DNA of 64,000 nucleotides from Farysia itapuensis (taxonomy: Eukaryota > Basidiomycota > Ustilaginomycetes > Ustilaginales > Ustilaginaceae): assembly GCA_023212645.1 (NCBI GenBank), contig JALBYC010000001.1:620001-684000 (forward strand). Direction: 5' to 3'. Position 1 is the first letter of the stretch, and the number at the start of each line of letters is the position of its first letter. Shown in pieces: positions 1 to 64,000 of this stretch. The translations under genes were made by a program, and so were the position numbers. The notes under the pieces were generated by a model. That model made no database searches, was not told where the DNA came from, and saw nothing but the letters and a program-made list of their open reading frames with translations.

Positions 1-1
1 C

Positions 2-2233
2 ACGAAAGCAAGAGCCGCGCCACTCACCAAGATCAAGCAATTGATTGGCTTCAACGACGAGATCGTGGATGTCACTCTGCTTTCATCAGCAAACGCGACC
101 GAACTACCGCTAGAGACACATTTGGCTGTAGCGACGAACAGTCGCTCTATTCGCATATACGACTTGGCAGAATCTGCAACCACTAAAGGTATGGAGACAT
201 CTGCTGAGCTGATCATGGGACATACAGACATTGTGCTTTGCTTGGATCGGTCAACGGATATGCGACTCTTGGCTTCAGGAGCCAAAGATCACACAGCTCG
301 TATCTGGACGTGGATGCCGAGTTCTCGCCTCTCGCCTACAGACACGAGCGATACGGCCGACTCTATCGGCACAAAGGTCCCGCGTCGCAACCAAATCGAC
401 GTAGGTACCGGCCAAGAGGGCGAGTGGGTGTGCGTGGCGGTGTGCGAGGGTCACGCCGAGAGCGTTGGCGCTATCGCCTTTGCACGTCGGTCCGCGTCAC
501 CCGGCGTACCCGGAGCACCGTTCGTCGTCACTGCATCGCAAGACCGGACCATCAAAATTTGGGATTTGACACCGGTCACGGCTCTACTAGGTCCGGACTC
601 TACGAGTCTAATTCAGGGACCCATAAAGCTCAAATCGCTCTTGACACAGCGCGTTCACGAAAAGGACATCAACTGCTTAGATGTTTCGCCCAATAACGCC
701 ATGTTAGCGTCAGGATCTCAGGACAGGACGTGCAAGTTGTTTTCGCTTTCATTCACGCCTGCACCTCCCTCCAAGTCAAAGACGACATCGGCGAGCGCTA
801 GTGCAAAGATGACCGCTGTCGCTACACTGCGCGGTCACAAGCGTGGTGTATGGGCGTGCAAGTTCTCACCTGTCGATCTCGCTCTTGCTACCGCATCTGG
901 GGACAAATCGATCCGACTGTGGTCGCTCAAGGACCATACCACGGTCAAAGTCTTCGAGGGCCATACCAACTCGGTTCTCAAGCTCTCCTTTCTGACAGCT
1001 GGCATGCAATTGCTCACCTGTGCCGCTGATGGACTGGTCAAGCTGTGGAATGTGCGCGACGAAGAATGTGCAGCGACACTCGATGCGCACGAGGAGAAGA
1101 TCTGGTCCATCATCCCATCTCGTTCCGAAGCCTGGTTCGTAAGTGCAGCCGCAGACGGATGTATCACCTTCTGGAACGACCGCTCCGACGAATTGGCGGC
1201 ACAGCTGCAACAAGAAAAGGTGCAGGACGTCCAGCGCGAGCAGGACTTTAGCAACTTCCTCACTCAGAAGGACTGGAAGAATGCGATCAGCCTTGCTCTC
1301 ACGATGGCGCAACCCCGACGTCTCTTGGGTCTCTTCACGCATGTTGCCCAGTCTCGCCCCGACGTAGAACCAGCTTATGCACACAATGCAGCACACAAGA
1401 AAGGTGCATCAAAGTCAGCACGCAACAAAATTGCGATCGAGACGTCTGACGAAGAAAGCAGTGACGATGAAGACGACGGTGATATTATGATGCTGAGCGT
1501 TGCCGATTCTAGTGAGAAGGCTCTCGCTCGAGCTGGCATCTCGAACTCCTCAAATGGACGGGCAAGCAAGAATGCCGCGCCCAAATTGGATGCTGCCAAT
1601 GGCAAAAGTGGCTCTGCAGTATCGCAGTCAGAGCGCGAGAGCGACTTCTCTTCAGTCACGGGGCTGCGAGCTGTTGACGATGTGCTCGCCACGCTGCCAT
1701 CGTCGCAACTGATTCAACTACTTGGCTATGTGCGCGACTGGAACACCGTGTCGCGCAACGCACCAGTGGCACAACGAGTGCTCCATGCAGTACTGCGACA
1801 CTACTCGGCCCAAACCCTCATCGACATATTCGAATCTCATGCCACACAGCTTCGCCAAGAGCGTCTGCAACAGATTGCCGATCTCGAGTCAGGTGTCATC
1901 CCAGCATCGGATACCAAACACAAGAAGAAGAGTGTAACAAGCGCACTCGGTCCCAAGCAGGACCTTGCCTCGTTGCTCGATGGCCTGCTAGCCTACACCA
2001 CGAGGCATTTTGATCGCGCAGATCGCACGCTTATCGAAAGCTCAATGCTCGAGTACACTGTCGAAGCCATGGACACCCTGCTTGGGTTCCAGCTCGACGA
2101 AGACGAAGCCTCTGACGTTGTTGCTGAAGACGATCCCACGTTCGCCGAGCAACTCGGATCTTCAGTCTCCGTCTCCGATGACAGTGCTCAGTCTGACGAC
2201 GACGATGTAGAAATGTCGGACGCCGATGCGTAG
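2..2233 (+). CDS. UTP13: UTP13/TBL3-like WD40 protein of the small-subunit processome (5' partial)
   Basis: The frame is open to the left edge of the window, so the N-terminus is missing; 743 residues are visible. At least six WD40 repeats can be read in the first 400 residues, with GH...D..IKIWDL, GH...D.TCKLFSL and GH...D.SIRLWSL patterns. They are followed by a helical region that fits the Utp13 C-terminal domain (roughly residues 410-690). An acidic Ser/Asp-rich insert (about 490-510) and an acidic tail flank this domain. In the family, Utp13 belongs to the UTP-B subcomplex that binds nascent pre-18S rRNA in the nucleolus. The combination of WD40 repeats with the Utp13 tail separates it from generic WD proteins. 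The gene converges on the mitochondrial TyrRS gene, leaving only 59 bp between stop codons. No intron is seen in the visible part. Confidence 0.9.
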   Translation, partial: TKARAAPLTKIKQLIGFNDEIVDVTLLSSANATELPLETHLAVATNSRSIRIYDLAESATTKGMETSAELIMGHTDIVLCLDRSTDMRLLASGAKDHTARIWTWMPSSRLSPTDTSDTADSIGTKVPRRNQIDVGTGQEGEWVCVAVCEGHAESVGAIAFARRSASPGVPGAPFVVTASQDRTIKIWDLTPVTALLGPDSTSLIQGPIKLKSLLTQRVHEKDINCLDVSPNNAMLASGSQDRTCKLFSLSFTPAPPSKSKTTSASASAKMTAVATLRGHKRGVWACKFSPVDLALATASGDKSIRLWSLKDHTTVKVFEGHTNSVLKLSFLTAGMQLLTCAADGLVKLWNVRDEECAATLDAHEEKIWSIIPSRSEAWFVSAAADGCITFWNDRSDELAAQLQQEKVQDVQREQDFSNFLTQKDWKNAISLALTMAQPRRLLGLFTHVAQSRPDVEPAYAHNAAHKKGASKSARNKIAIETSDEESSDDEDDGDIMMLSVADSSEKALARAGISNSSNGRASKNAAPKLDAANGKSGSAVSQSERESDFSSVTGLRAVDDVLATLPSSQLIQLLGYVRDWNTVSRNAPVAQRVLHAVLRHYSAQTLIDIFESHATQLRQERLQQIADLESGVIPASDTKHKKKSVTSALGPKQDLASLLDGLLAYTTRHFDRADRTLIESSMLEYTVEAMDTLLGFQLDEDEASDVVAEDDPTFAEQLGSSVSVSDDSAQSDDDDVEMSDADA

Positions 2234-2292
2234 CCTCGCTTCACACAAAGCTTCTTCAACATGTGATGGTAAATTTCATGACTGACACGTAT

Positions 2293-4110
2293 TCATGGGA
2301 GGACCTTTACAATCTTCTGTGGACCTGATCTGCCCAGTTTGAGGACAAAGTACCTTGGAGGCCCTACACTTGGGTCGAAGACTTTGCGCGCGCTCCTCCC
2401 TGTTTCCACTTCGGCGCTGCTTTCATCCTCGCTTGTCGCTTCCTCGTCGAGCGTTTTGTCTTGCTTCTCTTGCGGCAGATTCTGGCTGGGTGGTGGCAGA
2501 CTCGTCAGCAAATGTCTTTCTGTGACGAGGACGTCAACAATGTTTCGCACATCATGTGCCGGGATCTTTCGGTTGTTGAGATAGACGGCTCCATTGAGCA
2601 AAAGACGCTTCGCCTCTGTCCGACTTTTGACGTGAAATAGCTGGATGAGTAGCTTTGGTAAGTCGTGAGTCTTGATGATCTCGGTCCAGGAGAGTGGCAC
2701 AACAAGACCAGGCTCAGCTTCGAGCAATGACAAGTCGAGATTTTGAAGGCTGTCATCATCGTGCACGGCTTGCGTCCGTGCACCTAACTTCTTGGGTGGC
2801 TCAACTTTGGGTGTTGCGGCTATTTGTGCTTGGTACAGAGCTTCTGTGATGGATTCACATTTTTGAGCGGCTTCGTTGCCACGAATCAGGGTCGTGAGGT
2901 GAACTGCCAGAAGTCGTTGAGCTTTGCGTGCTTTTCGAGCCGGTCGACTGATTTTGCATTCACGCACGACGTTAAGGATTTGCTCCAACGGTAGAAGCGT
3001 AAGCGTCAACAGATAGCGCTCAATATCTTCGTCAGTTGTGCGCAGGAAGAACTGGTAAAAGTCCAGATCCGAGGTCATCTCTGGGTCGAGCCAGACAGCG
3101 TTTCCAGCCGACTTGCCAAACTTTTCGCCCGTAGAGGTGGTCAGCAGCGGCGTTGTGAGGCCATAAGCAGGCTGCTCCCTGAAGTCGGGGCTTGTGCGTC
3201 GAATCAAGTCGATGCCAGCCATGATGTTGCCCAATTGATCTGATCCGCCAATTTGCATGGAACACGAATGCGTTTTGTGAAGGTAGGCAAAGTCATTTGC
3301 TTGCAACAACTGGTACGAAAATTCTGTGAACGACATTCCGGTTGATGACGACTTGGCATCTTTTCCCTTGTCTTGATCGACATTGAGCCTTGAAGCGACA
3401 CTTTCGCGGTTGAGCATGGTGGTCATTCTAGCCTGTCGGCCAACCGTTGAGAGGAAGTCGAGCAGAGTGAGGCCGGAAGTCCACTCATAATTGTTGAGCA
3501 ATATAGCACGCATACCCAGTTGTGTGCCTTGTTCTTCTCCTGTCTCTGTTGATGCGGTTCTTGACCCTTCGCCATCGGGCGTGCTCCCATCGATACCTGC
3601 ATAGTACTCTTCAAGGTTGCGAAAGATCCGTCGAAGTTGTGCGGTGATACCCGAAATGTTGGTTCGAAGCGTTTCTTGGTCAAGAGCATTACGCTCGGTT
3701 GAGCGACCACTGGGATCTCCTATACTTCCGGTGGCTCCACCGACCAGCACAATTGGTCTGTGGCCCCATCGAGCAAAATGGGCGAGCGTTAGTAGAGGTA
3801 ACAGGTTTCCTACATGAAGGGAGGCTGCACTGGGATCCACGCCGGAGTACACTGAGCAGGCCGATTCATTAAGATGTCCGCGGATACCACGTGAGGTAAG
3901 CGTGTGTACCATGCCACGTCTTTCGAGATGCTCCAAGAGGTCCGTGTTCTCATCTGCCAAGACGTCTTCCCGAACGCTGAACCGCAATGGCGTGGTAGAG
4001 AAGTAGACCCGGTGTAGGATTCCGCCAAGACAAGTGCTGCGTCCTAAGCACCGCACATTGCCTGTGAGCGGTCCACAGCCTCGCCGAGGCAAGCAGACCC
4101 TGGTCCACAT
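2293..4110 (-). CDS. MSY1: Mitochondrial tyrosyl-tRNA synthetase
   Basis: This 605-residue class I synthetase charges tRNA-Tyr. The HIGH-type motif appears as SLHVGN near residue 98, followed by the GG.TG.IGDPSGR loop of bacterial and mitochondrial TyrRS. The KMSKS equivalent is KFGKS near residue 330. An S4-like RNA-binding segment (KLLIQLFHVKSRTEAKRLLL, about 490-530) closes the protein. The first 45 residues are rich in Arg, Cys and Leu with no acidic residue before about position 48, as expected for a mitochondrial presequence. The ATG at 4110 is therefore kept as the start. Compared with bacterial TyrRS (about 420 residues) it carries extra Ser/Glu-rich stretches, one between the catalytic motifs and one near the C-terminus. 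It is transcribed in the same direction as NUG1 upstream. Confidence 0.93.
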   Translation of the reverse strand: MWTRVCLPRRGCGPLTGNVRCLGRSTCLGGILHRVYFSTTPLRFSVREDVLADENTDLLEHLERRGMVHTLTSRGIRGHLNESACSVYSGVDPSAASLHVGNLLPLLTLAHFARWGHRPIVLVGGATGSIGDPSGRSTERNALDQETLRTNISGITAQLRRIFRNLEEYYAGIDGSTPDGEGSRTASTETGEEQGTQLGMRAILLNNYEWTSGLTLLDFLSTVGRQARMTTMLNRESVASRLNVDQDKGKDAKSSSTGMSFTEFSYQLLQANDFAYLHKTHSCSMQIGGSDQLGNIMAGIDLIRRTSPDFREQPAYGLTTPLLTTSTGEKFGKSAGNAVWLDPEMTSDLDFYQFFLRTTDEDIERYLLTLTLLPLEQILNVVRECKISRPARKARKAQRLLAVHLTTLIRGNEAAQKCESITEALYQAQIAATPKVEPPKKLGARTQAVHDDDSLQNLDLSLLEAEPGLVVPLSWTEIIKTHDLPKLLIQLFHVKSRTEAKRLLLNGAVYLNNRKIPAHDVRNIVDVLVTERHLLTSLPPPSQNLPQEKQDKTLDEEATSEDESSAEVETGRSARKVFDPSVGPPRYFVLKLGRSGPQKIVKVLP

Positions 4111-4709
4111 GTCCAGACTCTAGACAGACTTTCGCCGAGCAACAAGAAGAAGAAGAAGCAGAGGCTCACAGCACGAAGAGGCCCAAATTTTTTCGGAAAC
4201 CGGAAATCGGAACACGCTCTCTCCAAGCTCGAAGACACAAGTAGTTCCCACAACCACACCACCGACTACAGTGCATGCATACTTGCAGTTCCACACAGAT
4301 CCACACAGATCATGCAAAGCACAGGCTCATGATCCCACTCCTGGTAGGAGTAGCGGGAAGTATGTTTGCGGAAAGCTCGGAAGAGCTCACCTTGAGGCAC
4401 TGACTCGATACAATGAATGGACTCGCTGCTACAGTCACTGTATATTCTCTCAGCCTCTTGGTGGCTCTCTGATTGAAGCAGGCTCATCTCATTGTCGCTT
4501 GCGGCTTATTGCGCCCGGGCCCAATCGTGCGCATCTCAAATGTCAACGTTCAACTGTGACTTCTCTTTTGCACTCAGAACCTTTGCTCCTTCGCATCTTA
4601 CCTCACGATTCCATGTGGAAGTATCATGAAAATGTCCAAAGGCTCAAGCATTGAGAGGCTAAAACTTGTGATACGGTGCCTGACGTGGATTCGCTTTATT
4701 AGACACGTG
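4111..4709. other. Intergenic region between NUG1 and MSY1
   Basis: These 599 bp between two minus-strand genes should hold the MSY1 promoter and the NUG1 3' end. A perfect 10-bp tandem duplication (CCACACAGAT twice) lies at 4291-4310 and a GAA/AAG-rich run at about 4147-4161. Short open frames exist on both strands, but none shows a recognisable family, and no tRNA-like fold was found. Confidence 0.5.
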
Positions 4710-6998
4710 CTACAACTCAACTTCAAATTCCTCTAGCGGCACAACTTTTGCGTCCTTTGAGGATGCCGTGACATTGTCTTGTTCATCTTCGTCGTCTTCG
4801 TCTTGCGCCAACATGAGGACGTCGAACATGCTGCCAGTCTTCGTCGGTACCTTGGATCGATGTGACGTCGTTGTGCTTCCTTTGTCCGAGGTGCTCGCCA
4901 TGGGCTGCGGGACGGACCCGAACATGCCAGTCATGCCTTTGCCTTGCACTGGGGCAGAAGTAGTCGATTCTTCTGCGTCGCCCAAGGCTGCGTCTTGCTC
5001 AAACATACCTGCCAGGCCAGCAGTCGACCGTTGTGCCCGCTTCTTGAGCTTCTTCAGTCTCTGACGCTGAGTGGACGTAGGGACGGCCATGTGTGACAGT
5101 TCTGACGTTGAGAATGCTAGTCCCAGCTCGGAAACCCGCTTGCCAGGTCCAGAGGGGCTTGCAGAAGAGATAAATGTGAAATCAGCTTGCGGTGGCGGAT
5201 GAAGGCCATGGGTTGAACCCTGTATTTCGTGTGGCTCGTCTTCACCAACATCGCTGTCCGATTCATGCTCGCTTGCTTCGTCGTCGGAATCGGATTCTGA
5301 GTCGAATCCTCGTGTACGCTTTCCGAGTGTTGACTGTCGCGAAGTGTCACCTTGAGGCTCGACTGGAACGTGATCATCGATGATGTTTTCAGCCTCGGAT
5401 GTGCCCTCATCTTCTGCAAATCGAGGAGCGGGTGCATCAGCGAGATCAGCGGTGAAACCGGTTCCACGAGAAATGCCATTCACCCCAAACACTTCGGCGT
5501 CTGCTTCACCCAGAAGGGCAGCAAGATCAAAGGCCTCGCTAAACTGTGGCACGATGAGGGTAGTCTGTTCGAGGTTCGTCTGCAAAGTGGTATCATCCGT
5601 AGAGGCCGGTTTGTCGCTCACCTGCTCTGAGTCAATCTCCTTTCTCGACGAAAGAATAGCGGATCGATGGAGAGCAGGAGGCTGTGTATAGTATTGTATG
5701 CGACCGATGTTCCAATCGTGAAGTACTGACCTAGCAGTACCCTCGATGTCGATCTTACCACCACGAGCTAAGCGACCCCGATTGATAGCAATACGCATCA
5801 GCAAATCTTGCGCGTCGTTTGCTTGAAAGAAGTCGAGCCCGTACACTTGACAAAGATGTTCAGGCTCAACGCGAGCCATGATCGCTTCCACCGGCGTGAT
5901 GGGATCTTGCACTAGCTCCACTTTGACCACGTTTCTTAGCAGCGCTGATTGACGTCTTTGTTGTACCTCGGCTGGTGAAAGGCCCAACGCTTGGGCTCCG
6001 GCTGCCGACTCGTCCGAGAACACGATTCCGGGACAATCAAGAAGGCGTACACTTTTGTCAAGCATAACGCTTTGCACGACCTTGGTGTGTCCAGGCGTAG
6101 AAGCGACGCTGCATACTCTTGCCCGTTTCAGCGAGTTGATCACTGACGACTTGCCCACATTTGGAGCGCCAAAGACACCTACAGCAATTGACGTCTTCAT
6201 ATTGAGGTTTCTCGAGTAGTTCTTGATGAGTTGCAGCAAAGCTCCGGCACCGATTGCTTCGGAGCCCCCTTGAATGGAAGTTGCATCACTGCTACTGGTC
6301 GAGGTGCTTTTACTGCCTTTGGAGTAGACAGAGCTAGCTCCTTGACTTAGGTTGTTGCGCTGCGATTGCGTCGATGCTTTGAAAGCTAGAGTTGGAAAGT
6401 CGTGACGCAAGTACTTGAGCCACGCTTCTACATTTGCCTTTGGTACCAGGTCGATCTTGTTGAGAATCAGGACAACCTTTTTGCCGGCACGCATCAACAT
6501 TGTCTCGGCCTCCAGGGACCTACAACCAAGCGGGTCGCGAGCATCTAGCACCTCGAGCAGAACGTCTGCATTATCCATAACTTTTCGGAGCTCTTTCATG
6601 TAGGCTTTGATGGAAGAATCTCGCTTGCCCGTAAGCGTGGGATCCAGTTCTTGTGTAGGGGCCTCTGGAAGGGGCAAGTTTTCGACAAGGTCGTCATTGT
6701 AGCTGCTCCGCAAAGCTGCCTTGCCGGCCATCTTCTTGATGCCCATAGCTAGAGGAATCGGGTCTGAATCTACATCCATGCTACTGCTACCGGCACGTTG
6801 CTGTTGTTCCTGCTTGAGCTGCTGTTGACGGGCTTTGCCTCGAAGAACCAGACTAGCGTACGAGTTCTTACTGAAGACAATGCTGGCATTGGAGCTCTGT
6901 TTGCTGACGGAACTGCCGCCGCTTTTGAGCTGATCTGACTCCAGACCATACTTGGTCTTTTTGCGGGTCTGTCGGTCTTCCTTCCTCCGCTTGACCAT
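4710..6998 (-). CDS. NUG1: Nug1/GNL3-like nucleolar GTPase for 60S ribosome biogenesis
   Basis: This 762-residue protein has the circularly permuted GTPase order. The G4 motif LNKID (about residue 180) comes first, then G1 GAPNVGKSS (about 280), then G3 DCPGI (about 322). The N-terminus is a Lys/Arg-rich segment of the Grn1/nucleostemin type. The frame extends 24 codons further upstream, but the ATG at 6998 opens directly on this basic segment and is preferred. The C-terminal third is acidic and Ser-rich with basic patches, and ends in Asp/Glu runs. Family members (yeast Nug1, pombe Grn1, human nucleostemin) act in nucleolar assembly and export of pre-60S particles. It is divergent from ILV1 with 169 bp between starts, a likely shared promoter. 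Nog2 is the main alternative, but the N-terminal Grn1-like motif favours Nug1. Confidence 0.85.
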   Translation of the reverse strand: MVKRRKEDRQTRKKTKYGLESDQLKSGGSSVSKQSSNASIVFSKNSYASLVLRGKARQQQLKQEQQQRAGSSSMDVDSDPIPLAMGIKKMAGKAALRSSYNDDLVENLPLPEAPTQELDPTLTGKRDSSIKAYMKELRKVMDNADVLLEVLDARDPLGCRSLEAETMLMRAGKKVVLILNKIDLVPKANVEAWLKYLRHDFPTLAFKASTQSQRNNLSQGASSVYSKGSKSTSTSSSDATSIQGGSEAIGAGALLQLIKNYSRNLNMKTSIAVGVFGAPNVGKSSVINSLKRARVCSVASTPGHTKVVQSVMLDKSVRLLDCPGIVFSDESAAGAQALGLSPAEVQQRRQSALLRNVVKVELVQDPITPVEAIMARVEPEHLCQVYGLDFFQANDAQDLLMRIAINRGRLARGGKIDIEGTARSVLHDWNIGRIQYYTQPPALHRSAILSSRKEIDSEQVSDKPASTDDTTLQTNLEQTTLIVPQFSEAFDLAALLGEADAEVFGVNGISRGTGFTADLADAPAPRFAEDEGTSEAENIIDDHVPVEPQGDTSRQSTLGKRTRGFDSESDSDDEASEHESDSDVGEDEPHEIQGSTHGLHPPPQADFTFISSASPSGPGKRVSELGLAFSTSELSHMAVPTSTQRQRLKKLKKRAQRSTAGLAGMFEQDAALGDAEESTTSAPVQGKGMTGMFGSVPQPMASTSDKGSTTTSHRSKVPTKTGSMFDVLMLAQDEDDEDEQDNVTASSKDAKVVPLEEFEVEL

Positions 6999-7167
6999 CT
7001 TGCTTGACCGTATGGAACAGAGCTTGCGAGAACAGGCAGGGTCCAAGAAGGAAAAAATTGCGAAAGTCAAAATTTGGAACAGTCAAGCTTACGTGATCAT
7101 CTTTTTGCTATGACTCCTGCCAACTTCCAGCCAGTCTTCTCACGCCTATAGAACCACAGGAGCAATC

Positions 7168-9030
7168 ATGTCGACGACGTCAATGGCTGCAGCATACCTG
7201 GCTGGGCCATTTCCGTCCGGAAATGCGTTGATGGAGAACGATGTGGCGCCATCGGTCCCTCCTACTCCATCAGAGGAGAATAGGCCTCCTGTTCACCTCT
7301 ACCAAGACTTGCCCAAGTACCTGATGCAGGCAGACAACACCCCAGACTACTTGCGCATGATCCTCAATGCCGAGATCTACGATCTTGTCAAGCAGACACC
7401 GCTGCAGCCCGCTGTCAATCTGTCCACCAAGCTTGGCTGTCAAGTGCTGCTGAAACGAGAAGACTTGCAGCCTGTCTTCAGCTTCAAGCTGCGAGGTGCC
7501 TTCAACATGATGCGTCAGCTCGAACCAGACCAGAAGTGGAAGGGCGTTATTGCTTGCTCAGCAGGTAATCACGCGCAAGGCGTGGCTATGGCAGGTGCCC
7601 ATCTCAGTGTACCATGCACTATTGTCATGCCCAAGGGTACACCAACCATCAAGACCGCGAACGTCAAACGTTTGGGCGCTAAAGTAGTCCTGTTTGGACA
7701 AGACTTTGATGAAGCGAAAGCGGAGTGCACACGTCTGTCGGAAGCATATGGGCTCAAGATCATCCCGCCATTCGACCACCCGAATGTCATTGCTGGACAG
7801 GGCACTATTGGAGTCGAAATCTCGAGGCAGACAGATATGATGAACGTCGACGCTGTGTTCTGCTGTGTTGGCGGCGGTGGATTGTTGGCTGGCGTCGCGG
7901 CATACATCAAACGTATTGCACCACCTCACGTCAAAGTCATTGGCGTCGAAACATTTGACGGAGACGCACTCGCACAGTCCCTCGAGGCTGGTCGCAGAGT
8001 GCTCTTGAACGAAGTCGGCCTCTTCAGTGACGGCACAGCGGTCCGCATTGTTGGAGAGGAATGCTTCCGTGTCTGCCGACAACACGTCGATGGTGTTGTA
8101 CGAGTCAGCAACGATGAGATCTGTGCGGCCATCAAGGACATTTTCGAAGATACCCGTAGCATTCCTGAGCCGGCCGGTGCGCTGGCTGTCGCCGGTATGA
8201 AGCGATATGCTGCTCAGCATGGCTTGCTCGGCAGCGGCAAAACATTTGTGGGTCTCGTATCCGGCGCAAACATGAACTTTTCGCGCCTGCGCTTTGTCGC
8301 AGAACGCGCAGACCTTGGCGAGAACAAAGAGGTGCTTCTCAGTGTCGAGATCCCTGAAACACCCGGCTCGTTCCTCAGACTGCACAGTCACATCAACCCG
8401 AGATCTGTAACCGAATTCAGCTACCGATACAACTCCAAGGACAAAGCACAGATCTTCCTTTCCTTCCTCCTCAACGGCACAAATGCGACACCCGCCAACA
8501 CATCTGACACTGCGACAGCGGCACCGAATGGATCGTCTCTTCCAGTTCCTGACCCAGTGATCGCCCAGGCGCAGGCTAGCCTGAATGCAACTGCTACTCT
8601 GCCATCCGACCCTGCGCAGCTTGCCGATGCTCTCTCTGCAGCGAGCAGCACCGAGCTGCAGGACATCATCGCAGCACTCACCGCAGAAGGAATGAGCGCC
8701 ATCGATATCTCCCGCGATGAAGTCTCCAAATCCCACATGCGGTATCTCGTCGGCGGCAAGACGGACGTGCAGAACGAGCGCATCTTCCGCTTCGAGTTCC
8801 CAGAACGTCCCGGCGCCCTGCGCAAGTTCCTCGTCGGTTTGCAGAGCGAGTGGAACGTCAGTCTCTTCCACTACCGAAACCACGGCGCCGATCTCGGTAA
8901 AGTCCTGGTCGGTATCCAAGTCGATCCCTCACAATACCCACAATTCGATCAATTTCTGCAAGACTTGCGCTACACCTACCACGAAGAGACACACAACCCC
9001 GTCATTCAGCGCTTCATGAAGGCCGACTAA
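7168..9030 (+). CDS. ILV1: Threonine dehydratase (threonine deaminase), isoleucine pathway
   Basis: This 620-residue PLP enzyme converts threonine to 2-oxobutyrate, the first committed step of isoleucine synthesis. The PLP-binding lysine sits in SFKLRGAF (about residue 108), and the glycine-rich phosphate loop GGGGLLAG follows near 236. Two ACT-like regulatory segments fill the C-terminus: one begins with [15 protein letters not shown] (about 392), the other with [15 protein letters not shown] (about 538). This arrangement is typical of isoleucine-inhibited biosynthetic enzymes. Between the two lies an unusual Ala/Thr/Ser-rich insert of about 70 residues. Fungal Ilv1 is mitochondrial, but the first 40 residues here are not a strong presequence (few basic residues, several acidic ones). 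It ends 57 bp from the convergent ABC transporter gene. Confidence 0.95.
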
Positions 9031-9087
9031 AACGCACTCAACATGTATTCGTCACCAAAAGGTATGCTATCTAAAGTAATCTAAGAG

Positions 9088-12000
9088 TTATCCAAGGCTC
9101 TGATATGCGACCATGGCCTTGAATTTGTCGCTCGAGTGCCTAAGGCTGTCGTACGAGCCCTGGGACTCGAGAATGCCGTTGTGGAAAAGGAAGATGTGGT
9201 CCGAGTCGCGGATAGTGCGCATTCTATGGGCGATTGCTAGAATCGTACAGTTGCCTGCTTCTTGTATTGTGCGGAGTGTAGCTTGGAAGGCTTGTTCACT
9301 GTGACTGTCCAGCGCTGAGGTGCATTCGTCCAATAAGAGCAGGCGCGGTTTGCGGATCAAGGCGCGTGCGATTGACAGACGCTGCTTTTGCCCTCCCGAA
9401 AGCTGAGAGGAGGTGATAAGGGTCTCATAGCCGTCCTTGAAGCCCATGATCGTGTCGTGTATGCCGGCTCTTTGACACGTTGCTTCGATTTCCTCTTGGG
9501 AGACGGACGACTGCCAATCCATGTCCTCTTCGTATGGTGCTAGCAGGTCCGTGTCTGTTGCGAGAGCGGCATTCATCTCCGGTCGCAGGCCAAGCAAGAT
9601 ATTGAAACGCACCGTACCGTAAAAGATCACTGGTTCTTGAGGCACAATTGCAATGTCACGTCGCAAGACGACATCGGCCGTCTTGTCTGTCTGCAGTCCA
9701 TCCACAATAACCCGCCCAGAAGCAGGGGCGTAGAAGTTCTCGATCAGAGACATGGCCGTAGTCTTTCCAGAACCAGATTGTCCGACAAAAGCAGCGAATG
9801 TGCCAGGCTCTATGCGCAACGACACGTTCTGTAAAGCTGGTTCGCCTCGAGTAGGGTATGTGAACGACACATTGTCGAACACTACCGAAATGCCGCCCTT
9901 AGGCTCAGCTTGAGCATCAGCCTCATACTGTGCTGCAGAACTGCTGTTCACAGCACGCTTCTCTATATCGCTGCTTTTGTTGCCGGTCGTTTTCCGTCCG
10001 AGAAGACGTTTGAACATGGTTGGACGCGTCTCTTTCTCCGATGTTGTCTTTTCAAAGCTGCCATCCTTATGAGCAGGATTGACGGTCTGTGTAGACTTCT
10101 TAGCAGGATCTTGATCGTCGTCCAAGAGCCGGAAGAAATTGGCCGCTGAGACATGAGCCTTGCTAAAGTCCGGTGCAAAAGCTAGAAGTTGTCCACTGGC
10201 CTGAGCCGAGAAGAGGAGTGCTGGAAGCACAATGAAGAAAGCCGTTTGGCCGTAGCGTCCTTCAGCAAGGTTTTGACTACCCCACCAGTAAGCGAATGCG
10301 TAAAGAAAGTAGCTCACGCTGAGGGCGAGAGCCAGAAAGACGTTGCCGAACAAGTAGTGACGTGCAGCATCATGATACGGCTTAGCCAGTGAGCGGTGAA
10401 ACTTTGACATGATGTCTTGCTCGCGGCCAAGCCCAGCGATAGTACGGATGCACTGAACAGCTTCCATAGCCAAGGCGTTCGACTGGACATAAGCCGTCTC
10501 GTGGCGCTTCTGAAAGTCAGCTAGAACCTTGAGCCTGAAGTATCCAGCAATCAGGATGATCGGGACCAGAGCGAGGATCACCACTGCGATTCGCCACGCG
10601 ATAGCATGCGACACAATAATGCCGGCAAGCAAGTTGACAAAGATGCAGAAAATTGTACCGATGACTGTGCCTGTGACGCCGCCGAGATTGTTGGCATCGA
10701 TGGAGAGACTGGCACTCATGCTTGCTGGGTTCTTGTCGTGCTCCTCGTACCAGACCAATTTCCTTTGCATCATTGTCTCGAAACTGACTCGACGTAGGCG
10801 GAATAGCAACCGTTCGGCCACTAGACCCCACACCAGCCCGTTGAACGAGTACGCAAACAGCTGGATGAGCGCAAGAATGAAAAAGTACAGTCCAAACATA
10901 CTTCCGGAAGAGCGCACTTCGCTAGCGCTCTGACACTGCGGATTCAGAGCGTTGATGACGTGTCCGAAGAGCACGGCCTCTCCAGAGTAAGACCCACCCA
11001 TGATCGTCGAAGTGAGCAGCCCGACCAGCATGTACATCCACTCGCGTCGCACTAGCCAAAGGAGGCGTCGGACTATGACCCGAGGGGGATACCGCGTAGA
11101 TGACGGCTCGTTACCTTGCTTTTTTTGCTTTTGGTCTGCTTTAGCTGGCACATCTGCAGAGGAATCGGTATCGGAATCTTGGACATCTTCCTCAGCACTC
11201 TGCGGCTCCGAAGATGATGGTGCACGATTGAGAGTCGTTGTTGTAGATTGTCGAGGCGAGAGACTGTCGGACCGCAGCTGATCTGCAGTTTGCTCTGCTC
11301 TTCCCCCTTGGTCTTCGTCCTCTGCCACGTTCGCCATGCGAGGTCTGCTTCGGGCACGAACAGCGGCGACTCTTGTCGTCGTCGAGCTCTCTTCTGGTAT
11401 TCCTGCTTTATCAACAGGAAGTTTGGAGCCATCGCGCCGGTTACCTTTGTCAACGTCGTTAGACTCGTCTTGCCCACCAGCGCCAGTGTCTTGAGCCTGT
11501 GCAAGCTTGTAGTAAAAGCTGCGACGAGCGAGGAGCGCCTTATGTGTTCCTTGCTCCAGAACTTTGCCATCGCCCATGACAATGATGTTGTCAAAATCGC
11601 GAATAGTTGCTAGCCTATGCGCGATGGACAGTGTGGTCGTTCCCGAGCGCGATGAGATGGAATCGAGAGCATCTGCAACGATCTGTTCTGATGCTGAGTC
11701 CAGTGCGGCAGTCGCTTCGTCCAAAAGGAGCATCTTTGGCTGCCGTACAATGGCTCTGGCTATCGAAATGCGTTGCTTCTGGCCTCCGGAGATTTTTGCA
11801 CCGGCCTGTCCGACCTGAGTGTCGTATCCCTGAGGCAGTTTGGAGATGAAGTCATGAGCGCCCGCCAATTCGGCTGCTTGTATGCAGAGTGTCTTAACCT
11901 CGTCAAGCTGATCGAGCTGATCCTGCGTGGTGATGATATCATTGAGTTCGGTTCCCTCTGATTCTTGACCGACCTGTGAGAACGCCAGAAGGGTTTCATG

Positions 12001-14430
12001 CAAATGAGAATGAGCAGGAGAGCCGAGCAAACCATGCGCAATACTTTGCATAATCGAACAGTCAAAAAGAACCGGCTCTTGACCAACAACACCGATTTGC
12101 GATCTAAGCCAGCGCACATTGTAATCGCGAACGTCAACGCCGTTGAGTTTGATGCTTCCAGCAGAGGCAGGGTCGTAGAAGCGCTGCACGAGAGCAGCCA
12201 CTGTCGATTTCCCAGATCCAGACAGACCGACTAAAGCGACGCGTTTACCCGCTGGGACCTCAAAGCTGCAGCCCTTCAATGCCTTTTCTTCTGGTCGAGC
12301 AGGATAGCTGAACTCGACGTTGTTCAAGCTCAAAGATATCTGGTTTACATCGCCTGGCTGTGGGATCAGTCCGTTCTGCGTGTCCGTACCGTCGATAGCT
12401 GAAACCTTTTTGATCGTCTTGAGCAAATTCTGACCAGCTCCCGAGGCAGCCGAAAAGGTCTGAAGATAGGGTGCAATCTGTCCGATGATGAAAGACGCAT
12501 CCAGTAGCAAGAAAATGACAGTGTATACTGAGCCGACGGTGCCGCCGCCTCCAGAGCCGCCTGCTGAGTCAGCAATCAGTCTAGACCCCGAAAAAAAGGC
12601 TAGAGCGTTCGCAGAGTAGCCGACAAAGAAGAGCATACCAAGCACCGCTGCGGCTGCGAGCGCCTTTCGAGTGCCTTGTCTGCGTGCGAGATCGAGATGC
12701 GATTGATAAATGTTGGACAAGCGTTTTTGAGAACCGAATGCTTGCACTACGGGCAGATTGTCCAAGGCCTCGGCGGCTAGACTGGCTGCATGCGAAAGAT
12801 GCGTCGAGGTGTTCTTTTGTGCCTTTGCGACAGCTTTAGATCCGATTATAGAGACGATACCGAAAGCTGGCAGTAGAGATACCAATTGGGCTGCCAGAAC
12901 AGGCAACTTGATGAAAGAAACAATATATGAGGTGACAAAGTAGGAGAGCGAGGAGATCATGATTCCCATCTTCTCGCTTGTGCCGTTCTGAATGGTGAGT
13001 AGATCGGCTGATAGTCGAGTTCCAACTTCGCCCGGTTTGAGCGTGTCGAAGAAGGCCATGTCTTGGCGCAAGACAGAGGTGAGATATCGTTCCCGCATCT
13101 TGCGAACAATACGCTCTCCGAAGTTACTCCAACACGTAGTGTACGTCCATATGAGGAAAAAATTGACAGCAGCGATGATGGCAATCTTCGACACTTTGTC
13201 GTTGACTGAGGATAGAAAAGCGGCCGTGTCTGTTGGTTGTCCATTCGAATCGCAGGAAGCACCATTGAATCCGTCGATCAACTGTCCGAAGAGGATACCA
13301 ATAAGCGGAAGTGGGACACCAGATCCGATTGCAGCTATTGTGCCAACCACGAGCAAAAGGACATCGAAGCGATCGGCAAATTTGTACAGCGCAAAGTAGT
13401 TGGACGAAAGCTTGATACGCAAGACGGATGCTCTTAGTCGAGCAGGCCATGGCTTCTCGGCTTTATCTTGGGCGTGCTCGTCATCACCTTGTTCGGCGTC
13501 TTCGCTACCTTCTACTTGAGACGGTAAGGTCTGCCGAGTCCGTTCGCGCGTGAGGGGCCTATGAAGGACAGCTGGGGCCTGTCCTTCAGATACAGTGATG
13601 GATCTTCGCAGCGGACGGGGTTTGTCCCAAGGATACAAATTGTTTTCGTCCGAGCCCAAGTGATCTGGATCAGCAGCATTGCTAGCAGTATCAGCCATGG
13701 ACGGATGGGGGAAAGTGTTGCCAGGGGCAATCGGGTCGGCAAAGAAGAGCCCAGACCGTTGTGTCCATCGCACTGGCTCGTCATGGCGACTACTGCGTGA
13801 TGTCGGCCGTGACAGTGACAGGTCCTGTTGGCGATGCGCTTGTCGAGGGCGCGCAGAGGCGGTCCAGAGCGATGATGGACCTGGATGGGTTTCGCGCGGC
13901 CGACGAGTATAGCGTGCTTCGTAGATACTGGCTCGCGGCGTAGAGCCATCTGTCGAGTTTGCGCGAGTTCTTCGACCGCCTGATGCTGCTGAAATACTGA
14001 GCTCAGATGCGTGTCGGGATATTGATGGAAGGGCAAGCGCGCTGACAGCTTCTGAGGTGTCCACACCTAGCGGCACATCCGACCTCGCAGGGCTGAAAGC
14101 CAGCTCTTCTTTCGCTACTGGGTCTGCTAGAGACGATGAGCTCACATGGGGCATCTGCACTGCAGCACCAGGCAATTGGAGCTGGCCTGTAGCTTGTGCT
14201 TCTTCCAGTTCTCGCTCATACAGGTAGTCGTGATGGTCGTCAAACGAGTACCTTTCTAGGGGAGTGCGGGCACCTTGCTGAGACATGAAGGACGCAGAGA
14301 GCGACTCGCCTGCGACATTGGCCTCTGTGGCCGCCTCTGTTCCGCCGCCAGGCCTAGAGTCGCGATAGAGCGTACTCGTGGACGATGCAGGCGAAGCAGA
14401 ACTGATCTGCTTGCTCTCTCTGCCGCTCAT
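9088..14430 (-). CDS. Full-size ABCB transporter (TMD-NBD twice), Ste6-like candidate
   Basis: This 1780-residue exporter has two membrane domains and two nucleotide-binding domains. NBD1 carries Walker A GLSGSGKST (about residue 735), Q-loop VVGQEP, signature ISGGQKQR (about 880), Walker B MLLLDEA and the switch His in SIAHRLATI. NBD2 carries GQSGSGKTT (about 1550), IVPQEPV, LSGGQKQR (about 1677), LLLLDEC and AIAHRMRTI. Both catalytic sites look intact. Membrane segments cluster at about 350-660 and 1120-1400. A hydrophilic Ser/Arg-rich extension of about 340 residues precedes the first, and a charged linker of roughly 150 residues joins the halves. NBD1 has an extra stretch between Q-loop and signature. 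In fungi this subfamily includes the farnesylated-pheromone exporter Ste6 and multidrug pumps. Ste6 identity is suggested by overall look only, so no symbol is given. Confidence 0.88.
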   Translation of the reverse strand: MSGRESKQISSASPASSTSTLYRDSRPGGGTEAATEANVAGESLSASFMSQQGARTPLERYSFDDHHDYLYERELEEAQATGQLQLPGAAVQMPHVSSSSLADPVAKEELAFSPARSDVPLGVDTSEAVSALALPSISRHASELSISAASGGRRTRANSTDGSTPRASIYEARYTRRPRETHPGPSSLWTASARPRQAHRQQDLSLSRPTSRSSRHDEPVRWTQRSGLFFADPIAPGNTFPHPSMADTASNAADPDHLGSDENNLYPWDKPRPLRRSITVSEGQAPAVLHRPLTRERTRQTLPSQVEGSEDAEQGDDEHAQDKAEKPWPARLRASVLRIKLSSNYFALYKFADRFDVLLLVVGTIAAIGSGVPLPLIGILFGQLIDGFNGASCDSNGQPTDTAAFLSSVNDKVSKIAIIAAVNFFLIWTYTTCWSNFGERIVRKMRERYLTSVLRQDMAFFDTLKPGEVGTRLSADLLTIQNGTSEKMGIMISSLSYFVTSYIVSFIKLPVLAAQLVSLLPAFGIVSIIGSKAVAKAQKNTSTHLSHAASLAAEALDNLPVVQAFGSQKRLSNIYQSHLDLARRQGTRKALAAAAVLGMLFFVGYSANALAFFSGSRLIADSAGGSGGGGTVGSVYTVIFLLLDASFIIGQIAPYLQTFSAASGAGQNLLKTIKKVSAIDGTDTQNGLIPQPGDVNQISLSLNNVEFSYPARPEEKALKGCSFEVPAGKRVALVGLSGSGKSTVAALVQRFYDPASAGSIKLNGVDVRDYNVRWLRSQIGVVGQEPVLFDCSIMQSIAHGLLGSPAHSHLHETLLAFSQVGQESEGTELNDIITTQDQLDQLDEVKTLCIQAAELAGAHDFISKLPQGYDTQVGQAGAKISGGQKQRISIARAIVRQPKMLLLDEATAALDSASEQIVADALDSISSRSGTTTLSIAHRLATIRDFDNIIVMGDGKVLEQGTHKALLARRSFYYKLAQAQDTGAGGQDESNDVDKGNRRDGSKLPVDKAGIPEESSTTTRVAAVRARSRPRMANVAEDEDQGGRAEQTADQLRSDSLSPRQSTTTTLNRAPSSSEPQSAEEDVQDSDTDSSADVPAKADQKQKKQGNEPSSTRYPPRVIVRRLLWLVRREWMYMLVGLLTSTIMGGSYSGEAVLFGHVINALNPQCQSASEVRSSGSMFGLYFFILALIQLFAYSFNGLVWGLVAERLLFRLRRVSFETMMQRKLVWYEEHDKNPASMSASLSIDANNLGGVTGTVIGTIFCIFVNLLAGIIVSHAIAWRIAVVILALVPIILIAGYFRLKVLADFQKRHETAYVQSNALAMEAVQCIRTIAGLGREQDIMSKFHRSLAKPYHDAARHYLFGNVFLALALSVSYFLYAFAYWWGSQNLAEGRYGQTAFFIVLPALLFSAQASGQLLAFAPDFSKAHVSAANFFRLLDDDQDPAKKSTQTVNPAHKDGSFEKTTSEKETRPTMFKRLLGRKTTGNKSSDIEKRAVNSSSAAQYEADAQAEPKGGISVVFDNVSFTYPTRGEPALQNVSLRIEPGTFAAFVGQSGSGKTTAMSLIENFYAPASGRVIVDGLQTDKTADVVLRRDIAIVPQEPVIFYGTVRFNILLGLRPEMNAALATDTDLLAPYEEDMDWQSSVSQEEIEATCQRAGIHDTIMGFKDGYETLITSSQLSGGQKQRLSIARALIRKPRLLLLDECTSALDSHSEQAFQATLRTIQEAGNCTILAIAHRMRTIRDSDHIFLFHNGILESQGSYDSLRHSSDKFKAMVAYQSLG

Positions 14431-15035
14431 GCCGAAGACAGCGGTCTACTATCCCGAGCAAAGACAACTGCTCTCCTCCGTACTGCAGTCAGGAGTGCAA
14501 TGGCAATCAGTAACGTACGGAGCTTCTGTCCTTAAGGTTGTTTCTATGGTATGCGTAAAAAAGGGGAGCATCAGATGCAGCTTTTTTTCCGACTCACTTT
14601 GAAAGAGTACAGTGGCGGGCACGCCATTATCAGATCATGAGGAAATCTATGCACGCCTACGCAAGCGATACTGAGAGCCACCCTTTAGTTTGGGAGACGA
14701 CTCGCGGGTGGACAAGAGACTTGCACTAGCTCGCATCGGCTACAAGAGGAATAGCATCGTCATCGTCATTTTCTCAAGATTTTCCAAATCAGATTTGTAG
14801 TGGATCGAGAAGAAATTGCGTCCGCTCCGACGTGCAGTGACTGATTGATTATGGCTTATCTGATTGCAACCTTCTCGGGCCGAAATTCTTGGCAGCATGA
14901 CCTCCCTTTGGCTCATTCCTTCGGCACTATGCAGAGCCAATCACGGCACCGCTACCCTTCTGCATAATTGTCCACTGAGGGAAGCACGTTGAGAAGAGGA
15001 TGAATTGTCCGAGTGAGTCGGCCCGAAGCTACTAG
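14431..15035. other. Intergenic region upstream of the ABC transporter
   Basis: These 605 bp precede the ABC gene and follow the LRR gene, both on the minus strand. I searched by eye for the smut pheromone response element ACAAAGGG and found only near matches (for example CCCTTTGG near 14905), so pheromone control is not supported. No coding or tRNA-like feature is evident. Confidence 0.4.
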
Positions 15036-17405
15036 CTACGTGATTTGTGCATTGCGCCTATTGCCCTTAGTCCGCTTGCCACTTGAAACCGGGACCTCGT
15101 CAGAAGAAGGGACGAACGTACTCGCTGCGCTCTTCCTGCCTTCAATTCCGCCCGCATCGCGCGTCTTGACTGCGTCCAAGTCTTCTTGCGATAGCCGTGC
15201 TGCGTCACCTCGTGAAAGCAGGCGAAGCCAGTCATCTCCGACTTCACTCTTGAGCGCTTCGATCTTTTTGCGCAACGCTTCAGGCCTTGTCGCCGATGCA
15301 GTAGCGGCCTCAGAAGGGAGACGGCCTACCGGCACAGACTCGGCTACATCGCGGGTCTGCAGTACCGACAAGCCACCTGATCCGGATGTCTCGGTACCAG
15401 CCTCTAAAATGCCCGTGGTTGTCTTAGCAGTTAGCGCAGTGGCAGCAGCATCCGTCTTCCTCCTTGGCAAAGCAACCGTCTCGTGACCCACAGCTGGAGT
15501 CTGCATAGATGTGATTTGCGCTCTTTTTGGATCAGGGGACTCGAGCGCGCCCGCTCTATCACCTGAGCGAGCTGCTTGCTTTATGTAGTCAGAGTCACTG
15601 AGCTCCGGCGTCATTTCGTCAGCACGTTCACAGGACTTTTGCGTCGCGGCCTTAGAATTAGAAGAAGATGCCTCAGGTTTGCGCGGCGACGAGTCCAGCT
15701 CCACCAAACGCTGATTTCGTCTTCTGGCGTTCGTGGACTTGTCTGATGCTGCCTGCTTGTCGTTTCCTTCTTTAGAGGGCCGCATGCTCGATCCGAGCCT
15801 GCTCAATGACTTTGAGGCATCTGCGTGAGCAAAAGAACTTCCACCAGTGCCTTTGTGACGAACATTTTTGACCAGAGTTGTGACAGGGTCAGCTACTTGC
15901 GCTTCCAGCTCTCCATCACCGTTTGCTCTGCTGTTGTGCCTGGTCGTCTTTGTCGTGCGTATCTCAGGATGTGTCGCCGGGGGCACACGTTCTGCGATCC
16001 GTTGCTTTTCGAAGAAGCCAGGTGCTTCGCCATCTAAAACAACCGTTCGTCGCTCTCGTGCAAATTCCACAAAGCAGTCAACCCTATAGTCCACGAGCTC
16101 TTCCACCAATGGATTGTCTTTCACCCAAACTTCCTTGATCCTAGGCAGCGTTGCAAGACGACCGATTTCGCCAGCCTCGTAGATGCTGTTGCTGCGCAAG
16201 TCGATTCGTTCCAGGGTATATAGCCTTTCCAGACCGCAAAGGCTTTCGAGACGGTTCTTGGATATGTTGAGGACACGAATCTCCTTGATAGTATCGTAGA
16301 TACCCAGAACCGAATCTATCAAATTATCGGAGATGTTGAGCGAGGTCAACGCTGGTAGCCTGCACAACGCTGGAGGTACCAAGTTGAGCAAATTAGACGA
16401 CAGGTCCAAGTTTGTCAAACCAGATAAGCGCATCAGCGGCTCTGAGGGGACAAAGGTCAGGCTGTTCGAAGAGAGATTGAGGTAGCGTAGAGCATGCCAA
16501 GCATGTAACGGTAGGTCGACAGGAAGGGCCAAGGAGCTCTCCTCTACCTCAGTGCTCTGATTGTTCTGTCGCCGATCATCATCATCATTCGCGCCGGTCT
16601 GGCTTGTAGTGATTTTTTCTCCACGTCGACGTCTGCCATCGTGGACGACCAAATCAATGAGGAGATGGGACAAGTCTTCTATAGAGCTACGTTTACATGT
16701 CAGACTGCGAAGCTGCATGCATAAGCGATCCCATCCAATCAAGGTTCTTGGATCGACATCTTCCAGCTCAAGCAGCTGCAAGGTCTTGAACACGTCCATA
16801 GGTACCGAAGACTGACCCGGGCTATCCTCAAAGTCTTGCACCAATTTTCTTGCAGGAATGGGACCCAGATACAAGTGTGGGATCTTAGTAAAAGACGAGT
16901 AGAGGTACTTGACGTCTTTGTGTGGGTCTTGGCGGGCAGGCGTCGATGTGAACCAGGATGAGGCAGAGCTGAAGGAGGATGAGACAACGCTGAGTCCAGT
17001 ACGAATAGAGCTGAGCGACATGGTGTCGCTCTTGTCCTTTCCTGCCTGTGCAGAGACCCATGAGAACGACGTTGTCGGCTGGGCAGCTGCGGGTATTTTC
17101 ACGTCCAAGGGGCCAACAGATAGCGCAAGAGCTTCAAAGCGGATCAGCAAATAGTACAGATAATGCGGGTTGAGCTTGAGTAACATAGGCTTGTGTGACA
17201 CGGTAGTAGATGGAGCAGCATTTCCGAGTGTCACTACGTTCCAAAAGGCCGACGGAGTCGTCGCCGCACCGGCGTGAGATCCGGGCGGCGCTCCCCGAGT
17301 GCTGTTGCTTACAACGCGACGACCAACGTCACCCAGCCTCGCCTCGTGGAGGCGTACCCAGCGCGCATACTCGGCAATCCAGCGATCTCCCGGGATGCTG
17401 TCCAT
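15036..17405 (-). CDS. Conserved fungal leucine-rich repeat protein
   Basis: This is a 789-residue protein. After an N-terminal region containing an LKLNPHYLYYLLIRFEAL-type segment (about residues 75-95) and a Ser-rich stretch, a run of leucine-rich repeats spans about 300-450. Repeat cores such as LRYLNLSSNSL, LTNLDLSSNLL, LTSLNISDNLI and LERIDLRSNSI are clear. The last 300 residues are polar and low in complexity, rich in Ser, Lys and Arg. The N-terminal sequence resembles, from memory, a fungal LRR family that includes an uncharacterised fission yeast protein (SPAC926.06c type). Its biochemical role is not established there and is not assigned here. The gene is divergent from mitochondrial EF-Ts with 226 bp between the starts. 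Confidence 0.75.
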   Translation of the reverse strand: MDSIPGDRWIAEYARWVRLHEARLGDVGRRVVSNSTRGAPPGSHAGAATTPSAFWNVVTLGNAAPSTTVSHKPMLLKLNPHYLYYLLIRFEALALSVGPLDVKIPAAAQPTTSFSWVSAQAGKDKSDTMSLSSIRTGLSVVSSSFSSASSWFTSTPARQDPHKDVKYLYSSFTKIPHLYLGPIPARKLVQDFEDSPGQSSVPMDVFKTLQLLELEDVDPRTLIGWDRLCMQLRSLTCKRSSIEDLSHLLIDLVVHDGRRRRGEKITTSQTGANDDDDRRQNNQSTEVEESSLALPVDLPLHAWHALRYLNLSSNSLTFVPSEPLMRLSGLTNLDLSSNLLNLVPPALCRLPALTSLNISDNLIDSVLGIYDTIKEIRVLNISKNRLESLCGLERLYTLERIDLRSNSIYEAGEIGRLATLPRIKEVWVKDNPLVEELVDYRVDCFVEFARERRTVVLDGEAPGFFEKQRIAERVPPATHPEIRTTKTTRHNSRANGDGELEAQVADPVTTLVKNVRHKGTGGSSFAHADASKSLSRLGSSMRPSKEGNDKQAASDKSTNARRRNQRLVELDSSPRKPEASSSNSKAATQKSCERADEMTPELSDSDYIKQAARSGDRAGALESPDPKRAQITSMQTPAVGHETVALPRRKTDAAATALTAKTTTGILEAGTETSGSGGLSVLQTRDVAESVPVGRLPSEAATASATRPEALRKKIEALKSEVGDDWLRLLSRGDAARLSQEDLDAVKTRDAGGIEGRKSAASTFVPSSDEVPVSSGKRTKGNRRNAQIT

Positions 17406-17631
17406 TACTGGCGGAGCTGGGTGCGGCTATGACACGCGACACATCAATTGCCTCTGTAGTGTCGCTGGTGTGTTGGATAGGAGAAGTGGTCCCCGCTGTC
17501 AAGGGTCCACAAATCGGCATCGTCTATCTCCCGATGCTTGATCTTTCCGGATCTCGGCGACTTTTTGCTTTTCCCTCACTTCTTCTTGCTGGTCAACTTC
17601 TTCTCAAGACCACACGTCATCGCCAGCAAAG

Positions 17632-18951
17632 ATGCCAGCAAGGGCTCTGTTTAGGACAATTGCTCCTCTCATCAGATCGCATGCTCGATCCGAGACTCGA
17701 CGAAATTTCATGCAGTCAAGTCTGGCATTGGAGCCCAAAAAGCCGTCCATGCAGGCAATTGCTGAGCTGAGGAAACGTATGCCTGGCACTAGCATGCTAA
17801 AAGCTCGTGAGGCTTTGCTAGCATCCCGAACAAATCCAGACGAGGACTCTGTTCCTGCAGCTCTCGAATGGCTCGAAAGCGACCGCAAAAAGACCGGTGC
17901 CAAAAAGGCTGAGAAAGTCGCATCCCGCAGCGCCCGAGAAGGTGTCGTAGCCGTATCTGTTCTCACCGATGGGCTTCCATCTTCCGTCGAGCTCGGAGCA
18001 GAGCTAAAGCAAGAAGCGGAACAGGCAGGCCTCGGCGCGACGAGTCCAGCACAGGCAGCTATTGTTGAAGTCAATTGTGAAACCGACTTTGTCGCCAAGA
18101 ACGAAGTGTTTACCAACTTGGTCAAAGACATTGTGCACACGGTCGCGCTGTTTCCAAGCATGGCTTCGGTCGATGCAGCTCCAGAAGAAGGAAAGCTGAT
18201 GGATATTCCAGTTGCGGCACTCCTCAAGTTCCCACTTTTGCCCAGCTCCCCCGCCGCACAAGCTTCAACTATCGGAGCCCGAACCGTCGAATCTGCCATC
18301 ATCGACACTGTCTCTAGACTTGGGGAAAAGATCTCCATCGCTCGCGCAGCCGCCATTCGACAGCCTATCCCACCTCCTGCTGATGCACCAAAACGATCAC
18401 GAACCGGCAGGGCGCAAGGAAACACGGTGTTGGACCTCGCCTCAGCCTTTGCACACGGTGGATCCTCCAGCCTTGCAGCCAAAAACGCTTCCAACCCTGG
18501 CTACGTACTGACGTCGGGTCGGGTCGCCTCTCTCCTAGTGACGCGATTTGCCAATGCTGCTCTACCCGATGCGTTGGCAAAGTCGGGTGACTCCATCCAG
18601 GAGTCTGTAAGAGCGTTGACACGTAGTCTGGCTCGTCAAACGGCCGGCATGCAGACGCAGACCATAAAGTCGTCCTCCGCGCCAAGTTCAGCAGAAGGAG
18701 AAGTCAGCAGCGCTTTGTACGACCAGCCATTCATGATGCTCTTGCCTGCAGCTGCTCCCACGCCCGAAAGCAGCGCAAAACCGGTCCAAGAAGTCCTCGC
18801 ACAGTGGTCGCAAAGCAAGGGTCTTGGCGGCGGCGAGACGATCGAGGTACTTGATATGAGCCGATGGGAGCTCGGTGAGACAGCAGGACCTGCCGAGGCA
18901 GCAGGCAACGGATTCGCCGAAGAAGTTCGCAAGGCAGCAGGACTGGCGTAG
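17632..18951 (+). CDS. TSF1: Mitochondrial translation elongation factor Ts
   Basis: This 439-residue protein has the EF-Ts layout. A UBA-like N-terminal helix bundle (AIAELRKRMPGTSMLKAREAL, about residues 43-63) is followed by the hallmark core EVNCETDFVAKNEVF near residue 145, which contacts EF-Tu in the family. The first 30 residues are Arg/Ala/Ser-rich without acidic residues before the SETRR stretch, consistent with a mitochondrial presequence. EF-Ts recycles EF-Tu-GDP in the organelle. The C-terminal half is longer and more Ala/Ser-rich than bacterial EF-Ts. The stop lies only 52 bp from the stop of the convergent POT1 gene, so the two 3' UTRs very probably overlap. Confidence 0.92.
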   Translation: MPARALFRTIAPLIRSHARSETRRNFMQSSLALEPKKPSMQAIAELRKRMPGTSMLKAREALLASRTNPDEDSVPAALEWLESDRKKTGAKKAEKVASRSAREGVVAVSVLTDGLPSSVELGAELKQEAEQAGLGATSPAQAAIVEVNCETDFVAKNEVFTNLVKDIVHTVALFPSMASVDAAPEEGKLMDIPVAALLKFPLLPSSPAAQASTIGARTVESAIIDTVSRLGEKISIARAAAIRQPIPPPADAPKRSRTGRAQGNTVLDLASAFAHGGSSSLAAKNASNPGYVLTSGRVASLLVTRFANAALPDALAKSGDSIQESVRALTRSLARQTAGMQTQTIKSSSAPSSAEGEVSSALYDQPFMMLLPAAAPTPESSAKPVQEVLAQWSQSKGLGGGETIEVLDMSRWELGETAGPAEAAGNGFAEEVRKAAGLA

Positions 18952-19003
18952 CAACATCGCATGCACAAATAGAATAGCCGTAATCGATTTAATTACATAC
19001 ATG

Positions 19004-21226
19004 TCAGAACGCCTGCCGTCCATCTGGATCAAAAGACTCGTGGAGGACGTGATCTTGCTTAAACGCCGCAAACTCTCTGACTATCTTGCCGGGTCTGACC
19101 ACAGGATAAGAGTGGACCGACAGGGTGGTTGCTCCTTGGCGATTGTACAAGCTCGGGAAGAGCAGTTGGTCTCTGAATCTCTTCAATTGCTTGATCGGAG
19201 TCAATTCGCCGTTGAAAAGATGTTTCACATCGACAAACGGCAGCAACGCCTGAGAGCTTTTGCCGTGAAAAAGGATCTGGGCGGTGAAGGTGGTGTCTTG
19301 GCCATGCTGTGTCAAGGAGTCTTCTGCAGCTTCGAGACGCGCGTGCTTTTCTTGTTCAGTCTCTTGCACGATGATGCTGAAACGGAGACAATACAATAGT
19401 GATTTGCCATCTTCGTCGCCGCACATAGTGCAGAAACGTTCGTGGCGAGGAACGAGACGTTTGCAAGTCATGCATTCCAGACGTGCCCAGTGTTGAACCT
19501 TTGCTGGTTCCGTTGATATAACTTTGACGTTCACCTTATGAGCCGCTGGACAAGCTGCAGTGGTCTGCAAGTCCACAAGAGAGGTGGTTGGCACTTCGGA
19601 AGGAGCTTTGCAGCAAATGAGTGGTCTAGGTGCTTCTGGTGTGCGAGCTTTATCAGGACTTGGCAGCCAGAGCTTGTCTTCAACAGGTGTTTGCCCTTTT
19701 GGCTTGACCTCTACTGTGGTGTCACTCGCTGCAGTGAGCTGCACAATTTGCAAAGCACGTTGGCCGGGTGTCGGAAGAGAGATCGAGGACGGGCTTCGCG
19801 TCGGCAAAGCCGGTGCTGTTTCTGACTTGACGCTTTCGTGCGCTGCTACCGGTATCGTTGATTGCTGAGAGCCATTCTCGATCAAACGCGGGCCATTGGC
19901 TTCTCTACTAACCGGAGAGTCAGTCTCACGCTGCTGTGGCCGATACTGGCTTGCTTCGATCTGTCTGTTGGATGGCTCTGCGGCTGCTGGCCTGCTGGCA
20001 TCAAAAATGTTGCCAACAAGCTTTGCTCTTCTGCTCCGCAGCGCCTCTCGCGCTGGATCATCGTTGCTAAGAAACTGGAGCTTGACACCAACATCGTCAT
20101 TCCGGCCGAGAGCTCCCTCCAGCATGCCATACTGGTTGCATTTCCCTCGCAGGTTTCGCATGCGAATAATTTCGCCTGGTTGGACGCCGATGGACAGTTT
20201 AGCAGCATCATCCCACAGACTGATTTGGAAGACGTAACCGTAGCCATACCCTTTAGACGGATACGTGATCGTGCCTAGATCGAGTGCATAGTCACTATGC
20301 CGGTGAAAGTCTTTGTTGCGAGTGTAGTCGGTGACATAAATTGTCGGATTGGTGCCGGTGTAGATTTTGACCACCTCGGCGACAGTGTCGAAAAACAAGT
20401 TTTGTTCCACCTGGTCCAAAGTGATTGTAGGTCGTGTCGTTATCTTGCGAGCAGGGTGACCATGATCTCCTTTAATTTCAACCCATTTCTTGGCCATATC
20501 GCCATAGTGCGACATCTCCTCGATGCCTTCCGGCGTTGCGTCTATGGCGGTGCTCAGATTGGGCGAGGACCTGACATTCCCTGTGACAGGATCATACACA
20601 GACCACGTCCACCTTGGATTTGGGGCTTTGGCGACGCCCTGCAGTCGGTTATTGAAGGTCTGGATCTCAATCTCGCGGAGTGCCATAATCTGGCCTTCTT
20701 TGACCTCGCTCGGGAGGTAGTCTTGATTTGGATGAAAGAGCACGACGGTTTGATAGTGCACTACCTGCTTCGCTGAGCCAGTGCCGTTGATGCACGATGC
20801 ATCGGCGATGATGACTTTAGTGGTAAAATGGTTGCCCCGCGTCGAACGAATTTGTTCGACATTTGCCAGGACAATACCGATAATACTGACGAGCCCCTTC
20901 TTGTCTTGTAGCATGCTTATCGGCGTGTATGTATTTTTGCCTAACTGCAGCGGCTTTACATTGGGAGTCTGAGGTTGCGGGGCGCTGGACGACGATGTAG
21001 ATGCAGCTTGTGCCTGTCCGGGTTGTACTGATCCGGTACGCGTCTCAGCTTGGTGCGAGATAGGTGAGGTATCATGACGAGGTCTTTTGATGCTGGCATC
21101 AGATGCCGGGGCTGCGGAAGAGCGTTCAGAGCCTCCTGTACCATTGAGGGCAGCCCCATCAGGTATGTGGGGTTCAGCAGATCCCTCTGTCTTGGTTTCC
21201 TTGTTTCGCTTAGGTCTTCGTGCCAT
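19004..21226 (-). CDS. POT1: Pot1-like telomeric single-strand DNA-binding protein
   Basis: This 740-residue protein starts with a polar region of about 90 residues. A Telo_bind-type OB fold follows, beginning TYTPISMLQDKKGLVSIIG (about 94-220). A second Pot1-type OB fold starts near 265 and includes a GYGYGYVFQISLWDD stretch, then the LRGKCNQYGMLEG segment. After a Ser/Pro/Thr-rich linker, a C-terminal region contains a CxxC...CxxC zinc-knuckle pattern (CMTCKRL and FCTMCGDEDG, about 585-600). This resembles the OB3 region of human POT1, which binds TPP1. In the family, Pot1 coats the G-rich overhang, protects chromosome ends and regulates telomerase. RPA1 was considered because of the OB folds and zinc pattern. 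The order of domains and the motif wording fit Pot1 better. Convergent with TSF1. Confidence 0.85.
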   Translation of the reverse strand: MARRPKRNKETKTEGSAEPHIPDGAALNGTGGSERSSAAPASDASIKRPRHDTSPISHQAETRTGSVQPGQAQAASTSSSSAPQPQTPNVKPLQLGKNTYTPISMLQDKKGLVSIIGIVLANVEQIRSTRGNHFTTKVIIADASCINGTGSAKQVVHYQTVVLFHPNQDYLPSEVKEGQIMALREIEIQTFNNRLQGVAKAPNPRWTWSVYDPVTGNVRSSPNLSTAIDATPEGIEEMSHYGDMAKKWVEIKGDHGHPARKITTRPTITLDQVEQNLFFDTVAEVVKIYTGTNPTIYVTDYTRNKDFHRHSDYALDLGTITYPSKGYGYGYVFQISLWDDAAKLSIGVQPGEIIRMRNLRGKCNQYGMLEGALGRNDDVGVKLQFLSNDDPAREALRSRRAKLVGNIFDASRPAAAEPSNRQIEASQYRPQQRETDSPVSREANGPRLIENGSQQSTIPVAAHESVKSETAPALPTRSPSSISLPTPGQRALQIVQLTAASDTTVEVKPKGQTPVEDKLWLPSPDKARTPEAPRPLICCKAPSEVPTTSLVDLQTTAACPAAHKVNVKVISTEPAKVQHWARLECMTCKRLVPRHERFCTMCGDEDGKSLLYCLRFSIIVQETEQEKHARLEAAEDSLTQHGQDTTFTAQILFHGKSSQALLPFVDVKHLFNGELTPIKQLKRFRDQLLFPSLYNRQGATTLSVHSYPVVRPGKIVREFAAFKQDHVLHESFDPDGRQAF

Positions 21227-21530
21227 GTTTGCGGTGTTGTGTCAACCTGCGCTTGCCCTCGTCCAACACATATGGTTGCTGGGTTTGAAAGTTGAGCAAC
21301 ACTGAAATTGCCGTGTTGCCGTGCGGGAGTCGGGTAAAGTAGGTGCGCGACGCGTTCGTGGTTTCTGTCAGAATTTGAGACAGTGTCAGATTCGAATGTT
21401 GTGTGCGAACCTGTGCATGGGAACGGCCTTGGTGTACGGCCTAGTTAACCTCGTCTTCATTCCAGTCCTTTGTGGGTCGTCAACGCAAGCTGCGGCTCGA
21501 CTGTGTCCAGACAGAGCACCCATATCTGCC
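21227..21530. promoter_or_regulatory. Divergent promoter region, POT1 / zf-4CXXC_R1 gene
   Basis: These 304 bp separate the starts of POT1 (minus) and the zinc-finger gene (plus). The plus-strand frame of the zinc-finger gene stays open through most of it, with an in-frame ATG at 21396, so a longer N-terminus is possible. No specific operator was recognised. Confidence 0.4.
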
Positions 21531-24467
21531 ATGTCAGCGCCTTTCCATACGCTTGTCGACCTCACAGGAGACGACACTGACGACTCGCTTTCGGAGCTAT
21601 CTGATGTTGCCACAACTCCGCCGGCCGCAAAGGCTGTGCCCAAATCAGCGCCGCCATCGTCCTCCAAAGAGACTTCAACAGCATATCAAGTGACCAAGTC
21701 AGCTTCGTCGTCTGCCCTCGCCATGTCAGCGAGCAAACCAAAAGCTACATCGAAGGCGAAAGCGAAAGAAGGCGACAAGAAGGCAACAATGGTCGGTGCA
21801 AATACCGCCAAAGCTTCTCGAAGCAACGTACTTCCTGTAGACGAGATCGTCAGCTCACGGACTCATGTGAACACTGGAGAGGAAGGTTCGCCTGTCAAGC
21901 TCTGTCATCACCATCACCAATCATGTAAAGGCGCCCTCTTGGAATGCACCTTTATGCGAGCACCGGGAAAGCGATGTCAGAAGCGCTACTGCTTCTCAGT
22001 ACTCAGGCGAATCTATGACCAGGATCCAGACACTATTGTCAGGTCCGGACGTCTGATGATCAACCCAGAGGAGCACTGTCCTTCCAGCGAGGCAAAGTAC
22101 GCCTGGAAGTGCCCAGGCTGTCGTGGAAATTGTCAGTGTGCAGTGTGCCGCAAAGCCGTTGGTCTCACTCCTCTGGGACAGTGGAACAATATCCCCAAAA
22201 ATCAGTCAATTGACGGCGTTGCTGACGGAGCCGCCGCCAAGGGAAGCAAATTACTTCAGTCTACTAAGAAGACCAAGCTCGATGATCTGCTCGAGGCCGG
22301 GTCGCAAAGCAAGGCAGCTGCAATGAAAGGCAAGGCCACTTCTCAGAATGGCGTCATCGATGTTGACGCTTCGCCTCCTGCAACGGGTGATAGCGCTAAG
22401 AAGAAGAACGGCACTTTGGCTCTGACGCCGTCATCCAAGCCCAAAACGCCCATTTTCAAGCGTCTTGTGCCGCCGACAGAAGCGCCAACACCCACGCTGG
22501 AAACCATTCCAACCAAACTCCCAGAAGAGAATTTGCGCGCTAGAATGTGGATATACGAGAGCTTTGTTCGCTTTGACAAAATTGGACTCAGCCGATCGGC
22601 GCTGAATCAACTGGACAAATTTGATTCCTGGACCCACGCTTTGGTGCAAGAGATGCTTGCTTGTCTCATCAAGACTATCGCTGGTCTAAGCCATATTGAC
22701 AAGGGTCAGCCAACCAAAACGTTTGCCCAGATCGTGATGGCATATCGCCGGCATGCCAAAGATTTGCAAAGAGGTGAGCCGTGGTCAGCAGCCAAGCAGC
22801 TGCTGAAGTCACTCGGTATTGCCGTGACTCCGCTAGAGTATGTGAACCACAGTGTTCCCGTCGAGGTAGAAATGCTGGCAAACCAGAGATCGCCGTCTCC
22901 TCCCCCTTTACAACGTATCACACGATCTCGAAGAGCCAAGGAAAGTCACTCTACTCGACTAGCTACACAGATGTCGTTGCTGAACGACTGGGAAGAGAAT
23001 GGATTTGATGACCTTGACGAGGACGATGAACCGCCACGAAAGCGCGTCAGAGGCAATAATCGAAAATCGATCTACGTCTACGACGAGGGAGACGATGAAA
23101 GAGAAAGCGACGAAGACGCCAGCATGGACGATCTTGATGCTGACAGTGTTCGACGATCCTCTCGAGCCAAGAAGCCAGTGATCAAAGCAGCGTCTCCGGA
23201 AGTACGACTGACTGGCCGACAACAAACGCTCAGGATTCAGCAAGAGCAGCAAAAGGCTACCGAAGAGCAAGCCAAACGGGAGCATCAAGACAGGTCCAAC
23301 GAGCGTCAGCAAGCACGGTCGCAGCGCAAGCCATCTATGGATGTCTCTGATATCTTCATGGAAGAAAGAAGGAATCAGTCTGTTCCGGCTGCGGAAGTAG
23401 TCATCGAAATCAAGGGCGAAGCTGATGACGAGATTGATCTCGAGAGCACGGAAGAGGCAGCTCCAGATCTGGAAACCAAGGTGGCCATCATCCACTCCTT
23501 GATCGACGTCTCCCTCATGACCGAGCCTCTTTCCGAAGAACTAAAGACGGCAGGCGAAAACATTTCGGCAATGGAGCGAGCACAAAAATTGGAGCATGCC
23601 GAAATGGAAAAGGAAATTGCGGAAGAGCTAGCTGAACTCAATAAGAGGGCACCCTCTATCGTCGCCCCCGAGCACCAGGCATGGAAGGTCGAAAAGGCCA
23701 AGTTGGAGAATGACATTGCGTGGAGACGTCTTGATTCGCGTGTTATCACCAGTCTGGCCGTTGACACTCATTCACTGCGAACAGGCTCGCTCGGAGTGGA
23801 CGCTGATGGACGCGAGTACTGGCATCTTCGAGAGTTCCAGGAGCGCATGCCCAAATTCACCGAAGGTCGATACGCTTGGAGCCTGATCGTGCTGGGCAAA
23901 TCTTTTTCTGTTCATGCGGCAGGGCAGACAGAGGACATTGCCGCTGACGATGATGTCGGCAACGATAGTGGGCTCACGTCGCTGGACAGTGACGTCGGCT
24001 CCAGTGAGCCCGTCTTGACGGTTCAGCCACATCGATCAAATGGCAGCGTGAAGAAAGAGTCTGGTACGCCAGAGAAGGAAGTGGTGGTCGATCCAAATGC
24101 GCGTGCGTGCATGGGCACCAACGATCCAATCTTGATCAAGATGGTGGCCGACTTTGTGGTTTATCGACTGCAACAGGTCGAGTACGAAGAGAATCAAGCC
24201 ATGCAAGAACGAGAACGAGACGTGCGCATGACCAAGGATGCTGGAGAGGGGTTTAGTCAGCCCGGCTCTCCCAGCAAACATATGTCGCCTTCCAAGGGGG
24301 CTGATGACTCAAACGGTCCCGAAAGCATGTACGCCATCCGGAAAGCCAAGCAGCTGCTTCGAGACAGTCAGGAGGAAAGACGCAGCGCTGTCCAACAATT
24401 GGTCCAACGCCTTCACAAGTCCAAGGACTACTTTGCCTGGCACAGGATGGAGCTTCCTCCTCCTTGA
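21531..24467 (+). CDS. zf-4CXXC_R1 (CDCA7-type) and WHIM-region chromatin protein
   Basis: From the ATG at 21531 the protein has 978 residues. A Cys/His-rich module at about 124-206 starts CHHHHQSCKG and ends CPGCRGNCQCAVCRK. It has the spacing of the zf-4CXXC_R1 domain known from CDCA7, with a long central stretch. A helical segment follows at about 335-400 (LRARMWIYESFVRFDKIGLS). A WHIM-like motif lies further on (RTGSLGVDADGREYWHLREF, about 755-775), the type found in ISWI-associated remodelling subunits. The remainder is charged, with coiled-coil-like Glu/Gln/Arg runs (about 560-620 and 680-740). CDCA7 relatives partner with HELLS-type remodelers in DNA methylation, and WHIM motifs contact ISWI. 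A nuclear chromatin role is inferred from these parts. The upstream in-frame ATG at 21396 is an alternative start. Confidence 0.78.
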   Translation: MSAPFHTLVDLTGDDTDDSLSELSDVATTPPAAKAVPKSAPPSSSKETSTAYQVTKSASSSALAMSASKPKATSKAKAKEGDKKATMVGANTAKASRSNVLPVDEIVSSRTHVNTGEEGSPVKLCHHHHQSCKGALLECTFMRAPGKRCQKRYCFSVLRRIYDQDPDTIVRSGRLMINPEEHCPSSEAKYAWKCPGCRGNCQCAVCRKAVGLTPLGQWNNIPKNQSIDGVADGAAAKGSKLLQSTKKTKLDDLLEAGSQSKAAAMKGKATSQNGVIDVDASPPATGDSAKKKNGTLALTPSSKPKTPIFKRLVPPTEAPTPTLETIPTKLPEENLRARMWIYESFVRFDKIGLSRSALNQLDKFDSWTHALVQEMLACLIKTIAGLSHIDKGQPTKTFAQIVMAYRRHAKDLQRGEPWSAAKQLLKSLGIAVTPLEYVNHSVPVEVEMLANQRSPSPPPLQRITRSRRAKESHSTRLATQMSLLNDWEENGFDDLDEDDEPPRKRVRGNNRKSIYVYDEGDDERESDEDASMDDLDADSVRRSSRAKKPVIKAASPEVRLTGRQQTLRIQQEQQKATEEQAKREHQDRSNERQQARSQRKPSMDVSDIFMEERRNQSVPAAEVVIEIKGEADDEIDLESTEEAAPDLETKVAIIHSLIDVSLMTEPLSEELKTAGENISAMERAQKLEHAEMEKEIAEELAELNKRAPSIVAPEHQAWKVEKAKLENDIAWRRLDSRVITSLAVDTHSLRTGSLGVDADGREYWHLREFQERMPKFTEGRYAWSLIVLGKSFSVHAAGQTEDIAADDDVGNDSGLTSLDSDVGSSEPVLTVQPHRSNGSVKKESGTPEKEVVVDPNARACMGTNDPILIKMVADFVVYRLQQVEYEENQAMQERERDVRMTKDAGEGFSQPGSPSKHMSPSKGADDSNGPESMYAIRKAKQLLRDSQEERRSAVQQLVQRLHKSKDYFAWHRMELPPP

Positions 24468-25148
24468 TTTTCTACCAAAATTTGTGTACGGTAGCAATCA
24501 CACTGTTGTGGATATCAGCATCATGGGTGACTCTTGTTGAAAACTCAAAAAGTGAGCGGAGTCAGAAACAAGCATCGTCACTCTGCCCATCGGAAGCAGG
24601 GCTGTGCATGATAAGCGCACATGACATGCTGGAGCCTGTCATTCACATCCGAAGGAAGCGCATTCTGACTGGTCGGCAAGTATCTCCGAGATTAGGCAGC
24701 GGCAGCGGAATTGGACGGATCGTAGCCGACAGATTATTGTGTCTGTAATCCAACGAATGACGGCCCTGACTGGACTCGCTTGAAACATTTTTGTAGTTCC
24801 CGATTTAGCCAGGAATTTAAAACTCCCTTCTCCACCCTTGTGACTCGCATGTGTCCCGCCGCCGCCTCGACCCCACTTTTCTGAGTTGACACTTCCTCTC
24901 ACAACCACTCGCCAATGTCTTTGGATCGCCAACAGCGCTGATTCGGATCTGCTATCAAGCTCTCTTTGCACTCTCTACCCTCCTCAATGTCTGCCACGTT
25001 TGGACAAAGCTGTCGATACACCCAATACCAAGACACGAGCCAGGTTACTGCTATCACTTCAGCGCACATCTCTAACCGAAACGTCCTTTTGTGGCCCTCG
25101 TACATTGGCTGAGCCAGGCTCAATCGGTAGTCCGCCTGGTGTGCAAAC
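24468..25148. other. Intergenic region upstream of TSC1
   Basis: These 681 bp lie between two plus-strand genes. Open frames on both strands are short and show no family resemblance. The last 250 bp are pyrimidine-rich on the plus strand, as expected for a fungal promoter or 5' leader. No regulatory site was recognised. Confidence 0.4.
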
Positions 25149-28100
25149 ATGCCGCCTCCCTCTTTCTCGCATCCTCCGACGACTGTCCTGCCCCGCGCTG
25201 TGCAAACATGGCTCAAAGATCTGTCGCAAAAGCTTCGATCAGCTCTTTTGGCCACAGATGAGGCAAAACGTCACAGTATCGTGTCCAGTATTGAGACGGC
25301 CGTAGAGGATCAGGTCGCTTCGATATCATCCGCTGCTCAAAATGACGAGGGCAATCATCCAGCCGCTGCTGGTCCATCTCCTTCGGCTCAGATCAAATCG
25401 CAACTTTCCTTGCGTATAAACGACAATCTTCTCAATTTGATACAAGGCGAATTCGAGTCCTCGCAAGACGCAAAGCTTCCTGCAATCGTCGATGTTCTAT
25501 ATGTTCTCGTTCCGCTATTGGGCTCAGCCAGTATCGTGATGGAGTGGTGGGACCTCGTTCTTCGACCGTTGCTCAAAAGCGCCGCCATCCAAAATGTCAC
25601 CGCAAATCGCGCCCGTCAGCTCGTCGTTCGAGCCATGACATCGGCACCAAGTGTGGCTTACGAGGACGAGCCTGCGCCTGTCGCCGTCTGGCCTTTGGCC
25701 GGCTCTAATCCGCCTAGCACTTCACCTCGCCGAACTAGAGACACGCCGTATCCGATATCTGCAGCCACCCCTGCCTCGCCCTCGCGACAGCCTGCTCGAA
25801 GCGCATCCATGACGCCTGGCTCTGGTCCCGGCAATCGCTCAGCTTCAGTCGGCTCTCGGCAGGACATGTATCGCCGCTTCACTCAGCGCATATTCGATCT
25901 TTATCTCGCCGAAGCTGCTCATGATAGCGAGCAGACTCGAAACGAAGATGGCAACACTGCTGGCCGTCGAGGTCGCACCTTGGACAACAACCAGGGCGCT
26001 AACGCAGTCACGCCCTCGACGGACGCAGATTCCTTGGTATGGAAAGGCAATTTGGAATCTATTCTCCTGGTCTACAGTAACGAGAAACCCAAGGAGTTCT
26101 TTCACCACGTCTCAGAGTCATTTGGCGATGCCACCGCCCGAGTTCCCCTCCTGTTTCTGCTCTCGACCTTCTTGCGGCTCTACTCTCTGCATGCCTACCA
26201 TATTACGTCTACGCCACTGCCCGCTAAGATGATTCTATCTCTTCAACTCGACACCTCGACGACCTGCGTTTCTCTTGGCGTAACAGCTCTCATCATGCTC
26301 ATCCCTCACATTCCCAACTGGATCGCGAACGGCGGCGCAGGCGGGCTTCCGACTCTACTCAGCATCTTTGCGCGCATCGTAGACTGGAGACGGCTGGGTT
26401 CCGGCTGGGAGAACAGAGTTGGCGACGAGCCAGAGTTACAAGAGCTGCGAAGAGAAAAGGACGAGGAATTCGCCGAAGTCGACCGCCTTGGTAAGCGCCT
26501 CAATATCAAGCCTTCGCTGCGATGGCATCGACTTGAGTCCAGCTTCGACACTGCAGTCTCAAGTCCACCCAACGCAGAGTATCTGTTCACGTTTCTCTAC
26601 GGGTTGTTTCCGTGCAACGTGATCCGCTTCCTGCGATCTCCGGTAGACTACCTCAAGAAAGCATCTTTCGACAGTCCCTTTGAAGGACCTTGGGAAGAGA
26701 TGATGGACGAATTGGCTATCCAGTCCAGGAGTGCCCCAATCTTGCGAAGACACACGCTCCATCCAGCCTTGATTTCAATGGATGCTGAAACGGAGCTGAC
26801 AGACAAGCAAAGATGGCTTGACCATGATTCAGCCGATATCAATGCAGAGTGTCTCAGTCTGTTCCTTGGCAAGTGGCATGATGTTGACCCTTCGCATCTT
26901 CAACACGCGGAAAGTCAACGACACGCAGGCGCAGAACATGACATGACCGACGACGATAGCATCTCTCTGATGTCAGACTCGAGGAATATGAGTCTCGATC
27001 TGGAGCGCAAAAGTGTCACGGGTCAGCAGACTTTGTCTCCCACAGGTGCGGACAACAAACGATATCATCGCGTGCCAGAGTCCGTCAATCCTGACGAAAT
27101 TCTGCTGACGTACGCTTCCCTTCGCTCTGGAGCTCCGCTCACTTCTGTCAGCTCTCCGTCCGTCTCGATGTCATCATCAATGGCATTTTCGCAGTCGCGA
27201 GGGGAAGAGGCAGTCGTCACTTCTTCTGTAAACAGACCTAGCGGAATGGTAGCCGGTGCAGCGCTGCAGAGACTTGTTCCTGCTGCCACAGCGACGTCTG
27301 CCGCAACACCTGCGACAGCGACAGCAAGCTCCAGTGGTTCAATGGTGTCGCCTCACGACTCACCTGCAGCTCACGCCATTCGATCGCAGAACCGATCGCG
27401 TTCCGGCTCGTTGTCTTCCGTGCTTTCCAGTCTGTCCCCAAGCCCGGCTTCGCCTGTGTCACCGCCCTCTAACAACACTGCTAATCGTCATCCTCTGTCG
27501 ACCAGTCACGTGGCCGACGATTCAACGACGCCGCATCAGGAGAAGACCATTCAGTTCCCAGCACCTGTCGAGCCAGAACGCTCGGTGGAAATGTCCTTCT
27601 TGCAGCGAGAGAATCTGCTTATCAGGAACGAGCTCAACTTTGAGCTGTATCTGAAGGAGCAGCATTTGCGTCACATTGGTCGTCTGCATCGGGACAAGGT
27701 GACAGACACTGCCCTTGAGGCAGAGCGACAGAATCTCTACCATACCGTGCGCTCGCTGCGCGGACAGATTGCCGCGCTGACCACGACCCTTGAGCGACAG
27801 CGAGCCGAGACTACGACTACCAAGGTACGTCACGTTCAGTGGGAAGCTGAGCTCAACAACAAGCTCAAAGCGTACCGTGAAGAACGTAAGGCCTGGTCCA
27901 ATGAAGCCCGCCAACTCAAAGCTCAGGTCGAGGAGAACGCGGCAATCATTTCGTCGCTCACCAAGCAGCTGGAAGAGTCCGGATCACAGCTGTTCGAGCT
28001 ACAGACCAAGGTGGAGTCAGACGAGCCTAAGCTGGCCAAAATCGAACAGTACGAGGCTAAAATTTCGCAGTTGACGACCTGTCTGGCTTACTGGGACGGT

Positions 28101-28568
28101 GATGTCCTCAAATACGAGCGACAGCGACAGGAGATGGAGAAGCTGCTTAATCGCTGGGACGAAATGGCATACCTGGTCGAAGCGACAGAGTCGTCTCTGG
28201 GCGAGGTGGAAAGCAAATGTACCCAGCTTGACTCTGAAAAGCAGAGACTAGAGCGAGAACTTCAAGCTGCAGCTGAGCGAATCGAAAACCTGACGCAAGA
28301 TAAGAAGCAGCTGACACTTGAAAGAGAACGGAGCCCGGGCGCTGTCCAGACTCTCCTCGAGGTCGAGGCAGAACGCAACGAGCTACGACGAGTCAATGAG
28401 ACTCTCAGCGCGACGATCTCGGACCTCAAGACGCGACTTGAATCGCAGCAGGAGCGAGCTCCATCTCAAAACACCCAGGGTGCGCACGGCAACGGTCAAG
28501 CAAATGCCGATGTGTCACCCGTGCTCCTTGCAGCTTCGCCTGCTCAAAACACCGATGCTGCCAGATGA
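25149..28568 (+). CDS. TSC1: Hamartin (TSC1) homologue
   Basis: This 1139-residue protein has a helical N-terminal hamartin region (about 20-560), including LLFLLSTFLRLYSLHAYHI and PHIPNWIANGG near the middle. A Ser/Pro/Ala-rich linker follows (about 560-810), then a long coiled coil from about 813 to 1100 starting with MSFLQRENLLIRNELNFELY. That layout matches TSC1, which scaffolds the TSC2 Rheb-GAP and restrains TORC1. Fission yeast and many basidiomycetes have TSC1/TSC2, while budding yeast lacks them. TSC2 is not in this window. The stop is 103 bp from the convergent DPL1 stop. The ATG at 25149 is the first in frame and matches a normal TSC1 start. Confidence 0.87.
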   Translation: MPPPSFSHPPTTVLPRAVQTWLKDLSQKLRSALLATDEAKRHSIVSSIETAVEDQVASISSAAQNDEGNHPAAAGPSPSAQIKSQLSLRINDNLLNLIQGEFESSQDAKLPAIVDVLYVLVPLLGSASIVMEWWDLVLRPLLKSAAIQNVTANRARQLVVRAMTSAPSVAYEDEPAPVAVWPLAGSNPPSTSPRRTRDTPYPISAATPASPSRQPARSASMTPGSGPGNRSASVGSRQDMYRRFTQRIFDLYLAEAAHDSEQTRNEDGNTAGRRGRTLDNNQGANAVTPSTDADSLVWKGNLESILLVYSNEKPKEFFHHVSESFGDATARVPLLFLLSTFLRLYSLHAYHITSTPLPAKMILSLQLDTSTTCVSLGVTALIMLIPHIPNWIANGGAGGLPTLLSIFARIVDWRRLGSGWENRVGDEPELQELRREKDEEFAEVDRLGKRLNIKPSLRWHRLESSFDTAVSSPPNAEYLFTFLYGLFPCNVIRFLRSPVDYLKKASFDSPFEGPWEEMMDELAIQSRSAPILRRHTLHPALISMDAETELTDKQRWLDHDSADINAECLSLFLGKWHDVDPSHLQHAESQRHAGAEHDMTDDDSISLMSDSRNMSLDLERKSVTGQQTLSPTGADNKRYHRVPESVNPDEILLTYASLRSGAPLTSVSSPSVSMSSSMAFSQSRGEEAVVTSSVNRPSGMVAGAALQRLVPAATATSAATPATATASSSGSMVSPHDSPAAHAIRSQNRSRSGSLSSVLSSLSPSPASPVSPPSNNTANRHPLSTSHVADDSTTPHQEKTIQFPAPVEPERSVEMSFLQRENLLIRNELNFELYLKEQHLRHIGRLHRDKVTDTALEAERQNLYHTVRSLRGQIAALTTTLERQRAETTTTKVRHVQWEAELNNKLKAYREERKAWSNEARQLKAQVEENAAIISSLTKQLEESGSQLFELQTKVESDEPKLAKIEQYEAKISQLTTCLAYWDGDVLKYERQRQEMEKLLNRWDEMAYLVEATESSLGEVESKCTQLDSEKQRLERELQAAAERIENLTQDKKQLTLERERSPGAVQTLLEVEAERNELRRVNETLSATISDLKTRLESQQERAPSQNTQGAHGNGQANADVSPVLLAASPAQNTDAAR

Positions 28569-28671
28569 CGGCAAGCACTCAGGTCTGCTCGATTTGTGCA
28601 TCATAACAATGAAAGAAGTGAAGCATATGTACAATTTGCTCGTGATAATGATGGTGATGGTGGTGGGTGAC

Positions 28672-30417
28672 TTAAATGAGGTAGAGAGTGTCGATGAAGC
28701 GGGAAGCGAGTTGGCCGACGATGGCGGTGGCGGATACGCCGGAGCCTAGGCCGTAGAGCATGGCCATGGAGCCCTGTTTGCCCTTTCCAGAGCTGCTGGC
28801 GATCTGGACGGCTGCCTTTAGGTCTTTGACAAACGTGTCAACCACGGGAATCGTCAGGCGCGTGAGAGCAATGTGAATGGCAGGAATGTCGCCGCCAAGA
28901 CCGTTGACGTGCCATCCAGACTTGGACATGTGGTCACCCACGTCGTAGATCGAAACGTTGTTCACCTGACTTCCAAAAGCGACGACCGAGACAAGCGGCT
29001 TGCCGAGCACAAACAGCTCAGGAATTTCAGACTCGATTCGACCGGCCAGTTTCTTGGTGGCGCCGACAATGTCTCTGCACGACTCAGTGTAGCCAGACTC
29101 GCCGAGTTTCATCATGGCCGCCCAGGTTCCGGCGATAAGGGATCCAGGTCGCGAGCCAGAAAGTGTCGGGGTGGCGTAGACTCCTCCAGGCCAGTCTGTC
29201 TTGACGTAGTACTGGAAGCGTCTCAATTCAGGTGTACGGTAGAGGATGGTGGAAAGTCCTTTGGGTCCGAAGCCGTACTTGTGGGTATCGCAAGAGATGG
29301 ATGTGACGCCCTCTACGCGGAAATCAAAAGGCTCCGTCTCAAAGCCAGCCTTGTCCAAGAAGGGTACGAGGAACGAGCCCAGACAGCAGTCAACGTGCAT
29401 GAGGATGTTGTTCTTCTTTGCCAGCTTGGCGAGGTGGGGGATATCGTCGATGATGCCGTCCGGGAAGTTGGGTGCAGATCCGACGAGACCGACTGTGTTG
29501 GAGTTAATGCTGCGTGCGACCCTGCCGACTTTGACTTTGCGAGTGATCGGGTCACAGGGAATGTGGTGGATCTTGATGCCAAAGTACTGCCCAGCTTTGT
29601 CAAACGCGGCATGGGCAGAGATACTGACAATGATTTCGGGCTCGGTGATGCCTTTCGTGTGACGTCCCCATTCACGCATTGCGAGACACGAGAGGAGAAT
29701 AGACTCGGTTCCTCCAGAGCTGGTAGCGCCAACGGCGGTGGAGGGAGCGTTGTACATTCGGAGCACCATGGAGACGATCTCGGCTTCCATCTTTCGGACA
29801 CCGGGGAAGACGTCGGGATGAAGCGGGTTGGATACGAGGAATTGTTTGATGGAGTCGGCCAGCAGCTCGCTGAGGTCATCACCGCCGTGGTAGACGGCAC
29901 CAGACACCTTTCCGCCCTTCCAGACTTCTTGTCCATCTCTAGATTCCCAGTCACTTTCGACAACCTTGCTATCTACGCCCGCTTCCATGGTCTGAAGCTT
30001 TGACATCTCTGCACGGATCCATTCAGTCTCTTTGCCAGATGAGGGCAGCTTTCGGTTTACCTCGAGATACGAAGGTCTGGGCACAATCTTTTGTTCGACT
30101 TCGGCCATGGCAGCGTCAAGCTCTGACTTGACCTTGCGACGTGCTGCTGGTGTTTTGAGCAGCAGGGCAAAGGCTCGGCCCGAAATGAGGCGGTAGAGCT
30201 GATAGACCGACTCTGTGATGCCGTATACACGCAGGTGTCGCAAGAGACGTGTGGCGTAGCGATAGATGACCAGAGCGAATACCGCATTCTTGGCATTCTC
30301 CAAAGTGAGCAACATGCGCAAAGCCGAGAGCATGAGGCCTTCGTCTGCAGACTGTCGCTTGATGGTCGACCTCATCCTGGCAGCCGCTGCCTCTCGAGCT
30401 GGTGTTCTTGATGCCAT
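28672..30417 (-). CDS. DPL1: Sphingosine-1-phosphate lyase
   Basis: This 581-residue PLP enzyme cleaves phosphorylated long-chain bases to phosphoethanolamine and a fatty aldehyde at the ER membrane. A hydrophobic N-terminal segment (about residues 38-60, VFALVIYRYATRLL) fits the membrane anchor. The PLP lysine is in SCDTHKYGFGPKG (about 377). The flanking TDWPGGVYATPTLSGSRPG stretch is typical of the family, which belongs to the group II decarboxylase fold. Length is close to yeast Dpl1 (589). A large antisense frame over this gene is a codon-bias shadow. It converges with TSC1 and diverges from KRS1. Confidence 0.95.
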   Translation of the reverse strand: MASRTPAREAAAARMRSTIKRQSADEGLMLSALRMLLTLENAKNAVFALVIYRYATRLLRHLRVYGITESVYQLYRLISGRAFALLLKTPAARRKVKSELDAAMAEVEQKIVPRPSYLEVNRKLPSSGKETEWIRAEMSKLQTMEAGVDSKVVESDWESRDGQEVWKGGKVSGAVYHGGDDLSELLADSIKQFLVSNPLHPDVFPGVRKMEAEIVSMVLRMYNAPSTAVGATSSGGTESILLSCLAMREWGRHTKGITEPEIIVSISAHAAFDKAGQYFGIKIHHIPCDPITRKVKVGRVARSINSNTVGLVGSAPNFPDGIIDDIPHLAKLAKKNNILMHVDCCLGSFLVPFLDKAGFETEPFDFRVEGVTSISCDTHKYGFGPKGLSTILYRTPELRRFQYYVKTDWPGGVYATPTLSGSRPGSLIAGTWAAMMKLGESGYTESCRDIVGATKKLAGRIESEIPELFVLGKPLVSVVAFGSQVNNVSIYDVGDHMSKSGWHVNGLGGDIPAIHIALTRLTIPVVDTFVKDLKAAVQIASSSGKGKQGSMAMLYGLGSGVSATAIVGQLASRFIDTLYLI

Positions 30418-31406
30418 CGTGAAGAGATAGATGGCGTTAGACAGTGGTTGGTAGAACAGACAGCCGAGAAATGTTTTGGATTCGCTGGCTTCTGGCCTTA
30501 TTAAAGAGCCAAGCCAATGCCAGCCGTCGAAGAATCACACTTTTTCTAAATAAAGCTTACCTTGGGCGTCTCGCCTCGAGAGAATTCTCGGAACTAATTT
30601 CTTCAGTGGAGCAACCGGAGGTTTTGCCCCACGTGGGAGCAATCGAGGTCTGCTGGTTCGGGAAACGTTACGCGTCGTTCGGATGCCTTACCGACAATCT
30701 CGAAGTCGAGTAACTTTTGTGATTGCTGAACAACATGGCATAGCTTACCAATGCGCAACACGCTTGAGCTGAGCTGAGAGCTGAGCCTCGAGTTCCACGC
30801 ACGTCACGCGAGTCTTCTCAGACCCCATTGCGTTCCTGCAGCTGGCCACTTCGGCCACGCATCGCAGCCTCTCTCGGCCTTCAGACCTTGCAACTTCAGT
30901 TGCACCTTGTCTCGTGCATAACCGCCGCCCTTTCTCAACTTGTAGAGGGCTGCTTTGCACTCGATTCGCCGGTGCCTCTCTTGCAGAATCACTGTACGGA
31001 GTTTGCATTGCATTGCCTGTAAAATGATCTCAAAAAGGTCGACTTTTGAAGGTCAAATAAATCAAGAAAAATTCACGGGCGGCAAGCTGTCATGTCCTTG
31101 TGTCCAGGACCAGTCTTCCTGAAAGCCAATAGGGGCAGAGCACATCCACAGCGACATCCCGACCACGAGCAAGCTAGGCTTGACCAGACAGTCTTGACGC
31201 ACGCACATTCTTGCGAGCTTGCGTAGTTGCGGTGAGATTGATGTTAGATCACGGAACTGCTTACAGCAAGCGTGCAAGCTTGCGAGCGGGCGAGCCCGCG
31301 AGAGCGGCGAGACAGAGACCACAAAGTTGACTCGACGGAAGATCCAATTTTTTTCAAACGCCCTGATCACCAACAACCTTGCACGAGCTCTAGCGTTCTT
31401 CGTTGC
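30418..31406. other. Divergent intergenic region DPL1 / KRS1
   Basis: This 989-bp gap serves two divergent promoters. On the minus strand, three GTAAG-type donor sequences (near 30747, 30690 and 30558) and an open frame ending at the first of them suggest that a small spliced transcript is possible. I could not assemble a convincing protein. Upstream of KRS1 the plus strand becomes pyrimidine-rich near 31340-31400. Confidence 0.35.
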
Positions 31407-33353
31407 ATGCTCAGTTCGCTTCCTCGATCCATATCTGTCCTTTCTCGATCCTTTGTTCCGAAGAACGCATTCGTTGGCACTCGCCCTCAACTTCTTGCTT
31501 CTCTGCCTTATCAGACCCGCATACTAGGAGCACGTACCATGTCTGGCACCGATGCTGTAAACCAGGCCGCTGATGCGGTCAACCTGCTCAAGGACGAAGT
31601 CACCGGCGAAATGATCTCCAAGTCCGAGCTCAAACGTCGTAACAAGCAGCGAGAGAAAGACGCCAAAAAGGCAACAAAGGCCGCTGAGACTCCCGCTCCA
31701 GCAGCTGGTGCTGCAAGAGCTGGTGCCGCTGCTGCCGAGGAAGAGCTTAACCCCAACCAGTACTACGAGCGACGCTTCAGAACCATCGCTGCGCTCCGCG
31801 AGACCAAGAACCCCGACCCTTACCCGCACAAGTTTAATGTTTCAATCTCTCTTACCGACTTCATCGCACGCTACGAGGGCAAGATTGAAGCGGGCCAACA
31901 CCTGGAGAACGAGGAAGTGTCAATTGCAGGCCGGCTGCACAACATGCGCTCTTCCGGCCAGAAGCTCCGATTCTACGACTTGCACGGAGAAGGTGTCAAA
32001 GTCCAAATCACCGCTCAACTGCAGGACCACACCGATGGCGACTTCTTTGCTGTGCACGATTTGCTGCGACGCGGCGACATTGTCGGTGTCTCCGGCGTGC
32101 CTGGCAAGACCAAGAAGGGCGAACTCTCCATTTTCCCTCGGTCTGTGAAATTGCTCTCTCCCAGTCTCAAGATGCTGCCCAAAGCTTCTCAGGGCGACAA
32201 GGGAGGATTCACCGACACAGAGCAGCGACATCGCAAGAGGTACCTCGACCTGATCATGAACAACCACGTCCGCGACATTTTCGTCAAGCGCGCCAAGACA
32301 ATCAACTACGTGCGACGTTTCCTCGACAATCTCGGATTCTTGGAGGTCGAGACTCCCATGATGAACCAGATCGCTGGAGGCGCAACTGCCAAACCGTTCA
32401 CCACGTACCACAACGATCTGAAGCTTGACCTGTTCATGCGAATCGCGCCTGAGCTTTTCCTGAAAGAGCTGGTGGTCGGTGGTCTTGACCGTGTGTATGA
32501 GATCGGACGTGTCTTCCGTAACGAATCCATTGACCAAACCCACAACCCCGAGTTCTCCATCTGCGAGTTTTACATGGCTTATGCCGACATGTATGACCTT
32601 ATGGATATTACTGAATCCATGATCTCTGGACTGGTCAAGGCGGTCACTGGCTCGTACAAAATCAAGTATCACCCTGACGGCAAGGATGTCGAAGGCGGTC
32701 GAGAGTACGAAATCGACTTTACCACACCCTGGAAGCGATTTGACATGATCAAGGAGCTCGAGAAGCAGATGAATGTGACTTTCCCTCCTGCCGACACGCT
32801 TCACACCGAAGAGACCCGACAGTGGCTGTCCGACCTTGCTGTCAAGCACAACGTGGATTGCTCTGAGCCGCGAACTTGCTCGCGACTGATTGACAAGATG
32901 ACTGGCGAATTCATCGAAAGCCAATGCATCAACCCTTCGTTTATTGTTGGACACCCGCAAGTCATGTCTCCGCTAGCCAAGCGACATCGGGACATTCCAG
33001 GCCTGTGCGAACGATTCGAGGCCTTCGTTGCCACCAAGGAGATCTGCAATGCATACACCGAGCTCAACGATCCCTGGGTACAACGTGCCAACTTTGAGGA
33101 GCAGAGCCGCCAAAAGGACCAGGGCGATGACGAAGCTCAGGGTATCGACCACGTCTTTATTGACGCACTCGAGCACGGCCTGCCACCCACCGGCGGTTGG
33201 GGTCTCGGCATCGACCGACTGGTCATGTTCCTCACCGACTCGAACTCGATCAAGGAAGTTCTTGCTTTCCCTGCCAACAAGCCCTTACCCACCGACAACA
33301 AGCCTGAGCCTGTTCCTTCCGTCGAAGCCGAAAACACTGCTGGTACAGCCTAG
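31407..33353 (+). CDS. KRS1: Lysyl-tRNA synthetase, class II, with alternative starts for mitochondrial and cytosolic forms
   Basis: The cytosolic start is the ATG at 31539 (604 residues). An in-frame ATG at 31407 adds 44 residues that contain several Arg and one Lys, many Ser and Leu, and no Asp or Glu, a typical mitochondrial presequence. The enzyme has a Lys-rich N-terminal helix, an anticodon-binding OB fold ([20 protein letters not shown]), class II motif 2 ([17 protein letters not shown]) and motif 3 ([15 protein letters not shown]). It charges tRNA-Lys with lysine. The upstream frame stays open to a GTG at 31272, but that region has no ATG and is probably leader. Leaky scanning or two transcription starts could give both isoforms from one gene. 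A tRNA gene lies 160 bp downstream. Confidence 0.95.
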
Positions 33354-33515
33354 ATACTGCCCTTATCGCAATAAAATGCATGAAAGAAAGACTTTTTGCC
33401 TGCTTGTGCGATAGAGTGAGCGAGACACGAAGATAGAGACGCGTTCATCTGCGCCGTTATTGTAGGTTCATAGGTGCATATACGTGCAAGTCTCGGGCGC
33501 GATTGTCAGATCGCC

Positions 33516-33610
33516 GGGTTCTTAGCTCAGTGGTAGAGCGGCAGACTTCGATCTCCGCGAGTTTAACTCAAGGTTTCTGCAGGTCGCGGGTTCGAGCCCC
33601 GTAGGACTCT
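33516..33610 (+). tRNA. tRNA-Arg (anticodon TCG) with a 23-nt intron
   Basis: A full cloverleaf can be drawn. The acceptor pairs GGGTTCT with AGGACTC (two G-U wobbles). The D arm is GCTC-AGTGGTA-GAGC, the anticodon stem GCAGA/TCTGC, the variable loop AGGTC, and the T arm GCGGG-TTCGAGC-CCCGT. The anticodon TCG is at 33548-33550. A 23-nt intron at 33552-33574 interrupts the loop one base after the anticodon, the canonical eukaryotic position. It contains CGA, which can pair with the anticodon. The B box GGTTCGAGCCC is intact. The discriminator base is T, which is uncommon for Arg tRNAs. Confidence 0.85.
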
Positions 33611-34683
33611 AATGGTTCCAATCTGGCGCTTTCTTTTTTTGCTACTCGCTTGCAAAGCTGACCTGCAAGTTGCAAAGATTCAGGTACCTCGTGCTGCTGT
33701 TTGCAGGACAGCGTGGCCGTCGGAGAGTACCGGGCGCGACTGCTATATGTCGAGGAGATGCCGAAACGGGGCGGGGGAGCATTAAAAATCCCCCGTCGTG
33801 CCGAGGTGCAAGCACGGCTGTTTCCGCAATTCATTGTTCCAACCTTCGTCGCCGACACAACATTTCACCCCGTCGAATGCGCGCCAAACCTCTAACGGAA
33901 CTGGCGCGTATCTGTCTGGGGCCCCGACGATGACCAGTAAGCTTTCCCATAATTTCCCGACAGCCTTCGAGGGGCGAATTGTGCTGTTTGAGTTGAGGTG
34001 CTGAAGGGTACTCGAAGTCGGGACCGGGGACCTTTTTGAGTCTTGGCGTTGGCTCGCTTAACAGCGATCACGTCCGGTGTTTCCGACTTACCTCTGCTTC
34101 AGGGGAGCGCAAGAAGAGCTCGTGGAAATGTGACACGGTGACGCACGCTGTGTGGGGAGCGCAGCACGAGAGACCTGCATGGTTGGGTTTGGAATGTCGG
34201 AACTTGTGCAGGCTTGTCGGATCACTCCGCGCTTAGTGAGTGTGAGTCGGGTGGGGTTCAAGTTTCATTTTCGACAGGGTGGGGGCGAATATCAAATTCT
34301 GAATCTCGAGGCACTAGAACTGTCCGCGGCACGTCAGTGCAGCTCCGCTCCGCCGCCTTTCCACGCCGCCGGGGCGCGCTATGGAGAAATATGCGTCTGT
34401 GGAGGCCTCTCGCTTAGCCGGTTGCAGACATTTCTCACTTCGGTTGGGGGAGAAAGATTGCCTGATGTATCTTTGTCCCCCCTTCGGAAGACTCCTGTTG
34501 TCCAATGCCGTTTCTGCGCTCTCGGTCCCTCCGCATGTCCCTGATGCAGGATGGAGGTCATGCGCCTGTAACGCCCCATTGAATTTCTCCTGTGGCAGGC
34601 ACACCGACCTATAAAGATGGGCCGTGTGCCTCGTAATAACAAGTTCTCGTCCACCTCACCCCCTTCTGCTACCTTTGCCACTC
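33611..34683 (+). promoter_or_regulatory. Long upstream region of the Jen1-like gene with SYGGGG sites and a TATA box
   Basis: This 1.07-kb gap precedes the carboxylate transporter gene. Plus-strand matches to the Mig1/CreA-type core SYGGGG occur at 33771, 33916, 34024, 34152, 34251 and 34279. A TATAAA box lies at 34610-34615, about 70 bp before the ATG. An ATG at 34617 opens a frame overlapping the real start, but it sits directly after the TATA box and is probably not transcribed. Open frames here show no family resemblance. Confidence 0.45.
33634..33640 (+). terminator. RNA polymerase III terminator of the tRNA gene
   Basis: A run of seven T residues on the plus strand begins 24 bp after the tRNA 3' end. 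Such runs terminate RNA polymerase III. Confidence 0.75.
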
Positions 34684-36379
34684 ATGAAGGATCCCACACA
34701 CGGCCTCTTTCGCTTGCCCTCCAAGGAGGAGCGTCGCATTGCCCGAAATGGCGCGTCTCTGAACCCCTTCAAATTGGCAATGATGCTGACCCCAATGCAG
34801 GGCGCCATGTTCTTCTCCGGCTGGTTGGCTTGGACCATGGATGCATGGGACTTTTTCTCAGTCTCTCTTTCGGTCAACGCTCTCCACCTGCAGTTCGATC
34901 GTCCCACCCACGACATCACCACAGCTATCACTCTTACACTGCTCTTCCGTTCCGTCGGCGCTGCCATCTTCGGGTAAGTTATGCGATTGTCGCTGGCGTT
35001 TGAATTCCTGACTTTGCACGCGATTTTGCGTTCGACATCGTCAAGGTTTGGGCTCTAGCAAAATTTTGTCTGAGATCGACTGCTGACTCTCCTTTTCATC
35101 ACTTTGCAGTGTCATCTCTGATCGATATGGACGCAAGTACCCCCTGGTCATTAACCTGATCATCATCGGTGTCCTCTCGCTCGGTTCCGGTTTTGTTCAA
35201 ACTTACTCGCAATTCCTTGCCGTTCGATCACTGTTCGGCATCGGAATGGGCGGTATCTGGGGCATGGCCACCGCCACTGCACTGGAGAACATGCCTCCGG
35301 AGCCGCGTGGTCTGTTTTCTGGTATCCTGCAACAAGGTTATGCTGTCGGCTATCTGCTTGCCGCCTCCGTCAATTTGACTTGGATCCAGCGCTCGCACAA
35401 TTGGCGTATCCTCTTTTTCCTTGGCGCCGGTCTCTCCGCTTTTGCCGCCTTTGTTCGTCTACTGCTGCCCGAGTCAGAGCTCTTCTTGAGACAGAAGGCA
35501 GCCCGTCAGGCGAATGGCGTCGCAGGTGAATCCAAGGCCAAGGTCTTTATTCGCGAACTCAAAGAGATGCTTAAGACAAACTGGCTCCGCTGCATCTACG
35601 GTATCCTGCTCATGACTGGATTCAACTTTTTGAGCCACTCCTCTCAAGATCTATACCCTACTATTCTCCAGTCTTCAAAGCTGATCTCTGCCAAGCTTTC
35701 GTCCAAGGCGACTATCATTGCAAACTGCGGTGCGATCTGTGGTGGTTTCGTGGCCGGCTACATTTCGCAGTACCTCGGTCGACGAGTGACCATCATTGCG
35801 TTTGTTATTCTGACGGGCTGCATGATCCCCGCCTGGATCCTGCCGTCGACATTCGGCGGTCTGGCTGCCGGTGCGTTCTTCTTGCAATTTGGTGTTCAGG
35901 GTGCTTGGGGTGTCGTGCCCATCTACCTGTCCGAGATCTCGCCACCTGCTTTCCGAGCAACTTACGCCGGATTGGCCTACCAGCTTGGCAACGCCGCCTC
36001 GTCTGCTTCTTCTCAGATTGAAGCAACGGGTGGTGACAACCTCAAGGAACGCAACCCAGCCTGGACCCCAGCCTCACCAGCCACCGTTCCCGAGTATATT
36101 CCAGCGTACGCACGCGTCTCTGCCATCTTGCTTGGCACAGTTTGTGCCTACCTGATCATTGTAGTCACCTTTGGTTGGGAGTTCAAGGGCGCCGAGTTCG
36201 AAAAGGCTTTGCCAGCATCTGTTGCGGGAGCCGGTCACCAAGATCCCGAGAGTCTTACCTCCCCACACGAGAAAAACTACCGCTCGGACCGCTCCGACGA
36301 AGACTCGATCGAGCACGTTGGCGACATGCGCCAGACCAAGGGCGATGTATCCCCTACCGACGACGAGAAGCGCGTCTAG
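34684..36379 (+). CDS. JEN1: Jen1-type monocarboxylate/proton symporter (MFS), two exons
   Basis: The coding sequence joins 34684..34973 and 35110..36379 (519 residues), with donor GTAAGT and acceptor TTTGCAG around a 136-nt intron. The splice restores the MFS loop signature GVISDRYGRKYP between membrane segments 2 and 3. In the second exon the stretch NFLSHSSQDLYPT matches the Jen1 family signature NXX(S/T)HX(S/T)QDXXXT. Mutations in that motif are known to affect lactate/pyruvate transport in yeast Jen1. About twelve membrane segments are readable, with a hydrophilic charged tail. The expected role is uptake of lactate, pyruvate or related monocarboxylates at the plasma membrane. Substrate range cannot be read from sequence; a dicarboxylate Jen2-like role is possible. 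Its neighbours include AACS and PCK1. Confidence 0.88.
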
Positions 36380-37198
36380 ACGCCTTGTCTTGCCCCGAAC
36401 TAGGCCTTGTTGGCTCCCTTGCTCGTTCTCGCATACCTCACTTTGCCTTTGATGCTCCTTTTTGTACTTTTATCTTTGGGCTTTCGGCTTCTGTCCTCTT
36501 CCTCGTCAATCAAAACATCACCTCAATTGCTGCATTGCGTGTGCGAAGTGTTGAGAGAACCGGCAGAACTGTGAATGGGGGAGTCGTGCAAAGAGTGAGG
36601 CGCTGAGAGTAGGCAGCACCAGCTGACAAACAAAAGAGAAAAGGCTTGGCGCTTGTGGTTCTCATGCAAATTATGCAATATCGCACGAGACAGGTGTTCA
36701 GCCTGAATGACATCACACACACACGAATCACCATGAGTAGAGATGTTGACCTTGTCAACAAAAGCATTTGAGCAAAGAGAAGAGCCCAAAGGAACAAGGT
36801 GCTTCTGAGTGCTGTTTGCGCGATGCAGGAAGCGGGGATTGTGGACCGGCGTCATTCTGGTGGGTACCGTAGGGCGGGCGGTTGCCGAGGCGAGTCGGCG
36901 GTGTTATGAGACCCTGTCGAAATATGCAGAGTGGTGAGTTCAAAATAACAACGCTGTGCGCTGCGTGCGCCAAGAGTAGTTACATTACACAGCGCGCTGC
37001 GATTTCGATTGCAATCCTCAATTTAATAATAGCGCACACTCGCACTCTCCATCTCGGAACCTTGCCATCTTGACCTCTCGCCACCGCCATCCCCACTCGT
37101 GCCTTTGTTCCGTCTCTCGTTGCCTTTTGCCCATCATAACTAGCTTCGCTACCCCCAAGAAGGTGGCATTCACCTCGGAAGACAGTGGTCAGTCTACC
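36380..37198. other. Intergenic region between the Jen1-like gene and VCX1
   Basis: These 819 bp contain the 3' end of the transporter gene and the VCX1 promoter. The VCX1 frame is open upstream of its ATG from 37070, but with no ATG there. A short CA run (36715-36724) is present. No other gene was recognised on either strand. Confidence 0.4.
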
Positions 37199-38710
37199 AT
37201 GTCGTCTTCGGAACATGCACCTGCTGCTTCGCCCACTGTAGACATTGCTCAGAATGCCAACAGCAACAACCCCTATTCTGCGACCTCTGACAATATCACA
37301 CACCGTTCCAACAAGGCCAGCACCAGCACCGATGATCCTGACATGCTCGAAAAGGGAGAGTCCAGCACCGCCAATGACACATCTTCCAACTCCTCCGCCA
37401 AGCGCGGCATGGATCGCGACCAATCTTCAATGCAACAAGGCCTAGGAGGGCCTTTTGCCGGCCCACCACGTCGAGCAACCATGGAATCGGGAAGAACGCT
37501 ACGAAGATCCTTCACCGACCTCTTTCACCCCGAACACAAGCTAGCAGATCCGCCAGGCACCATGCTCAGTCTCAAGAACCTTCTCTTCGGCTCTGTCCTC
37601 AACATCTTGCTCGTCTTTATCCCCATCTCCTGGGCACTCCATTTTGCGCTCGACCAGAGTGTATCCAAGAACGGTCTTGCTGTCTTTATCACTTCATTCC
37701 TGGCCATCATGCCACTCGCTACCATCTTGTCACAGGCAACCGAAGAACTTTCGCTGCGAGTTGGCGAAACAATCGGCGGTCTCATCAACGCTTCTCTTGG
37801 CAACGCAGTTGAACTCATCGTTGCCATTGTATCGCTCTTTAACTGCGAGCTGATCATCACTCAAACTTCTCTCCTTGGATCCATCCTCTCCAACTTGCTG
37901 TTGGTTCTGGGTACGTGCTTTTTCGCCGGAGGTCTTCGCAACAAAGAACAGGTCTTCTTGGCCGCGCCGACACAGCTCAATTCGTCGCTGCTCATGATGG
38001 CCGTCATCTCGCTCGTGATCCCCTCGGCTTTCCACGCCGTTCTTGGCGCCATCCCAGACGGCACGGAGCGTCCCGACATTCTCAAGTTCTCTCGAGGCGT
38101 CTCCGTCCTTCTGCTCCTCATCTACATTGGCTTTTTGATCTTCAGCTTGGCATCTCACAAGGAATTCTTCGAGGTTGACCACGAGGGAGAAGAGGAAGAG
38201 CAACCGTCCATGAACATGACCAGTGTCATTGTTACCCTCGTCTTTGTTACGGTACTCATTGGGGTCACCTCTGAATGGCTGGTTAGCGCTATCAACGTTG
38301 TCGTCGAGACCGGAGGTGTCTCAAGGACATGGATCGGACTAATTTTGCTGCCTATTGCAAGTAATGCCACGGAGCATCTGGCTGCCGTCATTTTTGCGTG
38401 GAAGAACAAGATCCAAATGGCGAGTTCGATTGCAATTGGCTCTTCGATTCAGATCGCGCTCTTCGTCATTCCCCTGCTGGTTCTCATCGCATGGTGTGGC
38501 GACAAGCCACTCAGTCTGCTCTTTGACCCGTTCGCCACCATTCTGCTGTTCTTGACAGTGCTAATTGTCAACTTCGCCATCGCCGACAACAGGAGCAACT
38601 ACCTCGAAGGATTCGTCCTCATCATGGTCTATCTGATCGTCGCTCTTACTGTATGGTTTGTGCCCGACAATGTCGCAGACAGTCTCTTCCCCGACTCGTA
38701 CTGCACATAG
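37199..38710 (+). CDS. VCX1: Vacuolar Ca2+/H+ exchanger (CaCA family, CAX type)
   Basis: This 503-residue protein has a polar N-terminal region of about 115 residues followed by eleven predicted membrane segments. The two alpha-repeats of the cation exchanger fold are visible: GLINASLGNAVELIVAIVSL (about residues 190-210) and the matching LPIASNATEHLAAVIFAW (about 381-398). An acidic loop (EEEEQPS) separates the halves. Yeast Vcx1 loads Ca2+ into the vacuole using the proton gradient. The ATG at 37199 is chosen because the upstream open frame lacks any ATG. The gene ends 78 bp from the convergent AACS stop. Confidence 0.93.
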   Translation: MSSSEHAPAASPTVDIAQNANSNNPYSATSDNITHRSNKASTSTDDPDMLEKGESSTANDTSSNSSAKRGMDRDQSSMQQGLGGPFAGPPRRATMESGRTLRRSFTDLFHPEHKLADPPGTMLSLKNLLFGSVLNILLVFIPISWALHFALDQSVSKNGLAVFITSFLAIMPLATILSQATEELSLRVGETIGGLINASLGNAVELIVAIVSLFNCELIITQTSLLGSILSNLLLVLGTCFFAGGLRNKEQVFLAAPTQLNSSLLMMAVISLVIPSAFHAVLGAIPDGTERPDILKFSRGVSVLLLLIYIGFLIFSLASHKEFFEVDHEGEEEEQPSMNMTSVIVTLVFVTVLIGVTSEWLVSAINVVVETGGVSRTWIGLILLPIASNATEHLAAVIFAWKNKIQMASSIAIGSSIQIALFVIPLLVLIAWCGDKPLSLLFDPFATILLFLTVLIVNFAIADNRSNYLEGFVLIMVYLIVALTVWFVPDNVADSLFPDSYCT

Positions 38711-38788
38711 TCCCATTTCTCTCTCAGCTCAAGTTGTACATACTGCATGTAAATACGCATCATTTCTTATTTTCTCGTGCTATACAAT

Positions 38789-40876
38789 CTATGTTTTGGT
38801 GCCGGCAAGGTCGGCACGCAGCGCTTCTCCAAGCTCGATGTACTGCGGGAGACTTTGTGGGTTGAGTAGGGTAGCTTGGTTGATGGAGTCGAGGGACGCG
38901 CCTCCGACCAGCTTGCGGATGGGAACTTCGACACGCTTGTTGTTCAGCGTCTTGGGCACGTCCGTGACGCGACGAATGTACTTGGGAACGTGGCGGGCAC
39001 TTCGCTTTGTGCGGATCAGTGTCGACAGCGTGGCGCAGAACTCTTTCCACGCAGCCTCGTCTTCTAGCGCCGGATGATTGGGCACCAGCACGACAAACAG
39101 CAGAACCACCTCGTCGTCCTTCGCCGGCGTCTTGAGCGCGACAACCAGCGAATCTGCAATACTGTCCTGCAGAGGATTCTCGGGCGATTCAAGCAGTTCG
39201 TAGATCTCGCTGCTTCCAAATCGGATCCCGCCCGGGTTTAGAATACCATCGGATCGACCGAGCATGACTAGGCCGCCGTGCTGCGAGAGCTGGACGAAAT
39301 CACCGTGATACCAGACACCAGGAATCTGTGCATAGTACGAGTCAAAGTACTTGCTTTCGTCCTGTTTCCAGAACCCAAGCGGTTGGGCTGGAAAGGGTTT
39401 GCGACACACCAAGTCGCCCACCTGTCCCTGTGCGACTGGCTGTCCTGTAGCAGAGTCATACACGGCCATGTCCATTCCCAAGTTTCGTGCTTGAATCTCG
39501 CCCGCCCGCACGGGCAGCGCCACATTGTGCCCTGCAAAGAGCGAGCACAGGTCCGTACCACCCGTCACCGAGCCAATCAGAATATCGGAGCCGATCTTGT
39601 CAAGGATAAAGGGGTACAGCTCTGCTCGGAGAGGCGAGCCAGTGCTGAGAATCTGTCGCACTTTGAGACCAGGATGGTTCGTCTTGACGTCGTACTTTGT
39701 CTTCTCCAGTGCTCCAAGATAGGCCGCGCTGGTGCCGAACGTTGTGACACCGTACTTTTCCGCCAAGTCCCAGAGTACCGAGACAGGTTTGAGCGGACTT
39801 CCATCGTAGAGCACGATGGGACAGCCAGCGACAAGCCCGGCGATCAAGAAGTTCCACATCATCCAGCCTGTGGTGGTGTGCTGGAAAAACACGTCCTGAG
39901 GCGTCAGGCCTCCATGAATGAGGTGCTCCTTCGACAGCTGAAGTAGCATACCACCAGCTCGATGCGTGATAGCTTTTGGCTTTCCAGTCGTGCCGCTGCT
40001 AAACAGAATCCAGAGTGGATGGTTGAAGTCGAGCTGCTCAAACGTCACTTCAGTAGCGTCCTGTCCTTCGTTCAAGAAGCTGGACCAGGTAGACCACAAG
40101 CCGCCTTGCTGGTCTGGAAGCGTATGTGAGGCAACGTAGGGTACCACAATGACGCCTTCCAGTGCCTGTTGGTCGGCTTTTCTGTCTGCTTCAAGTCCGT
40201 CAACCACGCTCTTGAGTTTGGCGAGGTGGTCGTGGACTTTGCCATTGTACCGAACGGCGTTGACACTTAGTAGTAGTTTCGGGCGAACAGTTCGGAGCCT
40301 CTCGAGGACGCCTTCCGGTCCAAAGTCGGCGGCCGCACTGGTCCACACGGCTCCAATACTAGACGCTGCTAAGAAGGCGACCAGGTTCTCGATATTGTTG
40401 GCCGAGTATGAGGCGACTGTGTCGTTCACCTTGATGCCACGCTTGCGCATGGCAGCTGCAGCCTTTGCCGTGAGCGCATACAGCTCCTGGTATGTGATGG
40501 ATGACTCGTCTAGCGCGCCCGTGGTCGTATCAACCTCGGTGGACTGGATGACGGCTACGCCAGACGAATCGCGATGACGCAGCAAATTCTCTGCAAAATT
40601 AAGTCGGGCACCCTCGAACCACAGCGGAGGCGGATACATGGCTGCATCATCTGCCACAGCCCGAACAGCTCCTACAGACGAAATGGTACCCGTTTCCACC
40701 CAGACCGTCTTCCAGAACGCATCGAGATGATCACACGACCACCGCCAAAGCTCGTCATACGTCTCGAGCTTGAGCCCAAATCTCTCGTTGACTGTACGTC
40801 GGAATCGATCGATTGACGTAGAGCCGACGTCCTTGGGCTCCCATACGAGCTTGCCCAGAATCGATGCGTCGCTCAT
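38789..40876 (-). CDS. AACS: Acetoacetyl-CoA synthetase
   Basis: This 695-residue acyl-adenylate enzyme activates acetoacetate to acetoacetyl-CoA. The N-terminal LVWEPKD segment and the ACS-like block precede the phosphate loop ILFSSGTTGKPKAI (about residue 293). Motif YHGDFVQL and the hinge region GRSDGILNPGGIRFGSSEIY follow near 540. The C-terminal RHVPKYIRRVTDVPKTLNNK segment carries the catalytic lysine region. Acetyl-CoA synthetase is the main alternative, but the N-terminus, the ITHRAGGMLL block and the C-terminus match AACS. The frame extends 60 codons upstream. A second in-frame ATG at 40942 would add a basic 22-residue extension. It shares orientation with PCK1 313 bp upstream. Confidence 0.9.
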   Translation of the reverse strand: MSDASILGKLVWEPKDVGSTSIDRFRRTVNERFGLKLETYDELWRWSCDHLDAFWKTVWVETGTISSVGAVRAVADDAAMYPPPLWFEGARLNFAENLLRHRDSSGVAVIQSTEVDTTTGALDESSITYQELYALTAKAAAAMRKRGIKVNDTVASYSANNIENLVAFLAASSIGAVWTSAAADFGPEGVLERLRTVRPKLLLSVNAVRYNGKVHDHLAKLKSVVDGLEADRKADQQALEGVIVVPYVASHTLPDQQGGLWSTWSSFLNEGQDATEVTFEQLDFNHPLWILFSSGTTGKPKAITHRAGGMLLQLSKEHLIHGGLTPQDVFFQHTTTGWMMWNFLIAGLVAGCPIVLYDGSPLKPVSVLWDLAEKYGVTTFGTSAAYLGALEKTKYDVKTNHPGLKVRQILSTGSPLRAELYPFILDKIGSDILIGSVTGGTDLCSLFAGHNVALPVRAGEIQARNLGMDMAVYDSATGQPVAQGQVGDLVCRKPFPAQPLGFWKQDESKYFDSYYAQIPGVWYHGDFVQLSQHGGLVMLGRSDGILNPGGIRFGSSEIYELLESPENPLQDSIADSLVVALKTPAKDDEVVLLFVVLVPNHPALEDEAAWKEFCATLSTLIRTKRSARHVPKYIRRVTDVPKTLNNKRVEVPIRKLVGGASLDSINQATLLNPQSLPQYIELGEALRADLAGTKT

Positions 40877-41189
40877 CCTTGCTTCGCTGGTTCGTGGGGC
40901 TAGAATGTCGATTGTGGAGAAGAGTAGCGTTCGCCGGAACATCCGTTTCGGTTGAAACGGGCCAACTTGAACCCGTTCAAATTGCCGGCCAAAAATCACG
41001 GCTGTCTCCGGTCCGCCAAGATTTACACAACCGTCGTATTGTTCTATGCACGACACACATTGACCAAGCGGGTGTTGGTAGAGTCAAGTTCTGAATTCAT
41101 CGTCATGCGAAAAAAAGGAAAGTGTTTACAATCGAATAGGAAAGTAGAATGTGTGTATGCTGCTACGTAAGAGATGTATCTGTCTGCGC
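40877..41189. promoter_or_regulatory. Intergenic region upstream of AACS
   Basis: These 313 bp hold the AACS promoter and the PCK1 3' end. An in-frame ATG for AACS at 40942 lies inside it. No specific regulatory site was recognised. Confidence 0.35.
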
Positions 41190-42848
41190 TTAGAGCTGCG
41201 GTCCGGCAGAGGCGACTTCGGCAGAGACGTCGTTGGCGTACTTTTCAAAGTTGGTGGTGAACATGTCGGCAAGCTTGTTGAGCTCGGCCTTGAAGCCAGC
41301 TGCATCCGGCCACGAGGTGGCAGGGTTGAGCAGCGTCTCGGGCACACCGTTGACAGCCTTGGGGATTTGCAAGTTGAAGACGCCAAACTTCTGGAACTCG
41401 GCCTTGGCCAACGAGCCGTCGTGGATGGCATCAATGATCTTTCGCGTGTACTTGAGCGGGCATCGCTGGCCAATACCGTACTTGCCTCCAGCCCAACCAG
41501 TGTTGACGAGCCAGACATCAGCCTTGTGCTTCTGCATGCGCTCTGCCAGCATCTTGGCGTACACACGGGGGTGCAGCACAATGAAAGGCTGTCCGTAACA
41601 TGTCGAGAAGGTAGGCGAAGGCTCCTGGATACCATCCTCAGTACCCGGTGTCTTGGATGTGTAGCCAGAGATAAAGTGGTACTGGGCCTGGTTGGCGTCG
41701 AGCTTGGACACGGGGGGAAGGACACCGTAAGCATCGCAAGTCAGGAAAATAATGTTCTTGGGAGGGCTGTCGGCAATGCAGGGAATCTTGGCGTTGGGAA
41801 TGAACTCGATGGGGTACGAGCATCGTGTGTTTTCCGTGATGGTGGCGTCGTCGTAGTCGACTTCACGTGTGTTCTTGTCGTACACTACGTTTTCGAGCAC
41901 GGCACCGAAGCGGATGGCGTTGAAGATTTCGGGCTCCTTCTCGGCACTGAGACCAATGCACTTGGCGTAGCATCCACCCTCGATGTTGAAGACACCTTCA
42001 TCAGACCAGACGTGCTCGTCGTCACCAATGAGCATTCGCTTAGGGTCAGCGGAAAGGGTTGTCTTGCCAGTGCCGGAGAGACCGAAGAAAAGCGAGACGT
42101 CGCCGCTCTCACCCTCGTTGGCTGACGAGTGAAGCGAAAGCTGGTTGTACTTGACCGGCATGAGGTAGTGCATGACGGAGAAAATACCCTTCTTCATCTC
42201 ACCGGCGTACTCGGTGCCTAGGATGACCATCTCGTGACGCTTGAAGTTGACCTCGACAGAGGTGGTGGAAGTCATACCGGCCGTGAATCGATTGGCAGGG
42301 AATTGACCGGCGTTGTAGATGATGAAGTCTGGCTCGCCAAAGTGTTCGAGTTCCTCGACAGTTGGTCGGATCAGCATGTTGTGCATAAAGAGGGCGTGGT
42401 AGGCTCGGCCGCAGATGATGCGGACCTTGATGCGGTACTTGGGGTCCCAGCCGGCAAATCCGTCAAAGACGTAGATGTCCTCACGAGTGTTGAGGTAGTC
42501 GATAGCACGTTCACGGTTGATCTCAAAGGTGTGCTCGTCCATCTTGATGTTGACGGGGCCCCACCAGACGTGGTCTTTGGAGGTCTCCTCGTAGACGATA
42601 CGCTTGTCCTTGGGCGAACGACCGGTCTTCTTGCCAGAGTAGTTGATCAGAGCACCGGCAGATGAAATGACGGCGCCTTCCTTCTTGATGGCATCCTCGT
42701 AGAGCTGGGCAACGGAAGCATTGCGCTTGAGGTGGACCTTCTCCATGTCGAAACCGGCATCGGAGAAAAGTCGGAGGTCGGAGCCGAGGAGGGAGTAGTG
42801 TGGGTTGTGAGTAGGCAACTCATCGTGGTGGTTTCCTGGCGAAGTCAT
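41190..42848 (-). CDS. PCK1: Phosphoenolpyruvate carboxykinase (ATP)
   Basis: This 552-residue enzyme converts oxaloacetate and ATP to PEP and CO2, the controlling step of gluconeogenesis. The kinase loop [16 protein letters not shown] (about residue 252) and the following [18 protein letters not shown] block are diagnostic of the ATP-dependent family. The substrate-binding segment [15 protein letters not shown] also fits. The ATG at 42848 is chosen. The longer open frame upstream reads through what looks like a 5'-UTR intron, whose acceptor falls at 42882. A large antisense frame over this gene is a shadow. The gene is divergent from OST5. Confidence 0.97.
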
Positions 42849-42881
42849 GGTGACAAAAGAATCTCTATGGTATGCAAAGTA

Positions 42882-43222
42882 CTGTAGAGGGTGAGAGGTA
42901 AGAAGGAAGGAGAGGTGGGGACAGAGGGGCAGGTGGTCAGTGTGCGTTCCAGCTATGACATGGTGCAAAGACCCTCGTGACGCAAGAGTAGCCGGACTGG
43001 CCTGTGAAATGAACGACAATTCCAAAGTGGACCGGGCCAGGTCGGGTTAATTGCCTAGCCGATCTGTAATTCACCCCGGGTGCAGCACTTTGGAAAAACA
43101 TTCCAGGCCGCCGCGCCAGCGATTACAAACGAGGCCCCCGGCCAGGCGCCTAGAAAAAGCGCCTCCCTTTCCCCACATTTCACGGATCTTTCCGGGTTTA
43201 GGAAGAAGCAAGCATCACTTAC
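42882..43222 (-). other. Probable 5'-UTR intron of PCK1
   Basis: Reading the minus strand, CAG precedes GTAAGT at 43222. A CTGAC branch-like site and a pyrimidine tract of about 50 nt lead to the acceptor CTCTACAG ending at 42882, 33 nt before the PCK1 ATG. The predicted length is 341 nt. An alternative acceptor exists at 43002. Confidence 0.55.
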
Positions 43223-43829
43223 CTGTTCGTGTCAAGAGTGGTGGTAAGGGGAGAAACACGGCAGCGAAACCAACGGTGACCAAAGAAGAAAAGGATAAGG
43301 ATTGCGGAGGATGAGCTCAAGGCAGCGTCTATATATGTGCCGTGCATGCTTGCATCCTTGCGAGCGCGGAGCATTGCGGACAGCCCCGCAATGGGCGGAA
43401 GAGCAGGTTCGTGCGTGGCTAAACAGTCAGCGAACAAGGTGGTTCGGAATTTCGCGGGGCCGGAAACACCCGAAGGTTTCAAACGCACGCATACACTTCG
43501 AGTCTTCGAATAGCAAATGCACCGTTGGTCCCCCCCGCTTCTTCGGGCTACCGCGGATTGGAACATGAACTTTTATCCTCGTTTGTATTTCACTCTCAAT
43601 CGGTCGGTCAGGGACGAGATGCAAGGTCAACATTGCGCAGCCATGCAGATCTGTTCGCGCGTTCGCCGGCGAGTAGCTTGCAGGTCTAACAATAGCAAAC
43701 AGACCTTTTGCTGCTTAGTTAGCATGACTAAGTTGAACTCGGAAGGACTTGCGTTTGGGCCCCTCGCATCCATCAATTGAGAATGTGAATGCTTTTGCAT
43801 TGCTTCTCACAGCAGCTGTGCACCTCAGC
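43223..43829. promoter_or_regulatory. Divergent promoter region PCK1 / OST5
   Basis: On the minus strand TATATA occurs at 43330-43335, about 108 bp before the probable PCK1 5'-UTR donor, a sensible position for a TATA box. SYGGGG cores (either strand) occur at 43384, 43454 and 43533, with further copies inside the intron (43074, 43136, 43171). No gene was found on either strand. Confidence 0.45.
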
Positions 43830-44263
43830 ATGAGCCAAGTCGACACATCAGGGCCTCTGGCGGTAAGTTTGCAATCTCAAAGCGGCCTCCGCAATCGGGA
43901 TCAGCCCAAGCACTGAGAAGATGCGTGATTGCGGACTGACAAGCGTTTCACTTGCACGCTAACCCCTCAGGCGCTGCACCAATCTTCAGCTTCCTTCAAA
44001 CCAACGATACCCATTTCAGCATTACCGTATCTGGCTTTCGTCCTGTTGGCGTCCTTTTTTCTTTCAGCCTTCTATTTCACAACGTACGTGTCTTGCATGA
44101 CGGAGCTCCATATCTTGTACTGACACCCGTGCGCACCTTGAACCTTTTTAGATTGCCAAAGAAAGGTCTAGGAGCAAAAGAGATCATTGTGGCGCTACTT
44201 GCCAGCTTGCAGGCTGGATTCGGCGTTGTTGCTCTGTTCAACGCCGTCGGTGTCTATGTCTAA
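43830..44263 (+). CDS. OST5: Oligosaccharyltransferase small subunit, Ost5/TMEM258 family (three exons)
   Basis: The coding sequence joins 43830..43862, 43971..44083 and 44152..44263 and gives 85 residues. Introns have GTAAGT...CCCCTCAG (108 nt, CTAAC branch site) and GTACGT...TTTTTAG (68 nt). The protein has two membrane segments, LPYLAFVLLASFFLSAFYF and IIVALLASLQAGFGVVALF, joined by a short basic loop, and it ends GVYV. The length, the two helices, the ASL..GFGV pattern and the closing G(I/V)YV match the TMEM258/Ost5 family. That subunit belongs to the ER enzyme transferring the N-glycan to nascent proteins. Exon 1 encodes only eleven residues. PCK1 lies divergently upstream. Confidence 0.87.
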
Positions 44264-44602
44264 GGCAACAGCTTTCTTCGTCCAGGGTCTGCACAACAGA
44301 ATAGACATCTTTGACTAAGAGTGACAGCCTTGTGCGCGGTAATACAGCTACAAAGAAGCTTAGCTTTCGCAGAGGCAGCTTGACTGAATGTCCTATCATG
44401 AGAAAGATGGTGCCATCGGTACAATTGAGGTCCTTTCGTGAGGCCGGGTGAGGAACCCACTGGACGCGTGAGCGCGTTGACAAGTAGCTGAAATCAAAGT
44501 GCTCACTCAACAATTTCGGTGCAACAGTTCAGTGACACTCTGTCACGGCTTCTTTCTCCATACCAATTCTCTAAAGCGACAGAAGTGTCGGCCTAAGCAA
44601 GT
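44264..44602. other. Intergenic region downstream of OST5
   Basis: These 339 bp precede the coiled-coil orphan gene. Nothing beyond its presumed promoter is recognised. Confidence 0.35.
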
Positions 44603-45415
44603 ATGAGCAACCAATTCCTCAGTGTGGAGTATATGCAGCTCCTCAATGACAAGAACAAGGCACAGCAAGACACGATTGATCATATGCGTAAACTAATAGC
44701 ATTGCAAGAGCACTTCCAAGCCCTACAGCAAAGCAGCACCCAGCTGGAACTGAGGTGCTCTTCCAATCAACAGGAGCTTGACCGCGTAAAGCAAGAGAAC
44801 CAGAACTTAAGGGAAGAGCTGGAACGCATACGTCAACAACCAGTCGCGTCATTCAAGTGCATGTCGCCCTGCTGCGTAAAGAAAACTGACGATAAGATGA
44901 AGAAGAAATTGCTATACTCCATTGATGATGCCAGGCGTAGAGTGTTGTTGCAGGCTGCTACGCAAAACCCGGCACTGGCTGCGCAGCCGCTGGCTAAGAT
45001 CAAGCTGACAAGCCACCACATCCTCACAAACGCTGCCGGAGAAATGCTCGCTGACAGCGAAGATGGCATGCGCCGCCTTTACGAGATTCGCGCTTCTGTC
45101 GCTGCGTCAGCTGCAAAGCTTCGTGGTTTGCCTCGTATGCCGTCTGAGAGCGCACCAGAGAAGGCAACATACCAGTATTACGTCCGCTACTATCTGCCAC
45201 AGATGCTCGAAGTGCAGCAGGAGATCGAGGAAAACTGCGTCGAAGTGAGCTGGGCAACAGCCCACTGGAAGAGCAAAATGCTACTGCAATTGCACTTGCG
45301 GGATGGGGGCATTAGACGCGTCCGGAACGGCGGACATGATAACCCTCAACAAGAAGCATTGCCGATGGACGACGAAAGTGGTGTTGAGCAAATGCTAGAT
45401 GATGTTGTTGCGTAG
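44603..45415 (+). CDS. Coiled-coil protein of unknown function
   Basis: This single-exon frame of 270 residues starts at a good ATG. Residues 10-80 form a Gln/Glu/Leu-rich heptad region (for example ELDRVKQENQNLREELERIR), so a coiled coil is likely. A short Cys pair (CMSPCC, about 86-91) separates it from a second helical, Lys/Arg/Ala-rich half. The tail is acidic. I do not recognise a family. Codon use looks like that of its neighbours, and the frame is long enough to be a real gene. It sits with a second orphan between OST5 and CDC73. Confidence 0.6.
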   Translation: MSNQFLSVEYMQLLNDKNKAQQDTIDHMRKLIALQEHFQALQQSSTQLELRCSSNQQELDRVKQENQNLREELERIRQQPVASFKCMSPCCVKKTDDKMKKKLLYSIDDARRRVLLQAATQNPALAAQPLAKIKLTSHHILTNAAGEMLADSEDGMRRLYEIRASVAASAAKLRGLPRMPSESAPEKATYQYYVRYYLPQMLEVQQEIEENCVEVSWATAHWKSKMLLQLHLRDGGIRRVRNGGHDNPQQEALPMDDESGVEQMLDDVVA

Positions 45416-45824
45416 CAGAGTCTTCTTGCTCACATTGCATCCTTTCTCGCTGCTGTGCCTTCTCTAGTTTGTGTGCTCAGCTTCTCGTACTGCTCATCTC
45501 GCAATTCAATCAAGATGCTTCACTGGGTTCGCGGATGGTGGCCCTGCCCGGACTACAGAATACTCTACTCAGTCTTGTGGAAGATAGATGACAAGCCTTG
45601 AGAAGACTTACGACTGCAGCTCTTACACTTCTTACAACGCTCATTCCAGCAACATGCTATCATCAGTAGTATCATGCTGTTGCGCGTTGCGCGTTGCGCT
45701 TTTTGACCATGAAAGTGTTAGATCCCGATTTTCTTTGCTTTCATCAACTCACATCGACGGCGTGTTGACTGTGATTTGATCACCGCAATCCGCACTTTAT
45801 TTCATCGCTTTGCGTCGGCCCAAG
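45416..45824. other. Intergenic region between two orphan genes
   Basis: These 409 bp contain three perfect tandem copies of the 7-mer GTTGCGC at 45679-45699. No gene or RNA was recognised. Confidence 0.45.
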
Positions 45825-46460
45825 ATGCCGGCAGTCCGCACAAGGCCGCGCGATGTGCTGCTCAAGGTGCCCAAAGTAGAGCCATACTCTAATAACTATG
45901 TAGCGCCGTCTGTTCGAGCCAAAAATGCTGCGACAAACACAACAAGCGCAGACGCACCCGCTCCATCCGCGGAAACTCTTAACACGGATCATGCGCCAAT
46001 AGACGCCGGCGTCACGGAGGCGGAAAGCGACCGAACGCAACGGGAAAACTCGCCCATTCTGCCCTTCCTATCTGTCAGCCGCGCAGAAACACAGACCATC
46101 GACATGTCAAAAGCGGCAACGTCGTCGGCGGGATGGAACAGTCTACTTATATGGGCGCGACGTCAAAGAGGCGCGCAATGGGACTCGTCAACTGCCATCT
46201 GGCAAGTCGACAAGTATTCTCCCGAGTACTACTCGTTCTGTGAAGATCCTGCCCAACTCAATCGTTCGGTGGAAAGGCAAATTGATACAACACAGAACGG
46301 CCCATTACCATTGGATGCATTAGAAGCTTCAGCAGAGGACGACAAGGGACCTTCTCGACTCGTCTATAGGATTAAGGAAGATACCTCGGCCACACCCAGC
46401 CGCACCAACAGCCCACCACCTGTAGCCCTTGGCCGTTCAGCTCGCTTACTCCGTCGTTAG
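45825..46460 (+). CDS. Hypothetical protein
   Basis: The frame gives 211 residues from the ATG at 45825; the preceding in-frame codons contain no ATG. The N-terminus is basic and Pro-rich (MPAVRTRPRDVLLKVPKVEP) and is followed by an Ala/Thr-rich low-complexity stretch. A denser segment at about 95-150 contains SAGWNSLLIWARRQRGAQWD and SPEYYSFCEDPAQL, possibly a small folded unit. The tail is Ser/Pro/Arg-rich. No family was recognised, and no signal peptide or membrane segment is visible. The stop is 130 bp from the convergent CDC73 stop. Confidence 0.55.
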   Translation: MPAVRTRPRDVLLKVPKVEPYSNNYVAPSVRAKNAATNTTSADAPAPSAETLNTDHAPIDAGVTEAESDRTQRENSPILPFLSVSRAETQTIDMSKAATSSAGWNSLLIWARRQRGAQWDSSTAIWQVDKYSPEYYSFCEDPAQLNRSVERQIDTTQNGPLPLDALEASAEDDKGPSRLVYRIKEDTSATPSRTNSPPPVALGRSARLLRR

Positions 46461-46590
46461 TCCCCGCATTATTGCATTTGAGCCTTGTACTAGTACCCAA
46501 TCAGGAAAAGCAATCTCACTCTTTTCATGCCCCAACCATTCTGTAGCAGTCATGGTATACAACTGTTGATTCAGTAGAAAGATACACTCG

Positions 46591-47958
46591 CTAAGCGATG
46601 AGATGCGGTTTCCTTCGCTGGGTCCAGGATTCGAGTTGGCGCCAAAAGTGGCTGACTACCTGTTTGTCAGTGTGTCGCTTGTTTCGATCGACTTGCAGCT
46701 CTGTGACGTTCCATTCACGAATGTTGGGGCTCTGTGGCTCGTTGTGCCAGCGCACGTATACGCCCATTACGTTTTTGAAAAGCTCTTTAGGTTCGTTCCA
46801 CTTGTATGCTTTGAACTGCCAGCCCTGACCGGTGGTGAAGACGGCAATGACTCTGTTCCAAGGGTCGGCAGCTGCACCGGTGGCTCCTGACGAGGCCAAG
46901 CGATTGACTGCTTCGGCGTTATCGACCACCAACAGTCGACGACCGATGCCAACGCCTTGGCCGGGCACCGCTGCTCCCCCTCGGCTGGTGATGGACACGA
47001 CCAAGTCTGCAACGCCACGCGCGCGTTGCCTCGCCTCCTCTGGATGCACAAAAATACCTTCTTCCAGGTATTGCTTGATGTTGAACATGTTGAGCAGACT
47101 GGTTGGTGAATTCGAGATGACAACAATCGGATCTTGTGCACGTTGTTTCCTGACTTGGCCGCTGGAAGATCGGGCTGCAGACGCTGCAGGTGCAGCTGCC
47201 GGCGCACTGCGCCCTGCCAGCTTCCGCGCTGCTTCGACTTTCGTCGAAAAGGATCTTCTGAAGCTCTCGAAGTCTGTGGACTTGGGTACTGCGACGCGTG
47301 AGACGGCAGCACCTCCTGTTGCGATGCTGGCGTTGCCCCTCAATGCGTCGTTGCGGGTGCGCAGTACCACTTCGTATTGCGAACGTATTCTTTTGACAAG
47401 CTCGGCGTCGGTCTTGTTGACCTGGTAGGGTCGTTTTGTGGTGGGAGCGGCAGGAGCGGCACTAGTCTGCTTGACAGCTGCTGATCCATCTTCTGCTGCG
47501 ACACTGGCCTGAGCGACGGCTGTGACAGCACTCAGAGGTAGAACACCGGACCAATCAGACCGACCGCCGAGTAGATAGTCCAGGATGGCCGCTCTGTCTA
47601 GCGCAGAGAAGGATGCTACTTTGGCAGTCGCCGATTGCGCAAGGTACGCGCCTGGACGCTCATCTCTCGCTTGCACACCAAATATGACCGCTTCCACCGA
47701 GTAGAACAGCAAAGGCTCCGACTCCAGAAGTGGCAGAGAGTCGGCCTGGAAGCGAGAGGCAAGCTCGTCTCTTGAACGGGCTAATCGTGTTGGCAGTGTC
47801 TTGTCCAGTGTCGTCTCTCCAATTTTGACGGAACGTGCTTGCAACACTGACTCGACCGGAGTATCCGTCTCGTCCAAGAACGTGAGCTTGGCCAGAGGGT
47901 CACCCTCTTGAGCCCCGCTCTGAATGGCGCCGCGGATGAGATCCAGCGCGTCAGACAT
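46591..47958 (-). CDS. CDC73: Cdc73/parafibromin, Paf1 complex subunit
   Basis: This 455-residue protein has the N-terminal Cdc73 region (MSDALDLIRGAIQSG, and YSVEAVIFGV near residue 85). A Ser/Ala-rich middle follows, then the Ras-like Cdc73 C-terminal domain from about 280, with PIVVISNSPTSLLNMFNIKQ and FTTGQGWQFKAYKWNEPKEL. The Paf1 complex travels with RNA polymerase II and promotes histone H2B ubiquitination and elongation. The C-terminal domain is well conserved here to the final residues. The gene is divergent from TRM4 with 212 bp between starts, a probable bidirectional promoter. Confidence 0.92.
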   Translation of the reverse strand: MSDALDLIRGAIQSGAQEGDPLAKLTFLDETDTPVESVLQARSVKIGETTLDKTLPTRLARSRDELASRFQADSLPLLESEPLLFYSVEAVIFGVQARDERPGAYLAQSATAKVASFSALDRAAILDYLLGGRSDWSGVLPLSAVTAVAQASVAAEDGSAAVKQTSAAPAAPTTKRPYQVNKTDAELVKRIRSQYEVVLRTRNDALRGNASIATGGAAVSRVAVPKSTDFESFRRSFSTKVEAARKLAGRSAPAAAPAASAARSSSGQVRKQRAQDPIVVISNSPTSLLNMFNIKQYLEEGIFVHPEEARQRARGVADLVVSITSRGGAAVPGQGVGIGRRLLVVDNAEAVNRLASSGATGAAADPWNRVIAVFTTGQGWQFKAYKWNEPKELFKNVMGVYVRWHNEPQSPNIREWNVTELQVDRNKRHTDKQVVSHFWRQLESWTQRRKPHLIA

Positions 47959-48170
47959 TGCTGCAATCTGGTTGTCCGTGCAGAGAACAAGGAGAGCAAG
48001 GATATCCGGAAGGCGAAATCCAAAATGGCCTTCGGAGCCGAGTTCAAGGAGCGAAGGCCCCGTTATTTTTTAGGAAGAACCGGAGAAATTTCAACTTCTT
48101 TTTTGGCGAAATTGTTTTGAGCTGCCTCTCCTTTCCCAGCTGTCATTACCACGCTTCTGCCTAGACAGAC

Positions 48171-50941
48171 ATGTATCGCGCAAAGGATCAAAAGCGAGGC
48201 GGTAGGAGAGGTGGCGGAAGAGGAGGTGGAGGTCGTGGTCGAGGTCGTGGTGGAGGACGTGGAGGTGGTGCTAGCAGAGGCGGTGGCCAGCACCAGGGTG
48301 TTCGCGCCAACTACCACACCGGTGACCAGAAGAACCCTCGTCTAGAAGCGTATTACATCGACCAAGGCATCATCCCGCCCTCAGAATGGGGTACTTTCAT
48401 GGAAACACTCCGATCCCCGCTGCCCACAACATTCCGACTCACCGCTGGCAAAGAGACAACACCACAACTGCTCAAAGCCTTAGAGGAAATTTACACCCCT
48501 TTCTTGTCCAACGTCATTTTCGATGGCGAAAAGGTCGATCCTCCCAAAACCCTGCCATGGTACCCACATGGTCTCGGCTGGCACCTGAACACCAAGAAGA
48601 ACGTCATCCGCAAGTCTCCCGAGTTCAAGCGTTTCCACCAGTTTTTGGTACACGAGACAGACGTTGGGTCCATCAGTCGGCAAGAGGCCGTTTCCATGCT
48701 TCCGCCACTGTTCTTGGACGTGCAGCCTCACCACATTGTTCTCGACATGTGCGCAGCACCTGGTTCCAAGACAGCTCAGCTGATTGAGTCCCTTCACTCG
48801 CCCTTCACGTCTGCGCCAAACGCGTACGACGCAATGCCGACCGGTCTCATCATTGCCAACGACTCGGACACCAAGCGTGCTCATATGCTCGTGCATCAGT
48901 CGCAGCGTCTCCCATCACCCAACTTTCTCGTCACAAATCTGGACGCTTCGACGTACCAGTCGATTCAGGTGCCATACAAGGGTCCTGAAGAGGGTGCAGA
49001 GGTTCAACAAATCGCCATGAAGTATGACAGAATCCTCGCCGATGTTCCGTGTTCAGGAGACGGAACGATTCGCAAAAACGTGCCTATCTGGAAGGAATGG
49101 ACACCCAACAACGCCGTCGGCCTCCACGCTCTGCAACTCAAGATCCTCATTCGAGGTCTCAACCAGCTTCGAGATGGAGGACAGCTCGTCTACTCGACTT
49201 GTTCCATGAACCCGATCGAGAACGAAGCCGTCGTCGCCGAAGCCATTCGACGCTTCCAAGGCAAAGTCAAGATCGTTGACTGCAGCGCGCGACTTCCGGA
49301 ACTTGTACGTCGCAAAGGCATGACCACCTGGAAAGCGGCTCCGGGACGAGGATCGCACCTGTTCGGCAAGTCAAAGCATGCTCTTGAGAAAAAAGCACAG
49401 GGCGAAGCAGCTGCAGCAGCTGTAGAAGAAGCGAACACGGACGCCGACGCCGATATGGAGGACGCCGAGGGCGAAGTAGACGACACCGTGGAGACGGAAG
49501 CTGAACCAGATCAAGCTACTACTGCTGCCCAGGGCGAAAGCAGCACGGCGCAGGTAGCGCCACCAATGCCGCCGGCTGGCACGCAAGAGTACCGTGACCG
49601 CTTGCCAGAGATTGCCTGGATCGATGACTGGGAGCAGCTGAATGAATTGGACGCCGAACTCGCTTCAAGGACACCCAAGACACTCTGGCCACAGGGCGAC
49701 GAAGAAGAGCTGGGCACGCAGCACTGCATGCGACTATACCCGCACTTGCAAGACACAGGAGGCTTCTTTGTCGCTCTGCTGGAAAAGGTTGGCGATGTCA
49801 ATGCTGAGGGCATGGCTGCAGGTATGATTCGCGCCATGGACCATCTTGACGCACTAGACGTCAACAGCGAGACTCTGGCCGCGCCAGTACTTTCGGAATC
49901 GGAAGTCAACGGCGACACTCTCAACGCTCCGACCAAGCGAGAGCTGTCTCCTCAAGCTGACGAGGAGGAGCGTGCCGCGAAGAAGCTGAAGGAGGAAGAA
50001 AGCGCAGACGTAGAGCCCGAAATCTCTGCAGACACCAACGTCAAGGATGACAAGCATGCTCTTGATCGAGCCCGTAAAATTGCCCAGCAGAAAGCAGTTT
50101 CCGAAGGCCATGGGTTGTCCGGCGGTCTACCTTACAAAGAGGATCCATTCGCTTACATCCACCCCTCCAATGACCAGGTTCAGATCTGCAAGACCTTCTT
50201 TGATCTCAAAGAGACTTTCCCGCTGCGAAATCTGCTTGTTCGCAATGAAGACCATCTGCCGTTGCGATCGGTCTACCTTACCTCTACCACCGCACGTGCC
50301 GTCATTACTGGAGGTGGGCCAGGTCGAGGCAGCCACCCAACCATGAACCCTATCCTTCTGCGTTTGCTCAATTGCGGTATCAAAAGTCTGGGACGACAAG
50401 ACGCTGGCAAGGATGTCACGCTGCAGTGCAAGTGGCGAATCATTTCTGACGGCTTGCTGTCCATCCGACCCCACATCGAGGAGCGGGCCATTGTATCGTG
50501 CGAGCTCAAGGATCTGGCCTTCCTCATCTCTCACCACTACCCGATTTTGGACCATGTGCCAGGCGAGTTTGGCAAGACGTTGAAGGGCAAGAAAATGGGC
50601 AGCTATGTGATCGACGTTCTTCCCTCGGAGCACCAGGGCCAGAGAGTGGACCACAAGATGAGCTTCCCCGTCTGGAGAGCCGTCAACAGTGTCAACCTGA
50701 TGCTCGACAAACAAGAAAAGAGGTATGTTAAATTCGCTTGGGCCGCTGTTTTCCTTTTTTTTTTCTTGGTTGCGAACTGGTCTGACCGTTTTTTTGGCTT
50801 TTCTTCCTGCTCAGTGCACTGTCTTATCGTATCTTTGATACGGACCTTTCGAGCGAAGACGGCGGTCGACAATTCTCCTCGCAGCCCTCTAAAAAGCCTG
50901 CCAAATCAGCAACAGCTGGGTCTGCCGCAAAAGATACCGAG
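48171..50941 (+). CDS. TRM4: tRNA (cytosine-5) methyltransferase Trm4/Ncl1 (NSUN2 family), apparently joined in frame to URA5
   Basis: Exon 1 is 48171..50722 and exon 2 begins at 50815, after a 92-nt intron. The N-terminus is an RGG/Gly-Arg tract (about residues 9-45). The methyltransferase core has the SAM loop DMCAAPGSKTAQL (about 189), the DVPCSGDG motif IV (about 293) and the catalytic Cys in YSTCSMNPIENE (about 342). An acidic Ala/Glu-rich insert follows at about 405-465. Exon 2 supplies ALSYRIF, the expected Trm4 C-terminal stretch. After splicing no stop codon occurs before the OPRT frame, so the predicted product is a 1158-residue fusion ending at 51739. If the intron is retained, translation stops at 51002 (943 residues). 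Trm4 makes m5C in nuclear and cytosolic tRNAs. Confidence 0.85.
50723..50814 (+). other. Intron in TRM4 that sets the frame into URA5
   Basis: Donor GTATGT follows exon 1 in phase 2. A CTGAC branch-like site and poly-T tracts lead to acceptor CTGCTCAG ending at 50814. The length, 92 nt, is not a multiple of three, so retention and removal give different C-termini. The retained frame contains no stop inside the intron. Confidence 0.75.
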
Positions 50942-51739
50942 ATGGCGCTGTCTGACGCCGAAGACGCGGCTCGTGCAGCGGCCTCTTCTGTCACCGCTGT
51001 AGCAAAACCCGCCAAAGTGGAGCTAGCGCCATATCAGTCCGAGTACATTCAGCTGGCGCTCGACAGCAGTATTCTCAAGTTCGATGGTCCATACACGCTC
51101 AAGTCGGGTCGTCTGTCGCCCTACTTCTTCAACGCTGGACTGTTCAACACGGGAGCCAAGATTGCCAAGGTTGCCGAATGCTATGCTCAACGCATCATCG
51201 ATTCCGGTGTGCAGTTCGACGTGTTGTTCGGACCGGCTTACAAGGGTATTCCGCTTGCTGCTGCTACAGCCTTGGCGTTGCAGACCAAGCACGGCAAGGA
51301 TGTTGGCTTCTGCTTCAACCGCAAGGAAGCCAAGACGCACGGCGAGGGCGGTAGTCTGGTCGGCGCCGAGCTCAAGGGTCGAGTGCTAATTCTCGACGAT
51401 GTCATTACCGCGGGAACGGCCATCAACGAAGCCATGGAGATCCTGGCCACTCAGAAAGAGGCTCAGCTCGCCGGTGTCGTTATCGCCCTGGACCGCCAAG
51501 AAAAGTCTGGAAAGGACGGTGTGGTGGCACCCACCAGTGCCATTACCGAAGTCGAGGCACGCTACAACACCAAAGTCTACTCAGTCGTCACACTCGACCA
51601 GATCATAGAATTCATGAAGACTGGCCCAAGAAGCACGACCTACGCTCCCCAAATTACACAGATGAACCAGTACCGCATTCAGTACGGCACCAGCGACATT
51701 GCCAAGGCCGAAGCGCAAGCTCAAGGCAGCAACCCATAG
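50942..51739 (+). CDS. URA5: Orotate phosphoribosyltransferase (pyrimidine synthesis)
   Basis: From the ATG at 50942 this is 265 residues. It transfers ribose-5-phosphate from PRPP to orotate, giving OMP. After an Ala-rich N-terminal extension of about 28 residues, the core starts near PYQSEYIQLALDSSILKF. Conserved pieces are LKSGRLSPYFFNAGLFNTG, FGPAYKGIPLAA, FNRKEAKTHGEGG and the PRPP-binding LILDDVITAGTA. The frame is continuous with TRM4 exon 2 (50815 onward), without an intervening stop. The enzyme is therefore either the C-terminal half of a fusion or is made from its own ATG on a separate transcript. Its own promoter would have to lie inside TRM4. Fungal OPRTs are usually about 225 residues. 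Convergent with the G-alpha gene. Confidence 0.92.
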   Translation: MALSDAEDAARAAASSVTAVAKPAKVELAPYQSEYIQLALDSSILKFDGPYTLKSGRLSPYFFNAGLFNTGAKIAKVAECYAQRIIDSGVQFDVLFGPAYKGIPLAAATALALQTKHGKDVGFCFNRKEAKTHGEGGSLVGAELKGRVLILDDVITAGTAINEAMEILATQKEAQLAGVVIALDRQEKSGKDGVVAPTSAITEVEARYNTKVYSVVTLDQIIEFMKTGPRSTTYAPQITQMNQYRIQYGTSDIAKAEAQAQGSNP

Positions 51740-52050
51740 ACCCCACACGCAAATGGAAGATTCTCGCGCAAAATGTAATTGTCTCAAGACTAGAGCAAGG
51801 GATGTCTGGGGAGAGGTTTGGTAATGAAAGAATCGGACAAGAAGCGAAAGAAGATGCTGTGTGACAAAGATGCCAATGAACAGACACAGGTCTGGACAAG
51901 GCACGGGAGAGAGAGGGAGGGAAAGATGAGCCAGGTCCCGAACGCCGACGCTCGCTGGCTCTTTTCGGGAGAGCGGGGGAGCAAAAGATAGAGCGGGGGG
52001 ACGCTTCTCTGGTATACATGCTGTTAGGGGAAAAAAAGGGGGAGTGCGGG
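51740..52050. other. Convergent 3' region URA5 / G-alpha
   Basis: These 311 bp between two stop codons contain A-rich and purine-rich tracts on the plus strand. No gene was recognised. Confidence 0.4.
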
Positions 52051-53115
52051 CTATAGCAAGCCAATGTCTCGCAGGTTGACCTGGATAATGATATCGTTGA
52101 CGGCCGACATGACGAACTTGATCTGACTGGTGTCGGTGGCGCAAGTGAAGTGGGTGTAGATCGACTTGGCGTCAGACTGGTTGAGGCTGACGAAACGGTT
52201 GACAATGTAGTCGCAGGCCGCGTTGTAGTCCTGACCGCCGGTATAGTCGCTGAAAAAGTCGGCCATGGGGGAAATGGCCAATTTCTGCTTGAACAGGTCG
52301 ATTTTGTTGAGAAAGAGAATGATGGACGTCTTTACAAACCACCTCGAGTTACAGATGCTGTCGAATAGCGTGAGTGCCTCTTGCATACGGTTGACGTTCT
52401 CGTCTTCGTACAGCAGCTGGTCATACTCTGAAATGGCGACGAGGAAGATAATGGCAGTGACGTTTTCGAAGCAGTGTATCCATTTCTTGCGCTCCGAACG
52501 CTGTCCACCTACGTCAAAGAGCTTGTAGTTCAAGTCACCGATCTGGAAGTGTGTCTCGGTGATACCTGTAGTCTTGACCCGTGATCGGAGCACGTCCTGG
52601 TCGTTGGGGAGGTAAGCGGGGTCGGCCATGCGTGAGATGGAGTCAAAGTAGTATTTAGCCGAGTCGTTGAGCTGATACTCTCTGCTTCGCAGGAAACAGG
52701 CTTGAACGCCGTGATCGGACCAGAGGCCGGCGATGGCGTCGGCGATTTCATGGGGCAGAGTATCTGACTCAATGCTCGGTGAAAGGCCGAGAATGATTTC
52801 TGCCCGGGGAGCGTTGTTGCCGTCTGCGAGAGGAATATCGAGGCGCTCCATTGCATCGAGAATGACGCGCATGGATTGCAGTGTGTTGGAGAAGATGATC
52901 TCCTTGTACGAGAGTCGCTCTTCGGTGGTGTAGGATCCGTGGTTGATGAGTTTCATCTGCTTGAGGATGGTCGACTTGCCCGACTCTCCAGCGCCGAGCA
53001 AGAGCATTTTGATCTCATTCTTCTGGGCAGCACGATCCTTTTTCAGCTGTGCTTCGATCGCATCGTTGCGGGCCTGACCCTCGGGGTCGGCTGCCTTGGA
53101 CGCACCACAACCCAT
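52051..53115 (-). CDS. GPA1: Heterotrimeric G protein alpha subunit, fungal group I (Gpa1/FadA-like)
   Basis: This 354-residue GTPase starts MGCGASK, with Gly2 for myristoylation and Cys3 for palmitoylation. GTP-binding motifs are intact: GAGESGKST (41-49), switch I RVKTTGIT, switch II DVGGQRSERKKW with the catalytic Gln, NKID, and TCATDT near 326. The N-terminal block EGQARNDAIEAQLKKDR and the overall sequence match group I fungal G-alpha proteins, which act in pheromone, nutrient or growth signalling. The C-terminus ends RDIGLL, so the Cys four residues from the end, used by pertussis toxin in many relatives, is absent. Assignment to a particular smut paralogue (Gpa1 to Gpa4) is tentative. 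The gene has no intron and diverges from GLN4. Confidence 0.88.
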   Translation of the reverse strand: MGCGASKAADPEGQARNDAIEAQLKKDRAAQKNEIKMLLLGAGESGKSTILKQMKLINHGSYTTEERLSYKEIIFSNTLQSMRVILDAMERLDIPLADGNNAPRAEIILGLSPSIESDTLPHEIADAIAGLWSDHGVQACFLRSREYQLNDSAKYYFDSISRMADPAYLPNDQDVLRSRVKTTGITETHFQIGDLNYKLFDVGGQRSERKKWIHCFENVTAIIFLVAISEYDQLLYEDENVNRMQEALTLFDSICNSRWFVKTSIILFLNKIDLFKQKLAISPMADFFSDYTGGQDYNAACDYIVNRFVSLNQSDAKSIYTHFTCATDTSQIKFVMSAVNDIIIQVNLRDIGLL

Positions 53116-53702
53116 GACGACACCCTAATCGGCGAAGAATAGATCGAGTACAGATCAAAGCTGCTGCAGTGTGCGAGTAGAGAAGGAAAGAGAGAACGCG
53201 ACAAAGGAACGTCGACCGAGAGAAGGTGGGGAATTGGACAAGAGCAACCGTGGTCCAACATCGATGCCATCCCGAGACTTCGACGCTTCGACTCAACGCG
53301 ACTGCCAATAACCAATCCAAAACAAAAAAGGGCAACGCAAATACAAAGTGCATCCTTCCAACCCCTAATTTAAAGTGTAATGGGGCGATCATCTGCAGGT
53401 TACCCGCTCGCCATCTGCCTGCCCTTTCATATCAAGTGCTCGTGTCACCACCGTAGCATCGTGTCTTCTCTTGTTCTCACTCGTTCCCACCTTGTCCGCA
53501 GCTCAAACACCTTTACCTTGTGGTGCTTGCGTGGGATATTGTGCTCCGTCGCTGAGAAGACGGTCGTAACTACTCTAACACGGATTTGCGTTTCATTTAT
53601 CGCGATCAGATCAGTCTGGCCAGATTTCATATTTCTTCCAAAATTTACCGTTGCGCTTCTGACCATCTTGCTTGCCCCTTCCTACAACAGCCTACGTCCG
53701 TC
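53116..53702. promoter_or_regulatory. Divergent promoter region G-alpha / GLN4
   Basis: These 587 bp serve two divergent genes. The plus strand is pyrimidine-rich in the last 250 bp before GLN4. No specific operator was recognised. Confidence 0.4.
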
Positions 53703-56484
53703 ATGCCTCCCAAGGTCGACGTCAACGATCCAGAGAATGTGCGGCTGCTCAAGCTGTTCGAGTCCCTCAACTTGACTGGCAATCGTGCACTCGAAACACT
53801 CACAAATCCCAAGCACACCTCAGCACTAGAAAGCGTTATCGCAGATAACAATCTCACCGCCCAAAGCATCGACCCCAAGGCTTCTGCTCTCATCATCATA
53901 GCATCTACGGGAAAAGACGCGTCAACGACAACCAGCCGCAACTATGTTGTGTCGCGCATTGTCGATGGAAGCCTGAACTCGACAGACCAAGTGAATGCCG
54001 CCTACAAGTATCTAGCAACAGTGGACGGACAAACGGATCCTCGGCAATTTGACGCAGAATGCGGGGTTGGTAAGTATTGACTTGGTGCTCAGGCGCTTGA
54101 GAGTTTGCGGGATGTATAACACAAGAAACAAACGCAAGTATTAGAGCCGCTCGAGAAGCTTCGGCTCCTCATGGCATGAAGTTCTCTAAATTTGACTGAC
54201 CATCCTCTCAGCCTGGGCACAAAGTGTCAGAAGCCCTTTAACTGACATCGAATCTGTTTCCGAATCTGTCGCAGGTGTCGTCGTCACCCCTGACCAGTGC
54301 AGATCCGCCGTCGATGCCTACATTGCCTCTCACAGATCTGATCTCGATCCGGTTGAAGGATGGCCTAAACTAGGCGCAATTCTCGCCGGTGTCAAGGCCT
54401 CGTCCGCCGACATGCGATGGGCCAACACTGTCGACGTCAAAAACGCTGTCGAAGCAGGTCTTCTTGCCACGTACGGTCCCAAGAAGGCTGCCCCGCCAAA
54501 GGAGAAGAAGAAGGCGCCATCCACTTCTGCTGTCGCTTCCTCCTCTGCCAAAGATGCTACCGGCCCTGTTGACCCGGAAGCCATGTTCAAAGAGGGTTTT
54601 CTCGCCAGCTTGCATAAGCCTGGAGAGAACCCGCAGATTGATCCAAGGTTGAAACGCGAGCATTTAGCAGCGACTAACGGCAAAGTCTTTACCCGTTTCC
54701 CGCCCGAACCTAACGGCTTCTTACATATCGGGCACAGTAAGGCTATCGCTGTCAACTTTGGTTTTGCCAAATACCACAACGGTCTATGTTATCTCCGCTA
54801 CGATGACACCAATCCAGAGGCCGAAGAAGAAAAGTACTTTGTCAGCATCCTCGAGACTGTTCGTTGGCTTGGCTTCGAGCCTTTCAAAGTCACTTACTCT
54901 AGCGACTACTTCCAGCGTCTATACGAGCTAGCCGTTGAGCTCATCAAGAGAGATAAAGCGTACGTCGACCACTCCACACCCGACGAGATTAAAGAGCAAC
55001 GCGGTGGACCAGAACGCGGACCACGCAAACCGTCCAAATATCGCAATCGACCCATTCAGGAATCGCTCCAGGACTTTGAGGACATGAAGGCAGGCAAATA
55101 CCAGCCCGGCAAAGTCACGTTGCGCATGAAGCAGAACCTCGAAGACGGCAACCCTCAAATGTGGGACTTGATTGCCTACCGTGTCCTGGAAGCCTCACAT
55201 CATCGCACCGGCAAAGACTGGTGCATTTACCCGACCTACGACTTCACGCACTGTCTGGTGGATAGCTTCGAAAACATCAGCCACTCTCTCTGCACTACCG
55301 AGTTCATCCTCTCCCGCGTTTCCTACGAATGGCTTTGCGATGCATTGGAGGTGTACAAGCCAAGACAGTCAGAGTACGGAAGGTTGGCGCTGCAAGGTAC
55401 CGTCATGTCCAAGCGCAAGATTCTCAAGCTGGTGAAAGAAGGCTATATTGAAGATTGGGACGACCCGCGGATGTTTACGCTTATTGCGCTTCGCCGACGC
55501 GGTGTGCCTCCGGGTGCCATTCTCTCGTTTGTCAGCTCCCTTGGTGTGACCACGGCCAAGTCGACAATTCAGATCAGCCGATTTGACCAAGCAGTACGCC
55601 AGTATCTCGAAACCAGCACTCCTCGACTCATGATGGTGCTCAATCCCCTCAAGATTACAATCGAGAATTTGCCTGAAGATTACTTGTTGGAAATCGAGAA
55701 GCCACTGCACCCTAAAGTGCCGGAGATGGGTAGCAACAAGATCCCGTTCACTCGCACTCTCTACATCGACGCGTCCGACTTCCGCACAGAAGACAGCAAA
55801 GACTATTTCCGTCTGGCGCCAGGGAAGACGGTGGGTCTCCTGCAGGTGCCTTTCCCTATCACCTGCACATCTTTCAAGACAAATGACAATGGCGTTCCAG
55901 TCGAGGTGATTGCAACCTACGGCGATGCAAAGACGCCCAAGCCAAAGACGTACATTCAGTGGGTTGCCGAGCACGCTGCCTCTCATAGCCCGGTCATCGT
56001 GGACGAAACACGCGTCTTCCACCAACTCTTCACCTCAGACGACCCGGCAGCTGAGGACAACTACCTCGATCACCTCAATCCCGACTCACTCGAGATCATC
56101 AAGAATGCCATGATTGAAGTCGGCTTCTGGGACGTTGCCAAGCACAGTATTGAGCAAGCACGCAAGCAATCCCAGGACAGGACAGCTCAGGCACAAAAAG
56201 ACTCGGAAAAGGCTTTGGCAGAAACGAGCACGCCCGCCAACACGGGCGCAGGCGCTCCAGAAGCAACAGCCGATCAGCTTCTCGGCAAAGAACTCGTCCG
56301 CTTCCAAGGGATGCGTACCGCCTACTTTGCGCTCGACCGTCTCAGTGGCGACCTTGGCTTGTTCGGCGACAAGACGCCGGGCGGCAAGATTGTCCTCAAT
56401 CGAATCGTCTCGCTCAAAGAAGACTCGAAAAAGGACGACGTCAAAGCCGCGCCTGGTAAAGGCGCAAAGCAGAGCACTAAATAA
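53703..56484 (+). CDS. GLN4: Glutaminyl-tRNA synthetase (two exons)
   Basis: The coding sequence joins 53703..54069 and 54275..56484 and gives 858 residues. The junction makes ECGVGVVVTPDQ, matching the eukaryotic GlnRS N-terminal domain. The class I catalytic core follows: FPPEPNGFLHIGHSK (about residue 264), then RYDDTNPEAEEEKYF, then the KMSKS-type VMSKRKI (about 499), then the beta-barrel anticodon-binding domain. The enzyme charges tRNA-Gln in the cytosol. A basic Lys/Pro/Ala-rich linker (about 187-215) separates the N-terminal domain from the core. The intron (205 nt) contains a second usable acceptor at 54211 that would add 21 in-frame residues. Yeast Gln4 has 809 residues. Confidence 0.95.
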
Positions 56485-56684
56485 AGTACCTCGCGCTTTC
56501 TTCATTATCTAGCAAAGCTGAAGATGCTACATATAGAATGAAGGTTGGTGTGGAATGAATTGAGGTGATTGAGGCTCAGTCGCAGACGTAGCATTTTCGC
56601 GATAGTGGCAGTGTTGGGAAGTGCATTTCAATTCGGACTTGTTTGCTGCAGGGTCCTACTTGGACACCACTCAGCTTTGGGATC

Positions 56685-59600
56685 ATGGCATCAACGGGAG
56701 AGCGTGCACGTCGTGCGCTCTTGGAAGATGCACGAGCAGAGGAGGCCATCACTGTCAACCAGCGTGCCCTCATCGACAAGATTCTCGCGAGATATGCCGC
56801 TGAATTCACCGTGTTTCGTGAGCTGCTACAGAATGCGGACGATGCTGGCGCCACCCACTGCGAGCTGCGCTTTGAATCACAGCGCGCCAAGTCAGACACA
56901 TCACAGTCAACCTCACCCCTCTTGCCCGACTTCAAAGCGAGTTTGCAGAACTGGGTCTTTCGCAACGATGGTAAGCCCTTCGGCAACGACGATTGGTCTC
57001 GACTACGCAGGATCGCAGAAGGAAATCCCGACCCTGATCGCATCGGTGCCTTTGGCGTCGGCTTCTACTCTCTCTTCAGTATCTGTGAAGAGCCGATTGT
57101 GTCGTCTGGCGACGAGTTGATGGGCTTTTTCTGGAAAGGCGATGCTCTCTTTACAAAGCGTGCCAAGAACCATGCCAGCGATACTTCGCCCGCTGGCAAG
57201 CCATGGACCACCTTCTTCATGGCTCTTCGTGAACCAGCTGCGTTTCCAGAATCGCCCATGGCACTCGCAAAGTTTCTTGCCACTTCGCTCACTTTCACCA
57301 CAAAGATCCGAACCGTTGGTCTCTACTGGGACGACCAAATGCTCTGTACGCTTGACAAGAAGCTAGCGCTGCCAAAGTCAATGCCCATGCCTGGTCACCT
57401 CAATGCATACAGCCCTGCCAAGGTCATGAGAGTGCGCGATCTAGAGTCCACCTCGGTCCAGATCGACGTTCAAGCCATGCAGTACCTCATAGACGCAGCA
57501 GAAAAGGACAAGCCCAAGTCGATACAATCTCTCGCCTCTGCACTCGGCAAGACTGCAGGCGGTGGTCTCACTTCCATGCTGCAGAGCGCCTTTGGCTTCT
57601 CCTCTCAGAAAGCAAAGGAGAGGGAGCTACAGAGAGCACGAGACGCGGAAGCAGCAGAAGCAGCCAAACCTCGCCTCGACGCCACTGCCGCCCTGCTGTC
57701 CACAACTTCGGCTTCAATTCACCTCCGCATTGCGACTGCAAACGTAACCGTTTCCGCCGACAAAGCGTTCGAAAGAGAGATCGAGAGAAGCACCAAAAAG
57801 CCACCGCCGAAAGTCACCGCCTTTCATCTCATCTTCACCGGCAAAGACGACTACGATGCCAGCTTCCCCGCCGAGGAGGATAGTGCCGACGCATCCAGCA
57901 ATTCCGCGTCGCGAGCCGTATCTCTGGATTCAGGTGTCCGTCAGATCTTCAGCGGACTTATGCCCAGACTCGAAGATCAGGGTCACACCTTCATTGGATT
58001 CAGAACACATCAGACGACGGGTTTCAGTGGACATATTGCTGCACGCTTTATTCCCACCGTTGAGCGCGAGTCTCTCGACTTTATCGATCGGTACTGTGCC
58101 CAATGGAATTCCGAGCTGCTCTCTATGGGAGGCTATGTAGCCCGCGCCGTTTACGAAAACGAGTTGCAGGACCTGGGACGTCAGTGGACAAATGCATTTG
58201 GTGATAAGCGTCCGACTGACAACAATGTCACTGCTCAAGCGCTTACGGACCGCGCCCTTCACCTCATGCGATTCTTCACCTTCCGCACATCGTCACCTTC
58301 TTCGCGTGTCTCTTCACTCTTTCTCACCTCCTTCTTTGGCTCTGCTCGTCAGAACACCATATCGCTCCTATCGACACGAGGTGTGAAGCATTCAGCTGCC
58401 GTGCGCGTCCCAAATGCCCTTCTTTCCGACTTCGTCAAGAACCTAGCTGTAATTCCCCCAGATCATGTCGAAATGGCGCCGGACTTTGTCCGCGAGGTGC
58501 GATCTCGAAATTTGGTGCAAGACATCACCATGGACGACGTCTTCACCGAGCTTGGGTCACATGCTTTGTCAATCGCAGAAATGACGGCATGTCTCAAATG
58601 GTGGGTCAGCGTAGCTGCCCATCCGTCCTACGACATCAGTCTACGTCCCAAGTTGCTGAACAGCGCAATGCTCACCGTCATCGACCCAACGGACAAGCAA
58701 ATGCCCGAAAAGATCCAGCCTTTGAGCGCCGCCCGCTACTACCTCAACACCTCGCGACTGCCCACTGATGTGCCACTGCCAGAGACGTGCCTTTCATACG
58801 AAGTGTCAAAGAGCTTCTCCGCCCAAGAGCTTTCCCGAACGTTTGGCTGGTCAGAGCTCGCCGTCCCACTGTGGCTGAAGAACGTGGTGAACCTCAGTGC
58901 TGCGACAGCCCGTAGTGCCTCATTGCTTGCTGACGATCTCGACTTGCAAAAGTCGCCCGCGTTTGCCGAGAAGATCTTACTGGTCCTCTCGAGAACGTGG
59001 TTTGCCTTGCCTGCAAACCAGCACGAAGAAATTCGACAGATGCTGGCAGACACAACGTGTGTCCCTACTCGGCTCCAGATGCAAAAGCCAAACGATGCCT
59101 ATTTCGCAAATGTATCGTTGTTCTCGGATCTGCCCATTGTCGACTTCCCCTCCGCCCAAGTCAAAGGCAATCTTGAAAAAGTTCTGGTCGCACTGGGTGT
59201 GCGCAAGCATGTCGAACTACAGATGATCTTCAACCGACTAGTCGCCGGCGGGGGATGGTCGCACGTCGACTTGGTCGCCTATCTCGCCTCCAACAAAGAC
59301 TCGCTGTCGGAGCTTGAACGCGAGCGTCTTCGAAAAACGCCCATCTTCCCTCGCCATGGCGAGACAGGTGGCTTGAAAGCAGACGGAAAGCCAAGAATTC
59401 TTCGCTATCGAGCAACGGATCTGTATGAACCGACAGAAGCACTCAAAGCTCTTAATTTACCCGTGCTTGACTGGACCGACAAGACTTGGAAGCCAACTTC
59501 GGACGAAGCCAGATTCGTTTTCGATCTTGGTCTTAAGCGATACCCGCCCATGGAAGAGATTCTTGCTCTAGCAGCCGATGCCGCGCAAGAGACACTACGG

Positions 59601-62171
59601 GCTAAAGCATTGGCTTTCTTCTTTGACAAGTTCCATGCCTACTATGCAAATCAGTACACAATCTACCGCGCGGAAAAGTACGCCTTCGTTCCTTGCAGGT
59701 CTACCGGACAAGCATTGATGACGCTCTCGAAGCCTACGGAGGTATTTACGAATACAGAGGCTGTCACTATGGGCTTCTCCATCGTAGGGCCAGAGATCAA
59801 CCTTGCTGATCTTCCAAAGCTTGGACTGAGATCCAATCCCACCGCAGCCCAGCTCATTTCCCGTCTAGTGAACAAGCCAGAAAGAGACGAGGCGAAAGCC
59901 CGAAAGATCTTTGAGTATCTGTCCACTGTGCCAGAATTCAGTCTTAACGACTTTGGCCTGCTCAAGAACGCCGAATTTATACCAGTCAGACGGCCAAAGA
60001 GCGACGGAGCGACGCACACAAAAGGTGCACCGTTGTCTGAAGTCGTTCTGGTCTCGCCGACGAACTGCTACTTTGGTGGTTCAAGTTCTGACACTCAGTT
60101 CAGGGATGTCTTCTTCTACTGCGATTACGGCTCACAAGCAGGCGCCTTCCTCAAAAATTGCGGCGTGCGCAACGAGCCGAGCATCGAAGAGGTTGCTGAG
60201 AGATTGGTCAGTGAGCCACAACGCTTCTTCCAGCTGGCGGGAAGCGCGGATGCCTACCTCGGTATCTTGCGACAATTTGCAACGAATTGGGATAGAATTC
60301 GAGGGCCGCTCCGGAGCCAGATGGCGCGATCCGCTTTCCTGTTGGGCTCAAAGCGCATCGTTGAGAGCAAGTCTAGCGCGCAAAAGACGGGACACCTACT
60401 GGACGATGACGACGACGATGATGCCGGCACGTTGGTCTACGCGCTCAAGAAGCCAGCAGATGTGATTATCGTTGATGACGCAAACTCGCACATGCTGTTC
60501 GGGTCCACTTTGTTCTACGCACCGCACGAGGATCTATTGCAGGAAGGGCTGTATGGAAAATTGGGCTCACCACGGCTGAGCTCCTTGATCGAAGAGCGGT
60601 ACTCACTTGAAGGGCGCATCCTCAAGGATACTCAACGAGCCAGCGATATCAAGGCGCTTGTTCTGGAACGTACGCCCTTGTTTCTGTTCGAGAAACGGCA
60701 AACAGCCCGATCCGAGATTCGGAGAGATGCAGAGTGGCTGAAAGGCGCTCTCGAGGTCGAGGAGGTGGATGGCGCCGGACTCCGCCTCATACGTACACTT
60801 CGATACGATCGAGTCCAGGAGCAGAACGCGCAAAAGTGCTCGGCCATGGCGTCGATGCGGGGCAACAAGCTCATTTTGCACATCTCTGCCGCCATGGAAG
60901 TAGACTACTTTGAAGTAGCCACATGTCTTAACAAGTACCTGCTCACCAAACAGCGACTTCAAGAGGTGCTGCTTTACATGACACTTCTCTCAACATCACT
61001 GCGAAATCTGAAGCGGCGCGGTTTCCACGTCGACAAGATTCTGTCATCCCGAAAGGCCGAACGAGAAGCGGTAGAGGCGCAGCTGCGAGAAGCCAAAATG
61101 CAAGCGGAGCTAAAAGCGACTGAAGAACTGGCCATGGAGAGCAAAATGGACGAATGGAAGAAGCAGGTGCTCAGCGTCTTTCCAGATGCAGACCCAGAGT
61201 ATGTCGATAGAGCGCTACGCAGTCACAAGGACGGACATGTGGAACGCACGACCAACGACATGCTGTCCACCAACTATCCGCGCAGAAGCAAGGAGCGGCC
61301 TGTAAGCAGTCAACCCATGTCGTCAATGTCCAGCTCCGGACCCAAGGGTATGCCTGACGCTGTCGGAGGGGGGTCCAATTTCATGTCTGGTCTCAAGAGC
61401 CGCTTTATGCAAAACAGCGGTAAAGGAAGAAGCTCGCTTGCTGATGGCACGAGCTCTATACAACGGCCAGGAACAATGCACGGGGGTCAAGCTTTGACCG
61501 CAGCAGGCAGACATGACCAGAGCCGTCCTGAATTCGCTCCTCCCCCCGCTGCAGTGCCGGCTACCGCGAAGACAAGCGGTGTGACGCCGCTGTCTGCGAT
61601 CCAGAACAATGTGCTTAAAGCGATCCGCGCGTCTCGACCTGATGCATCTTCAAGCATCAAGTCGGAAGCAAGACAGACGCAGATCAAAGAGGCCAGCAAT
61701 ACGTACTGCGACTCGTCGGTTGAAACTGACCTCAAGCTCGCAGGCGAAGTGTCGGGAATGAAGGTGTTTCTGCACCCGTCTCTGGATCCTGCAAGCATGC
61801 TGCAGACCAATGCTGCAGCCCTGGATCGGCTGATCAACAAGGTATACAAGCCTGTAGGCTCGATCTTTGGCTTAGACCCAAGGAGCATGTACGTGTTCTG
61901 CGACGTGGACGGTCCGTCGATCGCATTCAACCGCGGCGGCGCCATTTACCTCAATTACCGATACTACCTGGCTTGGCACGACGAACAGGTACGGCAAAAC
62001 AAGATGGCAGAGCCTCTGGTGTCGACCTACTTTAGCGTCGCGCATGAGATCGCACACAATGTCGTGCACGAGCACAACGCCGAGCACGAATGGTACTTCA
62101 GCGCCATCGCCGAGAAATACGTCGTGTCGCTGGTCGACTACATTGCCAGAGCTGAATCTAGCAGCACCTGA
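56685..62171 (+). CDS. Giant sacsin-type GHKL ATPase protein with CUE-like and HExxH segments
   Basis: From the ATG at 56685 this is 1828 residues; the frame extends 14 codons upstream but without an ATG. The N-terminal GHKL/HSP90-like nucleotide site shows FRELLQNADDAGAT (about 43-56), FRNDGKPF and RIGAFGVGFYSLFS (about 121-135). This matches the sacsin-type repeat of a fungal family (DUF3684). A long helical middle follows, with an acidic Asp run near 1240. At about 1487-1530 the segment KQVLSVFPDADPEYVDRAL with a later DMLSTNYP resembles a ubiquitin-binding CUE domain. The C-terminus (about 1780-1805) contains VAHEIAHNVVHEHNAEHE, with a HExxH zinc-protease signature and a further Glu. A chaperone or quality-control role is inferred; no enzyme activity is established. 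It converges on MPC1. Confidence 0.82.
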   Translation: MASTGERARRALLEDARAEEAITVNQRALIDKILARYAAEFTVFRELLQNADDAGATHCELRFESQRAKSDTSQSTSPLLPDFKASLQNWVFRNDGKPFGNDDWSRLRRIAEGNPDPDRIGAFGVGFYSLFSICEEPIVSSGDELMGFFWKGDALFTKRAKNHASDTSPAGKPWTTFFMALREPAAFPESPMALAKFLATSLTFTTKIRTVGLYWDDQMLCTLDKKLALPKSMPMPGHLNAYSPAKVMRVRDLESTSVQIDVQAMQYLIDAAEKDKPKSIQSLASALGKTAGGGLTSMLQSAFGFSSQKAKERELQRARDAEAAEAAKPRLDATAALLSTTSASIHLRIATANVTVSADKAFEREIERSTKKPPPKVTAFHLIFTGKDDYDASFPAEEDSADASSNSASRAVSLDSGVRQIFSGLMPRLEDQGHTFIGFRTHQTTGFSGHIAARFIPTVERESLDFIDRYCAQWNSELLSMGGYVARAVYENELQDLGRQWTNAFGDKRPTDNNVTAQALTDRALHLMRFFTFRTSSPSSRVSSLFLTSFFGSARQNTISLLSTRGVKHSAAVRVPNALLSDFVKNLAVIPPDHVEMAPDFVREVRSRNLVQDITMDDVFTELGSHALSIAEMTACLKWWVSVAAHPSYDISLRPKLLNSAMLTVIDPTDKQMPEKIQPLSAARYYLNTSRLPTDVPLPETCLSYEVSKSFSAQELSRTFGWSELAVPLWLKNVVNLSAATARSASLLADDLDLQKSPAFAEKILLVLSRTWFALPANQHEEIRQMLADTTCVPTRLQMQKPNDAYFANVSLFSDLPIVDFPSAQVKGNLEKVLVALGVRKHVELQMIFNRLVAGGGWSHVDLVAYLASNKDSLSELERERLRKTPIFPRHGETGGLKADGKPRILRYRATDLYEPTEALKALNLPVLDWTDKTWKPTSDEARFVFDLGLKRYPPMEEILALAADAAQETLRAKALAFFFDKFHAYYANQYTIYRAEKYAFVPCRSTGQALMTLSKPTEVFTNTEAVTMGFSIVGPEINLADLPKLGLRSNPTAAQLISRLVNKPERDEAKARKIFEYLSTVPEFSLNDFGLLKNAEFIPVRRPKSDGATHTKGAPLSEVVLVSPTNCYFGGSSSDTQFRDVFFYCDYGSQAGAFLKNCGVRNEPSIEEVAERLVSEPQRFFQLAGSADAYLGILRQFATNWDRIRGPLRSQMARSAFLLGSKRIVESKSSAQKTGHLLDDDDDDDAGTLVYALKKPADVIIVDDANSHMLFGSTLFYAPHEDLLQEGLYGKLGSPRLSSLIEERYSLEGRILKDTQRASDIKALVLERTPLFLFEKRQTARSEIRRDAEWLKGALEVEEVDGAGLRLIRTLRYDRVQEQNAQKCSAMASMRGNKLILHISAAMEVDYFEVATCLNKYLLTKQRLQEVLLYMTLLSTSLRNLKRRGFHVDKILSSRKAEREAVEAQLREAKMQAELKATEELAMESKMDEWKKQVLSVFPDADPEYVDRALRSHKDGHVERTTNDMLSTNYPRRSKERPVSSQPMSSMSSSGPKGMPDAVGGGSNFMSGLKSRFMQNSGKGRSSLADGTSSIQRPGTMHGGQALTAAGRHDQSRPEFAPPPAAVPATAKTSGVTPLSAIQNNVLKAIRASRPDASSSIKSEARQTQIKEASNTYCDSSVETDLKLAGEVSGMKVFLHPSLDPASMLQTNAAALDRLINKVYKPVGSIFGLDPRSMYVFCDVDGPSIAFNRGGAIYLNYRYYLAWHDEQVRQNKMAEPLVSTYFSVAHEIAHNVVHEHNAEHEWYFSAIAEKYVVSLVDYIARAESSST

Positions 62172-62253
62172 TAGCTCCATAGAAGAAGCTCCTCTCATAG
62201 AGACAATGCCGATAGTGAAACTCAATTCTCTGGATTGCGCGAGGAAGAAACGT

Positions 62254-62746
62254 TTATCCAGAGACGACTTGTGGTGTGGGCAGACTTGCTTTCTTGTCTT
62301 TGCCGCCCATGTAGTGGTAGTTCTGTGAGCCGTGCAAGAAAAAGCGTCAGCCATGGCAAGCGTCATGGGAAGTGCCAATGCTACTTACGATGAATCTGGT
62401 AAGTTGGCCGAACTGAGCGGTCGCATTTGTTGCATGGCATGCAAAGAGGAGGTAGTTTCTCGGTTGCACTCTCCATGCAAAGCGCATAAAGACGGTGCTG
62501 TAGGCTGCCAAGGCGGTACTCATGGTTCCTGAGATCATCTCCTCGTCCTTGCGCAGATCAGCGATCGCAGCGAGGGGCAGACCCCAGTTGGCCACTGGAC
62601 CCCAAAAGTGTGTTGACTAGAATGCGCGAAAGAACACCATGTCAGGGTCCGTGTCTCACACTTTACTGTGCTAATGTTCTCCTACTTACCAAAAAGTATT
62701 GTCTAGCAGCTGGAGACTTGATCCATGTTGTGAATTGGGACGCCAT
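62254..62746 (-). CDS. MPC1: Mitochondrial pyruvate carrier subunit 1 (three exons)
   Basis: The coding sequence is the complement of 62254..62322, 62389..62616 and 62690..62746, giving 117 residues. Both introns (73 and 66 nt) have GTAAGT donors, CTGAC branch sites and CTAG/CACAG acceptors, and both fall in phase 0. The joined protein carries the MPC1 core [20 protein letters not shown], then [20 protein letters not shown] and [17 protein letters not shown], and ends in [11 protein letters not shown] plus a short tail. Its length fits the family. Mpc1 pairs with Mpc2 or Mpc3 in the inner mitochondrial membrane to import pyruvate. The gene converges on the sacsin-like gene (82 bp between stops) and diverges from a transcription factor. 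Confidence 0.93.
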
Positions 62747-63378
62747 TGTGTTGAATGTAGGTCGAGGAGGTACAGTTGACGTCTGAAGATCAACGATATC
62801 GATTCTCAAGTTCTGTCAAAGTGAGCAACGGAAGACGGATCCGAGGCGCATTTTCAGATCTTACAGAACGAAATCAGATTTAGGTATGGCGGTATCGTAC
62901 GATACTCAACGGTGCCAGGCACTGTCTTTGTGTTCAGAGTTCCGTGGTTCAGACTGTGCAAAATCGACTTCAAAAAAATGTCAAAAACACTACTCAGCCA
63001 GGTCGCGTGGCCGCGTGCTCGACAGCGGAGGGACCGGTCCGATGAGCCGTTTCCCCCGCCTCCGCTTTGTACCATCAACCTCGCAGCCCACTCTGCTACC
63101 GCGGAACGCTGTGCTCCTCGTCTGGCGCAAAACACTTCCTCAAAGTGGAGGAGCACACCACACTCTGCTTTGTGAAATCGAACAGTGACAGAAGCCGAAC
63201 CTTGTTTTACCTTGCGTCACCGACTGTCCTTCCCCACCAGAGCATAGAAAGCATACTTTTTTTTTCTTCTCTCCCTCACTCTCACGCTCTGTGAACACGG
63301 CGGGCTAAACAGACGGCGGTATGCCATCAACTCTCACTCCTTCCTCAGTACCGCTGTTTTCACGACGTTCCTGAAATC
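62747..63378. promoter_or_regulatory. Divergent promoter region MPC1 / Zn2Cys6 gene
   Basis: These 632 bp separate two divergent starts. The stretch before the transcription factor is pyrimidine-rich on the plus strand, with a T run at 63258-63266. No specific site was recognised. Confidence 0.4.
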
Positions 63379-64000
63379 ATGGACACTCCTCGTTCTGGAG
63401 GAGCAGGCCGCTCAGCGGACTCCGCAGATGACGAGTTAATCGACGTCAAAGGCTCAAAGGAGGAACAAAGAGTCTACAAAGCCATTCAGAGGGTACACAG
63501 AGCATGCAATGCTTGCCGGAAGCAGAAAGCTCGCTGCGAAGGTCCCGAGCATCCACCATGTCGCAGGTGCAAACAGATCGGTATCGAATGCATTTTTGAG
63601 AAACCGCCCAAGGAACCTAGCGCCAGTGCCGATGCCGGGCCAAGCGCAGACAGGATCAAGACGCTGGAGACGCAGATGCTGGGCATGCAGAGTATGCTGG
63701 GAGAGCTGGTCGCTTCCATCAAAGCCAACACGAATGCCATCGCTTCTGTACCCGCCGTCATAGCCGCTCCAATACCCAACGACGCTTCTACCTCGTATCA
63801 TCAGCACTCACCCTCGTATAGAGTCAGATCAGCTCAAGCTCGTCGTCACCCTGATGCTACAGTCTCTTCATCATCACAAAGTCATCCATACTACAAAGGC
63901 ATGCATGCCCACCCGTCTCCGCCCGCAGACGTACTAGCTAGATATCAAGCGGAACCAGCTGCACCTCCTCGAAGACCTCAGCTGTATCAGACTTCGAGCT
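63379..64000 (+). CDS. Zn(II)2Cys6 transcription factor (3' partial)
   Basis: The frame is open from the ATG at 63379 to the window end, giving about 207 residues. A fungal zinc cluster at residues 43-73 reads CNACRKQKARC followed by CRRCKQIGIEC, with the six Cys in CX2CX6CX7CX2CX6C spacing. A leucine/methionine-containing helix just after (KTLETQMLGMQSMLGELVAS, about 96-115) fits the dimerisation coiled coil. The rest is Ser/Pro/His-rich. The cluster binds CGG-type half sites in the family. The regulatory domain lies outside the window, so the target pathway is unknown. It is divergent from MPC1, but shared position alone does not show regulation. Confidence 0.85.
   Translation, partial: MDTPRSGGAGRSADSADDELIDVKGSKEEQRVYKAIQRVHRACNACRKQKARCEGPEHPPCRRCKQIGIECIFEKPPKEPSASADAGPSADRIKTLETQMLGMQSMLGELVASIKANTNAIASVPAVIAAPIPNDASTSYHQHSPSYRVRSAQARRHPDATVSSSSQSHPYYKGMHAHPSPPADVLARYQAEPAAPPRRPQLYQTSS

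Follow-up and report, generated by a model that had tools for sequence, protein, structure and literature searches.

In the window, that is, the whole 64,000-nucleotide stretch of Farysia itapuensis DNA that was analyzed, a tRNA m5C methyltransferase of the TRM4/NSUN2 type and an orotate phosphoribosyltransferase (OPRT) are encoded in one spliced frame, and their fusion is probably a main product of the locus, with or without some free OPRT. This two-exon gene would give rise to a bifunctional protein in which TRM4 (residues 1 to about 907), with its own PUA domain and an acidic, Ala-rich tail, leads directly into a complete OPRT (about 921-1158). Translation of the spliced sequence, exon 1 contributing 2552 nt and exon 2 925 nt, yields 1158 residues with a terminal stop only and both modules uninterrupted, which confirms the initial annotation's claim that removing the 92-nt intron creates a single open frame from 48171 to 51739. 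ALSYRIF begins at residue 852 of the spliced protein, and codon 50942 encodes Met 894. By eye, the CTGAC at 50782-50786 is a good candidate for the branch site, relative to what we take to be the consensus.

Table 1. Features of the TRM4-OPRT gene, in window coordinates
Feature	Position	Strand	Evidence
Exon 1: TRM4/NSUN2-type tRNA m5C methyltransferase, with RG-rich N terminus, RsmB/F methyltransferase domain (residues 181-369), Pre-PUA and most of PUA	48171..50722	+	Pfam and NSUN2 match
PC-motif cysteine codon (DVPCSGDGT)	49050..49052	+	DVPCSGDGT identical in NSUN2 alignment
TC-motif cysteine codon (YSTCSMNP)	49200..49202	+	aligned with NSUN2 YSTCSLNP
Intron, 92 nt, GTATGT...CTGAC...CAG, within PUA domain	50723..50814	+	GTATGT at 5' end, CAG at 3' end
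Exon 2: PUA domain end of TRM4, TRM4 C-terminal tail, whole OPRT, stop	50815..51739	+	translation, PUA match
C-terminal part of TRM4 itself: ALSYRIFDTDLSS (PUA end), K/S-rich stretch, KDTEMALSDAEDAARAAA tail	50816..50983	+	PUA match extension; Tilletia tail match
In-frame ATG within TRM4 tail, context GAGATGG	50942..50944	+	frame reading, tail comparison
Short variable stretch from TRM4 tail to OPRT core	50984..51022	+	translation, comparison of fused frames
OPRT (PyrE/Ura5) core, residues 921-1158, with NRKEAKTHGEGG loop and putative PRPP motif VLILDDVITAGTA (51383-51421)	51023..51736	+	TIGR00336, solved OPRTs

The open frame by itself is weak evidence, since base-shuffled versions are often free of stops (789 of 5000 for the 42 codons upstream of 50942, 392 of 5000 for the 68 codons up to 51019) and since a second forward frame is likewise open across the same 42 codons. 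Between 50816 and 51019, the fusion frame is similar to the coding sequence nearby, scoring +0.21 bits per codon where the two remaining forward frames score -0.21 and -0.24, with a training set that includes the rest of the same gene. The case for the fusion, as read from the DNA, rests on homology and comparison and not on the length of the open frame; it is the comparison with relatives and with Tilletia tails, not statistics, that rules out a chance open frame.

As for the TRM4 half, exon 1 encodes an RsmB/F methyltransferase domain (PF01189, 126 bits, cut-off 27) followed by a Pre-PUA domain (PF25376), which scores 57.1 bits in exon 1 and 58.4 bits in the C-terminal 532 residues of the spliced protein. 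The exon 1 product matches the human-type NSUN2 chain 9z2p_A with an E value of 8.8e-128, and it shares with stand-alone TRM4/NCL1 and NSUN2 the methyltransferase, Pre-PUA and PUA domains as well as both cysteine motifs. The cysteine at 49050..49052 is presumably that of motif IV, and the one at 49200..49202 the catalytic cysteine of motif VI. The match to the PUA profile (PF25378) covers positions 2-78 of 87 without exon 2 (37.7 bits) and positions 2-86 with it (46.9 bits); as judged from this profile, the PUA domain of TRM4 needs exon 2 for its completion. The sole find of a tandem-repeat scan was the RG-coding repeat at the TRM4 N terminus.

The OPRT half has the complete core of PyrE/URA5. 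It passes the pyrE model (TIGR00336) with 191.1 bits, for a cut-off of 106.8, and matches the solved OPRTs of E. coli (E 3.2e-70), Salmonella (1.2e-70) and yeast (about 1e-53), with both NRKEAKTHGEGG and VLILDDVITAGTA aligned with solved OPRT. We take NRKEAKTHGEGG to be the catalytic loop and VLILDDVITAGTA the PRPP motif. With their motifs intact, both halves are likely to be active. According to the title of structure 1oro, the OPRT active site is shared across monomers, and dimerization of OPRT would also make TRM4 a dimer. In the solved structures matched, OPRT is a free chain of 213-238 aa, whereas in the window it lies at the C-terminal end of TRM4 and its only AUG is one inside the TRM4 tail.

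This last point bears on the initial annotation, which saw a 42-codon linker between the modules and the start of OPRT at the ATG at 50942, two readings that call for correction. What looked like a linker consists of the last part of the PUA domain, with the profile matched to position 86 of 87, and of TRM4's own tail after it. Stand-alone Tilletia TRM4s end after this tail, whereas in the window OPRT follows without a stop; the matching motif, DQ[ED][ML][AG]D.ED.A.AAA, lies at the end of all four listed (P0203-P0206). When the window tail is aligned with those of P0203, P0204, P0205 and P0206, the score is attained by 0, 6, 0 and 0 of 500 shuffles, respectively, and the 16 pairs of Tilletia tails with four smut tails (window, P0001, P0002 and P0003) range from 0 to 12 of 500. 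With at most 5 of 500 shuffles attaining the score, the window tail is matched by none of 13 Malassezia tails and by 1 of 12 Exobasidium-type tails (P0195), and pairs at this level are otherwise scattered (P0033 with P0002; P0162, P0163 and P0174 with P0003; P0195 with P0001). A general resemblance of TRM4 tails to the junction is thus unsupported, a consistent match to the four smut tails coming only from Tilletia. The stretch between the modules is therefore TRM4's own C-terminal tail, as in stand-alone Tilletia TRM4s, and the ATG at 50942 sits within it; the E. coli, Salmonella and yeast OPRT matches begin 26-28 residues downstream of its Met.

The same fusion is found in other smuts. In a search that used the C-terminal 359 residues as query and scored the 7992 best candidates, all four domains occur in one chain in 3 of the 41 long proteins listed, with the same tail-OPRT junction and no architectural difference seen from the window protein. 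These are P0001, a record with 12 member sequences whose name covers both NCL1 and OPRT ("related to NCL1 - tRNA (cytosine-5-)-methyltransferase / probable Orotate phosphoribosyl transf"), P0002 from Kalmanozyma brasiliensis (Ustilaginales) and P0003 from Violaceomyces palustris (Violaceomycetales, another order), with 78%, 79% and 68% identity to the window in the C-terminal part, respectively. Among the 120 TRM4 matches listed, PF00156 is present in these three only. A dual name is not evidence by itself, as P0201 (852 aa) bears one without any OPRT domain. P0005, which is filed under a plant and is probably contaminant smut DNA, runs by eye from the PUA end through the tail to the OPRT start without a stop. 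Of the closest short OPRT records (P0042-P0054), 9 of 13 start with the tail motif from its Met, in the OPRT frame (seven identified by pattern, P0050 and P0053 by eye); because these ORFs start at the in-tail Met, they give evidence of an open frame only from there onward. P0042, with 94% identity, may come from the same or a very near species. A viral-contig scan for relatives found none.

The check that the initial annotation had proposed, conservation of the stop-free junction in related smuts, thus bears it out: the whole junction is open in P0001, P0002, P0003 and P0005. One assembly of the species stands behind the open junction in the window, and a sequencing or assembly error could in principle mask a stop between TRM4 and OPRT, but the open junctions of these relatives, and of the 9 further ORFs from the in-tail Met onward, rule out this scarcely credible explanation. 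The predicted fusion is well supported by the four-domain chains and the Tilletia tail match. That no such fusion was known, as first stated, holds only in part, since the public record P0001 already names both enzymes; literature searches at the level of titles found no paper whose title treats a TRM4-OPRT fusion. The AlphaFold model of P0001 matches the E. coli and yeast OPRT structures, and both of its modules are confident and connected by a low-confidence join around 858-911. This low confidence, together with a length and sequence that vary, would fit a fusion that is translated and then cut into two enzymes in the low-complexity stretch from the tail to OPRT, a speculation that we consider very unlikely.

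The fused reading of the gene also depends on its splicing. Two ordinary genes could be obtained if TRM4 acquired a stop by alternative splicing or intron retention and the free enzyme were the sole OPRT product. Ten acceptors were paired with the donor at 50723, and for eight of them the TRM4 frame runs into a stop of its own; retention of the intron gives 943 aa, ending at 51002. Several models in close relatives also draw OPRT separately, in Melanopsichium pennsylvanicum (P0048), Pseudozyma flocculosa (P0052) and Thecaphora frezii (P0054) and also in P0051, the 4 of the 13 short records whose N termini do not contain the tail. However, these alternative TRM4 forms are without the PUA end and the tail that are found in stand-alone Tilletia TRM4s, and the fused form is favored by the conserved position of the intron and by an exon 2 that is in phase, so that two ordinary genes are an improbable arrangement. 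The intron position is implied to be the same in all four of P0036-P0039, whose unspliced ORFs end at or soon after KQEKR, and the TRM4/OPRT pairs P0038/P0043, P0039/P0045 and P0036/P0047 probably each share one contig, since the length given for the longest contig is identical within each pair. In Malassezia sp. CBS 17886, the model P0173 seemingly retains the intron. A tree of OPRTs is weakly resolved, with stars on 3 of its 20 inner branches, and does not suffice to prove that the fusion arose only once. It joins the separate models of Melanopsichium and P0051 to fused ones in a group that is starred (96/99); P. flocculosa groups with Violaceomyces and P0053 while lacking full support (86/84), and Thecaphora is unplaced.

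A second product is compatible with the fusion, namely a 265-aa free OPRT made from the ATG at 50942 of a shorter mRNA that starts in the end of TRM4 or in the intron, and the caution about internal initiation at this codon voiced at the outset still stands. The Met at 50942 is the only one in the window from the GGRQF end of the PUA part to the OPRT core, and thus the only AUG for a complete free OPRT. No ATG, GTG or TTG precedes it in its open frame, its context, with G at -3 and +4, is favorable, as for a used start codon, and the Met is found in each of the five fused frames that were compared (window, P0001, P0002, P0003 and P0005). The motif-bearing ORFs likewise begin at this Met, although ORF calling may account for that. 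The separate OPRT models in relatives would fit as well, and dual products are reported for fungi, Ustilago maydis being one of the organisms mentioned, through splicing, readthrough and starts other than AUG. On the other hand, the residue belongs to a tail motif seen in stand-alone Tilletia TRM4s, where it is Met in one of four and Leu in the other three, which is another possible cause of its presence. A promoter scan gave a single forward match, at 50569-50596, for sites of bacterial type that are uninformative for a fungus. Additional production of free OPRT is thus a serious possibility, albeit one toward which we do not lean.

The fused TRM4-OPRT gene holds the one OPRT above the cut-off that a pyrE profile search finds in the assembly as it stands (13.7 Mb). 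There is also one full TRM4, a second match (38%) extending to residues 166-371 only. A candidate for a second OPRT, on contig C6, was rejected because it scores 27.6 bits with the pyrE model, below the cut-off, and is a different phosphoribosyltransferase (PF00156, 30.7 bits), presumably of the adenine type. Matches to OMP decarboxylase occur elsewhere in the genome (three with PF00215, all on contig C2), and Pfam detects no PF00215 in the exon 1 product or in the C-terminal 532 residues of the fusion. The fusion probably arose in the common ancestor of Ustilaginales and Violaceomycetales, by a route in which the TRM4 stop codon would have been lost and the frame would have run into a neighboring OPRT gene. 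The fused mRNA would be translated as a single protein, whose OPRT could work wherever TRM4 sits, small metabolites being expected to pass nuclear pores freely. A more far-reaching possibility, which we consider doubtful, is a conserved, obligate bifunctional smut enzyme, in which all cellular OPRT would be tethered to TRM4, de novo pyrimidine synthesis carried to the nucleus or to tRNA-processing sites, TRM4 dimerized via OPRT, and both activities set at one shared expression level.

OPRT is likewise one half of a bifunctional protein in UMP synthase, which consists of OPRT and OMP decarboxylase, the enzyme of the next step of the same pathway (records with PF00156 and PF00215 include P0007 and P0008). 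While known OPRT fusions such as this one join steps of a single pathway, the partner of OPRT in the window is an RNA-modifying enzyme, so that a tRNA methyltransferase is combined with a step of pyrimidine synthesis. That smut fungi of two orders carry the fusion suggests an arrangement that is tolerated at the very least and that may be of use. The fusion raises the testable questions of whether an essential metabolic enzyme is functional while tethered to an RNA-modifying enzyme and whether either activity depends on the other. Gene models in which TRM4 and OPRT are separated at the in-tail Met or downstream of it may be incorrect, and knocking out either enzyme in these fungi may affect both functions. 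If obligate tethering were true, nucleotide supply would be physically coupled to tRNA modification.

Joining the two exons in phase (see table) yields a frame of 1158 residues that translates without an internal stop, which bears out the initial annotation's reading of a tRNA m5C methyltransferase (TRM4/NSUN2) and an orotate phosphoribosyltransferase (OPRT) in a single spliced frame. The 92-nt intron exhibits GTATGT, CTGAC and CAG elements and is plausible as a fungal intron. A stop-free stretch is by itself weak proof, because many shuffled versions are likewise stop-free (789 of 5000 for the 42 codons, 392 of 5000 for the 68 codons). The TRM4 ORFs of four relatives (P0036-P0039) all end at or shortly past KQEKR, as expected if the same intron were present there, unspliced. 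Moreover, a TRM4 model from Malassezia sp. CBS 17886 (P0173) apparently retains an intron at the same position (KQEKRYGEAVVLLTSSALSYRLF), which suggests that the intron predates the fusion.

Features of the fusion locus and its neighbors, in window positions
Feature	Position	Strand	Remark
ORF, divergent from TRM4	46591-47958	minus	presumably CDC73/parafibromin-like (by eye); starts 212 bp from the TRM4 start
Exon 1	48171-50722	plus	predicted TRM4/NSUN2
Intron	50723-50814	plus	92 nt
Exon 2	50815-51739	plus	in phase with exon 1
End of TRM4 PUA domain and TRM4 tail	50816 to ~50983	plus	putative TRM4 coding sequence
In-tail ATG	50942	plus	
OPRT	51023-51736	plus	predicted complete
ORF, convergent	52051-53115	minus	taken by eye to be a G-protein alpha subunit

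Judged from sequence, the exon 1 product is a TRM4/NSUN2 enzyme, but TRM4 itself requires exon 2, since the PUA domain, which covers profile positions 2-78 of 87 (37.7 bits) with exon 1 alone, is completed to 2-86 (46.9 bits) when exon 2 is added. As for the C-terminal part, it is predicted to be a complete OPRT, scoring 191.1 bits against the pyrE model (cut-off 106.8) and matching the OPRTs of E. coli (E 3.2e-70) and Salmonella (E 1.2e-70). The window OPRT scores closer to these PyrE proteins (E ~1e-70) than to yeast OPRT (~1e-53).

The AlphaFold model available is that of a related fusion protein, P0001, rather than the window's own (mean pLDDT 82.0, pTM 0.71, 79 sequences). Both modules are confident, whereas model confidence is low in the loops 422-451, 569-618 and 633-643 and where the modules meet (~858-911); the relative placement of the modules is uninformative because few of the 79 sequences are fusions. 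In Foldseek, target-normalized TM is mostly 0.82-0.95 against OPRT structures, and looser against m5C methyltransferases (0.53-0.78). According to the title of structure 1oro, the OPRT dimer-interface loop contributes to the neighbor's active site, so that a working fusion would be expected to be dimeric.

The junction had been described as a 42-codon linker leading to an OPRT start at 50942, and both parts of that description need correcting. Alignments with the OPRTs of E. coli, Salmonella and yeast start only at residues 27-29 of the 50942 ORF (residues 2-4 of those chains), and all four stand-alone Tilletia TRM4s listed (P0203-P0206) terminate in a tail such as KDQEMADAEDEAMAAAAAAAGDS, which the smut junction resembles (KDTEMALSDAEDAARAAA in the window, KDAEMQLSDAEDAARAAA in P0001). 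Local alignment of the window tail with the four Tilletia tails scores 59, 45, 64 and 56, values equalled by 0, 6, 0 and 0 of 500 shuffles, respectively; across all 16 smut-Tilletia pairs, the score is reached by 0 to 12 of 500 shuffles. Most Malassezia and Exobasidium-type tails align with smut tails no better than shuffles, which limits the argument. From the Tilletia likeness we read the tail, including its ATG, as TRM4 coding sequence, so that TRM4 would have no stop of its own ahead of OPRT.

Two ordinary enzymes are predicted to be joined in an unusual, conserved fusion. A homologue search with the last 359 residues (7992 best candidates scored) listed 41 long proteins, three of which combine methyltransferase, Pre-PUA, PUA and OPRT in one chain: P0001 (a 12-member cluster), P0002 (Kalmanozyma brasiliensis) and P0003 (Violaceomyces palustris, same class, different order). 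Among the 120 best TRM4 matches listed, the OPRT domain PF00156 occurs in these three only. The junction in related smuts, which the initial annotation had proposed to check, is open in all three and, by eye, is read through without a stop in P0005. That annotation knew of no such fusion, yet P0001, a relative's database record, carries a name covering both enzymes; our search of open-access literature for the two enzymes together listed no paper that seems to deal with the fusion. A dual name is insufficient as proof, because P0201 (852 residues, its tail resembling the one in Ceraceosorus P0186) bears one and lacks the OPRT domain. Smut-like TRM4-OPRT sequence also occurs in P0004 (Golovinomyces magnicellulatus, a powdery mildew) and P0005 (Cichorium endivia, a plant), both probably contaminants. 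Separately, OPRT and threonine synthase are modeled in one chain in Wallemia ichthyophaga and W. mellicola (P0010 and P0021; OPRT is N-terminal in P0010), which is either a further basidiomycete OPRT fusion or a merged gene model repeated.

Nine of the 13 closest short OPRT records (P0042-P0054, identity at least 75%) have the tail motif at their N-terminus, starting with its Met and in frame (seven recognized by pattern, two, P0050 and P0053, by eye). These nine document an open frame no further upstream than that Met, and not all are independent, P0042 sharing 94% identity with the window. The tail is absent from the remaining four records (Melanopsichium P0048, P. flocculosa P0052, Thecaphora P0054 and P0051), which are therefore uninformative on the upstream frame. 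In three TRM4/OPRT record pairs, the longest contig is equal in size within each pair. A second Met follows soon past the tail in P0003 (MSSS), P0043 and P0044 (both MASS) and P0049 (MSTT), in sequences resembling the OPRT model starts of Thecaphora (MASS) and Melanopsichium (MSTP). This Met may be the former OPRT start, still present in several of these species but gone from the window, P0001 and P0002.

Most likely, the locus would give a single mRNA that, once spliced, is translated as one bifunctional chain, with OPRT active as a tethered dimer and TRM4 acting as usual. Because the in-tail AUG is kept in all five fused frames compared (window, P0001, P0002, P0003 and P0005) and its context is favorable, production of free OPRT from this AUG is quite possible, if tentative; the first ~26 residues of such a protein would be extra, since OPRT matches start at residues 27-29. 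In the assembly, which totals 13.7 Mb over 53 contigs and is of unknown completeness, so that counts are of copies detected, we found one OPRT and one TRM4, plus a 38% match elsewhere to residues 166-371, and the OMP decarboxylase matches lie on a different contig from the fusion. If the assembly is complete for the OPRT gene, all OPRT would be supplied by the fusion locus.
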